From Odiellus spinosus (taxonomy: Eukaryota > Arthropoda > Arachnida > Opiliones > Phalangiidae): 64,000 bases of DNA. The first letter of the stretch is position 1, and every line of letters begins with the position of its first letter. The translations under genes were made by a program, and so were the position numbers. The stretch covers positions 7,557,424 to 7,621,423 of the forward strand of contig OY987231.1 in the NCBI GenBank assembly GCA_963920705.1. The letters run 5' to 3'. The notes under the pieces are model-generated. The model saw only the letters and a list, made by a program, of their open reading frames with translations, was not told the DNA's origin and did no database searches. Positions 1 to 64,000 of the stretch are shown here, piece after piece.

Positions 1-3000
1 GTAGAACATGGTCGCGTCCTCAAAAGTTTGATCGTTAAACCAAATACAATTTGTCTCGGAGTAGCTTCTAAACATTCCGTATTTAGGATCCAAAATTCCT
101 CTTAAAAGTAGCATGAAGAATTCCTGGTAATGCAAGATTGAATATTTGAATTTACATGTAAATAGTTGGAACACAAAATACTATTATCTCCCCCCCCCCC
201 CCCCTCCTCATACTTTTCGAACTCCTCCTGCATCAACGGCGTCTTCTCCAGCAAATTGCACTTTTAATGGTTTCTTAAGATCAATGGAAGATTTGGACAT
301 GAGCTGCGTAAGACTATCTTCGACTAGTTTATCTCTATGGACGGTTAAGATTAAGTAGGGTTCGCTAGGCGTAACCGTGGGCAAGATTAGGCTGTAAACT
401 GTTTGATGAACAGCGCTACTAAAAGCCCGTTCCATCTGCCTCTCTGATTCTTTTTGTAGAATCAAAGTTTTCGCTTGAGCGTCAAACACAAAGGGAAAGT
501 CGCAAAGGAAATAATTCTGAAATATATATAAAAGGGTGCGTACTTATTACTGGTTGTATCAAAAGGGAAGCCTATTAAATCTAAAAGCCTAAGCGTTCAA
601 AAACCTAAGCCTTGGTGTGTCAAAAACCTAAAACTTGGAGTGTTAAAAACCTAAATATCTTGGTGTGTCAAAAAGCTAAGCCTTGGTGTGTCAAAAACTT
701 AAACATCTTGGTCTTGGTGTGTCAAAAAAATAAACCTCGGTGTGTCAAAAACCTATGCCTAAGCAGTGTTGGGCAATTCGCGAGTGACTTTGTACAGCCA
801 AGCCTGATCACTCGTGAGAAAGTTCGCGAATTTGCCCACCTCTGTGACTAAGTATGTCAAAAAAACCTAACCCTTGATCTATCAAAAAAAACCCTAAGCC
901 AACAAAGATTTTCCAGGAAAAAGGCCTCTAAAAAGAGGTATATAGTAGAAATGTAACAAACCCCTGGTCTTGGCGAATCTTCAGTTTCGAGCCACCTCAC
1001 GTAGTCTTCCCCAACGTCATATATTTCCGTTATTTTTGGGATGTAAAATTCCTGATAAGGCACTTTTTCATTGCTATCAATGTTGACCTTCAATATAAAT
1101 AATACATTTTTCAAAACTTAAGAAATTAAAAGGAAATTACGATTTCAATTCACCTTATTTAACATTTTTAGCACTCGCAAGAAATTATGAATTTGTTCCT
1201 TCCTTTCTAGTTTCTAAAATAAGTTAAAATAATAAGACAAGATTAAGTTTTAAACTGTTTCATAACAAAGTAGTTTATACCGTTGTTTGCGATACAGGAT
1301 CAGTTTTGGATATTATGTGTGAAACCCCTTTAATGAATATCTGAAATAGCCGTATTAATAATCGTCAAACAAGAGTATTGCATTCATGAATTACCATTAT
1401 TAAATTACGATAATATCGAGCTTCGAGTTCAGCCCACCATAATTCTGAATAGAAATTAAATTTAAACGATTGCAAAATTAACTTAAATATACTTCCTTAA
1501 TTTACCTAGAACTAAAGCTGGAGTTGCACCGAGAGCGAGTATAGATGCAGAGTAAGGCAAAACTAACTCCGTCAACCACTCAGAAGTATTGCGAAATGAA
1601 TGAGAGAAAGATATGGTTAGATAAATTCTCAAAGCTTCGCATTCCGGTGGCGAAGTTGGTAATTTTGGCATCAAATCTCTTAAACAACCATTGATCTGAA
1701 GAAATAATAAGAAACAATCTTTCAATTTAAAATTTGAAGAGATGAAAGTTCCTGATAATGAGTGGTTTTCTTAGGCTTAGTTTTTGACAGACAAATACTT
1801 AGCTTTTTGACAAGCAATGGCTTAGCTTTTTGACAGACAAAGGCTTAGCTTTTTGACAGACAAAGGCTTAGCTTTTTGACAGACAAAGGCTTAGCTTTTT
1901 GACAGCCAAAGGCTTAGCTTTTTGACAGCCAAAGGCTTAGCTTTTTGACAGCCAAAGGCTTAGCTTTTTGACAGTCAAAGGCTTAGCTTTTTGACAGTCA
2001 AAGGCTTAGCTTTTTGACAGCCAAAGGCTTAACTTTTTGACAGCCAAAGGCTTAGCTTTTTGACAGCCAAAGGCTTAGCTTTTTGACAGCCAAAGGCTTA
2101 GCTTTTTGACAGCCAAAGGCTTAGCTTTTTGACAGCCAAAGGCTTAGCTTTTTGACAGCCAAAGGCTTAGCTTTTTGACAGCCAAAGGCTTAGCTTTATG
2201 ACAGACAAAGGCCTAGCTTTTTACTCGTTGTTAAACTAGAAAACAAATTTTACTTGTTCTGAAAGTAGGCTTAACAATGGAATGGTTGATATCTTGCTGA
2301 TAACGACTCGCTGGCCAACTATCAAAAACAGGTGTGCCTACATAATTTGGAGCATTTCACTTTCAAAAAAAATTGTGTTTTGCGGGACACTCACTAACTA
2401 CAAGATGGGTTTTTCCATGTGTTCTTAGCTAGGCATGGCACCATGGGTTGAGCAGATCATTATGAAATTTGGCACACTTCCTGGTGTGCATAAAAAAGTA
2501 CGATTTTCAGATTTTCACGAGAAAATAATATAAAATAAATGTTTAGTAAGATTTAGTCCCCACCATTTCAATGTAATCATCGAAATATTTTTCAGTCCTG
2601 ACAAAAATAACAATAACTCACTTCCTTTAATGGGTATTCTCATGAAATTTTACACATTTAGGCAGTAAAAGACAAGGAATCAGAAAGTCATCTCGAAAAA
2701 CGTCTATATCTTTTAGGCCCTTTGTTAAAAAAATGTGGAAGGAAGAGTTATTTCTATTTTTGTATGGGCTGAAAAATATTTCGAGAACAATATTGAAATT
2801 GTGGTTGTTTACTCAAAACCTTGCCAAACATTTATTTATTATTATTTTCATACGAAAATCTGGAAATCGTAGTTTTTAAGCACACCAACAAGTGCGCCAA
2901 ATTTCATAATGATCGGCTGACACATAGTCGCATGCCTAGGTGAAACCACGAATGACACGGATATCAAATTTTTCATGGATCTTCGTTAAGCCTTTCCGAG

Positions 3001-6000
3001 TAAGTTAAAAATTGTTTTCTATTAGTAATTTTTTTTTTTAAGTAGATTAAGCCTATTTAAATGATAAAAAACGACTCGTTTATCAGGTAGTTGCATTTAC
3101 CCTTTAATAGTCAGTTTAGTAAAATTATATTACCAATTCAGGAACAGATAAATTTTTGGCATTTTCGATACAAGCGAAACATCGACTGACCACCTCAAAG
3201 TCGACTCCGCAGTTTTTTGACGTGCAACCAAAGTGTTTCAGATTTTGTTGTAGAAATGATCCGTTGAAACAAGCGACCGAAGAGAAAGTGGTTTCAATGT
3301 GACTAAAACATCCAAAAATTCACCAATTAAAATAAAATACTTTGTGAAATTTGAAGGTAATGTCAAACCTAATATAATCTAAAGGCACCGCGCCATCTTC
3401 GGGGATGTTTTGAAGCTCCTGGAGAACGCATTCTTGTATAGTAATAATTTGAGTATCCTCGGGTAGATATCGGAAATCTTGAGGTTGAATTAAGCTAGTT
3501 TGTTGACTGGATATGACAAAACTTTGATCTCCGCCACAAACGATCTTATGAATTATGAGAGCTTCGTCAATTTCATTTTCATCTAATCGTAAAATTAATA
3601 TAGGTCTTAGGGGTTGTATTTTTAACTATAGAATAGTTTCGAGTCTACCTTTAGAAACGTACGGGTCGCAATCCATTTTTTCTTCGCTTGTAACTTCAAT
3701 TTGACTGAATTGTCTTGAGAGGCGAGATATGGGTCGATACCAGGGTTTTTCGGTTAATCTCGCTTCTTTACTATGAGAAACCCATGGACCATTCACGAGA
3801 GTAGGGCTGGACAAATTTTTAATATGGCCAGTACCCAGCTGCCCGTTACCACCCAGCCCAAAGGCGTAGATTCGACCGCGAGTCGGAACGTACGCCAGAG
3901 TGTGACACCTGCAATTTGATTTTTTAAAAAAAATTAAAACTATAAAAAATATAAAAAGATACTAAAAAAATTCCCAGTACCTTCCGCAAGCTACTTGGGT
4001 GACAACTGTTCCCATCAGTTCAATAACTTGTCGGGGTAAAACTTCGTTACTTGTACTGCCATGCCCTAATTGACCGTACATTCCGGCACCAAAGGTAAAA
4101 ACTCCGCCAGACTATATAAATTAAATTTATTATGAATGAGTTTAAGAGACAGTTTAAGGCCCAATTTGTTGAGTGAGTATAACCCTTTCCTTGCTGGTTT
4201 GATTATCAACCATCAAAATTACTCGTTTTGTTTGAGAGTTATCAATACGAGTACTTGTTTTCTTGGAGAATTATCAATACGAGTACTCGTTTTCTTTGAG
4301 AATTATCAATACGAGTACTCGTTTTCTTTGAGATTTATCAATACGAGTACTCGTTTCCTTTGAGTATTATTGATGATAATTAGTTTTCTGTGTATCATGA
4401 ATACGAGTACTGATTTTCTTTAAGTATCATCAATATGAATACTCGTTTTCTTCGAGTGTTATTGATACAAGTATTAGTTTTTTTTACTATTATCGATACG
4501 AGTACTCTTTCTGTGTTATCACTAAGAGTACTCGTTTGAGTATTATCAATACAAGTACTCGTTTGACTGTTATCGATTAAGATATCAATTATTCATTTGA
4601 GCTTATCTAATGAAAATAATACTCTCCTAGCCAGCCTTAATTATTTTCAAAATAAAGAATATAGAATAAACTAACTCACGTTGGTTAAGGCGGCCGTATG
4701 ATCTTCTCCGCAACATAAATATTTTACTTTCTGTTGTTTTAAAGTTTTAATTAATGCTGGGTACTGTCTATCTTCATTGTGTCCGAGACCTAGTTGTCCA
4801 AAACTGTTTTTACCCCACGCGAAAATACTTCCAGATTTAGAAACACAGAGGCTATGGGAACCTCCTGCTGCAATTTGAGCAATTGGCAAAGTTTGGAGCG
4901 ATGATACTAAGCAAGGGGTAAATTCTGCGTCGTTTGTTTTACCAATTCCTAACTGGCCAAATTTATTGTGCCCCCAGGCGTACAATTGGCCAGCTTTTCG
5001 GGTGAATGTGAATTTAGTTTTATATTTCAATTATAATATATGATTTAAAGGGACCATGAAACGTGGGTTAGAGAATTTTGAGTAAAACTGTTTTTAGGGT
5101 AGAAAATAGCTTAGAAAAATGGATAATACATCAATTTTAGTAATAAATGAACCTACTTGGTGTCCAAAAGTGATTCCCAAAAAAAAAATATAGTTTTTGT
5201 TATGTTCAAATGTAATTCAATAGCCAATCACAGAACAGAGTTAATCACATGAGCTGAACTAGTTATCAAAAGGATCAGTTCCCTTTTACAAGATGGGTTT
5301 GTTGCCATGGTTACTCTCTGATAGAGAGAACCGAGAATCTTTAATTGGCTGACAACTCGTTTTTGATAATAGTTTCAAGAGTTGTTTAATTGAATTTGAT
5401 ATATATTGTTATTTTAAACTTCCAAATATTTGGAGATTTTTTCAAAAGGACTGGTCTAACTAAATTAAGAATAAGACATTTTGAAAACAGGTCTCCTGGT
5501 CCCTTTAAATAAAAACTCACTTTCTACAAGAGCAAGAGTGTGTCGCAACCCGCACGCTACTTGAATAACTTTATGACTAACTGCCAGAGATTTTACAATC
5601 CGAGGAGTGGATATTTGTTCATCCGATAATGAAAGTCCTAGTTGTCCCTGACTATTACATCCCCAAGTAAACAATTCACCATTTTCTGAGACAACGACAG
5701 TGTGATTTTCACCACAAGACGCTTGCCAAGCAGTGTGTGACGAGAATGAGGATACGTGTTCTTAATTTTAACCACCATTTAATCAAAATTAAGTTTTTAA
5801 TCCTAGAAAGATTAGACTTACCTAGCTTCTTCAGCGATAGAGCCCGTCCTAACTGTCCAAAATCATTGTTACCGCAGCTGTACACGGTACCGTCTTTAAG
5901 AAGGACAATGGTGTGGTATTTCCCGCTAGCAATATCTTGAACGTAACGGCTGCTAGGGAAAGTAGCTAATTTTTGTGGTTTAATCACAGAATCATGTTCA

Positions 6001-6074
6001 ACTCCACCAAGACCTAATTCTCCATTAGCAGTACTACCCCAACAGAAAATTGAGGCATCTACACCAATATCCAT
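1..6074 (-). CDS. HERC4: HERC4-type E3 ubiquitin ligase (RCC1 repeats + HECT), 3' end cut by window edge
   Basis: Fourteen coding exons read on the minus strand, all with GT-AG borders and matching phases: 5822-6074, 5521-5760, 4680-4993, 3981-4111, 3649-3908, 3369-3582, 3134-3302, 1506-1695, 1395-1444, 1281-1340, 1154-1213, 962-1087, 214-516 and 1-123 (831 codons). The first five exons encode about seven RCC1 blades (repeated G-QLG words such as GNNDFGQLG, GHNKFGQLG and FGLGGNGQLGTG). The middle exons match the HERC4 linker (PTSPPECEALRIYL, then LWWAELE). The last two exons enter the HECT domain (FPFVFDAQAK, DLKKPLKVQF, EDAVDAGGVRK, LDPKYGMFRS). HERC-family ligases transfer ubiquitin through a HECT cysteine, which lies beyond the window, as do roughly the last 220-230 residues of a ~1,050-residue protein. 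The start at 6074 (MDIGVD) sits just after an acceptor-like TTGTAG, so a short upstream 5'-UTR exon (possible donor at 6316) is likely. The acceptor chosen for exon 2 (5760) is inferred from phase. Confidence 0.96.
517..961. repeat. Degenerate short tandem repeat in a HERC4 intron
   Basis: About 555-900 of this intron is made of loosely repeated words of the form GTGTCAAAAACCTAAGCCTT in roughly 20-30 bp steps, with drifting spacing. A different, more GC-rich piece at 763-845 (containing two mirrored GCGA words) interrupts it. The repeat has no coding sense in any frame. The unit shares the AAGGCTTAG/CTAAGCCTT word with the array at 1771-2222, so the two may have a common origin. Confidence 0.7.
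1771..2222. repeat. 23-bp minisatellite, about 20 copies, HERC4 intron
   Basis: The unit GGCTTAGCTTTTTGACAGCC plus AAA repeats head to tail about 20 times. The first copies read GACAGAC, most read GACAGCC, and two adjacent ones read GACAGTC, which shows local homogenisation. The array ends about 40 bp before a foldback element at 2261, whose terminal words also contain GGCTTAAC. Confidence 0.95.
2261..2998. mobile_element. Foldback (MITE-like) element in HERC4 intron
   Basis: This is a ~740-bp inverted repeat. The left end starts GAAAGTAGGCTTAAC and the right end is the reverse complement of GAAAGGCTTAACGAAG. Internally, GATCATTATGAAATTTGGC at 2455-2473 is mirrored exactly at 2896-2914, and CGAAATATTTTTCAG at about 2580 is mirrored at about 2780. 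It has no ORF and looks like a non-autonomous DNA transposon. The terminal words recur at 9586-10038. I could not fix a target-site duplication. Confidence 0.75.
4205..4575. repeat. ~32-bp degenerate minisatellite in HERC4 intron
   Basis: About a dozen imperfect copies of a unit built from CGAGTACTCGTTTTCTTTGA followed by a TATCAATA-type spacer. Each unit carries the 10-bp palindrome CGAGTACTCG or a decayed form. The same palindrome recurs three times at about 10,890-10,960 inside the last intron of the CDP-diacylglycerol synthase gene. Confidence 0.85.
5049..5504. mobile_element. TTAA-flanked MITE in HERC4 intron 2
   Basis: A 456-bp segment is bounded by TTAA on both sides (5045-5048 and 5505-5508). 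Its ends are AGGGACCA and TGGTCCCT. TTAA target duplication with short AGGG/CCCT ends is the piggyBac pattern. It contains no ORF, so it is non-autonomous. It accounts for most of the difference between this ~527-nt intron and the gene's usual 66-72 nt introns. Confidence 0.7.
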
Positions 6075-7704
<1,630 letters not shown>

Positions 7705-7783
7705 TGAAATAACATCATTCAAAGTCATTTTCTTTCAGAAAATTATGTATAAATTTGTTTTAATATTTGAATTTTTTGCGATT

Positions 7784-7789
7784 AATAAA
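7784..7789 (+). terminator. PCNA polyadenylation signal
   Basis: A canonical AATAAA lies 80 bp after the PCNA stop codon and is followed by a T-rich stretch. It is the first such hexamer downstream, implying a short 3'-UTR. Confidence 0.75.
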
Positions 7790-7829
7790 CTTTTTTATAA
7801 ACATAGAGAAGTTTAAACATTATTTTGAC

Positions 7830-10643
7830 TTTTTTAAAGGGGCCTGGTTGTAAAATAACTGCAGGGATGGGGCCAAGTTTATAATTTGGTTGATTCTTGC
7901 TAGTTTTTTACCTCATAATGATGTGAATTATAACTAAGTATACTCTTTAAAGTTCTTTTAATGAGTAAAAGCCCTGTTACCATCAATGAAAAGACTAGAA
8001 TAATTACTTTACTGGCACACTATATGGAGAAATTTTGAGTTAACTAATGAACGTATGTTTATTAGTCCATAACCATTGATATTCGGTGGGGAATTGGTTA
8101 ATGGACTTCTGGGCATATCGTTTACCTCTTTTAAAGCAATCCAATCTTCATTTCTAATGAAACCTGAAATTATTTCAGACCCACTCTCGCCAGGGGCGAA
8201 TTAATGGGGGCAGAGGGGGTACCTGGGCGCTAGCCAAATGAGGGCGCCCAAGAAATCTGGTGATACCCAGATTATTATTTTACTAAATTTAGGAAAACTT
8301 GACGTTAGATATTGAGTTTGAAATGATTTCTGGGTGTGAAGATATTGTTTTCCCCCAAGTGAAGGCGTGATGAATGTTAGATTTTCGAACTAGGGGTCCC
8401 GTATAATTTCTGCCCCCCGGGTGCCAAATCACTTAATCCATCTTGCACTCTCGGCTGATATTATAATCATTGTTATAATTCTCTGAAGATTTCAAATAAA
8501 ATGTCAAACATGATTTAAATATAAAAAGGTCTTTATTTCTTCCATATTTTAATACAAGGTATCGAATATTGCGATCATAATCTCAAAAAACCTTTTTTTT
8601 TTTGTTCACAACTGTTAAGCACCCCCTGATCTAATATTAAATATAATATATCACTTTACACGGTACATTAAATGGGGTTTATATCTTTACGAATCAATGA
8701 TGAACGTCAAACTATAGTCTCGCGCAGAATTTATCAAATTAATCAAGAAACTTAACGAGAAAACACGAATTTTATCAGATTTAAATTTAAAACTATAAAC
8801 CAACTCTAGCTAGATATTATCGTAACATTTAAGTGTTATTTAATAATAAAGAGCGTACGTGTCTTAATAATGGCGGGCAAAGTAAAGAATTCTTAGAGAA
8901 CGAACCGCCATTCAATCAACGTTAATTTTTGACTAGCTGCGTCTGAGAAATCAAATGTGACTTTTTTTGTTAAAATAAGTAACATACCAGCTCGCTTAAA
9001 ATTTAAAATCTAAAGGCTCAACTATCCCAAATTACATTAAAACAAACTAATTAGAGATCAATTATGAAAATTTAAAAGTATTTTTTTTTTATTTTTCACA
9101 CCGGCTCATAAATAATTTTTAAATTTAACCCGATTTAACTCTTAAAATACACGGCAAATTTATATCGTAGTTTAGCGCAAAAATATTGAAGTTATTTTGC
9201 GAAATCAAAATAGTTGAATAATTATTAAAAGTTTAAAACCGTATTACGTAAAATTTTCGATAAATTCAATTTAAAAGTAAAAACTGTGGCATGAAATTTA
9301 AATTTGTACTAAAACCAAAAAAAGAACAATATATTTCTTTTAAAAATGAAAATAATCTTAATATTCTTCAATTGGAATTATAGAAAGTTATTTTTTATCG
9401 AAAAAAAAAAAATAAATAAAAACCAACAATAAACTTCTCCGGAATGTCACAATTAATTTAGGGCTTAAAAATGGAGAATGCAAGTTTCCTAACTACACGT
9501 GATTTTCCCCAATTAAATTGGCCTAATCTAATAGCAATAAAAATTAGATATAAATTAAGTTACAAATCAATTTTTAACTTATTAGGAAAGTAGGCTTAAC
9601 AAGGATCAAAGACTGTAAATGAGTCTTCAGCCAGATACGTTAAGCCTTTGATAGGTTTTATTGACGAGATTGGCTGTGAACTAGATAATGGCAAAAATAT
9701 CAAACTCCCCATGGATCTATGTTAAGCGTTGTCAAAGCTTAACAAGGATCAAAGACTTGAAAATCTCGTTAATGATTCTCCAGCAAATTACGCGAGAAGC
9801 GCGGGTTTTCTTTTCTGAAAGTTTAAAACTAGGCTTAAATCTATAGTTGGCCACAGACTTCCCATGGATCTCCGTTAAGCCTTGTTAAGGCTTAACAAAG
9901 ATCAAATTAGACTAATATCTCGTCGTTAAAGAGTGTGCTTTTTTTCTTTGTTTCAAACTAGGCTTAAGTTTCGTTGACCAGAGACTTGTTAATGACAAGA
10001 TATAAAACTCCCTGTGGATCCTTGTTAAGCCTACTTTCAGAGTAACAAAAAAATTGATTTTCATCTTAATATTAGTTATTTTTTTTTCCGTAGCACATTA
10101 GGCTTATTTAAAAGATAGATATAAGATAAAAAGTCACTCATCAATAATTGCATTCTCCATTTAAAACAAAGTTTTTTTTTACGGTTTACATTAATTTTCT
10201 TCACTCCTTTCAGTTTTGTTTCATGTTTTCCCCCCTTCTTAAAAATACATCTATGGGGCATTATATTATTATTTTGACGAAGAACAACGATATTGGCACA
10301 ATAACAACTCGTTTAAAATTTAAAAAGGACCACCCCTAATGCAATATAAATAAATTAACCCTAAGAAGATTTTAATTTTGGGTAATATTGATAATATAGA
10401 GACGAAAATATGGATTAGAGGTTTACCGGGATTAGTTAGCGGGGATGCTATTAATTTCAACTACATTTACGAGTTATTATCGTTAATGCTTTCATTTTAT
10501 TTTTGTTAATATTAATAATTATATATGTAGTTTTAAAACTATAGTTCGAACGCCGCTCGCTACGAAATTTACTACCACTTACAGGACTTAAGTGAATTTT
10601 AACATATTTAAGGGATAAACGTTTTGCCGAAAAATCTTAAATC
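7830..10643. other. Intergenic/3'-UTR interval between PCNA and CDP-DAG synthase
   Basis: No coding exon is recognisable. 8160-8460 is a GC-richer patch with runs of G and C (for example GGGGGCAGAGGGGG and GCCCCCCGGG) that looks like an old repeat fragment. On the minus strand, AATAAA signals occur at 10496-10501 and near 8530, so the CdsA 3'-UTR could end after about 140 nt or run past 2 kb. The interval also holds the foldback trimer at 9586-10038. The remainder is AT-rich without visible structure. Confidence 0.5.
9586..10038. mobile_element. Head-to-tail trimer of a ~150-bp inverted-repeat element
   Basis: The block begins GAAAGTAGGCTTAACAAGG and ends with its mirror CTTGTTAAGCCTACTTTC. 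Two internal back-to-back junctions, near 9725-9745 (GTTAAGCGTTGTCAAAGCTT) and 9875-9895 (GTTAAGCCTTGTTAAGGCTT), divide it into three units. Each unit opens with CTTAACAA-GATCAAA and closes with GATC--GTTAAGC. The ends match the foldback at 2261-2998, so this is the same family in tandem. There is no ORF. Confidence 0.75.
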
Positions 10644-13600
10644 TTAGCGAATTAAACCCCTCGCGAATAACGAATCGTTTAAAGAGTGTAGAATTTGTAT
10701 TTGTTGATCAGCCTTCAAGAGATAAACTTGTTGCAGTAATTTCTGAGGATTCGGGGCTCTGCAACATAATAATGCCACATAAATTCAGGCTGAAATTGTA
10801 TTGCTATTTCCTTATTGGTAGCTATTCCCTTATTGACAGGGAAGAGAATTCTTTTGAAAACAGTTAATTGGGCCTTGGCAGGTTTATCAAGCACTCAATT
10901 CGGTTCATCGAGTACTCGATTCGGTTCATCGAGTACCGATTTTTTGTTTGTTTACCGAGTACTCATTTTATACTCCATAAATATATTGAAAAACAATAGA
11001 ATACTTCACCTAATAAAACTGTGGATGTATACGTTGACAAACGTGGCCATCAAGTATTGACAGTCGAATCTGTCAACGATTCCACCATGACCAGGTATAA
11101 TATCCCCGAAATCTTTGACTTTGAAAGCTCGTTTGAAACCGCTAGCGAAGAAACCGCCAAAAGGTCCAATAATCGAGCTGAAGAGTGATAATGACAAGGA
11201 ATGAAACATAAATGGATAGAGGTTCAACGTCTTTGGTAGTCCAATCTAAAAAGAAAGGGATCAAAATATCGGCGATAGATTAACGATACTGGGCTACAAA
11301 ATCTTACAATTCCGCAGAAAACTTGAATAGAAGTTGGAAAGCTGTATTCCTGTAACTGGAACAAGGGTGATGGAGAGCAATCCAGTGACATTGTCCCCAA
11401 TTCCTCAGAATATTCCAACGGACAAACGAAGTACTTGAAATTGCACATGAAATGCGATATCAACATTCCAAAGACGACGGTGGAAAATCCTCCGCCGATA
11501 AAACCTTCCCACGTTTTTTTTGGCGAGAGTTTAATCAAGGGAGTTTTTCCGAAGAAAAATCCAAAGATGTATGCCATGATATCGTTACAAATAATCATAG
11601 ATACGGGAACGATGAACCAAATCAAGCCTTCGAATAAGTTTTGCATGATTAGGTACGATTGTGTCACCACAATTAAAAGAGTCACGTGGGTCCAAGCAAA
11701 CTGAAAAAAACAAATAAAAGTTGCTCGCAATTACAACAAGCAGACATGTCGTTTTTGTCTCAAAATATCCAACAAGACTTGGGATTTTGGTAGAAATTTC
11801 AGGGAATTTTGATAGGGATTTTGGATTTTGGATCGAGATTTTGGATTTTGGATCGAGATTTTGGGTTTTGGATCGAGATTTTGGGTTTTGGATCGAGATT
11901 TTGGGTTTTGGATCGAGATTTTGGGTTTTGGATCGAGATTTTGGGTTTTGGATCGAGATTTTGGGTTTTGGATCGAGATTTTGGGTTTTGGATCGAGATT
12001 TTGGGTTTTGGATCGAGATTTTGGGTTTTGGATCGAGATTTTGGGTTTTGGATCGAGATTTTGGGTTTTGGATCGAGATTTTGGGTTTTGGATCGAGATT
12101 TTGGGTTTTGGATCGAGATTTTGGGTTTTGGATCGAGATTTTGGGTTTTGGATCGAGATTTTGGGTTTTGGATCGAGATTTTGGGTTTTGGATCGAGATT
12201 TTGGGTTTTGGATCGAGATTTTGGGTTTTGGATCGAGATTTTGGGTTTTGGATCGAGATTTTGGGTTTTGGATCGAGATTTTGGGTTTTGGATCGAGATT
12301 TTGGGTTTTGGATCGAGATTTTGGGTTTTGGATCGAGATTTTGGGTTTTGGATCGAGATTTTGGGTTTTGGATCGAGATTTTGGGTTTTGGATCGAGATT
12401 TTGGGTTTTGGATCGAGATTTTGGGTTTTGGATCGAGATTTTGGGTTTTGGATCGAGATTTTGGGTTTTGGATCGAGATTTTGGGTTTTGGATCGAGATT
12501 TTGGGTTTTGGATCGAGATTTTGGGTTTTGGATCGAGATTTTGGGTTTTGGATCGAGATTTTGGGTTTTGGATCGAGATTTTGGGTTTTGGATCGAGATT
12601 TTGGGTTTTGGATCGAGATTTTGGGTTATGGATCGAGATTTTGGGTTTTGGATAAAGATTTTGGGTTATGGATCGAGATTTTGGGTTATGGATCGAGATT
12701 TTGGGTTATGGATCGAGATTTTGGGTTATGGATCGAGATTTTGGGTTATGGATCGAGATTTTGGGTTATGGATCGAGATTTTGGGTTTTGGATCGAGATT
12801 TTGGGTTTTGGATCGAGATTTTGGGTTTTGGATCGAGATTTTGGGTTTTGGATCGAGATTTTGGGTTTTGGATCGAGATTTTGGGTTTTGGATCGAGATT
12901 TTGGGTTTTGGATCGAGATTTTGGGTTTTGGATCGAGATTTTGGGTTTTGGATCGAGATTTTGGGTTTTGGATCGAGATTTTGGGTTTTGGATCGAGATT
13001 TTGGGTTTTGGATCGAGATTTTGGGTTTTGGATCGAGATTTTGGGTTTTGGATAAAGATTTTGGGTTTTGGATAAAGATTTTGGGTTTTGGATAAAGATT
13101 TTGGGTTTTGGATAAAGATTTTGGGTTTTGGATAAAGATTTTGGGTTTTGGATAGAGATTTTGGGTTTTGGATAGAGATTTTGGGTTTTGGATAGAGATT
13201 TTGGGTTTTGGATAGAGATTTTGGGTTTTGGATAGAGATTTTGGGTTTTGGATCGAGATTTTGGGTTTTGGATCGAGATTTTGGGTTTTGGATCGAGATT
13301 TTGGGTTTTGGATCGAGATTTTGGGTTTTGGATCGAGATTTTGGGTTTTGGATCGAGATTTTGGGTTTTGGATCGAGATTTTGGGTTTTGGATCGAGATT
13401 TTGGGTTTTGGATCGAGATTTTGGGTTTTGGATCGAGATTTTGGGTTTTGGATCGAGATTTTGGGTTTTGGATCGAGATTTTGGGTTTTGGATCGAGATT
13501 TTGGGTTTTGGATCGAGATTTTGGGTTTTGGATCGAGATTTTGGGTTTTGGATCGAGATTTTGGGTTTTGGATCGAGATTTTGGGTTTTGGATCGAGATT

Positions 13601-16193
13601 TTGGGTTTTGGATCGAGATTTTGGGTTTTGGATCGAGATTTTGGGTTTTGGATCGAGATTTTGGGTTTTGGATCGAGATTTTGGGTTTTGGATCGAGATT
13701 TTGGGTTTTGGATCGAGATTTTGGGTTTTGGATCGAGATTTTGGGTTTTGGATCGAGATTTTGGGTTATGGATCGAGATTTTGGGTTATGGATCGAGATT
13801 TTGGGTTATGGATAAAGATTTTGGGTTTTGGATAAAGATTTTGGGTTATGGATCGAGATTTTGGGTTATGGATCGAGATTTTGGGTTATGGATCGAGATT
13901 TTGGGTTTTGGATCGAGATTTTGGGTTTTGGATCGAGATTTTGGGTTTTGGATCGAGATTTTGGGTTTTGGATCGAGATTTTGGGTTTTGGATAGAGATT
14001 TTGGGTTTTGGATCGAGATTTTGGGTTTTGGATCGAGATTTTGGGTTTTGGATCGAGATTTTGGGTTTTGGATCGAGATTTTGGGTTTTGGATAAAGATT
14101 TTGGGTTTTGGATAAAGATTTTGGGTTTTGGATAAAGATTTTGGGTTTTGGATAAAGATTTTGGGTTTTGGATAAAGATTTTGGGTTTTGGATAAAGATT
14201 TTGGGTTTTGGATAAAGATTTTGCGTTTTGGATAAAGATTTTGCGTTTTGGATAAAGATTTTGGGTTTTGGATAAAGATTTTGGGTTTTGGATAAAGATT
14301 TTGGGTTTTGGATAAAGATTTTAGGTTTTGGATAGAGATTTTGGGTTTTGGATAGAGATTTTGAGTTTTGGATAGAGATTTTGGGTTTTGCATAGAGATT
14401 TTGGGTTTTGGATAGAGATTTTGGGTTTTGGATAGAGATTTTGGGTTTTGGATAGAGATTTTGGGTTTTGGATAGAGATTTTGGGTTTTGGATAGAGATT
14501 TTGGGTTTTGGATAGAGATTTTGGGTTTTGGATAGAGATTGAGATTTTAATGTGATTTTGGTATTTGAAGATTATAACTGATTAATATACCAATGAAAAC
14601 TGTCTCATGTAGTATTTTTTGACGAGGCTCAGCACGAAAAATACAAATCCAATAATGTAGAGACAAAAGGAGATGAATCTATGATAAGTTATTAACGGTC
14701 TCAACATGTCCTGCAAAAATGATATCAAAGTATTAATATTTACTAAGTATTTTTTCTTTCAGTGAGGAATGGAAACGTACAGCTCTGCTTATCAGCATCC
14801 CAAAATAGTCAACCATACTCTCGCCGTAGAAGAAATAGTTCGAGGTGAGTAGAAAATACCAAGATAGGGAACGGAACCAAGGTAGACCGTGAATTCGATA
14901 AACGGCGTAGCCTATCGAAATAATTTCTTGAAAGCATTTAACTTGAACCAGCAAGGTCTGTAACGCAAGTTCATTTATTTTAATTCTAAGAAGATTGAAA
15001 ATAAAATCTAGCTTCTCTTACAATGAACATGAGCGCGAGAGGGCCGAGCCATATGAGAAATCCAAATCCAGAGATCATAAACAATGAGAATATACCGCGT
15101 ACACAATTGTTTTTTTATGAGAATAACGCTAATTTTAAATTTTTTTATGCAAACTACCTCTTTGACAAACTAGATAGAGCGGTGTCTAACGCTTCGGTAG
15201 TTTTATCAGAGGCCTGGGGTAATACTTTAGTTAATTCCTCCACATTGGATTCATCAGGGATTCTATCATCTTCGGAATCAGCCGTGTCAGCTCCTTTATC
15301 CGAAATATTATCCTTCGTAATAATGGATTCCTCCGGTTTAAGCTACAATTGTTTTATTATAATAGACATTTCCTGATCAAAATCAAATTTAGGACTACAG
15401 ATATGTACAAGTGTACTTCTGGATTACATCTGCTGATTTATTGACAATGATTACTTAATATTACGATTAATTAACTTTGGTATTTAGAAATATAAAAATT
15501 ATCTCCATTGAAAGGGACTATCTGCGATTTTCAAATCCCCTTTAAAGTCGACTTCTGGTCTAACTTAGCAGTCGACGTTATACAAAACAAACTGTACAGT
15601 CAAAGCTAGGCGGCGTGCGTAAGGGAAGAGCATTTTAAAGGGGCAAGTTTCAGAGCAGATAGGGCCTTTAAATAGACTATCCGTGATTTTTAAAGCTCCC
15701 TTTAAAGTCGTCTTCTTTCCTTGCTTAGCAGACGACGTTTACCACAAAAATTGTACAGTCAAAGGTCAAAGCTAGGTGTGCATAAGGAAAGATGAAAAGG
15801 AAAAAATTCTAGAGCAGATAGTCCCTTTAAAAATGAGCTAAAGTAGGTGTGTAACTTTTTCTATCTCTTATCATACATCTTCTTACACGATTTAGATTGA
15901 AGCCTATGAAGTTCTGTCAAGCCATTCAAGTTTAAAGAAAAAAACACTCAATCAGCTAAAAGTTGGCTATCCTCTCAGACCTCTATCTCTCTCTCTCTCT
16001 TACTGTCAATTATAGCTTGCTATGATTAAATTTATACAAAACTTTTTAACTTTATCAACGAAATATTTGGTAATTACGATTAATAAGCTATAAGTAAGAC
16101 TGAATAAAGAAACCATTGCTTGTTTACCTGAGTTACCTCAGTAGCCTCGACCTGCGACTGATCCTTGACTGGACGTTTGCGGACCTCAGACAT
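10644..16193 (-). CDS. CdsA: CDP-diacylglycerol synthase (phosphatidate cytidylyltransferase)
   Basis: Eight coding exons: 16137-16193, 15158-15342, 15022-15128 (5' border uncertain), 14781-14957, 14591-14710, 11308-11700, 11010-11245 and 10644-10758, about 462 residues. The enzyme condenses phosphatidic acid with CTP to CDP-diacylglycerol in the ER for phosphatidylinositol synthesis. The N-terminus is acidic and soluble ([12 protein letters not shown]). Several membrane segments follow ([35 protein letters not shown]). Conserved words are [44 protein letters not shown] and [16 protein letters not shown]. The CDS-family signature is complete in exon 7: SGFKR, four residues, KD, then PGHGG and DRFD. 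The terminus PNPQKLLQQ...RGLIR fits the family. The start [10 protein letters not shown] follows an acceptor at 16200, and a 5'-UTR donor lies at 16440. The exon 2/exon 3 junction has a one-base frame conflict. Confidence 0.96.
11821..14540. repeat. 20-bp minisatellite, 136 units, filling a CdsA intron
   Basis: The unit is TTGGGTTTTGGATCGAGATT on the plus strand. From 11821 to 14540 every unit keeps exact 20-bp register, so there are 136 copies with no insertion or deletion, only substitutions. The main variants are GATAAAG, GATAGAG, and TTATGG for TTTTGG. They occur in blocks in the same order twice: GATCGA, a TTATGG patch at about 12,630-12,780, GATCGA, GATAAA, GATAGA; then the same again with the patch at about 13,760-13,890. 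The array lies in the intron between the exons ending at 14591 and starting at 11700. The transcript strand is C-rich and the plus strand is G-rich. Confidence 0.98.
15513..15826. mobile_element. Tandem dimer of a ~157-bp TTAA MITE in CdsA intron 1
   Basis: The ends are AGGGACTATCTGC and its mirror GCAGATAGTCCCT, followed by TTAA (15827-15830); the left flank reads TTGA. A back-to-back join at about 15,655-15,675 (GCAGATAGGGCCTTTAAATA then GACTATC) splits it into two similar halves. Both contain the words TTTAAAGTCG, TTAGCAG-CGACGTT, CTGTACAGTCAAAG or TTGTACAGTCAAAG, and AGCTAGG. It is non-coding. Confidence 0.7.
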
Positions 16194-16490
16194 GTTCACT
16201 CTGAAATTATTGCAGTTATTAGTTTCATTTTATAGTTAATTAGGAATTTTAGGTCAATATTTGGTTATCGTTACACAACAAACGAAATATTTATAAGGCT
16301 TACTGCGTATCTTGAGTATGGTTATATGGTGGTCTACTTAAGAGTCTTAGACTACACTTGTCTCAAATTCTCAAGCCTCTCAACTCTAAGACTGTTTGAG
16401 CTTAAGTCTATCACGTCTTAATGTAATAGAAGATTCTTACCTTTTGGAAAGCGTTGTCTGCTGATTAATCGCGAGACATTTTGATAAAAT
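16194..16490 (-). promoter_or_regulatory. CdsA 5'-UTR intron and leader exon (predicted)
   Basis: On the minus strand, TTTCAG at 16201-16206 precedes the start codon by 7 nt. A donor AAAAG|GTAAGAATC lies at 16440/16441. A leader exon ending at 16441 spliced to 16200 would give the usual small first intron of about 240 nt. The transcription start itself is not visible. Confidence 0.45.
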
Positions 16491-16549
16491 TTAACGTTAA
16501 TCAAGATTACATTACATTCCTTTGTATTAAGATTTATTATTTTTCCTTT

Positions 16550-17150
16550 TAGCAGAGGAAATTAACCGCTTTCTCAATCCCCGAATCCCAGCCGGTACTA
16601 CAGTACTACCGGAAGCCAGCATTCCCAGCATCAAGGACGATACATGTACTGTCAGCGCAAGGTCCATTTATTGGGGATGCACAAGGGGAGATTAGAAATT
16701 ATTTCCGTGCAGAGCAATGCCAGCTGGAACTGGTGTATGTTTTTTTTCCAAGCCTATTACAAGTTCCAATACATAGACTTCTCACAAGCGGAAGGAAATT
16801 ATAAATTCCATTATAATAATAGTTTCCATGCTCTTGGACTTCTCTCCGGCCTTTCGTTGACAGAAGTTGCACCCTGTTTAGTCACTTAAAGCCTCTTTCT
16901 TTTAATGTTTTAGTGTGTGTGTGTGCGTTTTGTCCCCAAAATGCATATAATCTCTGAATATATCAATTAGCTTACAAAGCCCAAGCCCCTCACCCGTACT
17001 TAGAACAAAAAGAGCAAAAACCACTTATGAACCTACCTGTATAATTGTATATACGTTGCGTTGTTGACCCCATGTATTGTCCAACCTCCCCGTGCACTAC
17101 AAGCCAGTAAGGCTTCTTGTACGTTTCATTAATTAAATAAATAAATAAAT
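16550..17150 (+). mobile_element. Probable 3' fragment of a non-LTR retrotransposon
   Basis: This segment has a higher GC content than its surroundings and carries an 81-codon open frame (16644-16889) of no recognised family. It contains a short GT run and ends in a TAAA-type tail, ATTAAATAAATAAATAAAT, at 17132-17150. A simple A-rich repeat at one end of a GC-richer insert is typical of a truncated LINE. No reverse transcriptase remains, so the call is tentative. Confidence 0.4.
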
Positions 17151-18054
17151 GAGCCTACCTTAGTTTAATTACCCCTGTTTCATTACACCATTTTATTTCT
17201 TTATTCAAATTTTTATACTCCAAGCCAAAAGGTGCTGCTGATGATATCTCATTGACGGTGTTTCCTTTTCTTATAAGGAGCTAAAAAAAATCCAAACCAA
17301 AAAATTACAAGGTGATCAGTGGCGTGGCTAGCATATTTTCACAGACAGGCTGACGTTACTGAACGATTGGATAAGGCTAATGATGAATTCCTTATTTCCG
17401 TCTGTGCCGATTATTATTATTTTGAATTTTCTGCCCCACTGACTTCTCCCTTACCCCCCCCTCTTCCAAGAAGAAGCGTCTGCCTCATCGCTTTTGTCAG
17501 AAAGTTGCGTTTCATCATCCTTTCATTATTTTCCGTTATTTCTATTGAATATTTTGAGTTTATTCGGATGTAAGTGCTTAAATATTATAATTCAACCTAA
17601 ATATTACGATCATATTAATATTTTTAGGTAAGTTTCTGAGTAAAAATAACGAAAAACGCGATTTCAATTTTAACAAGCTATATTAGGCCTAGGCTTATAC
17701 TTTCAATATAATTTGAGTCACTCAATTTGAGTATGTGTGTTCTTTCAAGTTTTAGGAACTTTTAGCCAATCACTTTAATATTGAAGTTACAAATTAACTT
17801 TTTAACGTAATTTTTTTATTATTTAAACTTAATTTGAACGTTTTATTTTCTTTTATTCCGCAGATCTTGTTAGCTTGGCTTTGGAAATAAAATTAAAATG
17901 GCATGCAATATAAAAAAGAATCGCAACATCTCGCTTTGAGTAGAATGTAAAATCCAAGCCATGAGAGTTGCATGAAGAGATTCCATTTTGTCTTGCTGAA
18001 CTTTCGTTTTTTGCATTGTTTAATTAATGCACGAGACGCGTATCATATTCGGAC
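17151..18054. other. AT-rich upstream region of the Rap-GEF gene
   Basis: No coding exon is recognised. 17,319-17,573 is an open frame of low quality with a CCCCCCC run, probably repeat-derived. The stretch 17,880-18,054 directly before the Rap-GEF start is a reasonable candidate for its 5'-UTR, but no TATA or initiator can be named with confidence. Confidence 0.4.
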
Positions 18055-18476
18055 ATGTCCGGCTACAATGACATCCTTTTCGTCAACAGTTTAAAGAAGG
18101 AACCGGAATCTCGTAAACCAGAGGTAAGAAAACTCATTAGCGAATACCCTCCGTTTGTTAAATTATAATTATTTCAATATATTTGTAGGATCTACAAATC
18201 ATTTACTCGTATTTGCATGGCTTGGAAGCCCTTTCTTCTCTAAGGGAAGCCTCTTTACGAGCTCTCTGTAAAAGTCTACGCTACGAATTTCACGAAGCCA
18301 ATGAAATATTATACTGGTAAATTTTAATGAGTAAAATCTATATTACATCTAAATTGACACTAAAGACTAAAAATAAATTAATTTTGGTGTAGTCGAGGAC
18401 AATTAAGTACGTGTTGGTATATTTTGCTGTCTGGTTCTGTTTTTATCGATGGCTCTATGTTTTTACCCCGAACTAG
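18055..18476 (+). CDS. RAPGEF2: Rap guanine nucleotide exchange factor, RAPGEF2/6 (PDZ-GEF) type: first three coding exons
   Basis: Exons 18055-18123, 18189-18316 and 18393-18476 join in frame (phases 0, 2, 2). The protein begins MSGYNDILFVNSLKKEPE. It continues with IYSYLHGLEALSSLREASLR and RYEFHEANEILYC, then the cyclic-nucleotide-binding-like fold CWYILLSGSVFIDGSMFLPR. This order and wording match the N-terminus of vertebrate RAPGEF2/6 and insect PDZ-GEF, which activate Rap1/Rap2 at junctions. The final donor is AACTAG|GTACGT at 18477. The second cNMP domain, REM, PDZ, RA and CDC25-like catalytic domain are not in the window, or lie in exons I could not recognise. It is head-to-head with CdsA. 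Confidence 0.9.
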
Positions 18477-18741
18477 GTACGTTTTTACTAAACTGCATGT
18501 TTTTTAATCATAAAATTGCGTAATTAATTTGCGCGCTAGATTCTAGAAAATTATTACCATTGTTTTAAAACATTTCCTCATCGCGTCCTATTTTTATTGG
18601 TAGTTGGTTCATTTGGACCATAGATGGTGCCAAAAGCTTATTTTTCATTTTAGTTCAAATACTATTATATAGATGGCAGTGCGTGTCCATAATAGGCGTT
18701 TTTTGAAACTTTTTCCCGCGATTTTTAATTGTTATATATAG

Positions 18742-19980
18742 CATAGCCTCCTCGATCACGCGCTTCGGCTGCGCTCGCGCTATAGAAGCCCCGGCAATCG
18801 GCCGAAAATCGCGAATAAATGAATTCTCGAGATTTACAAAATGACACCAAACTGATGCACGTCTCAAAGGGGGGAAACTGACCAAATTTGAAGGGTTTTG
18901 CCCTTTTCAGGACTTTAATGATTTTTAAAAGCCACAATTAAAATATATGTTTTGAAAATTAGTTTATTTTATCTCCCTAACCAAGTTTCATAATTTTAGG
19001 GTAAGAAGTTTTTAAGTTAAAAAATAATGATCAACTTAAGTTGGTAGCGTGTGCAAAGCTTTATCACATATAATTTATTGTGAAATTTTTATTCAAGTTT
19101 TAAAACGATAATGATACAGTGCTAAATTAGGTGATATATTTATACACTTATAAGAACCAATAATTAAAAATTTAAAAGACAATTTTAAGCGTGGAAATTG
19201 ATTTATTCGTCATGTTTATTCAAACCAGTTTCAAAAATAATAAAGCCCTACTTAATCCCAATGCAAGAATGGACTACTTAGTACTTAGGCGAAAAAAATA
19301 TCTTTAATTGCAATATATTTTGTTAAGATGACTTACAACAATTTATGTATGGAGAAAGTTATGAACTTTTCTAGAAAGGGGTTTGTAAAGGAGTGTTTTA
19401 ACTTTTTCGTACCTGGCTGAAGTATTTCTCGATACGTTATTAATTAATATAGGGACTAATTTTTCGCAAACGAGTTGTTTTGGAGTAGAGTAGTATATTG
19501 CCATAGAATAACATCAAATCAGAGGGTGAAATTAGAATATAAGTTTATAAATAGTATCTAGCTTGTCTACAGTACCGGTGTAAATTGATCAAGGCCTGAG
19601 ATTTAAAAAGAAACCCGCGCAATAGGTGAAAACCGCAAAAAACTCCGTCCGGAGAGAAAAATAATAGGTTCGCTAGTTTCAACAATTATTTGACACAAAA
19701 TCTGTAATTCTCAAAGACTCGGAATTAATTTGTAAATTATCCGTACATACTTAATTAGATGTGGCTAAAAAATCTGGAAGCTGGAGCGTAAATTTAAAAC
19801 TTTAGACAAGAATTTGTATGTCGCCACGACTTTCCCCCCCTACATTTTAGTGCTTTTTCGCGCCGTCTTTTGGTGTCATTTTAATTTCCCATTTATTCTC
19901 TCAAACACATGTTAATTTTTTTCTTTGCCGGGGCTTCTATAGCGCGAGCGCAGCCGAAGCGCGTGATCGAGGAGGCTATG
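18742..19980. mobile_element. 1.24-kb inverted-repeat element with 7-bp target duplication
   Basis: Terminal inverted repeats of about 55 bp run from CATAGCCTCCTCGATCACGC at the left to its mirror at the right, and both contain CTTCGGCTGCGCTCGCGCTA. TATATAG flanks both sides (18735-18741 and 19981-19987). CA...TG ends with a 7-8 bp duplication suggest a hAT-like non-autonomous element. The 1.1-kb interior is AT-rich without an ORF. It lies inside the presumed third intron of the Rap-GEF gene. Confidence 0.8.
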
Positions 19981-20702
19981 TATATAGATGGCAGCGTGTG
20001 TCCATAATTTTTTCGTTTAATGGGAACTTTTCGCGCGTTTTTTGTTTCTTATACAAAGTATAAACTTGAAGTGAGGGAGGTTGAAGGGGGAGTTATTTTA
20101 ACGAATGAATGTAGACCCAGAAGCGATCTTAAAAGGCAGTTGAACCAGTTAAAAATCCAAGGTTATTGAAAAATCAGGTATTTTAATCTAAAGGTTTTCT
20201 TATTGCGAGTTTTGATCTAAATATCCAAGCTAAACCTTTTTATAGAAATAATTTTAAATACAACTTTGCCTTCAAAGAAGCGTGCCCTCATTTTAACATT
20301 TCTTTCGAATCTTTTTACAAAAAAAAAACACCCTCTTGCTTATAAATAAATGTATATCAAAAGCCTTAGAGACAACTCTTTATGTAGAATGGTTTGGCCT
20401 CAGGCCAGATTCCTAAAAACGAGTGTTAGTTTTTGAACATGACCTTGTTATATAATAATAAATTTAAAAAAACGTTAAATAACGTTTCTTTTAAAACTTA
20501 AACATCCTGTTAAAGCTGCGAATATGGATAAAATGTAGGAATTGTTGGGAAAATTTTAGTTTAGCGAGGAACAGTTATGTTAAGTTCAACAAATCAGCTG
20601 TATATTTAATCTGCCTTCTACTGTATTTGTTAATTTTTGATACCGAAAATCATTTAGAGTACTTAAGATCTTTTCTTTAGAGTAGTGTATTCTATACATA
20701 AT

Positions 20703-21002
20703 CAAGAAGGATCAGACAAGGAGAGGAAAGGTGGGGACGGCGCAGTTCCTACTGCGTCCGCCTAAACTCCCACTCTGGGAGAACGGGGGTAGAGATGTTT
20801 CGTGGTAAAATGTTGTCACGTGACTCACGTGGGTAAAACGGATCCTTTATCAGCTTCGTAGTAGCCAACGACGCTAGTGACCACGTGACAACAGTTTACC
20901 TCGAGAATTTCCTATCCCCCTTTCCACCCGAGTGGGAGGTGGGCTCTTCTCTCTCTAACTCAACGCAGCCCCACTTTTCCTCTCCTTATCTGATCCTTCT
21001 TG
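20703..21002. mobile_element. 300-bp hAT-like MITE, copy 1
   Basis: The terminal inverted repeats read CAAGAAGGATCAGACAAGGA at the left, mirrored by TCCTTATCTGATCCTTCTTG at the right. The 7-bp direct repeat ACATAAT flanks both sides (20696-20702 and 21003-21009). The interior is GC-richer than the surroundings, contains CACGTGAC-type words, and has no ORF. A second copy with its own duplication sits at 34363-34654. Confidence 0.88.
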
Positions 21003-21994
21003 ACATAATTAAGTGATAAACATTCCACCTTCGTTGCGTTGTTGCCAGTTCAGAACAGATCAGTTCAGTTACTGAACTCCTAGCCTTTCCCTCTGCTTGA
21101 GTTTGCGCTCATAAGTGTTCGTCAACACTGGGGAAAAGCATTTATCCATTTTTAGTGAAAATTGTGTCTAGTCTTTGAAACAAGAGACTTCGTATAAGCG
21201 CCCAATGCTGTTAATTAGCTTTTGATAATTTTAATAATGATAAATTATTAGGCAAACAATAAACTTAAACAAGAAAAAACTACGAATAAATGTATTCTCA
21301 TATATTACGATTGAAGTTTTTGACATATATAATTTGAGCTTCTAATTTTCCTCTAATTTGCTAAAAATAAGAGAAATGGTTCGTTAACTTTTAAATATTA
21401 AGAATATTAACATAATTTTTGGGGCGGGTGCAAAAATAAACACTATGCTAGTTTCGTCATGATTTTCTTCTAATGAGGAAAAAGTATACCATTCGGTAAT
21501 TTAGAATATTTTTCAATAATTTTCTCCCGTGATATCACCCTCCTCCTTACTCTCGTCCTTTCGCTTAAATTTTTACTTAATTCTACCACAGACAAACTTG
21601 GCTTCGGCCTTCCACTACTCCCTTCCCCCTTAGATATCTTAAGGCTCGTTCACACCGTCAAAAATCTTTCTTCGTCTGAATAAAATGCATATAGATAGTA
21701 GTACTATTAGTTGAAGAGACAGATTATTTAAAAATTGCTTAATAAGATTAGGGAAAAGTGAAAATTTAAAATATTGAGTTATAAGGTCAAGAAAAAGTGG
21801 GGAATTTGCAAATTTGCACTAAAATATCAGGGATTTTGAAAATTACTCCAAAAGAATGTGGTGTTTAAAATTTGCCCCTCGATGTCAGGGAATTTAATGA
21901 TTGCCAGAAGGTCAAGGGAAATTAAGCGAATCAGGAAACTGCGCCAAATATTTCAGGGAAAAGTCCAGGGATTTTGAAAATACGCCAGAAAGTC

Positions 21995-22386
21995 AAGGAA
22001 TTTAAAAATTATGTCAAGAACTGTTTAGGGAATTTAAAAATTATGTCAAGAATTGTTCAGGGAATTTAAAAATTATGACAAGAATTGTTCAGGGAATTTA
22101 GAAATCATGTCAAGAACTGTTCAGGGAATTTAGAAATCATGTCAAGAACTGTTCAGGGAATTTAGAAATCATGTCAAGAACTGTTCAGGGAATTTAGAAA
22201 TCATGTCAAGAACTGTTCAGGGAATTTAGAAATCATGTCAAGAATTGTTCAGGGAATTTAGAAATTATGTCAAGAACTGTTCAGGGAATTTAGAAATTAT
22301 GTCAAGAACTGTTCAGGGAATTTAGAAATTATGTCAAGAATTGTTCAGGGAATTTAGAAATTATGTCAAGAACTGTTCAGGGAATT
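21995..22386. repeat. 32-bp minisatellite, about 12 copies
   Basis: The unit AAGAACTGTTCAGGGAATTT plus AGAAATCATGTC repeats with few changes (TT for CT, TTATG for TCATG). It is continuous with flanking sequence made of the dispersed word GTCAGGGAATTTGAAAAT (21,780-22,540), so the array appears to have grown from that repeat family. Confidence 0.92.
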
Positions 22387-22774
22387 ATAGAAGTCGGGGA
22401 ATTTTAAAATTGCACCACAAAAGTGACTCGAAGAAAAGTCAGAATTTCAAATTTTGAACAGTCGATGATTTGAAAAACATGTCAAAAGGTCAGGGAAGTT
22501 TGAAAATCAGGTCAGACCATTTTAAAAAGGCTGGAAATTACAAAACTTGGCTATAAGACTAAGGAATTTTACTGTGTTGCTGTTAAAATGGTATATATAC
22601 AACTATATATTACGGGAAAATTATAAATTTAAATATTAAAATTCTTTATTATCAGGGAAAATATTTTAGTTAGTTAGGGAAAAAAGTTAACGTGAAGTAG
22701 ACTATGAAAATAAACATAATCTTCCAAAACTGGAAAATTTTTGATTTATTTTACTTGGTGACGAAATATATACG

Positions 22775-23095
22775 GTGTCAGAGTTCAAACACGACGTGGA
22801 AAACCTGGAATATCAGGAAATTGGCCCAAAAGGTTCAGGGAATAGTTAGAATTTGTAAATTTCCCCGGAAGGTCAGGGAAAAGTCAGGGAATTTGAAAAT
22901 GAGCCCAAATTCTCAGAGAAATTAAATATTTTGTTACGTTACAATGAACTGTTTATGATTGGTTGACCAATTAATTATAACGTTAATTACTATAAACTGA
23001 AAAAAATTGCAAATATTCAAATTGATCAGGGAAATTATTTAGAAATGCTCAGGGAAAAGCTGGAAAGAAAAATTGTTTTTACGAACCCTGGGTGT
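22775..23095. mobile_element. Dispersed GTCAGGGAA-family element, copy 1
   Basis: This contains AAGGTCAGGGAAAAGTCAGG words, then the core hairpin-like ATGATTGGTTGACCAATTAA, and ends near TTACGAACCCTGGGT. The same ordered parts recur at 26,965-27,490 and 55,989-56,433. There is no ORF worth calling: the short frame here translates the repeat. Confidence 0.65.
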
Positions 23096-24041
23096 GAAAG
23101 AGTCTTGAAAAATTGTAGGAAAATTTTTCTCGCCACCCTCTCTCCCGTTTCTAACATTCCCTGGCGTATACTAGTTTGACCAGTACTTCGACAGCGTAGA
23201 GTACTCTTGTACAAAAAAGTTTAGGTAGCCCGCGGGCCAAATTTAAGATATATTCCAACGTTAACGTGGAATATATTTGCTCGTGTCTACCTAAGGGATT
23301 ACGTATAGAGAACGTTTCTTCTCTGGGCGCCGAAAAATTGCGCGCTCAAGAACATCGTCTATTAGTTTATTTTGAACCTCCCGTATGTAGTGTTTTTTAG
23401 CGGGAACCTTTGCCAAAAACTGATTTTCTAACAGGATTACAACCTTCATCTCGAAAGTAGATTTCGTCCGTCGTTAGGAATGGCTTAGAGAAACGCTTTT
23501 TAATTAGAAAAGTATCGTTCGCGCGACGATTAAAGGTTTTTAAGCCTAATTAAAAAGTTGTTTTTGTTTAAATTTCGCGCGCGCGCTCTTCAGACGCGAA
23601 TTTTGATTGGGAAAACTTTTCCCCGGCCGCTTTTGGGATTATTTTAGAAACGATGTGCAGGTTTGTGATATTTTTTATAATACGGCTTTCGAATTGATTT
23701 TAAAATTTATCGGTTTGGGTTGGTTTCTTAATTCACTCTCGTTTCTCTTGATTTTCATTTTTTTGAAAATATGGTTTACCCGATAAGCTTTAGAATCATT
23801 TTCAGACTCGTTTATTAGGACTGCAGTCTGATGAGTCGCAAATTTTTATAAATCTCGTTTAATATCTATAAATATAACGCCCTAAAATCTTAAAATCACA
23901 AAATTCTGTTTGATAATTATTAACTTCAATGGTACACTAAGTTGTTACGACCTTAATCAGCATAATTCATAGGGTTTTTCATAAAGCTCCATTTGCAATC
24001 AAGATTTTTGGTCCAAAATCTTCAGTGAAAACGCGCCCCAA
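23096..24041. other. Unassigned AT-rich stretch
   Basis: No gene or repeat family is recognised. It contains a near-palindrome around 23,247-23,277 (ATATTCCAACGTTAACGTGG and mirror) and a CG-dinucleotide-rich patch at 23,320-23,650 with GCGCGCGCGC, which could be a promoter-like island. I have no further support for that. Confidence 0.35.
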
Positions 24042-24544
24042 AGGGAAACTTAGAGCTAAAAGTGGAACAGATTTTGAATTTATTATCGGAATCACTGTGC
24101 CAAAAAACGTATTCGAGAAATTTTTCACAATTTTTAGAAACGTTATTGGTATTTAAATTAATTTCTATAGTTTGGTAAAGTTTTAATAATAAAAGTAAAT
24201 ATAAATTCGGATCAATCATATTATTTCAGCCTTCAACAGTGCTTGTAATGTCATTAACATTGAGAGAATAGGCCGGCGTTTGAAGCGTATGACTTTGGGC
24301 ATCAAACGCCGGCCTATTCTTTTAATGGAAATACATAACAAGCTCTATTGAAGGCTGAAATAATATGATTGGTCAGAATTTATACTTGCTTTTACACAAA
24401 TATTACCAAACTTTAGAAATTAATTAAGAAGAAAAACGTGTGTAATAATTGTTTGAAAATTCTCAAATACGTTTTTTGGCACGGTGATTCCGAAAATAAA
24501 TTCAAATTTCAAAAGCTGTTCCATTTTTAGCTCGAAGTTTCCCT
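24042..24544. mobile_element. Palindromic TTAA MITE, family A, copy 1
   Basis: A 503-bp near-perfect foldback. The ends are AGGGAAACTT and its mirror, followed by TTAA at 24545-24548; the left flank is CCAA, probably mutated. Both arms contain GTGCCAAAAAACGTATT and TTATTTCAGCCTTCAA. The centre is the hairpin AGAATAGGCCGGCGTTTGA / TCAAACGCCGGCCTATTCT. The 65-codon minus-strand frame at 24022-24219 is only the repeat. Confidence 0.82.
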
Positions 24545-25439
24545 TTAACATTTTGTGCACATAGAAATATCAGTGAAAAATCACAGGTTGCATTCTGATA
24601 TATTGAACCCTTGTATAACATTTGAGGTACTATTTCTAAATTATCCAAATGATTTCTTCTAGACTAGACTATCATGTGATCTAACTATACCAGTTTACCA
24701 AAACTTCAATTTCCCAGCCAATTAAACATCTTTTTAATTTTTTGAGTTTGCAATTGAATACGCCCGAATATTGTCTATACTTATATAAGTGTCCGTGATA
24801 ACTTTTTCCTCGACTTTGAACCTATTATAAAACTTTAGCGGTAAACAATATAATTCTATTCAACGAGTCAGTGCACTCTTCCACCCACCCAGTGGTGCGG
24901 GGAGTCGTGGTCGTGGACTATTGTCCGTTGAAAATGAACGCTTCGTCTAGCGTAGCGGCGTTTTACGTTTCCTGTCCAAAAACATTTTGGCACACTTTTT
25001 ATTTTATATATAGGAATAGTGGGAGGTTTCTCGAATTTTCGCCAAGCTTTTCCTTTTAGCCATACCAGATACTTGGGGGTAGCCATGGGCCATTACTTAC
25101 GCTATCGCGTCCCAGTTCAAGCGTAGGGTCCATCAGATGGCGATGGTTCGGCGGTACCACGCTTGGTCAAGTTTATTTTTGGAATAACGGGGTGATTACC
25201 GTGATTTAGCTTGGAGTTTTAGGCCTATTTTTTAGATTTGAACAGTTTGAATACCGCAACAGGGCTCACAAGGATAAAATCATACACACTAAAGGATATT
25301 TATAGGGAGAACTTGGAAAAGGCAAACCGCAAAGAGGGAAAGAACAGAGGGGAGTGTTTATAAGGTCGATTGAAGTAAATTCCATATTAATGGCATGACA
25401 CCGGAACTAGAGATAGAAGCCTTTAACTTTGCAAGTTCA
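24545..25439. other. Unassigned stretch with a GC-richer patch
   Basis: At 24,868-25,160 the base composition is GC-rich, and overlapping open frames of 62 and 72 codons exist on opposite strands. Neither matches a family I know. Nothing else is visible. Confidence 0.3.
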
Positions 25440-26260
25440 CGACCGTCTCGCCTCTATAGGATCAAAATAATGCATTTATAGGATTTAATAGGATCATAAT
25501 ATCGCAGTTATAGGATTTAATGGGAACATAGTATCAAAGTTATAGGATTTAATGGGAACATAGTATCAAAGTTATAGGATTTAATGGGAACATAGTATCA
25601 AAGTTATAGGATTTAATGGCAACATAGTATCAAAGTTATAGGATTTAATAATCATAATAACGCAGTTATAGGATTTAATAGGATCATAATAACAAAGGAC
25701 AGGATTTAATATGATCATAATAACGCAGTTATAGGATTTAATATGATCATAATAACGCAGTTATAGGATTTAATATGATCATAACACAGTTATATGATTT
25801 AATATAGGATCATAATAACGCAATTACAGGATTTATAATAGGATCATAATAACGCAATTATGGAATTTAATAGCATCATAAAATCAAAGTTATAGGATTT
25901 CATAGGATCATAATGAAGTCATGGGATTTAGTAGGATAAAGGGTTATGGGATCAAAACATGATCATAATAAGAAATTTAAAGCATTTAATCTGATCATAA
26001 TAAGAAATTCAAAGTATTTAATCTGATCAAATAAGAAATTTAAAGCATTTAATCTGATCAAATAAGAAATTTAAAGCATTTAATCTGATCAAAATAAGGG
26101 TTATAGGATTTAACAGGATCATAATACCACTGAATTTTTTTAAGATTTAATATAATCAGAATAACCCAGAACTGTATAGGATTTAATTGGATCTTAACAG
26201 AGTAATATAATTTAATTGGATCTTAACAGAGTTGTATGATTTTATGGGATCATAATAACC
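25440..26260. repeat. Degenerate ~32-bp minisatellite
   Basis: About 25 diverged copies of a unit containing ATAGGATTTAATAGGATCAT and AATAACGCAGTT. Sub-blocks are locally homogeneous: GGGAACATAGTATCAAAG four times, then GATCATAATAACGCAG, then TAAGAAATTTAAAGCATT four times. This indicates repeated local expansions. Confidence 0.85.
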
Positions 26261-26964
26261 GAGTAATAAGATGAAAATGAAAAGTGTTTTTCGTCCCAAT
26301 TAAAACTTTGATCATATCTTTAAAGTAGAACACTTCCCTCAATAGAAATTATCACACACTTCTGGTTTTGCTGCCAGCTACTCGTTCTGCTAAATATTAA
26401 ACCAAATGTCGATAATTTCGATTCTCGAGTTCGAATTTTATAAGAAACTTGATTCGATATCAAAAATACATTTTTATCTACACTATCAGCTCGCGGATTC
26501 AACGGGGCAAGTTTTTTTCCTCAATTTCCTATATATTTTCCAGTTATTTTCGAGTTATTCATTTTTTATTTTTTTGAAATACCGAAGGCATAAATTCCAA
26601 TCTAGAAGCTGGCGCCTCCTAGATTAAAATCAACTTTAAAAAACTCCCGTAACCGGAATATTAATTACTCCCGCATAATTTAGTCGGAATTAACACGAAA
26701 AACATTTTTTAACTTAATTCGTAAATTATATTTTAATGCTCTTTTAAAACTGGAATTTCGTCAGACAGAAACTTAAGAAAGACACAACTAATTTGCATTT
26801 CATAAGCAATTTATTTTTAATTCATAATTTTTACTATTTTAATTCGCGTTTCAACTCCAAGGCTCATTGTTATTAATACATTTTCGCATTAAAAGTCAGC
26901 TAGTTAATCAATACCAAACTTTTAAAAACACTTCAAAGTGTCTAGTTTTCATTATGCTTTGAAC

Positions 26965-27490
26965 AGGGTTTGTACACGACCTGAAAAACGTGGAAATTGG
27001 CCCAAAAGGTTAGGGAAAAGTCAGGGAATTTGAGACAATTGCCCCAAAAGGTTAGGGAACAGTCAGGCAATTTGAAACAATGGCCCCAAAAGGTTAGGGA
27101 AAAGTCAGGGAATTTGAGAAAATGGCCCCAAAAGGTCAGGGAAAGTCAGGGAATTTGAAAATTTGCCAAAAAGGTCAGGGAAAGTCGGGGAATTTGAAAA
27201 TTGCCCCAAAAGGACAGAAATCAAATATTTTGGTTGTAGTCAAGAGACTATTTATGATTGGTTGACCAATTAATTGTAACGTAATTATTTTAAACTGAAA
27301 ATATTAATTTTTTTCTCATATTCTGAGTAAACTATCGAACCTGATTGATAAACCATGTCAAACAAAAAGTGAGAATTGCCAAGAGCTCGCTCGTAAAATA
27401 AATCCATAAAAATTAAAATTGGTCAGGGAAATATTTAGAAATGGTCATGGAAAACCTGGAAAAGTCAGGGAAATTGTAAAATTTTGTACG
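26965..27490. mobile_element. Dispersed GTCAGGGAA-family element, copy 2
   Basis: It opens CAGGGTTTGTACACGACCTG. Several AAAGGTTAGGGAAAAGTCAG units follow, then the core ATGATTGGTTGACCAATTAA at about 27,255, and it closes near AATTTTGTACGAAAG. The order of parts matches 55,989-56,433. Confidence 0.7.
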
Positions 27491-27745
27491 AAAGATGTCT
27501 CTTAGTTAAATATTTACATATTTGTTAAGTTACCTATATTTTTACTCCGATGTAATTAGTTTATACATGTATACTCTGTTATTTAACTTCCATAATCATT
27601 AAACCATTTACATTCGTATTTAAATAGTACCACGCCCACGAACTCCGAAATACATCCACCATAGTAATATTACTTTTTTAAGAGTTTACCGTAAGGGAAA
27701 ATAGATGGCGCTAGGGTTTCTTTAAAAATATATATATTTTCCCGC

Positions 27746-27778
<33 letters not shown>

Positions 27779-28191
27779 CCCCCCGACAAGGAAATGTTGA
27801 ATCATAAAGTTTACGTAAATATTTTTTAACTCTTCTTTACAACAAATTAAAACTGATAAGTTTACAACGCGTTAAGATAAAATGTTTTAGTTCATATCCG
27901 CGTGCTTTTTCATTGCGTAATTTCTAAATAAATAATAAAACGATTCACCTGGTATATTTTCCCATGGATGCAATTTCGAAACAATAGATCATTGGTCGTT
28001 GACTTTTATGAGTCACGTATTGAATAAATGCCGAAATATCATTACTTTTGATTTCAGCCTTTCAAATTTAAATGAATAGAAGATGGTTCTACCGCGTACC
28101 AATGCCTAAATCAAATACAATTAAAATTAAAATTGAACGAAAGCTTTTTGAAAGCCTACGAGTTAAAGGGAAATTATTTTAATTTTTTTAA

Positions 28192-28954
28192 AGGGATAGT
28201 GTACCACGTAACTTTGTGTAGGTTTTTCTTTTTATTTTAAAGTAGACACGTAATATGACTTGATTCGGGCCTTGTCGAATTGATCTCACGATTTCCCGAG
28301 GCTGTTTTTATATAGGCGTGACGTTGGTTTTACTTTTCATTTAAATAAGTCAATAAATCGGCTAACCCAAATAGGATAAATCTTATAATTTGCTCTAAAA
28401 TGGTATAACTTTTGACTGACAAGCTTGTGAGGTAAAAATTCTCAAAAATCTTTACCATGCTTGATTTCTAAGGAAAATATCGAATATTTTTTGGGGAGAA
28501 CTATCAACGCTGCGCTAAAGAGATATGCCTTTTACCTTATCATCTATGTCGCCGGCAAATCGCGGGTTAATTGTAGCGCCATCTCTGAGTCGGGGACAAT
28601 ACGTGGTTTTCCCAATTTCCACCCCACTTCGAGACTGGAGGTCACGTGTGTGACGCAGGTGTATTTGGGTTAAAAAAACGTAAAATTTTGAAAAAGGCGC
28701 GAATTTGAAACCTTAGCCTTGAAAAACATGTATTAGTAGGTGACTCAAGTTTTGCGAATAATTGATAGTTATAGTGCTTGTACATTTAAATAGAATTCTG
28801 GGTCTTTCTACCGATTATCCCCGTCTCGTAGATGGCGCCACCCTTCTCTAGAAGTCACTTTTCTCCAAAGAGACATCTATGATAGCGCATATATCATATA
28901 TTATGATTTTTTCCACCTATTTTAAAATTTAGACCAGATCATGGAATTATCCCT
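28192..28954. mobile_element. Possible TTAA-flanked element
   Basis: TTAA|AGGGATA at the left (28188-28191) is matched by TATCCCT|TTAA at the right (28955-28958). The inverted match beyond about 9 bp is weak. The interior has GC-richer stretches (28,540-28,650) but no recognisable coding domain. The 70-codon frame at 28461-28673 has no family match that I can name. Confidence 0.45.
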
Positions 28955-29399
28955 TTAAAAATTCCATGCCTTGTAAATCATTTCGTTATTTTTTCTACGG
29001 GATGATAATAAACAAAAGACGAGATCTTTTGAAGTTAAGAAAACATTGTAGGGAAAGTTTCCTTCGTGATTATATCATTCGACTAAAAACTACTCTTCAT
29101 AACTTTCCTCGTTTTCTTTGTTTTACTGGAAAAAAACTAAGGTTTATTTTCATTTTATTAGTTTGAAATGTACCACTATACTCGCTAGATTCTCATTGGT
29201 AAAAAGTACTTTATTCTATGAGATTTAACATTGCGTATTTTTTCCGGCATAGTTTTGTCTATTATGCCAACTTCTTTTCAATTGCAGTATAAAACATTTT
29301 AGGTTTTTAGAAATTTTTGGACTAGATAACTTTGGTGCGGTGAACAACTTTTTAAATTTAAAAATTTAAATTCATTCAAAAAGTTTGGTTAATTTTGAA

Positions 29400-29650
29400 T
29401 GTAACTATAAACTCGGGCCAATCATATTATTTCAGATTTCAATAGAGCTTGTAATGTCCTAACATTACAAGCGCTGTTGAAGGCTAAAATAATATGATTG
29501 GCCCGAATTTATATTTTATTCAAATTTTACCAGACTTTAGAAATTAATTTAAACACCACACATTTGTGTAACAACTGTAATACGTTTTTTGGCACGGTGA
29601 TGCCGAAAATAAATTCAAAAGCTGTTGCATTTTTATCTCCAAGTTTCCCT
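29400..29650. mobile_element. Family A palindromic MITE, 5'-degraded copy
   Basis: It has the family A centre (GCTTGTAATGTCCTAACATT then ACAAGCGCTGTTGAAGG), the arm word ATAATATGATTGGCCCGAAT, and a complete right end GTTTCCCT|TTAA (29651-29654). The left arm beyond AAACTCGGGCCAATCATA is lost or diverged. Confidence 0.75.
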
Positions 29651-30483
29651 TTAATTAATTAATAGAAACTCGACGCTGCAACCGTCCACCTTGGAACAGT
29701 GCTAAGATGCAACTCAGACTGTACATCCATTACTATTTGAACTAAATGTACCTAGATTATACACTAACTTTTTTAGACTTCATTATCCCCTTTAAATATA
29801 CGTAATGCTCCTCCCCATATCGGCCTAAATTTATTTGAGACCCGTTTGCAAACTCGGTATATCCGAATCATGCCTTTCTGTTTATTTGTTTTGATTAATA
29901 TCATACATAAAAATCGTTCGATTTTTCGGGGTATTATCCTAATTTCGTAACCTTAATGTGTCAATGAAGCTTTTGTTATTATTTCTTATCTCGAAGAAGA
30001 TAAAATGCACTATAGCTCTTGTCTCGCGTAAGGGTGGCGTCGTCGAGTGGATTGTAGGAACCTCCTTTTAGTTGTAATTTATGAGGGTCATTTAAAAGAT
30101 TACCTCGGATTACCTTTATTTCGTCACATTATTCGTTAATTTCTGATAATGTCACCCGCGTGGCGAATAAATGATAAGAGAATTACATTCCAGAGACAAT
30201 ATTTTAGTTGATACAAAAGACACGTGCCGAATTAGTTTTATCGTGTCAGCTTGTCAAGTAATATTTAGTATCTTCACTTAATCAGTTTTAACCTTCAAAA
30301 CGTTAGCCTTTTAACTATCATTAGCATCACCGCTTTTTGAATTTCGTCTTTTTTTACCAGATTTTCTTGTTAAAAATATGTAAAAACGTCACGTGGGCCA
30401 CTTTTCAACCCCGAAATCACTGGGACGCTAATGCCATCTAGGTACTAAATTATAAAGTGTGGGAAAAATTGAGTTAGGCTTAA

Positions 30484-30740
30484 CGGTTTGCGTCCGCTTG
30501 CGCATTTTCATTTGCGCAGTAGCCATTTGCGCAGTTCGCCATTAGAGCTGTAAACAAGAGGGACAGGCTAGTTAGAGTGATTAACTAACATAACCTAACA
30601 TAACCTGCAAATGAACACTGCGTAAATGGAAAAAGCGCAAATGGGAACTGCGGAAATGGAAACCCGAGGAAATGGAAAACTGCGCAAATGAAAAACTGCG
30701 CAAAAGGAATTGCGCAAAAGAGAACTGCGCAATTGGAACC
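30484..30740. repeat. Foldback minisatellite of GCGCAAATGG-type units
   Basis: A short array in one orientation (CATTTGCGCAGTAGCCATTTGC, about 30,495-30,540) and a longer one in the opposite orientation (AAATGGAAAAAGCGCAAATG and variants, 30,608-30,740) flank a ~60-bp centre with AACCTAACATAACCT. The unit is about 16-17 bp. A sister locus is at 60,738-60,990. Confidence 0.75.
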
Positions 30741-31249
30741 TTACCGGCTTAACAACCCGTTTTCAATCAAGTTTCTCAAGATTGCTCTTTCGCTCTTTCG
30801 CTCGCTCTTCCAAGAGAAGCTTATATGAAATCCATTTAGGTACCTCTCATATCCCTTTATTATAAATCGTTATAAATTAAAAAAACAAAAAAGAAAAGGC
30901 TAAGTATGCATATAATCCAAAAATAATTCAAGAACAAAAGGTGTAGGGCCAGTACGACCTCTCTGTCCGTAAAGACACGTAATATTGCCAGCCAATAAAA
31001 ATTCATTTCGATGCAGATAATCTTTCCCGGGTCACTGGACATCATCCAATAATGTTTCGAAATGTCCAATAACATTTCGTTTTTGAGAAGAGGGTCACTG
31101 GGTTTTTGTCCGATAAGAATAATACTTAAATCTGATAAATGTTTGTAATGTCCGATAACTTTAAATTGTGGGAAGAGGGGCTACTGCACAATTGTCAAAT
31201 AAGAAAATATTCTTATTTCCATCCCTGTCTGCAAAGGGATTGAAACTAA

Positions 31250-31525
31250 TTTTTACAAACGGTTTTTATCCGGCCCTCACAGATAATGTTCCTCCATAGA
31301 GAATACAGAAAAGGAGTAGCAAGTCAGGGGCACCTTTGTTGTCCTTTTTTGAAGCTTAGGCCTATATACTCGCATATCTCCGCGCAAACCGAGGAACTTC
31401 CGGTTCTGATTGTAAGAATCTAACCGGAGACTCTAGTGTTCGATCTTTTGTAGCAACTCTTTTCTGTATTCTGTATGGTTCCTCCTCGGGGGGACGAAAT
31501 TTGTATTATTATTATTATTATTAAA
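31250..31525 (+). mobile_element. Probable LINE 3' tail with (ATT)n end
   Basis: A GC-richer, non-coding stretch ends in TCGGGGGGACGAAATTTG followed by about seven ATT repeats (31,504-31,524). A 3'-terminal simple repeat after a structured GC-rich end is the usual form of a 5'-truncated non-LTR retrotransposon. No ORF remains. Confidence 0.4.
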
Positions 31526-32040
31526 AGCTTGTTTTTCCACCCTTTGATTAGAATCTCCATGCCTCCCCAGCTGGCCAGTAACTATTACACTATTTAGTAA
31601 TCTATTTCAATAATCATATCTTTTAATTGAGCAAAAACTTATTGTAAATTATCAATATCAAATTTTCCGTATTTAAGTTTATCAACGAGAACCTCGCATT
31701 TTATTACAATATATTAATCTCCAATTTATTACAACTTATCTAAGATTTAAGCTTAGATTAAATATTTTGTATTGTTTTTCTTCGAAACCTATCGCGTTCT
31801 AATTGCATTTTAGTTCAGCAATTTGACTTTACGTAAACGGTCAGGTTTTATATTAATAGTTAAAAAGTTAACCTTTATATTTGAACATTTGACACCGTGT
31901 TATATAATCGTTTTTTTAGGGTAAGCTGAATTTTTTGTTTATAGTTTTATTTAATTTTAAGGTAGAATTTATTCACGAGAAATCATACGCGTGACGTCGG
32001 TTTTATTTTTCATTTCAATTCTCTCCCATGGAATAATTAA

Positions 32041-32480
32041 AGGGAACCTCGGAATTAAAAATGGAACAGCTTTAGAATTTATTTTCGAAATCACCATACC
32101 AAAAAAAGGTATTTGAGATTTATTTCATAATTTTTATATAAGTTTTTGGTGTTTAAATTATATTAATTATATTATTTCGGCTTTCGACAGCGCTTGTAAT
32201 GTCATAATATTAAAATAATAGGCCAGCGTTTGATGGCCATGCTCTTAGGCATGAAACGCCAGCCTATTCTTTTAATGTTAGGTCATTACAAGCGCTGTTG
32301 AAGGCTTGGCCCGAAATTATATTTACTTTTATTCAAACTTTACCCATCTTTAGAAATAAATTTAAACACCAAAAACGTGTCTAAAAATTGTTTTGAAAAT
32401 TCTCGAATACGTTTTTTTGGCATCCGGTGATTTCTAAAATAAATTCAAGGGCTGTTCCATTTTTAGCTCCAAGTTTACCT
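32041..32480. mobile_element. Palindromic TTAA MITE, family A, copy 2
   Basis: This is a 440-bp foldback with an intact TTAA on both sides (32037-32040 and 32481-32484). It starts AGGGAACCTCGGAATTAAAA and ends with a mirror of it. The centre is the AATAGGCCAGCGTTTGATGG / GCCAGCCTATT hairpin. It is the best-preserved target duplication of the family. Confidence 0.85.
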
Positions 32481-32879
32481 TTAATAATCCCTATATTTAT
32501 CAAAATTTAAATCTATAACTTTTAATTCAATTAATTATGCCTAAATAAGATGCTCAAAATTTCTATACATTTGTATATATATTTTATCAAAAGTATATAA
32601 TTATATTCCATAAAAGTAAGCAATGCCCCGTAGCTTAATAATATCAGCAAAAGTCCAGGTAAATGAACCGGCAGATTCTGATTCGAGACACTCTAGCGGC
32701 GCAGTCGCCGTGTAAATAGCGAAATGGGAAGCGCCACTATTTAGAGAAATTCCGGCGTTGGGGGAAGACAATATAGCCCAGCGTGGCCCGCCTAAATTCC
32801 GTCCCCTTCTCCCGACTCAAAATATCGAGGAAGAGTTCAAATTATTCGAGCCAGACAAGGGTGATGACTTTTTTGGCTA

Positions 32880-33265
32880 TTTTTAAGTGATTGGCTATGG
32901 AATAAAGTGATAGACGTTTGATTTTATCAAGAATCCATTCAGGTTCCATAAGAATATGGGAGCATAGCTTTAGCCTCTGGTACCATCCTCCCAAACTTTG
33001 TAACAAAAGATCGTCTGCAATTTTCGCAACATTTGTACGCTTAGATCTTTTTTCGGTCGGCTCCATTTTTATTACCCAAAACATTATGTCAAGGTCGTTA
33101 GTGGCGCTGGTTAATAATATAATGTCAGGAGCGATTTACTTGAAAAATCGATTCGAAGCAGACGAACTTTTGCTACAAAGTTTGGGAGGATGGTTATTGA
33201 ATCGCGACCCTCACATATTCTTATGGAACCTGAATGGATTCTTGATTTTATCATATTTCCATTTA
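32880..33265. mobile_element. Foldback element
   Basis: The left arm has GATTTTATCAAGAATCCATT and CATCCTCCCAAACTTTG. The right arm carries their mirrors: CAAAGTTTGGGAGGATG at about 33,177 and GAATGGATTCTTGATTTTAT at about 33,231. Open frames of 80, 116 and 62 codons on both strands all translate these mirrored arms and are not genes. Confidence 0.7.
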
Positions 33266-33947
33266 TAACTATCACTGTAATCCTCTTAGAGTAAAACATC
33301 TCATACTTCGCAGTTTTTCCGGCGTGCTGCTGAGGTTTATTTTTACCGTTAATATCCCTTTAAAGTAAACTAAAATTTAATGGCATTTCGTTGTTGAAGA
33401 AAAGCTTAAATTCCCTGCATTTAAAGGCAAACATATTTTTTATCTCTCGCAACTTTTAATACTTTATATAATCAATACCCGTTATCTCTTTGTTCTACTT
33501 TGTCATCTCAACTTGGCAGTACGTACATTCCCGAGCTTTCTCCTTTGTTTCCCAGTTGTTTCGATGGCCAAGTCGGGTTGTTCTTTTAAGACCTTTATCG
33601 ACCTCTTGATTCCCTCGAGATCTTGGCCACGTCCTTTGGGCTGCCCAATGAAACCGAGCCTTTTGTTACCGAACAAAAAAAAAAAAAAAAAGAAGTTTAG
33701 AGCTATTTTTTGTTCCCATTACCGCTTCATGCATGATGTTACTCGAAGAAAGTGATATAGTGATTATGCTATCTTATGGCGAAGTCTTAATGGAAACGTG
33801 GTATACATCTTATACATGTACAACTTAATTGTTATATTTGACAACGTAGAAACTTTAGCAAAATATATATATGTATATATTTTTTTCGTTTGATTAAAAA
33901 AATATATATATATATTAACACCTTATTTTCACAAAAATTGGCCTTAA

Positions 33948-34668
33948 AGGAAGAATGCAACCTAACCAAACGTGATTTTTTTTATCGATTCATTATCGTT
34001 TAAATAGGCCTAATCCACCAGTAAAAAAGATTACAAAGAAATAAATTTAAAACTTACCCCGAAAATAAACTTTCATTCATGAAGATCCTGAATTTCTTCA
34101 CAGTTTTAAGGGTTGTCGACCAATCAGCAAAGATCCATTGTTAAGACGATATCTCCATGATACTTTCAATAGAATTCAATTGATCGATGACCCTTATATC
34201 TCAATAAATTAAAGATCTTCATAAATCCAACTAGGCCTATTTTCCTAGTAAGTTTTAAATTTATTTCTAGTTTAATATTGGTTTGAAATTTTTTTAACTT
34301 TTGGATTAGGCCTATTTAAACAATAAGGAATTGATAAAGAAATACTTGTGGTTAGGTTGGATCAAGAAGGATCAGATAAGGAGAGGAAAAGTGGGAACGG
34401 CGCGGCTCCTACTGCGTCGGCCTAAACTCCCACTCTGGGAGAACGGGGGACAGACGGGGGTAGAGATGCTTCGTGGTAAATTGTTGTGACGTGGGTAAAA
34501 CGAATCCTTTATGAGACGCGCTAGCTAGCGACCACGTGACAACAGTTTACCTCGAGAATTTCCTATCCCCCTTTTCCACCCAAGTGGGAGGTTGGCTCTT
34601 CTCTCTCTAACTCAACACAGCCCCACTTTTCCTCTCCTTATCTGATCCTTCTTGGTTGGATTCACCCT
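33948..34668. mobile_element. TTAA MITE family B, split by a nested insertion
   Basis: It begins TTAA|AGGAAGAATGCAACC (TTAA 33944-33947) and ends ATTCACCCT|TTAA (34669-34672). Arms contain ATCGATTCATTATCG and AGGCCTAATCCA, with mirrors near 34,300. A 292-bp hAT-like MITE (34363-34654) interrupts its right end. Without the insert it would be about 420 bp, like the copy at 37696-38112. Confidence 0.8.
34363..34654. mobile_element. hAT-like MITE, copy 2, nested in a family B MITE
   Basis: Its ends, CAAGAAGGATCAGATAAGGA and mirror, are nearly identical to those of copy 1 at 20703-21002, as is the GC-rich interior. The host sequence GTTGGAT is duplicated on both sides (34356-34362 and 34655-34661). 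It is younger than its host element. Confidence 0.9.
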
Positions 34669-34696
34669 TTAAAATGAGATGTACTCTCATACTTAA

Positions 34697-35174
34697 AGGG
34701 AGAATGAAAGGCCGAAACAACCTATTTTTAATCGATTAAGAATGATAAAATAATGAGAAAAACAATAATATAACTCGCCAAAAATATTTCGTTATTTTAT
34801 AATCAATTTCCAAAGTTCCGAAACTTGCAGATGCTAAGCCTTGGCTGCCTAGCTCGGCGAACTAGGCGAGCACGACACGTATTTTTTTTAATATCCCCGT
34901 CTGATCTAGTCGCCAATCACGAGCGAGTACGCGTATTTATAAAATACGCGTACTCGCTCCTGATTGGCGACAAGAATAGTCGCGAATATTAAAAAAAAAT
35001 ACAGATCGTGCTCGGCTAGTTCACCGAGCTAGGCAGCCCAGGCTTAGCATCGGGACTTTGTAAATTGATTATAAAATAACGAAATATTTTTGGTGAGTTA
35101 TATTATTGTTTTTCTCATTATTTTAGCATTCTTAATCTATTAAAAATAGGTTGTTTCGGCCTTTCATTCTCCCT
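34697..35174. mobile_element. Long-palindrome TTAA MITE
   Basis: A 478-bp element is flanked by TTAA (34693-34696 and 35175-35178). The ends are AGGGAGAATGAAAGGCCG and mirror. The inverted arms extend almost to the centre, where CGAGTACGCGTATTTATAAA / TACGCGTACTCG meets. It starts 24 bp after the end of the previous element. The whole unit could extrude as a long hairpin. Confidence 0.85.
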
Positions 35175-35826
35175 TTAATACACACCTTTACAAACCACCT
35201 AAATGTTTTTTTATGACCAAGGCCCTTTTTTGTGTCAATAAGTTGTGTTTACTAAATTCCTACTATCCAGAGAATTCTAAATTTAAATTTTTTGCTCAAA
35301 CGAAAAATTAATGTTTAATATTATCTTGTCCAAATTCCTATAAACTGTGTTTGGGTTGTTCTTTAGCATTATCACAGGCATTCCATCCCTTTTCAAGTGA
35401 GCCTAGGTTGAGGGTGAACTTTAATTTTATTCAGCGTAACCTTTGAGTGAGTGATAACCTCTAGCCTTCCATTTGTAACGATAAATGTAATCAAAGAAAC
35501 GATGAAGCTTAACCCTTGCAGGTAGTACCAAGTCTTAGTGACTATAAATAAAAAACGAGCTATCTTGACAACCATTCTCGAGTAGGTTGGGTCTCTAAAG
35601 AAATATCAAGAGTCCATTTCTTTTTTATGAAAGTGACTTTTTCTTTCAATGGCACTTTGATGACGATTTTTTTCTTTGAATTTTTTCAAATGGTCTTTCA
35701 TTTAAACCTTTGTCTGAATTCAATACGAGCGAAGGTAGATCCAATTGTATTAAAAATCCACCACCCCACACTGTTTTACATTTAATTTATTATCAAACTT
35801 TCTAGTACATTTTTCACACGTCCTAA

Positions 35827-36187
35827 AGGGAAACTTGGAGCTAAAAATGGAACACATTTTGAATTTTTGGTGTTTAAATTAAGTTCGACTGTAAATTCGG
35901 GCCAATTATATTATTTCAGCCTTCAACAGCGCTTGTAATGTCCTAACATTAAAAAGAATAGGCTGGAGTTTGATGGCCGAGGATTTGGGCATCAAATGCC
36001 GGCCTATAATTTTTATGTTAGGACATTGCAAGAGCTGCTGAAGGCTGAAATAATTTGATTGGCCCGAATTTATATTTTATTCAAACTTTACCAAAAAAAA
36101 AAACTTTGAAAATTCTCTAATACGTTTTTTGGCACAATTGCGAAAATAAATTTAAAAGATGTTTCATTTTTAACTCCAAGTTTCCCC
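35827..36187. mobile_element. Family A palindromic MITE, copy 3
   Basis: It opens AGGGAAACTTGGAGCTAAAA and shows the family centre AAAGAATAGGCTGGAGTTTG with its decayed mirror. It closes AACTCCAAGTTTCCCC. The flanks are CTAA and TTCAA, mutated forms of TTAA. At 361 bp it is shorter than the others through loss in the arms. Confidence 0.78.
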
Positions 36188-36802
36188 TTCAACCTGGGCA
36201 GATATTGAAGCACGCGCCTAAGCCTTGTTTAAGTAAATTTCAAGCCTTATTGAAACTTTGAAATTCTTACTATGTATGGGCCAAGGGGTGGTGGATTTTA
36301 CGGTTTCTGGGTAAAGAGCCAATCAGAAAGAAGCAACTCTTTCTATGGGTGAATTTGACCGAAGTTTTTTAGTGTTTTCTTAACGATGACAATAGTTTCA
36401 TTGGAGAATAAAAGTCGATTTAGAAGGCTAAAAGAAAGAACCAAAACTAATCCAAACCTTTTTTATATATATTCTTTTTTAAATCGATTTTTGATTAACT
36501 TCGCTAAATTAATATTTGTTGTTTCTTAGTTGATTTAAAATATCACGTGAATATTTGTATTTTTGAACCCCTGGAAGGAAGTTTTTCCCTAAATACGTTA
36601 GACTCTACTATTTCGACTAAAAGTGACCATTTTTGTAAGTTGGTTTACTAAAAGTACTATTTTCATAACTAGGCAAAATAACTATATTTTTATATAGAAT
36701 ATAATAATTCTCGTGGTTTACAAATGAAACCTGAGCGGAAAAATACATTTTCTAACATAATTTGTTTCCTTAACTCAACAGTATCGTTACTCTTAGGGTT
36801 TA

Positions 36803-37060
36803 GTACTTTTTCACAGTAGCATTTCTTAATCGATTTGAAACGGTAAAATCAAACCGATATTCAAATCGCCACACGTTATCTTTAAAATCGATTTATCGTA
36901 GCTTCATCTATCGGTTGTTGAAACCGAATCGGTACGAAACTGGTTCTCGAAGCAGTTTCGAGAAATCGAATCAAATCGATTCGAGAAAAGATGGTTTCCC
37001 GTTCACACGAAATGATTTGAAATGGTTCTAATCGATTCCAAGTATGAACCCAGCTACATT
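36803..37060. repeat. Dispersed ~250-bp repeat (family F), single-arm copy
   Basis: It carries GCATTTCTTAATCGATTTGA, then CTTCATCTATCGGTTGTTGA, GAAGCAGTTTCGAGAAATCG, and ends at a mirrored GGTTCTAATCGATTCCAAG. The same ordered words form both arms of the large inverted repeat at 43,034-44,776. Confidence 0.75.
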
Positions 37061-37259
37061 TTACTCTGAGCAGTATTGCTGAGTGCTATATAAATGAATT
37101 AATTTGAAATCGCCATTCAAATAAACTGAAAATAAATGATTATATAACGAATCTATTTTAGTTTTACCATATTGACCACACTATCAAGTATTCACGATGA
37201 GTTAGGCTTATATATCGTGTCTTTATTATCCTCTAGGCCTTTGATGTGATGAGTAGTCA

Positions 37260-37560
37260 TGTAAGGTTGGATCCGGGATCCACCCTTTACACGACCAGCG
37301 CATCCTCCTCCATCTCCCCAGCTCAGATATGTCTCGTGACTCTCTCCCCTTCAACGTAATATCCTCCTAATACCACTATTTCTAAACAACCCCGCCCCGT
37401 AACGCTGTCCCCCGGAACTGTACTGCATCCCAATCGAAATCTACAACGGAATCATGTTGGAAACCACCTCCATAACCCTAGGAATGGTAAAAACCCACCA
37501 CCCCTCGTTAGTAGTTGTTGAAAGTTCTGGAAAATTGATTCGAACCCAGCTCGTACAAGC
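37260..37560. other. C-rich unassigned segment
   Basis: A stretch of unusually high C and CC content (for example CATCCTCCTCCATCTCCCCA) on the plus strand stands out against AT-rich surroundings. No ORF or known domain is present. It could be a degraded retroelement or a processed-transcript fragment. Confidence 0.3.
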
Positions 37561-37695
37561 GTAGATGTTTACTTATCAAGGTTCATTGTTGAATTATTTT
37601 ACTGTTGAGGTAATTTTTATTCGTGTTACTTGATTGTTTTATGAGTTAGACTACGATTCGGGCCACGTTCTCGAATTTAGGTTGTATCTACTTAA

Positions 37696-38112
37696 AGGGA
37701 GAATGCAACCTAACAACAAGTGATTTTTTTATCGATTCCTTATTGTTTAAATATACCTAAGTCACGTAAAAAAATTACGAACGAATATTAAACTAGAAAT
37801 AAATTTAAAACCGTTAAATAGGCTTAGTGGAATTTATGGAGATCCTGATTTCCTCGCGTATAAGGACTAGCGAGTAATCGAACGCGATTGTAAGTATCGT
37901 TGAGGACGACGGGCCTTTGCTCATTGGTCGCTTGACCTTACACAGAGGCATTTCAGGATCTCCATGAATCCCGATAAGCTTATTTTCCGGGTAAGTTTTA
38001 AATTTATTTCTAGTTTAATATTTGTTTTGTAAACTTTTTATTGGTGGATTAGGTCTATTTAAATGATAAGGAATCGATAAAAAATCACTTGTTATTAGCT
38101 TGCATTCTCCCT
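37696..38112. mobile_element. TTAA MITE family B, intact copy
   Basis: A 417-bp element has TTAA on both sides (37692-37695 and 38113-38116). The ends are AGGGAGAATGCAACCTAACA and a mirror form. The inner arms TTTATCGATTCCTTATTG / AAGGAATCGATAAA match the copy at 33948-34668. Confidence 0.85.
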
Positions 38113-39264
38113 TTAAAAGATATTTTCGAAAATGCTACTCAAATTCTATTTAAAATTTTAATATCGTATTACCTTACATCTTCCCGTGTTAATTAAGGCG
38201 CGAAATAAAAATCACAATTAAATGTAAGGTCAAAGGGTGGTGGATTTTTTTTTTTACATCTATCTTAGTCATATAGTCACCATTTAGCTTCCCTGCATAG
38301 GTTAACGCTTATACATGTACATTAAGGTACATCGTACTTAGCTTCCCTGCATAGGTTAACTCTTATACATGTACATTAAGATACATAGTTTTCGTACGTG
38401 ACATGGAAAACAAGGTTGCACGCCTTTGATTTCAGTATCATTTCATAGTGAAATATAATAGAGAGGATGAGGAGAAACCATATAGCTTATACTATAACTG
38501 GTCTTCCCTGTCGGAAATAGTACGTCAAAAATTTCAAGCTTTATTTTTATTAAAAGAATTGTAACTAATAGAAACGAAGGCTGAAGATGTTTAGGATTAC
38601 CTTCTAAGTCCGAGCCTACTCGCGGGTGGCTTCTCATACTTTTTAGAGTATATTTATATTGGTTACATTTCGGTAAACTTTGAGGTATAGTAGTCTTAAG
38701 TCTACCCGGTCTACCGTAAGGGGAGATAGCCTCTCGTACATTAATATCAAAAGCGGGAGCTTTAAAAATACAGGGGTCTTCTTATTTTTGCTTTACTTTT
38801 CGGTGGAAAGTGCGTGGAAAGGCCGAGCAACCGTGAGTGATAAAGTGGTCTTGTCTCCGCGCTAAAAAGATATAAAGAAAAAAAAACTCTTTGAAACATT
38901 TGTCGCATCTTTCGTAGCTTGAGTTCGCTACGGTTAGTACCTTTTAACTCCGAGTTTTATTGGCCATCAACGCTAAATAAGACGTTATTATAAGGGGTTT
39001 TATCTTGGAACATTTCCTTGTCATATTGCTATCCAAGTTTTGATATTTATTAGAAGCGTGTTTTTATTTTAAACGGCTACGCGTACGTGAATGGCTGTTT
39101 TAAGCGATGCGGGTGGGAGGGGGCGGTATATGAAAGATTAAATCTTACGACACTTTTATTTCAAGCACGCGCTTAATGTAGTACCTGCCCGGAAACTTTC
39201 GGACGAAAGAGTACCCAGTCGAGGGGTCGTCACGTGACAAAATACCCTACAGTTTGGTTAAATT

Positions 39265-39601
39265 TTTATAGAAGTAAACGTAAATTCGGGCCAGTCATAT
39301 TATAACCTTCAACAGCGCTTGTAATATCCTAACATTAAGAGAATAGGCATGCGTTGGATGACCAATGACTTGGACATCAAACGCCGGCCTATTCTTTCAA
39401 TGTTAGAACATTACATTAATAATGTAATATATTATATATTATATTATAATATATTATATATAATAATATGATTGGCCCAAATTTATACTTTCTTACATTC
39501 AAACTTAACCAAACTTTTAGAAATTAATTTAAACACTAAAAAAGTGTCTAATAATTGTGAATACGATTCCGAAAATAAATTCAGAAGTTGTTTTTAGCTC
39601 C
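39265..39601. mobile_element. Family A MITE copy, right end replaced by a minisatellite
   Basis: The family A centre is present (AACAGCGCTTGTAATATCCT, GCCGGCCTATTCTTT), with an extra TA-rich insert at 39,415-39,470. The right arm stops at TTTTTAGCTCC, exactly where the array of AAAATGGTTTTAAAATCTC units begins. Confidence 0.72.
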
Positions 39602-40690
39602 AAAATGGTTTTAAAATCTCAAAATATCTCACGAAATTTGTTCAAAAAACTATCCCCAAAATGGTTTTAAAATCGAACCCCAAAATTGTTTTAAAATCTC
39701 TCCCAAAATGGTTTTAAAATCTCTCCCAAAAATGGTTTGAAAATTCTCAAAATATCTCACAAAATTGGTTTTAAATTCTATCCTAAAAATGGTTGTCAAA
39801 TCTCTCCCAAAAATGGTTTTCAAATCTCTCCCAAAAATGGTTGTCAAATCTCTCCCAAAAATGGTTGTCAAATCTCCCAAAAATGGTTGTCAAATCTCTC
39901 CCAAAAATGGTTGTCAAATCTCTCCCAAAAATGGTTGTCAAATCTCTCCCAAAAATGGTTGTCAAATCTCTCCCAAAAATGCTTGTCAAATCTCTCCCAA
40001 AAATGGTTGTCAAATCTCTCCCAAAAATGGTTTTAAAATTTCTCCCAAAATTATTTTAAAATCTATCCCCAAAATGGTTTTTAAAATCTATCCCAAAATA
40101 GTTTTAAAATCTATCCCCAAAATGGTTTTCAAATCTCCCCCAAAAATGGTTTTCAAATCTATCCCAAAATGGTTTTAAAATCTCTGCCAAAATGGTTTTA
40201 AAATCTCTCCCAAAATTATTTCAAAATCTCTCCAAAAATGGTTTTAAAATCTCTCCCAAAAATGGTTTTAAAATCTCTCCCAAAAATGGTTTTAAAATCT
40301 CTCCCAAAAATGGTTTTAAAATCTCTCCCAAAAATGGTTTTAAAATCTCTCCCAAAAATGGTTTTAAAATCTCTCCCAAAAATGGTTTTAAAATCTCTCC
40401 CAAAAATTGTTTTAAAATCTCTCCCAAAATGGTTTTAAAATCTCTCTTAAAATGGTTTTAAAATCTCTCCCAAAAATGGTTTTAAAATCTCTCCCAAAAA
40501 TGGTTTTAAAATCTCTCCCAAAAATTGTTTTAAAATCTCTCCCAAAATGGTTTTAAAATCTCTCTTAAAATGGTTTTAAAATCTCTCTCAAAATGGTTTT
40601 AAAATCTCTCCCAAAATGGTTTTAAAATCTCTCCAAAAATGGTTTTAAAATCTCTCTCAAAATGGTTTTAAAATATCCAAATATATCCCA
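39602..40690. repeat. 22-23-bp minisatellite, about 45 copies (locus 1)
   Basis: The unit is TGGTTTTAAAATCTCTCCCA plus AAA. A block near 39,785-40,015 reads TGGTTGTCAAATCTC, whereas the rest reads TTTTAAAATC. Unit length shifts between 22 and 24 by changes in the A run. The many overlapping open frames on both strands (such as KSLPKMVLKSLPK) are translations of the repeat. Confidence 0.96.
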
Positions 40691-41168
40691 AAATCTCTTA
40701 AAAATACTTAATACCTTATTTGCAAAAATGGCAAGTGCTCTGGTCTTTCCTCCTCTATTTGGCAACACGCCCGAAGCTATACACTCTATAACTATCTATT
40801 GACTTAAAAAGAGGAAAATCTATGTTTGCGTGTGTTACTAATTCGAGGCCTAGAGATTCTCTAATAGCAGACGATACGGACAAGGTCAGGAATATTATGA
40901 AAACGTAAAAGATACGTCGTCTGCTTAAAGCAGCTGATTGCGTTTCTAGTGGCAACAATCTTAGCTTATGATTATGAAACCTTTTTTGTTTTATCTACTC
41001 TACGCCTGATAACGTGATCAAATTATGATAAAATGAAAATGCAATTCATCGTTCGTAATTTTTCCCCTTTAATAATTCGATGCTTTATTAAATATTATGC
41101 AAGTAGATTGTACAATTTCGTTAATAATCCTGGGGCCAAGTTTAAAATCCAAAGTATATTGACTTTAA

Positions 41169-42071
41169 AGGACAAGTCTCATTTAGTTTAACATTTTAGT
41201 AGAACTCATGAGACTAAAAAATCGTCTAAAAATTCTTTATTTTTAACGAAACAGTTATTTACATAATAAACTATAATAGCTAAATTGAGATCATTTCTTC
41301 ACTTTGATTTTTTAATTTTAATTAAATACATTGAAACCGTCGTCTGATTTAAATGGGTCAATCAGAGGCTCGCGCCCTCGAATGGCCATTATCCTTATTG
41401 CTACAAAAGGGTGACACGCTAGCCTCTTTTAAAACTTTTCAATTTAAAGTGTTAGCCCGCTCCACACGTTTGAGGTGATAGCAAAAACCCATGAAAATGT
41501 TCTAGAATTTTCAAGATTTTTCTAGACTTTTCTAGAATTTTCTAGAATTTTCAAGATTTTTCTAGAATTTTCAAGATTTTTCTAGAATTTTCAAGATTTT
41601 TTGTAGAATTTTCAAGATTTTTCTAGACTTTTCTAGAATTTTCAAGATTTTTCTAGACTTTTCTAGAATTTTCAAGATTTTTCTAGACTTTTCTAGAATT
41701 TTCAAGATTTTTCTAGACTTTTCTAGAATATTCAAGATTCTTCTAGACTTTTCTAGAATTTTCCAGAACTTTCCAGGAAAGACCTTTCTAGCGCTTTCAA
41801 GCACTAAACCCCTCCAGACTCTTCTACAACATTCTTGGAAAAGCTACGGACGTACGGACATTGTAAATTAATAGTGTTTGATTATGCTATATCCGGTTTA
41901 GTTTAAAAAACTAGAAGATTTGGGAATAATTATATATTTTTAATCATCTTTTTAATTTCATTCGTGGCTCGATATTGAAGCTCCTATTCCCATGCATTTT
42001 GTCAATGCTCTCAGTGAGATTTCTTTGAATATATTGGTAACCAAAAACGGGAATTTCGTGGGAGTTGTCCT
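41169..42071. mobile_element. Possible TTAA element carrying the 41.5-kb array
   Basis: TTAA|AGGACAAGTCTC at the left and TTGTCCT|TTAA at the right (42072-42075) bracket 903 bp. The left terminal 13-mer AGGACAAGTCTCA also occurs mirrored at 45,275-45,288, so the true partner end is uncertain. It contains the minisatellite at 41,505-41,785. Confidence 0.45.
41505..41785. repeat. 30-bp array of heat-shock-element-like pentamers (locus 1)
   Basis: The main unit is TTCTAGAATTTTCAAGATTT plus TTCTAGACTT. Read in 5-bp steps it alternates TTC and GA(A/T/C): TTC-TA-GAA-TT-TTC-AA-GAT-TT-TTC-TA-GAC. Many windows therefore contain the full consensus TTCnnGAAnnTTC. The 77-codon minus-strand frame here is repeat translation. 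Confidence 0.85.
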
Positions 42072-42088
42072 TTAATATTTATTTAACT

Positions 42089-42090
<2 letters not shown>

Positions 42091-42122
<32 letters not shown>
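42091..42122. repeat. Poly-T tract
   Basis: About 32 consecutive T residues, 16 bp after a TTAA-flanked end. Similar homopolymers lie at 27,749-27,778, 48,868-48,889 (A) and 61,134-61,156. These are unreliable places for assembly and for alignment. Confidence 0.9.
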
Positions 42123-42123
<1 letters not shown>

Positions 42124-42485
42124 GAAACGAGATATCTCAATATTTGCGTATTTACCTCATAAGCAAGCGGATTAAATTACGTACGGAATTGTGTAGGGGT
42201 ATATATTAAATAAAGGCAAGAACTAATTAATAAACTCCAGAACTTGCTGTAATGCCGAAATATAATAATTAATATTTATTTTGTAACAAGGTTGTAGGCA
42301 AACAGAGCCTATTCGGGAACTCGTGGTGGTTGCCAAGTCAATACTTACATACATAGCGTAAAAATAAAAAATAATTAAAATGAATTACCGGTAAATACAA
42401 ATAATTATAATAAAAATTAAGGTTATTAAGAACAGTATTGTCACGTTACCCCCTCCCTACCGGATTAAAATTGATTATTAAATAA

Positions 42486-42716
42486 TAAGGGACATAACTC
42501 ATTTTTTAACAAATTTGAAAAATAGGCTTGACAGGGATACGTTGGGAGTATCACAGCTAATAAAGTATATTAACTCCTCCCTTGATATAAAGATAAATAG
42601 TTACTTCTATTGAGTTTTTTCATAAACTGCATTTTTAAGATTTAAAGTAGGCTTAGCTGGGATATTCCCAACGTATCCCTGCTAAGCCTATTTTTCGAGC
42701 ATGTCCCTTATTATTT
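42486..42716. mobile_element. Short foldback element
   Basis: The left arm GGGACATAACTC...AAAATAGGCTTGACAGGGATACGTTGGGA is mirrored by TCCCAACGTATCCCTGCTAA...GAGCATGTCCC at the right. The stem is about 60 bp, the loop about 110 bp, and there is no ORF. Confidence 0.75.
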
Positions 42717-43033
42717 GTATAATCAATTTTAATTATTGAGACTAGTATATATACTTAAACGTCAAAATGTGAGTTTTTGGGTATAGCTTCCAATTTGAAG
42801 AAAACGGTTCCTTTTCAATATAGGTTGAATAAAATCGTGTTTGTTTGAAAGGTAAAGTTCCCCAAAAATTAAAAATTTTGATGTTTAAACCAAGAAATAT
42901 CATTTTTTTATGCTTAATTTATTTATTTATTTATTTTTAATTAGCTGTAAAGATTCTTTAACTAATGGTAGAATTATTTTTTTTTAAAGTTGATTTGAAC
43001 GGTTACTAAGTCTATATAGTGTGAATCTAGAGA

Positions 43034-44776
43034 TACGGTCACGGTAACATTTCTCAATCAATTTGAAACGGTAAAATCAACCCAATATTCAAATCGCCAG
43101 GAATTGTTTTAAGAGCCCGGTGTTCACTCATTATCTTTACAAATGGATTTAGTGTAACTTCATCTATCGATTGTTGAAATCGAATCTGTATGAAACTGGT
43201 TCCCGAAGCAGTTTCGAGAAATCGAATCAATTCGATTAGACGAAAGATTGATTTTTGTTCACATGACTGTAGCAAAATGTTTTGAAACGGTTTAAATCAA
43301 TTCCAAACATACGTTCTCGGGCTTCACAAATTAGTTCTTTGTAAAATGGAATTTTTTTTATTTTTTTATTTGTCTCGCGTCGAATTGTAATTATCAGCGA
43401 ACACACTGCGAAACTTGTTAAACTAGTTCTTAAAGAAGAAGTCTCGTGATATTTATTTTTCTACTTTATTAATTAGTGTTCTTAATAACAGTTGGCAGAT
43501 TGAATAATGCCTATTTTAACGAAAAGAAATTGATAAAAATCACTAGAATTAGAGCTTCATTTTCCGTTTAAATAGTTTCGTTATTTGATAGAACTCCAGA
43601 TTTAACATTTACCCATTTTGAAAATGCGCTTGTCACTCAAGTAAAATTGTTTAAATATCGTTAATCAAGTCCCCAAAAAGGTTTTAAAATCTATCCCAAA
43701 AATGGTTTTAAATCTCACCCAAAATGGTTTTAAAATCTCTCCCAAAACAGTTCTAAATCCTACTAAAAATGATTTTAAAAATCTATCCCAAATGGATTTA
43801 AAATCTATCCCCAAAATGGTTTTAAAATCTATCCCCAAAATGGTTTTTAAATCCCTCCCAAAATGGTTTTAAAATCCCTCCCAAAATGGTTTTAAAATCT
43901 CTCCCAAAATGGTTTTCAAATCTCTCCCAAAATGGTTTTTAAATCTCTCCCAAAATGGTTTTAAAATCTCTCCCAAAATGGTTTTAAAATCTCTCCCAAA
44001 ATGGTTTTTAAATCTCTCCCAAAATGGTTTTAAAATCTCTCCCAAAATGGTTTTAAAATCTCTCCCAAAATGGTTTTTAAATCTCTCCCAAAATGGTTTT
44101 TAAATCTCTCTCAAAATGGTTTTAAAATCTCTCCCAAAATGGTTTTAAAATCTCTCCCAAAATGGTTTTAAATCTCTCCCAGACCTGACTTTACCTGACA
44201 CCATAATCCTTTTAGCGATATTTAAACAATTTTACTTGAGTGACATAAAGGCTAGGTCTAAATGTTAAATCTGGAGTTCTGTCAAATAACGAAACTATTC
44301 GGTGGTTAAAGGGAAATTGAAGCCTAAATAGTCATTTTTTCTATCAATGCCTTTTCGTTAAAATGGGCTACAATCACCAAAAAAATTATGAAAACTTATT
44401 CTAGCTAAAAAGAACCGTTCAAAACGGCTAAATATTTTTTATGTACAATAAATTGACGTATTTAGTTAGCGAGATGTTAGCTGCGTTCATACTAGGCCTT
44501 GGAATCGATTTAAACCGTTTCAAAACGTTTCGTTAGAGTCGTGTGAATATAGTCAACCGTCTTTTCACGAATCGAGTTGATTCGATTTCTCGAAACTGCT
44601 TCGGGAACCAGTTTCATACCGATTTGGTTTTAACAACCGATAGATGAAGCTACAATAAATCGATTTATAAAGATAATGCGTGAACAAGTGACGCTTGTAA
44701 CGATTATCGTCGATTTTAATATCGGTTTGCTGATTTTACCGTTTCAAATCAATTAAGAAATGCTAATGTGACCGTA
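43034..44776. repeat. 1.74-kb inverted duplication with a minisatellite in its loop
   Basis: The left arm (43,034-43,670) and right arm (44,190-44,776) mirror each other in several ordered blocks: TACGGTCACGGTAACATTTC; GAAACTGGTTCCCGAAGCAG (with the right-arm mirror at about 44,598); ATAGTTTCGTTATTTGA; and ACTCAAGTAAAATTGTTTAA. Segments between blocks have diverged. The loop is the array 43,675-44,185. The outer blocks are copies of the repeat at 36,803-37,060. Confidence 0.82.
43675..44185. repeat. 22-23-bp minisatellite (locus 2), same unit as 39.6 kb
   Basis: About 22 copies of TGGTTTTAAAATCTCTCCCA plus AA, the same unit as the array 3 kb to the left but mostly with one A fewer. It lies precisely between the arms of the 43,034-44,776 inverted repeat. 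Confidence 0.95.
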
Positions 44777-44930
44777 GCTGTTGAAAACTCGCTGAGAGCT
44801 ACAAAATGAGGCCAATTACTACAAAATCGACCCATAAATAATAATTTAATAATTAAAAATTTAATGCAATTATCTTAATCAAGGCTAGGAGGATATAGCC
44901 CTGTATGCTCCTAGTTCAAGGTATACATCA

Positions 44931-44994
44931 CGCTCTTGACGTCACGAGGAAATATATAAATATTAAAATATTCCTTCGTGACGTCAAGAGCGTG
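44931..44994. repeat. Hairpin with paired CRE (TGACGTCA) sites
   Basis: CACGCTCTTGACGTCACGAG is mirrored by CTTCGTGACGTCAAGAGCGTG around an AT-rich loop, giving a stem of about 23 bp. Each arm holds TGACGTCA, the ATF/CREB palindrome. It is probably the core of a decayed MITE. Confidence 0.75.
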
Positions 44995-45699
44995 ATTCTA
45001 GCCAATTACGTACTAAAAAATTCACGCTTTAGTCTATTTTAGTTGAATTCCATTTGTTGTATTTGTTCGAATTCTGTTTGAATATTTCAATTTGGACTAA
45101 TTTTGAGCAAATTAGTCGACTATTCCTCATAGAGAAAGCATAATTCTTTGGTTGTTCTGCGCGAGCGCGTTGAAATGAAAAGCAACTCTGACGTCAGGTT
45201 AAATTGAAATTCACGTGATTGACGAGGCCCGAATTGAGTCATGTTGGGTGTCTGCTTTGATAATTGTTGTTTTAAGTGAGACTTGTCCTTTGAATATGCG
45301 GTACCTGTAAGATCAAAGTTGAAATATTGGGGACGCTAGTCGCGTAATGGTAATTGCTTATTCCGCCTCCCCCCTTTATAGCTTAGCTGTCTCCTAGAAA
45401 CGTATAGTAACGAACGGCAATTATTTTTACCGCAACCTAATCCTGCGTGCCGCGCAGTCAGATATTAGGAGAAAAAATAAAAATTTATCCAGTTTATATA
45501 TATATATATATTATTATTAACTCTAGACCTGGTTTCTTTTAAATGGAATTTAGATAAACTGGTATTGAAGTATACCTATACGATTCTTATTTTTACGTGT
45601 CAAGGGCTTTTTGGCGAGCGAAAATTTTTCTTTCTTTCAGCACTCGAAATATATTTTTATTTATTTTTTTAAGTATGCCTGCGTTTAAACGAAGCCATG

Positions 45700-45975
45700 A
45701 ATAGAGCTCGGAATTCGTGTAACTTTTTTTAATTGAATAAGACCATCGTGAATGTCAATCAGATATTATCCGTTCGCGAAATAACTTATACATTTCTTAT
45801 TCGAGTTAACGTATACCCAAATGTAAGGCAAACTTTTAATTCGTACTCATTGTTATAGTAAATTGATACGTTATACGAGTTATTCATTCGCCGATAAGAA
45901 CAATTTGAAACTCGAGTTTCTTTGCGGATTTTAACCAAAATTGAGATCTCGAAGCTAGAATGCAGTAATTTAAAA
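45700..45975 (-). repeat. Dispersed family C repeat, minus-strand copy
   Basis: GACCATCGTGAATGTCAATC, CTTATTCGAGTTAACGTATA and GTTATTCATTCGCCGATAAG occur in the same order, reversed, at 55,060-55,346 and partly at 51,340-51,510. A 106-codon minus-strand frame (45786-46106) overlaps but is just repeat sequence. Its frame is not open in the other copies. Confidence 0.75.
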
Positions 45976-46569
45976 CGAAATTTCGTTGTAAAGTCCGACG
46001 TATAGAATATTTCAATCATGAAGTCGCCCATTAGAATTTTACCATAATTTTGTTTGATTTCTCTTAATTGAAAAAAAATACTCTTTGATTTATTAATTAG
46101 TCCCATCTCCTATATATTCTTCAACTTTGAAACGATAATTGAGTAAACTTAAAATTTTATTTGAATTTAATTAAGCTTTTATTCGCGAACTCTTTTCCAA
46201 AACCCCCTTTTTTTTTTCGCTAATAAAGTTAACATTGGTTGATTTTCGCAAACAAAAGGGCAAATTTATAAACGTCTTAGTTCAATATTTATTTTTAATC
46301 AATTCCGTAATTTAGAACCAAGTTCCCTTTTCATTCATATTCAATGTTCAAATATAAGAGGAGTTTGCAACGAACCTTGAAGCTGCGCATGCCTCGGAGG
46401 TTTATGGTTAAGTTCCTACCTCTGACATATATGAAGGCCAAATGCATATAGCCTAGCTTCTACTCTTATGCGAATAAGCTTATTAATATATAAATTACTT
46501 ATGCTATGCGCTATATTTAAATTATTTTGCTTGTTAAATTTTCCCCAAGCATTTTGACTCTTGTGTGAC

Positions 46570-47000
46570 TTTAAGTGAGGCTGTCACTATTTTTTTCAAA
46601 TCTCTATGGATTATATTTTTAGTTTTATTAAAAATTGTATACCTCTGACGATTGACGTTCTTAAGAAACCTTCAAAAATGATATATATTTTTTCTATATA
46701 TGACGTAGTTTATTTCTGGAACGTAATTAACGATAATTATCGTACGAAAGTTATTTGACTTTCTGGATTAAGTACTTTTACGAAATAGACCTCACGAAAG
46801 CGACCTTATCATTGGTGCCAGAATGCCTGAGAAATAACTGTAGGCTCTACAATAACCATGCAACCATAGTGCGATGACGTAGTAATGTTGGGAATTTTTG
46901 TTTAAAAATTTCGAAAATGGCGATTATTAATATGTGTTTTACTTTCGCGGTAATTATTTCTATACATAAATTTTGAATCCTTTTTTAACGATCTTTCCGA
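46570..47000 (-). repeat. Dispersed family D repeat, copy 1
   Basis: TGAGGCTGTCAC, CTTTCTGGATTAAGTACTTT, TGACGTAGTA and GGTAATTATTTC also occur, partly reversed, at 62,345-62,690. Shorter pieces are at 49,880-50,000, 53,250-53,420 and about 57,840-57,885. It is non-coding. Confidence 0.65.
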
Positions 47001-47130
47001 AAATTCTTCTCAATCTCTGTTTGTAGTTCAAGAAAAAATTACATTTAAAATATTCGTCAGGGATATTAATTTAAATGATCAGGGAAAACTGAAAAATTTC
47101 GTCATGAAAAAAGGATTCAATCCGTAAAAT

Positions 47131-47412
47131 TTAACCATAGACCAAGAAAGTTTTTCACCCTGGACACGCGCCGTGCAGATATCTCTGCCTTCCACTGTAG
47201 TTTTCCAGATTTTTTAAATAGTTAGGGATCTTGGTGGGGACCCTCTAGCGGTCATCAAGCCAATTATCGTATCTGCGCAGGCGCGTTAGCGGTAGAGATG
47301 TTTGGAAGGAAGAGTACTAAGCGTACTAGTACCGCCTCTATCGGCAATAACAGTTAGTAACGACGTAGGGAGCACGTCATGTGTCCAGAGTGAAACCCTT
47401 AGTCTATGATTT
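47131..47412. mobile_element. 280-bp MITE-like element
   Basis: TTAACCATAGACCAAGAAAG...TTTCACCCTGGACACG at the left is mirrored by GTGTCCAGAGTGAAACCCTT...AGTCTATGATTTAA at the right. The interior is GC-richer and has no ORF. Confidence 0.65.
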
Positions 47413-49860
47413 AACCAGTACTACGTTAGTCTTGAGTATATATTTTAAGACTTTCCTTTTAGCGAGTTTTAGTTTTTACGAAAACATAAAGAAGTAAATA
47501 GCTTCACCGTCCGTCGCGAGTTTGGTACAAAAATATTGGCTTTAAAAGCTGTTTTGGACGATCAATTTTGGGTTATATAGAGGCGTGGGAGTGGCATGGT
47601 TGAAGCCATCTATTTGTCGGGATACGTTCCTAGCTCCCGGGCTTCCCCCATCTCATTTCCCTTTCATATATTGAAAATCGGTTTAAATTTTCATCACGTT
47701 TAAAGCTAAGCACCCCTTTTTATCTTTAAACGATATTTACGAAGTATAGCGTAGGTTTATACGCGCTGCAAATTTCAAATCGTGCCCAAATTTCGGTAGC
47801 GAAGCGTTGTTAGAAGGTTCGTATTCCCACGCTTTCATAAACCCGATGTTTTAGAAGAAATTTAGTTATTTCCAAGATTGCAAACTGCGTATATATATGG
47901 CTCGCGGGAAACTTTGGTAATGGATGGATGGATGGAAAAGGGCGGGAAAATTCAGCATCTATATCCCTATAGCTCCCCGGCTTCCTCATGCAGAATCCTC
48001 TTTCAAAGGAGATGATGAACAAAACGAGCGCGAGAGGGAAGGGAAATTGCTAGGCAGCCTTGGTTTCGCTAGAATCTTTCTCCGAGAATGAAGTAATGTT
48101 ACGTATATTCAATTTCTACCTTGAAAGGGTCGTAATTTCGCGTTGAAACAACGCTTTTTCTATTGTACTTTATGTAGAATCTTATATTGTAATTGTCTAT
48201 CGGTAGATATGGTCGTATTTTTGATAAATCCGCTTTCTCTAGGCCTTTGTAAGCGTTAACTGTAGACATAAGTTGAACGTATAGTTATATAGGAAAGGTT
48301 GGGGATGATTTTATATATAGAAGGCTATAGGGAATAAAAGCCCCGCCAAAATGGTCAGACTCCCGCCAAGATCGTATACGACAGTAGTATACTGTAGAAT
48401 GAACACGTGTGCCTACAGGGGGGATCTGTTGGTTGCGATATTAAAGACAATAATATTGTTGCGTAAAAGATTTTAACGTTTTCCTCTACTTTTAGTCTAT
48501 TTTTTTGGGTTAAAACGCTTTGCAAGTAAAGAATAAATATATATCAACAGATAAAATTTTTCTTTGAATCAATCCATTGCTCCAATTAAATTTTTTAAGG
48601 GATCTTTAAATTTGAATATCAATTAAAATTACAAAATGATTTTAATTCAATTCCTAAATTTGCAGATTCTTAAATGTTTACTTTAATTAATTACATTAAT
48701 TTTCCTTTTCACCCTTTCTTTATATATAATCATTATAATTAAATGTAAAAACTTCACTTTAAATCTCACGTATTTTTAAGACTATAAAAGTTTAAACCAC
48801 GATAAAAAATATATTTTAGAACTCCGTCCCAATTTTCAAATCTGTTATTTGAAATAAATCTACAATAAAAAAAAAAAAAAAAAAAAAAACGAGTGTGAAA
48901 TCAATTGGAAATATTGATGGTTTCTATAAAACTATTGAAGCATTTTATAAATATGTAAATATCATTTTTATATTGTTAAATTTATGCCTCATTTGGTTAT
49001 GGTAACGCCATTTTAAAAACAATTAAACCGAGAAATGCAAAATTAAAAAAATAAATAATTAAAAAATACTAAAGTATAACTTATTCAAAGAGAGTTGACA
49101 ACGTAACGAAATGTTGAGGCGAATTGTTACGCAATGTTAATACTCGTAACAAAAAGTAGTTCGTTAACAACTTCTCTCGAATGAAGCCTAGTTTTTAATT
49201 ACATTACGACAAATTTATTATTATTATTATATTTTTTTAGTTTTGCGCGGTTCAATATGGGTGGCCTAATTTGGCCCTCTTAAGAATTTCGAGAGATAAT
49301 TACAACTCCTGTTTTTTTTTTTTTGTTGATTTTTTTTTTCGTTCGAAGATTATAATTGTGATTGCAATTATTTAATTATCAATCTATATAAGCCTTTATT
49401 CCTATACGGATTTGATTAGATTTTAAGCCGTTTCTATTTATAGGGTTTAATTAGCTCGTGATTAAATAATACGTTCCTATAATTGTTATCTTTAAATGAC
49501 GGAATATCTTTTTTGAATGAAATAATAAGAGATATTTGATTTAATCTAATATAAGTGGGTGTATAAATTTTTACGGTCATTGTAGATAGTTATTTGGGTT
49601 ATTTTTCCGTTTAAATATTTATTTGATCGTCTGGTTGTGATATTTATTTGTTATTTTATAGTTTTTTGTCCTCGTTTTTGGTATTAATGTATTAATTTTG
49701 TAATAATTATTACAAAATAAATTAACTAATTACTACAAAATAAATTATTATTACAAAATAAATAAATTATTACAAAATAAATCAACTAATTATTACAAAA
49801 CAAATCAAATAATTATTAGAAAATAAATCAACTAAAATGATTCAAAAAAAATATATAGAT
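47413..49860. other. Unassigned AT-rich region
   Basis: No gene or clear repeat family is seen. It includes a poly-A tract (48,868-48,889), a TGGA microsatellite (47,921-47,935) and a run of TTACAAAATAAATT-type words at 49,690-49,830. The 70-codon minus frame 47810-48022 lacks support. Confidence 0.35.
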
Positions 49861-50004
49861 AAATGTCATAGAAAAAGTTACAGCAACAGTTCAAATACAT
49901 ATTTTATAATCGCCGAAATACCACGTCATCGCTACGGTCGCGTGATTACGCTATGTAAGGTAGCTTTCGCGCGGTCGTTTTCGTAAAAGTACTTTAATCA
50001 AGGT

Positions 50005-50130
50005 GGCCACAGATCTGGAAAACCTGGAAAAGTCAGGGAATCTCAAAATTGGTCTAAAAAGTCAGGGAAAAGTCAGGGAATTTTAAAATTGTCCAAAGGT
50101 CAGGGAAAAGTCGGGGAATTTTCATATTAT
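50005..50130. repeat. GTCAGGGAA-family fragment
   Basis: GGAAAAGTCAGGGAATCTCA and AGTCAGGGAAAAGTCAGGG words resemble the starts of the elements at 26,965 and 55,989. The rest of the element is missing. Confidence 0.6.
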
Positions 50131-51054
50131 CCTAAAATAAAATTGTGGAATCGCATAGTATGGATTCAGTTAGACCAAGGAGGCTTCCATAAATATGTGT
50201 AAAAATTTATTATATGGGATCAATTTTGAATATTGCGTTTTAATAAATATGATAAAACTAAAAATATAATCCATATGAATTCAAAAACAAATGGTGAGAG
50301 CCTCACTTTAATTCATTTAATAATATTAAAATTAATCTTAAACCTAAATTTATATTAATTTGACTCGATCCTTACTCCATATTTCACCTTTTGCTCTTAA
50401 AGCACCCCACACCGAATTCGGGAATATAAACCCCCCATTTAAACCGTGATAAATCAAAAAAACTCGCTTGATTAATTTTCATTCTAGCGTCGAAATATTC
50501 CAAAAATTTTGCATCCCATCTCCAACTATTCTATATTCCCCCCAATTCCAACCGCGTTAACACTGACTACTTTAATATCAATTATGTTTTACATTGCGTA
50601 TAAGTCCGCTTAACCTTTTTTCATGGTGCATTTATTACTGCACGCATTAACATCCACAATTCTCATCATACTATAAACTAGATTCAGTTCCCCGTAACCC
50701 CGTTTACTCGTATATTCGATAATAACATGAGAAAGAAGCCAATTTTCCATACATAAACCGGTTTATATTATAGAAATTCGGGTATCTTCCAAGATTGAAA
50801 CCTAATATTTATCGCGCTGTTCGCTCGGAATTTTATATAGGGAAGAAAAGACCCTAACCTAGGAGTATAAATATAAGAACCAATCACCCTTCGTAAAGAT
50901 ACCGAAGGTCTATAAAATTCTTTCGTTCAAATGAAGTTAGTCGCAATGAAACGATAATAAATTAGCGAGATTATAATAGTTAAAGATGAATAACAAAACC
51001 TGTTGTTCATAAGCATCCTCTAACGGCTAAAAAAAAACCACGGACGTTCTCCCT

Positions 51055-51520
51055 ATCTCCATTGGAGCTCTGAATCGAATAATGAATAATAACTTGGCTT
51101 TTTTCAAATATTTTAATCTCGGATAAATTGTTTGATATTATAAAGCCCCAAAGTATATAAACAGACGCGTATTAAATGGATACGAATTAGTCCCGGAGAT
51201 AAAATTTAAGCTTGATTAATAAACAAAATTACGCGTTTATAGGAACTTATAATGCCAAGATAGAAATATGCCGTTTCACGAAATCCATGTAGAATGAAAT
51301 ATAATTATTACATTTTAATCTAAATTGAAAGGAACAGCGACTAAATCACTACATTCTAACATCGAGATCTCAATTTGGGTTAAAATCCTCGAAGAAACTC
51401 GATTTTCAAATTTTGTTATCGGCGAATGAATAACTCGTATAACTGGGATACGTTAACTCGAATAATGAATATTTTTTTCACGAACGGATAATCCGATTGA
51501 CATTCACGATTCAATTATCA
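51055..51520 (+). repeat. Dispersed family C repeat, plus-strand copy
   Basis: AAATGGATACGAATTA, CGGAGATAAAATTTAAGCTT, AACAGCGACTAAATCACTAC and ATCGGCGAATGAATAACTCG occur in the same order as at 54,770-55,346. Confidence 0.75.
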
Positions 51521-52059
51521 TCATCTCCATTTATCTAAAGCAGCCACGGACAATGTTTTGTTAGTTCCTATATTTGTCTTGCACTGTTTGTGCCGTTAGA
51601 GGACAATTATGAACGCCAAATGTAGTTAGTAATCTTTATATATTAATTGTCTTATAGACCTACCACCGTTCCAAACTTGAGCCATATCCATTGGATAGTT
51701 TTTAATTAAACAATTAAGCAGACATTGAGAGATAGGATTAAAAAGCCCTTTACACATTAGCTCGTTTACAGGTGTCGTCGCGTATAACGCGAGCCAATCA
51801 GAATTCACGTCACGCGCTAAAACGATATTGGGCACGCTTTTATGAATATTTCGCGCCTTTTAATTACATTCTCACCTCTAAAAAGCGATAGAGAAAAATG
51901 TAGGAAAAATGAATAATAATTTAAACCAAGGGTTAGTGTTTTTTTTACTACTACCTATCTTTAAATTCGAGTTAGAATGGGTAGGAAATGAAAACCCACC
52001 TTGAATTCGTATATAGAGCTCTGTATATTGGGTCTTTACTAAGAAAGAGCGGAAGCGGA

Positions 52060-52496
52060 AGCGCACAGGCTAGCGGATATAGAGAAAAGAAGCGCGAGAG
52101 GTAAAGAGGAGGGTTAAAACGGAGTGCTGTAGGGAAGTGTAAGAGGGGGGAGAGGTGGTGGGAAAACGCGCTAGCGCCACCAAACGCCCAACTATACTGG
52201 CGCGATCGCCAGGCATAACATCGACAGAGTTACACAACATCGGAGAGGCTGAAAATTTGCCGGCGTTATAACGTTATAGGAAAAGAAATATATATTCTTC
52301 TTTATCTAGAGTTAGCATCGTTGAGATTGTATAGTGTCTAGCGGGGGTAGTTTTTGTCCTTTTTGGTTTGGTTCGATATTGGACGAAGATAAGGCGTACT
52401 AGAACAAAAATGACATTGAAGATTTATTTGACTGGATAAGTGAATTTTAAACGGGATTTTTTTCGTTTTCTTCTCTCGATATTGTTTCGCGATAAT
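52060..52496 (+). promoter_or_regulatory. Possible promoter/leader for the 52.5-kb exon
   Basis: 52,060-52,260 is purine- and CG-richer than its surroundings (for example AGAAAGAGCGGAAGCGGAAG and ACTGGCGCGATCGCCAGG, the latter a short palindrome at about 52,195-52,213). It stands in an otherwise AT-rich region just upstream of a candidate first coding exon. A promoter role is inference from composition and position only. Confidence 0.35.
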
Positions 52497-52612
52497 ATGG
52501 AAGCCTTTCGTCGAAGGCATAATTCTTTTCGCGATACGACCACTTCGAGTCGTAAGGCGTCATTGACGTCATCAACATCGTCGCAGCAACCAAAACGAAG
52601 GTTTTCCGTATG
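52497..52612 (+). CDS. Candidate orphan first coding exon (Arg/Ser-rich N-terminus)
   Basis: ATG in a good context (aatATGG) opens 38 codons plus two bases, ending at GTATG|GTAAATAT, a good donor; the frame closes immediately after it. The peptide begins MEAFRRRHNSFRDTTTSSRK and continues with serine/threonine-rich sequence ending PKRRFSV. It contains three basophilic-kinase-type sites (RRRHNS, RKAS, RRFS). Codon use is mixed and not AT-driven, unlike the surrounding DNA. I do not recognise the protein and found no second exon downstream. It could be the first exon of an unknown gene, an alternative start of the upstream Rap-GEF, or chance. Confidence 0.45.
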
Positions 52613-53079
52613 GTAAATATACCAATACTTAATGTTATTGTCAATTTTCGTCGACTGTTCTTTGATTTAATTAATTTTTAGTTCAGTTATTTATTTTTTG
52701 GGTTGTTTTTTTCGCGTTTTAATTGCGATGGTGGTGTCTTCAAAGTTCAAAGAGGGGCCCTTTTTCATAAGGGTTTTATGGAAATTGAATTGACGTAGAT
52801 TGGTGGCATTAAAATTGGCTTTTTCAACTGATAAAGACACTAATAATATTTTTAATTTTGAAAAGATAACAGTTGCGTACGAAATTTGAACTGACAGATT
52901 ATAAGCTCGTAACTGATATTTGACCATTATCTGAAAATTTCGTATAAGTTTTTTTTTTTTTAATTGCAAATATTAATGGGCCTAATTATGTTTTTGTTTT
53001 AAACATTCCAATGAAGAAATACATCTGAAGTTTAATCTGTTTCTTATATATACATTTATTCTATAATTTCTACCTGATT

Positions 53080-53210
53080 GAATAGATCAGGTTGCAGCGA
53101 GGGGCCCGACACTCTTGAATTCGCTGTACACCTGAGTTCACTTAGTTCAGCTTTGTTAGTGCAAAGAGTTCAAACATTTTGTACACCCGAGTTCGCGAAT
53201 GTCAGCCCCC
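53080..53210 (+). repeat. Dispersed repeat with GTACACC-GAGTTC words, copy 1
   Basis: CTTTGTTAGTGCAAAGAGTT and CAAACATTTTGTACACCCGA recur with few changes at 62,820-63,000. The open frames of 90 and 68 codons here share the string VQRVQTFCTPEF because of this repeat, not because they are genes. Confidence 0.7.
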
Positions 53211-53574
53211 TTGGGTTGCAGTTGGAAGCACCGATGAGATTCGCGTGTAATGATTTCACAATTAAAGGCGGAACTTTCACGAAAAAGACCGCGCGCGAGA
53301 ATCAACTGTATGCTCTATATAATAGCCACGCGACAATATTGATGACGTAATATCGCTCGGAATTTTTGTTTCCATTTGGAAATATCTTTAACAACCGTGA
53401 CAAATATGATATCACGTCATTCCATACATTAACAGATAGACAACTTCTATTATGTCCTCCAAATTAAGCCGCTTTCACACTAAAGATTTCGTTACCTTTG
53501 TGTATATTCAAATTGTAAAATTTTGAGGTCAACCGCGTATTCGTTACGAAATGGAATTTCTTCTTGCTCTATGC

Positions 53575-53765
53575 CTATTAGAGCAGTTCCTATTATAGCG
53601 CAGTTTCCCAAAATGACAGTTTTCAAAATCGCAGTTCCTGAAAGCGCAGATCCCAAAAACGCAGATCCCAAAATCAAGTTCCTGAAAGCTCAGATCCCAA
53701 AATTGCAGTTTTCCAAAAGCGCAGTTTCCAAATTGCGGAGGTTCAGATTCTTAAAAGCACAGATA
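53575..53765. repeat. Degenerate GCGCAG-type tandem repeat
   Basis: About ten irregular units of the form GCAGTTCCTGAAAGCGCAGA and ATCCCAAAA. They are related in wording to the foldback minisatellites at 30.5 and 60.8 kb (GCGCAGTT next to CCCAAAA or CCATTT). Confidence 0.6.
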
Positions 53766-54769
53766 GCCTCATTTTTCAAAAACCTAAATATTGCATATTT
53801 GGTAATTTTCTCTTAAAATTGGTTAGCTCCCCATCAACGTATGACCGTTAGTCGTTTTATACCAATTCTCAAGATGGGATTAAAAAAAACATTTTAGGAT
53901 AGACATAGCGTTTGTGGGAACCATCAAAGCTGTTTCTAAAACGATTTCAAAGTGTTTAGTGTGATCGTAGCTTTAATATCGAAAGATTTTAAAGATTTTC
54001 AACGTATTATGGGATTCTAATTAGTTTGAATTAATATTATGATACGATATGACGTCATTTTATACGTGTATACCATTTGATAGGTTCGTAAATATTTGAC
54101 ACAGATATATCTGAAAGAATTTAATAATACGCCTTGACGAAGGGAGCAGAGTTATATAGGGATAGACCTTGATTATTTAATAAATATGACAGTGGGAAGT
54201 TGTACGTATCAATTGCACCAACCAATTTAAGCCTATTTAAAATCTTTCCTCAATCGTCACACCGATAAAACTAGTCTCGATTTTTTTTCTCTCTCTCCAA
54301 TTTCGAAACGCGCTGTATATATAATAAATTCAATTAAATTTAATTGAAAGAACGATTTAATTTAACAATAGAAAGAATTTAAAAAAAGGTCCAAGGTTGA
54401 TCAATTAATATCTCGAAAGTTATTTTGGTACTTAGATATTATTTGCGGTTTCAAGCTTATTGATTTAGTTCAGTTCAGTTCTAACAACAAATATAATTTA
54501 TGAAACTCTTGAATGTGAACTTTAATTCCGAGATGTCAAATTGGTTTCCCCTAAACTCCTCCCTAGCGTGTTCATCTCGCAAAACATGTGTCAGCCCAAT
54601 TATGAAACACGGTTTACAAATACTTTAGTTCTAATAAAGCTAGATATGTGATTTTTTTTTCCAGTATGAAATATGATTCTTGAGACACATTTCTAAACCT
54701 CTTTTAAACCTCTTTTTATTTTTGGTAATCTTCATTTTCCCTAAGGTTATATCGAATGGCAACTCTGAA

Positions 54770-55346
54770 CGGCCTGACGCCAAATATAAATAGAGCTCTT
54801 AATATAATGAATAACTTAGGATATCCATTGATAACTAGGCTTTTAATCACGGATAAATTTTTAATATAAACACCCCAAATTGTATAAACAGACGTGTATC
54901 AAATGGATACGAATTATCCGGAGATAAAATTTTAAGCTTCATTAATAAACAAACTACGCGTTTATTCAAACGGATAACGCGAAAATAAACATATGACGTT
55001 TCTCGAAATCCGTGTGGAATGAAATATAATAATTATAATTTTAATATAAATTGAAAGGAACAGCGACTAAATCACTACATTTTAACTTCAAAATCTCAAT
55101 TTAGGTTAAAATTCGCGAAGAAACTCGAGTTTAAAATTGTTCTTATCGGCGAATGAATAACTCGTATAACTCGTATCAATTTCCTTTAACAATGAGTACG
55201 AATAAAAAGTTTGCCGTTACATTTAGGTATACGTTAACTCGAATAAGAAATGGATACATTTTCGCGAACGGGTAATATCTGATTGACATTCACGATGGTC
55301 TTATTCAATTAACAAAAATTATACGAATTTCGAGCTCTATTTTGGG
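54770..55346 (+). repeat. Dispersed family C repeat, longest copy
   Basis: This is the most complete copy, about 580 bp. It starts near ATAAATAGAGCTCTTAATATA and ends near CGAATTTCGAGCTCTATTTTG. The two ends form a short inverted repeat (AGAGCTC / GAGCTCT), which suggests it is a MITE. It matches 51,055-51,520 directly and 45,700-45,975 in reverse. Confidence 0.75.
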
Positions 55347-55988
55347 TAATACCGTACTAACTAACGTAAGTCTAGCAAACTATAGCTCCTTTTCCATAAA
55401 AATAATCGATCTATATTTGCATATTAAACGCGTTAATATATGGATCGTCTCCTTTAAAGGTCATATATATAAAAATGCACTGGGGTATATGATATTAAGG
55501 TATATATCGCCTAGAAAAACAAAACCTGGTATGAAAACGCGATTTAAAGCTAAAACCGTGCCTTATTCGACGTCTCCTGGGGGGAGGGGGTCTTAGGCTT
55601 GACTGAAAGCTAATCAAAATCTCGCCGAAACCCTTTTCCTTCCTGTATACCTTGTTACGACCTTAGAAAGGTGCGAAAAGAAGCTATTAAATCTCGCGGG
55701 AAAACCTATTTGGGTGTTCCTATCTATATATGACTATAGTATATGTAAAAATCCACCCGCCTTAATAAGGAGTCCAAGGTAACGTTCGGGAAAAACGTAA
55801 TATAAAATTGTCGAGTATATGTTTACTTATTACCAAGGCTTAGCTGGAATATTTCTCGGGGGAAAAGCTAGGGGTTAAATGTATCAAAAATAGTATATGC
55901 TTCGTAATTACCGCGGAATAATCGTTAATACCGTGTGAAACTAATCCCAACAATTATAGTTTCAAATCTAAATCGGGAAACTTAACTA

Positions 55989-56433
55989 GCATGGTTCGTA
56001 CACGACCTGGCAAATTTGGAAAAGTCAGGGAAATTGGAAACTTTCCCAAAAGGTCAGGAAAAGTCTGGGAATTTGAAATTGTACCAAAAGGTCAGGGAAA
56101 AGTCAGAGAATTTGAAAATGACCCCAAATGCTCAGAGAAATTATATTGTCAAGGAACTGTTTATGATTGGTTGACCAATTAATTGTAACATAATTATTTT
56201 AAACTGAAAATATTTGCCTAAAGGTTAAAATGTTTTCTCGTATTCTTAGTAAACTATCCTGACCCTGATTGATAAACTATGTCAAATAAATAGTGGGAAT
56301 TGCCAAGAGCTCGCTCGTAAGAATAAATTGATGAAAAATATTCAAATTGTTTAGGGAAATCATTTAGAAATGGTCAGGGAAAACCTGGAAAAGTCAGGGA
56401 AATTAACTACGAAATTGTTCTTACGAACCCTGG
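55989..56433. mobile_element. GTCAGGGAA-family element, copy 3, with ends visible
   Basis: The ends are CATGGTTCGTACACGACCTGG and, mirrored, CTTACGAACCCTGG. CTAG lies directly outside on both sides. The core TATGATTGGTTGACCAATTA lies at about 56,160. The 63-codon frame at 55991-56182 is repeat translation. Confidence 0.7.
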
Positions 56434-57223
56434 CTAGAAAATCTTTAAAAATGGTATGCTTTCGAAAGATTTTCAAAATAAAATCACGACTTCCAAATGG
56501 AATTTGAATAGAGTTTCATCAATTTGTTTCTTGGTTAAATGTCACTAAAGCCTCGTTCATACATCAGGACTTCGAAATGGAATTTGAAAAATGTAACTAA
56601 AGCCTCGTTCATACTTGAGGGCAAAATCGGCTCCGAAAGCGGTACTCGGCGTTTTCCATTTGTCCATGGTTCACACGCTAAAAAGGCGGTAATTTTGAAT
56701 AATTACTCAATTTATAACTCTTTGCTGAATTATTTATAACAGAAATAATCATTTTAATCTTCCTTGTTTAAGATTTGTTAACAAATATGTCTCGTTATTT
56801 TTTGGCGGTTTGAACCGAAGCCACTTGGATTTGCAAATAGCTTCCCGAACTAACACGAACTGCATGATTTGTTTTGATAACCACTTATAGAAATCGAAGC
56901 GGATTTAGGTTTATGTCTTTATCCCGAAGGTTTATCCACTTGGCCGTAAAATCTGTACACCAAGATTACTTTTATATTACGTAACTGATTACAGTAGCCT
57001 TTGGTAGTGCTAAATGCGTAGTGAGTTACGTGATTCTTTTATTAAAATCAGAGTTGCATGTTTTTACACCGAATACGTATACTAGCCCCTTATGTAAACT
57101 GGGTCTCTTCATAACGGGTTGTGGATTTTTACCATACGCCTATATGAAGGTTGGTATAAAGTGTGTATATTCAATACCTCGCAGCTGTTAACGACAATAG
57201 ACTTATTGGACTGTAGGTATTAA

Positions 57224-57559
57224 CAGAAGCCGATGAAACCCTCCTTTGAAGTCTACTACTCCAATGTTCTATATAGCGCTCCTCTCTGTATGGGTAAAAT
57301 TCACAATTTTACGAGTTAGAAGGGGTCCTACTTCATCCCCCCTGTCTACGGAAAATTGGAAATTCTCTCTCTCCACAAACGACGACGTTTTTGGACGAAC
57401 TCCAAGGCTGCTAGAGATATTCGCTCGACGAACTCCCGCTCCGAAAACATATACCGTTAGGAGGCGTACGAATCGCGCCTTTTGAGAATAACCCATACAG
57501 AGAGGGGTAGACAAGACCCGGGAGTAATAGACTTCAAAGGAGGGTTTCATCGGCTTCTG
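57224..57559. mobile_element. 336-bp hAT-like MITE (CAGAAGCCG family), copy 1
   Basis: The terminal inverted repeats CAGAAGCCGATGAAACCCTC and mirror are followed inward by CTTTGAAGTCTA / TAGACTTCAAAG. GTATTAA flanks both sides (57217-57223 and 57560-57566). Internal words CTCTCTGTATGGGT and CCCATACAGAGAG form a second mirrored pair. Frames on both strands here are not genes. Confidence 0.88.
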
Positions 57560-59214
57560 GTATTAAGCTTGGGAATATTGTCGATACTGCAGGCAAAAAT
57601 TGAGGATTTCTTTTATTATACCAAAATATCCCTACATATAGTTTCGTAATGTTGAAGGACAAGTCTCTTGCATTGTTTTAGAGCGTGCTTTAGTTAATAT
57701 AATATAATAGAAAAGCTTTTTTTTTTATTGTAAAGTTACTACGTTACTGTTTTTGCTCGAAGATCTGTGAATTATATTTCATATATTTTGTTGTATTTGA
57801 TGACGAAGAATGTGAGAAAATGTGATTAATGAAAAGTAGGTCCTTCTGGATTAAGTGTTTTCACGAAAAAGACCGCGCCAAACCAATATCCGTATCACCC
57901 TATTTTCCAGTAAATGTCAAAGGGAATGTAATACCATCTTCAGGCGAGGCGTAAGTAGCTGTGGTTTAATCAGATTTTACCGAGGTTTACGTCTCTCAGT
58001 TCAATAAACTTTGGTTAATTTTGATTAAATCTCGGTTAAATCTGATTAAACCGCGGCTAAATACCCCTCGAAGGGTATAACGGTTTTAGGCAAAAATATT
58101 GTTACGACTTTAGCTAAACATCAAATCGTAGTTTGCTATATTTTGTTGTCCTTACGCTAAAAAGGCATCGAGTCTTTGAATCGACTTAGACTGATCCATC
58201 CAGGTGTCCTTTATTTGTGTCGGGAGAAGAGCAGGGAATTATCTATTTTGTTGTTTATCAATTTCACTAATTGGTTCCTATTTTCGAGACTTTGTTCATT
58301 ATTTCCACCCAATATCGCTTGAGTATTTGACTAATTTCATTTTTATTTGAGGCGTTTTTGGTTGGGGCACTTGTGCACGAGGGGCTAATTACTCTCGGAT
58401 TACGCGTAATCATTTTAGCACCGTTAAAAGCAAGGATTTTAAAGATTAAACGTAATCGCTTTAGTACAGTCATACAACCTGTACACTGTCTTGCAATTCT
58501 TTCCAAAATAGACTAGCATTTTTTTTTCTAAAATTAACTTATTAAAAACAACATTAGTCTGTTTTTTGAAAACCTTTTATTGATTTCTAGCGTAATCTAT
58601 CTTTAATCTTGATTTAAAGGTCAATTTAGATGAGACCGACCCTTTAATATTGATTTCGTTGAAGCTGACTTTGTTTTCCATCGTTCTTGTTAGCTTTTGG
58701 GGTCATTTACGTGACACGGTACATACGTAAAACGCGCGTATACAGCCTTTGCTTGTTGCACGCTTCGAATATGACGAGTACCTTTTTATGCAAAGTTAAA
58801 GGTCTATATAGCTTAGAATACTATTTTAACTTGAAGGGGAAATAACTGGAACCTAAGGTTTTTTAAATGTTGAAAATACTGGATGTCCAATGGTTTTTCA
58901 CGAAAGTAGGTTATTTCAAGGTTTATTTAGACAATGCGTTTTCTGTTGCCATACTTCAATATGTACGTCTTTAGAATCAATATTGAGGAACATTACAAAA
59001 AACGAGCGATTCAAGATTCTGTCTCAGTTTTGCCGTTTTATAATCTCCTCTATAATTGAAAGAGAGTTAATTGAGGTTTATATATTAGCTTAATTTAGTT
59101 TTAATTAACGGATTATATGGTACTATCAAAAACCCGTGAAAAGTCACGGGACACATAGAATGCAAGATTTTGAAGCTGAAATTTCTCGAATAGAATTTTT
59201 TTTTTAATTAACTT

Positions 59215-59310
59215 TATAGAATTTTCTAGAATGTTCTAGAATTTTCTAGGATGTTCTAGAGTTTTCTAGGATGTTCTAGAATTTTTCTGAATTTTCTAGA
59301 GTTTTGTAAA
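59215..59310. repeat. Short HSE-like array preceding the main one
   Basis: TTCTAGAATGTTCTAGAATT, then GGA and GAG variants, continue in 5-bp phase. One stretch gives five consecutive good pentamers, TTC-TA-GAA-TG-TTC-TA-GAA-TT-TTC. Confidence 0.85.
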
Positions 59311-59355
59311 GAATGTTATTATAAAGTTTGGTTTTTTTCAATATTTTTATTTTTT

Positions 59356-60451
59356 CCCGAAAGTTTAGTTTGACCCTCTTCCGCTTCTGGGTGTCCTAGA
59401 ATGTTCTAAAATTTTCTAGAATGTGCTAAAATTTTCTAGAACGTTCTAAAATTTTCTAGAATGTTCTAAAATTTTCTAGAATGTTCTAAAATTTTCTAGA
59501 ATGTTCTAAAATTTTCTAGAACGTTCTAAAATTTTCTAGAACGTTCTAAAATTTTCTAGAATGTTCTAAAATTTTCTAGAATGTTCTAAAATTTTCTAGA
59601 ATGTTCTAAAATTTTCTAGAACGTTCTAAAATTTTCTAGAACGTTCTAAAATTTTCTAGAATTTTCTAAAAATTTCTAGAATGTTCTAAAATTTTCTAGA
59701 ATGTTCTAAAATTTTCTAGAATGTTCTAAAATTTTCTAGAATGTTCTAAAATTTTCTAGAATGTTCTAAAATTTTCTAGAATGTTCTAAAATTTTCTAGA
59801 ATGTTCTAAAATTTTCTAGAATGTTCTAAAATTTTCTAGAATGTTCTAAAATTTTCTAGAATGTTCTAAAATTTTCTAGAATGTTCTAAAATTTTCTAGA
59901 ATGTTCTAAAATTTTCTAGAATGTTCTAAAATTTTCTAGAATGTTCTAAAATTTTCTAGAACGTTCTAAAATTTTCTAGAATTTTCTAAAAATTTCTAGA
60001 ATGTTCTAAAATTTTCTAGAACAGTAACTTAACATTACCCCAGAAATTTACTGATTTATAAGTTTTATCGAAAGTAAGATTTTCGTGCAATTTACGAAGA
60101 AAAAACAAACATTGTAGCAAAAATGTTTATTTCCTTTTTTTTTACAATAAAATTTCTTACGAAATTTCGATAATTAATTGAATTAAAACTAGACCGGTTA
60201 AAACAAAAGAAAACCTTTTCCTTTGTTTATTACAGTACTTAGTTCGAAATAGTAAAACCGGTAGTAAATACGGTAATAAACATTTTTTTTTTTTTTTATT
60301 CATCGTTTAAACAATTTTAAACTTAAGTTATATGTAGCGTGTAAAGGAAAATGATGGTGGTTTTTGGTGATGCGAAGCGAACTAGATAAAAAAACGCAGG
60401 GTCGTAGCGGAACACCCAGAAGCGGAAGAGGGTCAAACTAAACTTTCGGGG
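59356..60451. mobile_element. Foldback element enclosing the HSE-like array
   Basis: CCCGAAAGTTTAGTTTGACC...CTTCCGCTTCTGGGTGT at 59,356-59,396 is mirrored by ACACCCAGAAGCGGAAGAGG...ACTAAACTTTCGGGG at 60,411-60,451. Weak mirror similarity continues outward (ATATTTTTATTTTTT / AAAAAATTAAAATAT). The loop holds the 20-bp array and about 390 bp of AT-rich DNA. Confidence 0.75.
59401..60020. repeat. 20-bp array of heat-shock-element pentamers, 31 units (locus 2)
   Basis: The unit ATGTTCTAAAATTTTCTAGA stays in exact 20-bp register for 31 copies. In 5-bp steps it reads TTC-TA-GAA-TG-TTC-TA-AAA-TT, so three of every four pentamers fit the alternating nGAAn/nTTCn rule. Each unit holds one perfect TTCnnGAAnnTTC. 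C-for-T variants (GAACGTTC) keep the consensus. HSF trimers bind this three-pentamer element in animals; binding here is inference. Confidence 0.92.
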
Positions 60452-60737
60452 AAAAAAATTAAAATATGGAAAAAATATTATATTATTAGACTTACCCCAA
60501 AAATCAAAATAAGGAAACGTTTTTCGCGTCAATGGAAACAAAATAAACTTAATCGTGTCGCAATGTAGCCAATAGTCACGATTTAAAGTCAGCTTAAACT
60601 CTATTTCATTGACATTAAAATTCCAAAGTTAATGCTAGAAGGATAGTATAACGTGTTTTTGAGAAACAATTTTCAGATAACCATAATAATAATCGAAATA
60701 ATTATCATAATATTAATAAAAATCATAAAGCTTATGT

Positions 60738-60990
60738 TCCAATTGCGCAGGTCCCATAAGCGCAGTTTTTCAGTTTCGCAGTTTTCCATTTCCGCAGATT
60801 TTGGGTTAAGTTAGATTAGGTTAGTCCCTACGAATAAATTAATGCTAAACTGCACAAATGGAAAACTGCGCAAATAGGAAAATGCGCAAATAGGAAAATG
60901 CGCAAATGATAAACTGTGCAAATAGCAAAACTATGCAAATGGAAAACTGCACAAATTGAAAGCTTCGCAAATGGAAAACTGCGCATGTGA
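60738..60990. repeat. Foldback minisatellite of AAATGGAAAACTGCGC units
   Basis: A left arm in one orientation (AATTGCGCAGGTCCCATAAG...TTTTCCATTTCCGCAG) and a right arm in the other (AAATGGAAAACTGCGCAAAT and seven variants) flank a centre with TTAGATTAGGTTAG. The design is the same as at 30,484-30,740. Confidence 0.75.
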
Positions 60991-61159
60991 ACCCAAATCC
61001 AAATAAAGAAGATATGTCTGTATTATTTAGTCAGTGTATGTCATATTTCACGACACCATTCTATGGGAAGATGTAGGAAAAAGAAGGCGCGTTTTATTTT
61101 CCTTAGGGTCGTAACCAGGGCAACTAAATCTGTTTTTTTTTTTTTTTTTTTTTTTTGCC

Positions 61160-61600
61160 ACTCACATCAGTAACGCCATTTTAAAGGAATATATTAGCTG
61201 AAGTGAAGTATTTTTTCTGATTATACCACTCTGAATTTTTGAAGTAGTAAATCTATCAGATTTTGTTTTTGAAATATTTGTGTCATAAACATGTGTTGGA
61301 ATTTCGCTACAATCAGAGGTCGGAGAGCCAATTAGATATTTATAAAGTCAAGAACCTTTAAAGTAGCATTTGGACTTTTTGCCAATTACTGTTCTTCAAC
61401 TGGAGTACGAAAATAACATAAAAATACTTAAACATGTGTTTGAATTTCACTACAGTGACTTTACGTCCAATCAGCTGTCGCATTAAGATAGCCAATTTGA
61501 TATTTATAAAGTCAAGAACTTAAAGTAGTATTTGGACTATTTGCCAATTACTGTTCTATAACTCGAGTACGAAAATAAATACTGAAAGAGATCTAGCCCA
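61160..61600 (+). repeat. Direct tandem duplication of ~170 bp
   Basis: Two copies, about 61,280-61,410 and 61,425-61,580, share AACATGTGTT, GAATTTC-CTACA, GCCAATT-GATATTTATAAAG, TCAAGAAC, TTTGCCAATTACTGTTCT and GAGTACGAAAATAA in the same order. The function is unknown. Confidence 0.7.
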
Positions 61601-61875
61601 CTTTCAAATCAATAAATCGATATTGATTCCCAACTGTAACAGCAGAAAAAAATAAAGTATATGTTGCCCAATAGCGAAACATCTAAACAAAAGCTAATGG
61701 GAATTTGCTAAGAAACAAAAATGTTTACTTCTTTGAAAAGACTCGAAGAGAAAAATATTTTTAAAGGCGGATGATGGGTGGATTCACTTTTTTTTAACAA
61801 AAAATGCCAGGATTTTTTTTCTTTTTTATCTTTCGATATAGCTAGGGCAAGTGTCATTTATATTGCCGATTTTAT

Positions 61876-62209
61876 CAGAAGCCGATGAAACCCTCCTTTG
61901 AAGTCTATTACTCCCGGGTCATGTCTACCCCTCTCTGTATGGGCTAGTTTCAAAAAGCGCGATTCGTACGCCTCTTAACGGTAGATATTTTCGGAGCTGG
62001 AGTTCGTTGAGCGAATATCTCTAGCAGCCTTGGAGTTCGTCAAAAAAAAACGTCGTCGTTTGTGGAGAGAGAGAATTTCCAATTTTCCGTAGACATGGCG
62101 GTATGAAGAAGGACCCCTCCGATCTCGTAAAATTGGGAATTTTACCCATACAGAGAGGAGCGCTATATCGAACATTAGAGTAGTAGACATCAAATTTCAT
62201 CGGCTTCTG
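61876..62209. mobile_element. 334-bp hAT-like MITE (CAGAAGCCG family), copy 2, opposite orientation
   Basis: The ends CAGAAGCCGATGAAACCCTC and ATTTCATCGGCTTCTG match copy 1 at 57224-57559, and the interior aligns in reverse. The flanks ATTTTAT and ATTGTAT form a 7-bp duplication with one difference, so this insertion looks older than copy 1 or has mutated. Confidence 0.85.
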
Positions 62210-62344
62210 ATTGTATTTATCAAAATATTGAAGTAAAACTCGCTTGAGTGCGACAAATTGAAATTGCACCAAAATCTAAACATGAATATTATGTTGGTAG
62301 ATTATCTAACGTTAACCAAAAATATTTTTTAAATTTAATCATGA

Positions 62345-62690
62345 TTAAAGTGAGGCTGTCACGGATTTTCTTAAACTCCAAAATGAAAATTGAGTACCAT
62401 TTTCGGAAAGATCGTTCAAATACGATTCAAAATATATATTCATATGCCACAGGAAAAATTACCGCGACAATAAAAATACATATTTTATATATAATCGTCA
62501 TTTTGGAACTGTTAAAAAAAAATTACGCGCAATACTACGTCATCACTATAGTCGCGTGGTAATTATAGAACCTAGAGTTGATTCTCGCCCGTTCTGGCAC
62601 CAGTAATAAGGTCGCTTTCGCGTGGTCTTTTTCGTAAAAGTACTTAATCCAGAAAGTCAACTACCTTTCGCGTGAAAGAGTTCGCGACTT
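62345..62690 (+). repeat. Dispersed family D repeat, copy 2
   Basis: AGTGAGGCTGTCACGGATTT, TACTACGTCATCACTATAGTCG, TTCGTAAAAGTACTTAATCC and AGAAAGTCAACTACCTTTCG match words of 46,570-47,000. Confidence 0.65.
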
Positions 62691-62819
62691 TTAATAAAGA
62701 GAAAACATTATTATTTCACATTAATATTGTTAAATTTAAATTCCCGTAGTCAATAGTAGTACTCTTACAATAGGAATTGAACTGAATTGAACCCAAATCT
62801 TGACGAATATTCGCTGCGC

Positions 62820-63000
62820 ATTAGAAGTACTAATAAACCGAGGGGGACGTCACTCTTGATTTTCATGTACACCCGAGTTCACGCAAGTCCGGCTTTGGTA
62901 ATACAAACAGTTCGAACTCTTGCTGAACCGAGTCCAGCTTTGGTAGTGCAAAGAGTTCAAACATTTTGTACACCTGAGTTCTCAAGTGTCTGACCCCTCG
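62820..63000 (+). repeat. Dispersed repeat with GTACACC-GAGTTC words, copy 2
   Basis: This holds two internal partial copies of CGGCTTTGGTAATACAAACA / CAGCTTTGGTAGTGCAAAGA and the closing TTTTGTACACCTGAGTTCTC. It is the partner of 53,080-53,210. Confidence 0.7.
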
Positions 63001-64000
63001 TAATAAACAAAACTCCTTGATCATGACTGCAATATTTTTATTGACCCTTAATGTAATTCATAGGAAGCGTAAATTTGCTATTGGCTATTCAAATAATGCT
63101 CCGTGATTGGTTAGAAATTAGTATTAGACTTTGTTTCCATTAGAATTAAGTTGGTTTAGAGTCCTTTATTAGACGATGGCATCAGGAATACCATTTTACT
63201 CGATAACTTTAACAATCAAAAATTAAAACCTTTGTTGAATTTTCATATTATCAAAGTCTAGCATCCCTAAATTTAATTAAAATAAATTAGACTTGACCTT
63301 TATATTATATAACCAAGCTCGTCCTTGAGTGACGTCTTGAGGTCGTGATTATATTCGAAACTGCCACGAAAGAAAGCCACAAGTTATGCGTGCATTGTTC
63401 AAAGGAAGATATTTTTCAAGTTCTATTTTTTCCACGCTATGGTTTAATATTGGGTATTAATACGCCTCATCCTTCGCCAGTGTGGAAACATTTCTTAAAT
63501 CCAAAAAATATATATTACGTAGGTGTAAGAATAAATATGTAAGAAATAGGAAAATATGGGTTGCATTCAGGGTGTATTATAGGAGCTCTTCAGAATTTAA
63601 ACTTTCAAAATACTTTTTTAAAGGAGAGGTTGAGGCGGAATGTTACGGGATGTTAAACCACATAGGGAAGAAAGTAGTTCTTAGAACTTGTTCCACTAAA
63701 AACAGGCGTTGAGTTCAAAATCGATTTTCTTTTCTTTTTATGTATATGGAATTTGAGGTTACGAAACGGGAACTTTTAAAATTTATATCTTGTATTTTTT
63801 TTTTATGAAGTGGCAGAGAAGTGTCGGTAAAGAAAACGGATAAATCCTTGAAAAATGATAAATTGATATCGGAAATTATAATATATAATTTTTTTTTTTT
63901 TGGTGGGAATCACGAGTTTTTATGACAAAACTTGAATAATTTTATATTTGGTTTAGTTTTAGTTTAGAGATCTTGGGTGAATTTTAGCTTAAATTATCAG
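63001..64000. other. Unassigned right edge
   Basis: AT-rich with two overlapping short plus-strand frames (63345-63542 and 63482-63712). Neither has a recognised motif or a convincing splice context. Nothing else is visible. Confidence 0.35.

What the first reader, a model, noticed from the sequence alone, without database searches (positions are those of the whole stretch)
59401..60020. A 620-bp uninterrupted lattice of heat-shock-element pentamers
Seen: 31 exact 20-bp units whose 5-bp phase never breaks, giving about 124 consecutive pentamers, three quarters of which fit the alternating TTC/GAA rule; every unit contains a perfect TTCnnGAAnnTTC. Substitutions (C for T in GAACGTTC) tend to fall in the free nn positions. 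Known: HSF trimers bind three inverted nGAAn units, and human satellite III arrays recruit HSF1 to nuclear stress bodies. Inference: this locus could be a high-capacity HSF sink, a stress-responsive promoter or a source of stress-induced satellite RNA. It sits inside a foldback element, so it may be present in many copies genome-wide.
Basis: partly seen in the sequence, partly recalled or inferred. Interest (0 to 1): 0.75.

Follow-up and report, generated by a model that had tools for sequence, protein, structure and literature searches.

The report
Jumping gene packed with heat-shock sites
The repeat is part of a dispersed rolling-circle transposon (Helitron) whose body is made of sequences that fit heat-shock-factor binding sites, a pattern known from Caenorhabditis worms and seen here in what looks like an arthropod genome.

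Summary
The array is real: 59396-60021, 31 units of 20 bp in unbroken 5-bp phase; 91 of 123 pentamers and 29 of 31 units fit the heat-shock-element (HSE) grammar. The foldback reading fails: the flanking 62-64-bp inverted repeat was found nowhere else in the genome. The array belongs to a dispersed Helitron-type family with 5' TCAAACACTATTAATTTACAATGTCCGTACG and a 3' hairpin plus TTTTTGCTAG, mostly with A before and T after. The copy here keeps its 3' end (59122-59150) and lacks its 5' end; a second copy lies at 41477-41881. In the own 443-Mb genome the 3' end (at most one mismatch) occurs 194 times (control 2) and a perfect 4-site HSE 1,674 times (control 69). All 20 loci fetched with a 5'-end query carry HSEs downstream. 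One chromosome has a 20-kb HSE satellite. The genome encodes HSF; its mitochondrial gene order is arthropod-like. HSE-laden Helitrons that bind HSF-1 and respond to heat are published for Caenorhabditis and were reported as possibly restricted to that genus. HSF binding here is inferred, not shown, and no autonomous partner was linked. Whether the case is convergent, inherited or horizontally acquired is open.

The parts
59396..60021 (-). Amplified HSE lattice: 31 units of 20 bp; strand given is that of the Helitron
59213..59305 (-). Less uniform 10/20-bp lattice segment of the same element, nearer its 3' end
   Evidence: 4 HSE triplets
59122..59150 (-). Helitron 3' end: hairpin CCCGTGA-CTTT-TCACGGG, then TTTTTGATAG|T (family TTTTTGCTAG|T)
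   Evidence: 2 mismatches to the family 3' end; coordinates
59151..59212 (-). Subterminal 3' region (...TTTCAGCTTCAAAATCTTGCATT...), similar in other copies (e.g. L014, L015)
   Evidence: listings
59333..59394 (+). Left arm of a local inverted repeat, lying between the two lattice segments
   Evidence: no further genomic copy
60412..60475 (-). Right arm of the local inverted repeat, 94% identical to the left arm
41477..41881 (-). Second copy of the family in the window: 5' end at 41846-41881 (0 mismatches), lattice about 41496-41835, 3' end decayed at 41477-41499

Best explanation
The array is the internally amplified body of a non-autonomous Helitron whose body is a 10-bp-register lattice of alternating nGAAn/nTTCn heat-shock elements. 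Shown here: recurring Helitron-type ends, a preference for A before and T after them, many dispersed ends, HSE-rich bodies in the 20 loci fetched with a 5'-end query, different repeat units (20, 21, 30, 40 bp) in different copies, and an HSF gene in the same genome. Inferred: short lattice elements of about 160-250 bp are moved in trans by a Helitron Rep/helicase. Slippage or rolling-circle replication then amplifies local 10-bp multiples, giving arrays of about 0.3-3 kb and a 20-kb satellite. On stress, HSF trimers bind the lattice and can drive transcription of the element and of nearby genes, as shown for Caenorhabditis Helitrons. This one copy lacks its 5' end, so it is probably immobile, but its 29 three-site HSEs could still bind HSF.
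For: Ends: of 31 arrays tested (up to 12 mismatches allowed), 16 had a 5' end and 19 a 3' end nearby, 13 both; in all 13 a 5' and a 3' hit lie on the same strand (one, W41, also has a weak 5' hit on the other) (mononucleotide-shuffled 260-base flanks hit 24 and 46 times in 1240). Of 37 copies with a 5' end, 26 have an exact TC and 23 of those are preceded by A. Of 20 3' ends, 11 have CTRR and 10 of these are followed by T, though the search motif itself held CTAGT. Genome counts: 3' end with at most 1 mismatch 194 vs 2 for the reversed control; 5'-end query 43 matches from 40 scored of 256 candidates; 4-site HSE 1,674 vs 69. The 20 best other loci all have at least one HSE triplet 60-600 nt past the 5' end (1-19 each); control loci have 2 in 64,210 bp. 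HSF DNA-binding domain: one locus, 68.4 bits. Helitron Rep domains: 150 matches, several in long open frames. In 37 aligned copies HSE core positions are better conserved than spacers (A/T .88 vs .81, P .036; G/C .85 vs .73, P .003).
Against: This copy has no 5' end, and its 3' end reads ATAG, not CTAG. Nine of 31 arrays showed neither end (two of them, L007 and L021, have a 5' end). The 3' stem shows 0 compensatory changes and 33 of 140 cells are unpaired. Of two loci fetched by an exact 3' end, one (L077) has no HSE triplet and one (L076) a single cluster. No Rep gene with these ends was found: none of the 12 fetched Rep loci has a 5' hit at 8 mismatches or fewer within about 1.5 kb; L047-L051 share one weak 3' hit (4 mismatches) that I take for chance. 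No Rep lies within 150 kb of a listed 3' end (62 of 150 Rep matches and 100 of 194 ends compared). Core G/C is not better conserved than the TA spacer in the arrays (P .37), and core A/T is not significant in the 21 copies chosen by the 5' end (P .11). No binding or expression data. Copies are related, so the P values are too small.
Confidence: 0.72

Rival explanations
1. Neutral minisatellite: a Helitron (this rival does not dispute that part) whose body happens to be a 10-bp palindromic repeat (TTCTAGAA). The HSE match is a by-product of the palindrome and HSF plays no part.
For: Helitrons with internal tandem repeats are common (recalled). The TA between TTC and GAA is about as conserved as the core G and C (.80 vs .82, P .37). 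Many other unrelated tandem arrays fill the window.
Against: Core A/T exceeds spacer A/T in 26 of 31 arrays (P 5e-5) and core exceeds spacer in the 37 aligned 5' regions. The GAA-TTC spacer is free (top base .43 and .47) while TTC-TA-GAA is kept, which is the HSF preference (recalled). 1,674 vs 69 four-site HSEs.
Confidence: 0.33
2. Foldback (inverted-repeat) transposon carrying the array.
For: 62-64-bp arms, 94% identical, flank the array.
Against: The search with 60330-60480 found only these two arms in the genome, while the array and the Helitron ends recur elsewhere.
Confidence: 0.04
3. Chromosomal satellite or HSF sink like human satellite III, independent of transposons; the Helitron ends near arrays are insertions into it.
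For: A continuous 21-bp HSE array of about 20 kb on C8 without recognised Helitron ends.
Against: In 29 of 31 profiled arrays the lattice is 1.25 kb or less (which looked at 1.8 kb each; L007 is 2.8 kb), dispersed, and where both ends were found they agree in strand. Elements of about 160-250 bp have ends and HSEs but no long array (L055, L059, L070).
Confidence: 0.08

Closest known systems
HSE-bearing Helitrons of Caenorhabditis (Helitron1_CE, Helitron2_CE, HelitronY1, Y1A, Y4; Garrigues et al. 2019, PMC6927752: passages and sections 9 and 13 read)
   Same: Mostly non-autonomous Helitrons with dense HSEs, eight HelitronY4_CE copies with over 100; dispersed through the genome.
   Different: Host here is arthropod-like, whereas the paper found HSE enrichment in Helitrons only in Caenorhabditis among the genomes it scanned and said it may be restricted to it. 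HSF-1 binding and heat response are shown there, not here. Sequence homology of the ends could not be compared.
Heat-induced Helitron1_CE RNA (PMC6765114: passages read)
   Same: Helitron with multiple HSEs.
   Different: Heat induction and HSF-1 dependence were measured there; no data here.
Human satellite III arrays and nuclear stress bodies (recalled; review PMC9032817 seen in a search listing only)
   Same: Tandem repeats proposed to recruit HSF1.
   Different: Different unit; here carried by a transposon; pericentromeric position not tested.

Membership tests
Canonical Helitron | 5' end TC | tested here: met
   26 of 37 copies start exactly with TC; absent from the copy at 59122-60021, present in the copy at 41477-41881
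Canonical Helitron | 3' end CTRR after a hairpin | tested here: met
   11 of 20 3' ends have CTRR, found with a motif that held CTAG; 194 vs 2 genome matches of the 3' end. This copy has ATAG and a perfect 7-bp stem; overall 107 of 140 stem cells paired, 0 compensatory changes
Canonical Helitron | Insertion between A and T | tested here: met
   A before an exact TC in 23 of 26; T after CTRR in 10 of 11, T being in the search motif; no empty sites seen
Canonical Helitron | No target-site duplication; empty sites | not tested
   No relatives of this genome are held
Canonical Helitron | Autonomous partner with Rep/helicase and the same ends | tested here: inconclusive
HSE-bearing (Caenorhabditis-type) Helitron | Clusters of HSEs inside Helitron copies | tested here: met
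   20 of 20 loci of the 5'-end query; exception L077
HSE-bearing (Caenorhabditis-type) Helitron | HSF occupancy and heat-induced expression | not testable with these tools
   No ChIP or RNA data
Foldback transposon | Multi-copy long terminal inverted repeats | tested here: not met
   Only the two arms of this locus found
Human satellite III-like stress satellite | GGAAT-type repeat unit (recalled) | tested here: not met
   The unit is AATGTTCTAAAATTTTCTAG
Human satellite III-like stress satellite | Pericentromeric position | not tested
   Centromeres of this assembly are not known to me

The most novel reading that the evidence does not exclude
A Helitron family in an arthropod has, independently of or by transfer from the Caenorhabditis case, built its body from heat-shock elements and seeded thousands of high-valency HSF sites, including a 20-kb satellite, so that heat stress could both mobilise the element and rewire or titrate the host heat-shock response.
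Probability: 0.35. Interest if true: 0.85.

Novelty: new member of a known kind. Interest (0 to 1): 0.6.

Why it matters
HSE-loaded Helitrons were reported as possibly restricted to Caenorhabditis (PMC6927752, section 9). A second, distant lineage would show that capture of the heat-shock regulator by Helitrons is a recurrent or transferable strategy. It gives a system for testing convergence against horizontal transfer, and the 20-kb array would allow a direct test of HSF titration by repeats.

Tried and rejected
Foldback family: rejected. Hairpin covariation as support: none found. RNA genes: no Rfam family at gathering score and no tRNA found in the window. Pfam on five of the 23 listed ORFs: RCC1-type and CTP_transf_1 matches in two, nothing in three; a PDB search of the CTP_transf_1 exon found nothing. 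HSP70 genes as a positive control for host HSEs, and the TTC-first 4-site count: not completed (90, 91, 94, 96, 97, 100, 102, 104). Literature searches bearing on HSE-rich Helitrons outside Caenorhabditis (PMC open-access library only): no title or abstract start in the listings showed one; most listed papers were not opened. Read: PMC6927752 (passages, sections 9 and 13), PMC6765114 and PMC13104882 (passages), PMC9148306 (abstract and outline). First end-search script timed out. Species: mitochondrial gene order ND2-COI-COII-ATP6, read by eye from translations, is arthropod-like by recalled knowledge; no species was named.

Orientation (GAA more intact than TTC) was wrong for several loci and was replaced by the ends themselves. 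Rows dropped: one search left out L001, L009, L010 (same place as the window) and L033/L034 (satellite); one search left out these window duplicates and L029, L037, L038, L052, L053; one search left out L001, L009, L010, L029, L037, L038 and repeated sequences.

Full report
Observation. The array at 59396-60021 has 31 units of 20 bp and no indels. In one phase 91 of 123 pentamers are nGAAn or nTTCn, and none in the other four. TTCnnGAAnnTTC spans 29 of 31 unit starts. Of 11 substitutions among the units, 10 are in nn positions. Shuffling the unit 400,000 times gives 3 or more fitting pentamers in 101 cases. The window holds 33 HSE triplets at 59205-60021, 13 in the second lattice and 6 elsewhere, one of these at 59178 inside this element; five control arrangements of the same letters give 0 in this element and 0 to 12 elsewhere.

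Surroundings. The 62-64-bp inverted repeat (59333-59394 and 60412-60475) is real, but a genome search returned only these two arms. The array itself matched at many dispersed places in the 443-Mb genome: 105 matches from 40 scored of 408 candidates. I fetched these places and compared flanks.

Ends. Flanks share a 5' end TCAAACACTATTAATTTACAATGTCCGTACG and a 3' end CCCGTGATTTTTCACGGGTTTTTGCTAG followed by T. Of 31 arrays, 16 had the 5' end, 19 the 3' end, 22 either and 13 both. In all 13 a 5' and a 3' hit agree in strand; W41 also has a weak 5' hit on the other strand. Mononucleotide-shuffled flanks hit 24 and 46 times in 1240. Up to 12 mismatches were allowed, so some hits are marginal (L008 and L012 at 12). 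L007 and L021, counted as neither, have 5' ends. Among 37 copies, A precedes TC in 23 of 26 with an exact TC. Of 20 3' ends, 11 have CTRR and 10 of these are followed by T, but the motif used to find them held CTAGT; the stem has 107 of 140 cells paired and no compensatory changes. TC...CTRR ends, a 3' hairpin and A|T insertion are the recalled hallmarks of canonical Helitrons.

This copy. On the minus strand it runs from a missing 5' end, through the 31-unit array (60021-59396), a 90-bp stretch with the left inverted arm, a less uniform lattice (59305-59213) and a subterminal region, to the hairpin and TTTTTGATAG|T at 59150-59122. A second copy at 41477-41881 has an exact 5' end.

Copy number and HSE content. 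The 3' end with at most one mismatch occurs 194 times, its reversed control 2 times. A 106-base 5'-end query gave 43 matches from 40 scored of 256 candidates; this query also reaches the first lattice bases, which favours copies with HSEs there. The best 20 other places were fetched. All 20 have at least one HSE triplet 60-600 nt past the 5' end (1 to 19 each). Their upstream flanks, only about 100 nt, have none in 19; L073 has 7, with further 5'-end matches there. The better control is 2 triplets in 64,210 bp of other loci. Perfect GAAnnTTCnnGAAnnTTC occurs at 1,674 places against 69 for the reversed pattern; how many lie in Helitrons was not counted, because only the first places are listed. 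Short elements of about 160-250 bp (L055, L059, L070) are in lattice phase through most of the body. Two loci fetched by an exact 3' end differ: L076 has one HSE cluster and L077 none, so similar ends also carry other bodies.

Amplification. Copies differ in repeat unit: 20, 21, 30 or 40 bp among those examined. On C8 a 21-bp array of about 20 kb (slice of 20,175 bp) holds 841 non-overlapping four-site HSEs; no family ends were recognised beside it, so its origin from the family is inferred.

Constraint. In 31 arrays the core A/T positions average .916 and the tail-to-tail spacer A/T .803 (26 of 31 arrays, P 5e-5), whereas core G/C (.823) does not differ from that spacer (P .37). In 37 aligned 5' regions core exceeds spacer for A/T (P .036) and G/C (P .003). 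In the 20 copies of the 5'-end query plus the window copy, A/T is not significant (P .11) and G/C is (P .004). The copies are related, so these values overstate the evidence.

Host and partners. The HSF DNA-binding domain is found at one locus; by eye neighbouring frames resemble the HSF coiled coil (recalled comparison). Helitron Rep domains gave 150 matches from 150 scored of 184 candidates. None was linked to these ends in the parts read; a weak 3' hit shared by L047-L051 is taken for chance. The mitochondrial contig C286 has ND2-COI-COII-ATP6 on one strand, arthropod-like by recalled knowledge.

Known work. In C. elegans, HSF-1 binds HSEs in Helitrons, eight HelitronY4_CE copies hold more than 100 HSEs, and the association was reported as possibly restricted to Caenorhabditis (PMC6927752, passages and sections 9 and 13). 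Helitron1_CE RNA rises on heat shock and depends on HSF-1 (PMC6765114, passages). [quoted passage not shown]).

Conclusion. The locus is a copy of an HSE-lattice Helitron that lacks its 5' end. Its family membership rests on tested ends; HSF binding, heat induction and any sink effect are inferences from sequence grammar and from the Caenorhabditis precedent.

Noticed in passing
G000 C8:4396586-4416760, approximate (L033-L035): 20-kb continuous 21-bp satellite TTTCCAGAATATTCTAGAATT with 841 four-site HSEs.
   Followed up: partly
G000 C1:3.4-10.3 Mb: Another recurrent 4-site HSE, GAAGCTTCTAGAACTTTC and close variants, unlike the Helitron consensus; two of its places lie about 7.8 kb from Rep remnants at C1:9127941 and C1:9244192. 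Could be an hsp gene family or an HSE upstream of an autonomous element.
   Followed up: no
L077: Element with similar Helitron ends but a non-HSE body, possibly captured sequence.
   Followed up: no
window 59306-59395 and 60412-60475: Inverted repeat found nowhere else, with one arm wedged between two lattice segments; origin unexplained.
   Followed up: partly
window 11817-14540: 136 copies of a 20-bp unit GATTTTGGGTTTTGGATCGA beside a CTP_transf_1 (CDP-diacylglycerol synthase-like) exon at 11224-11730.
   Followed up: no
window 39645-40674 and 43672-44181: Related 24/23-bp arrays AAAATCTCTCCCAAAAATGGTTTT.
   Followed up: no
window 30607-30738, 60847-60985 and L004:3057-3191: Shared 15/16-bp repeat AAACTGCGCAAATGG at separate places, probably another dispersed element.
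   Followed up: no
G000 C17: Several mitochondrial COI copies (numts) and many Helitron Rep matches on one contig.
   Followed up: no
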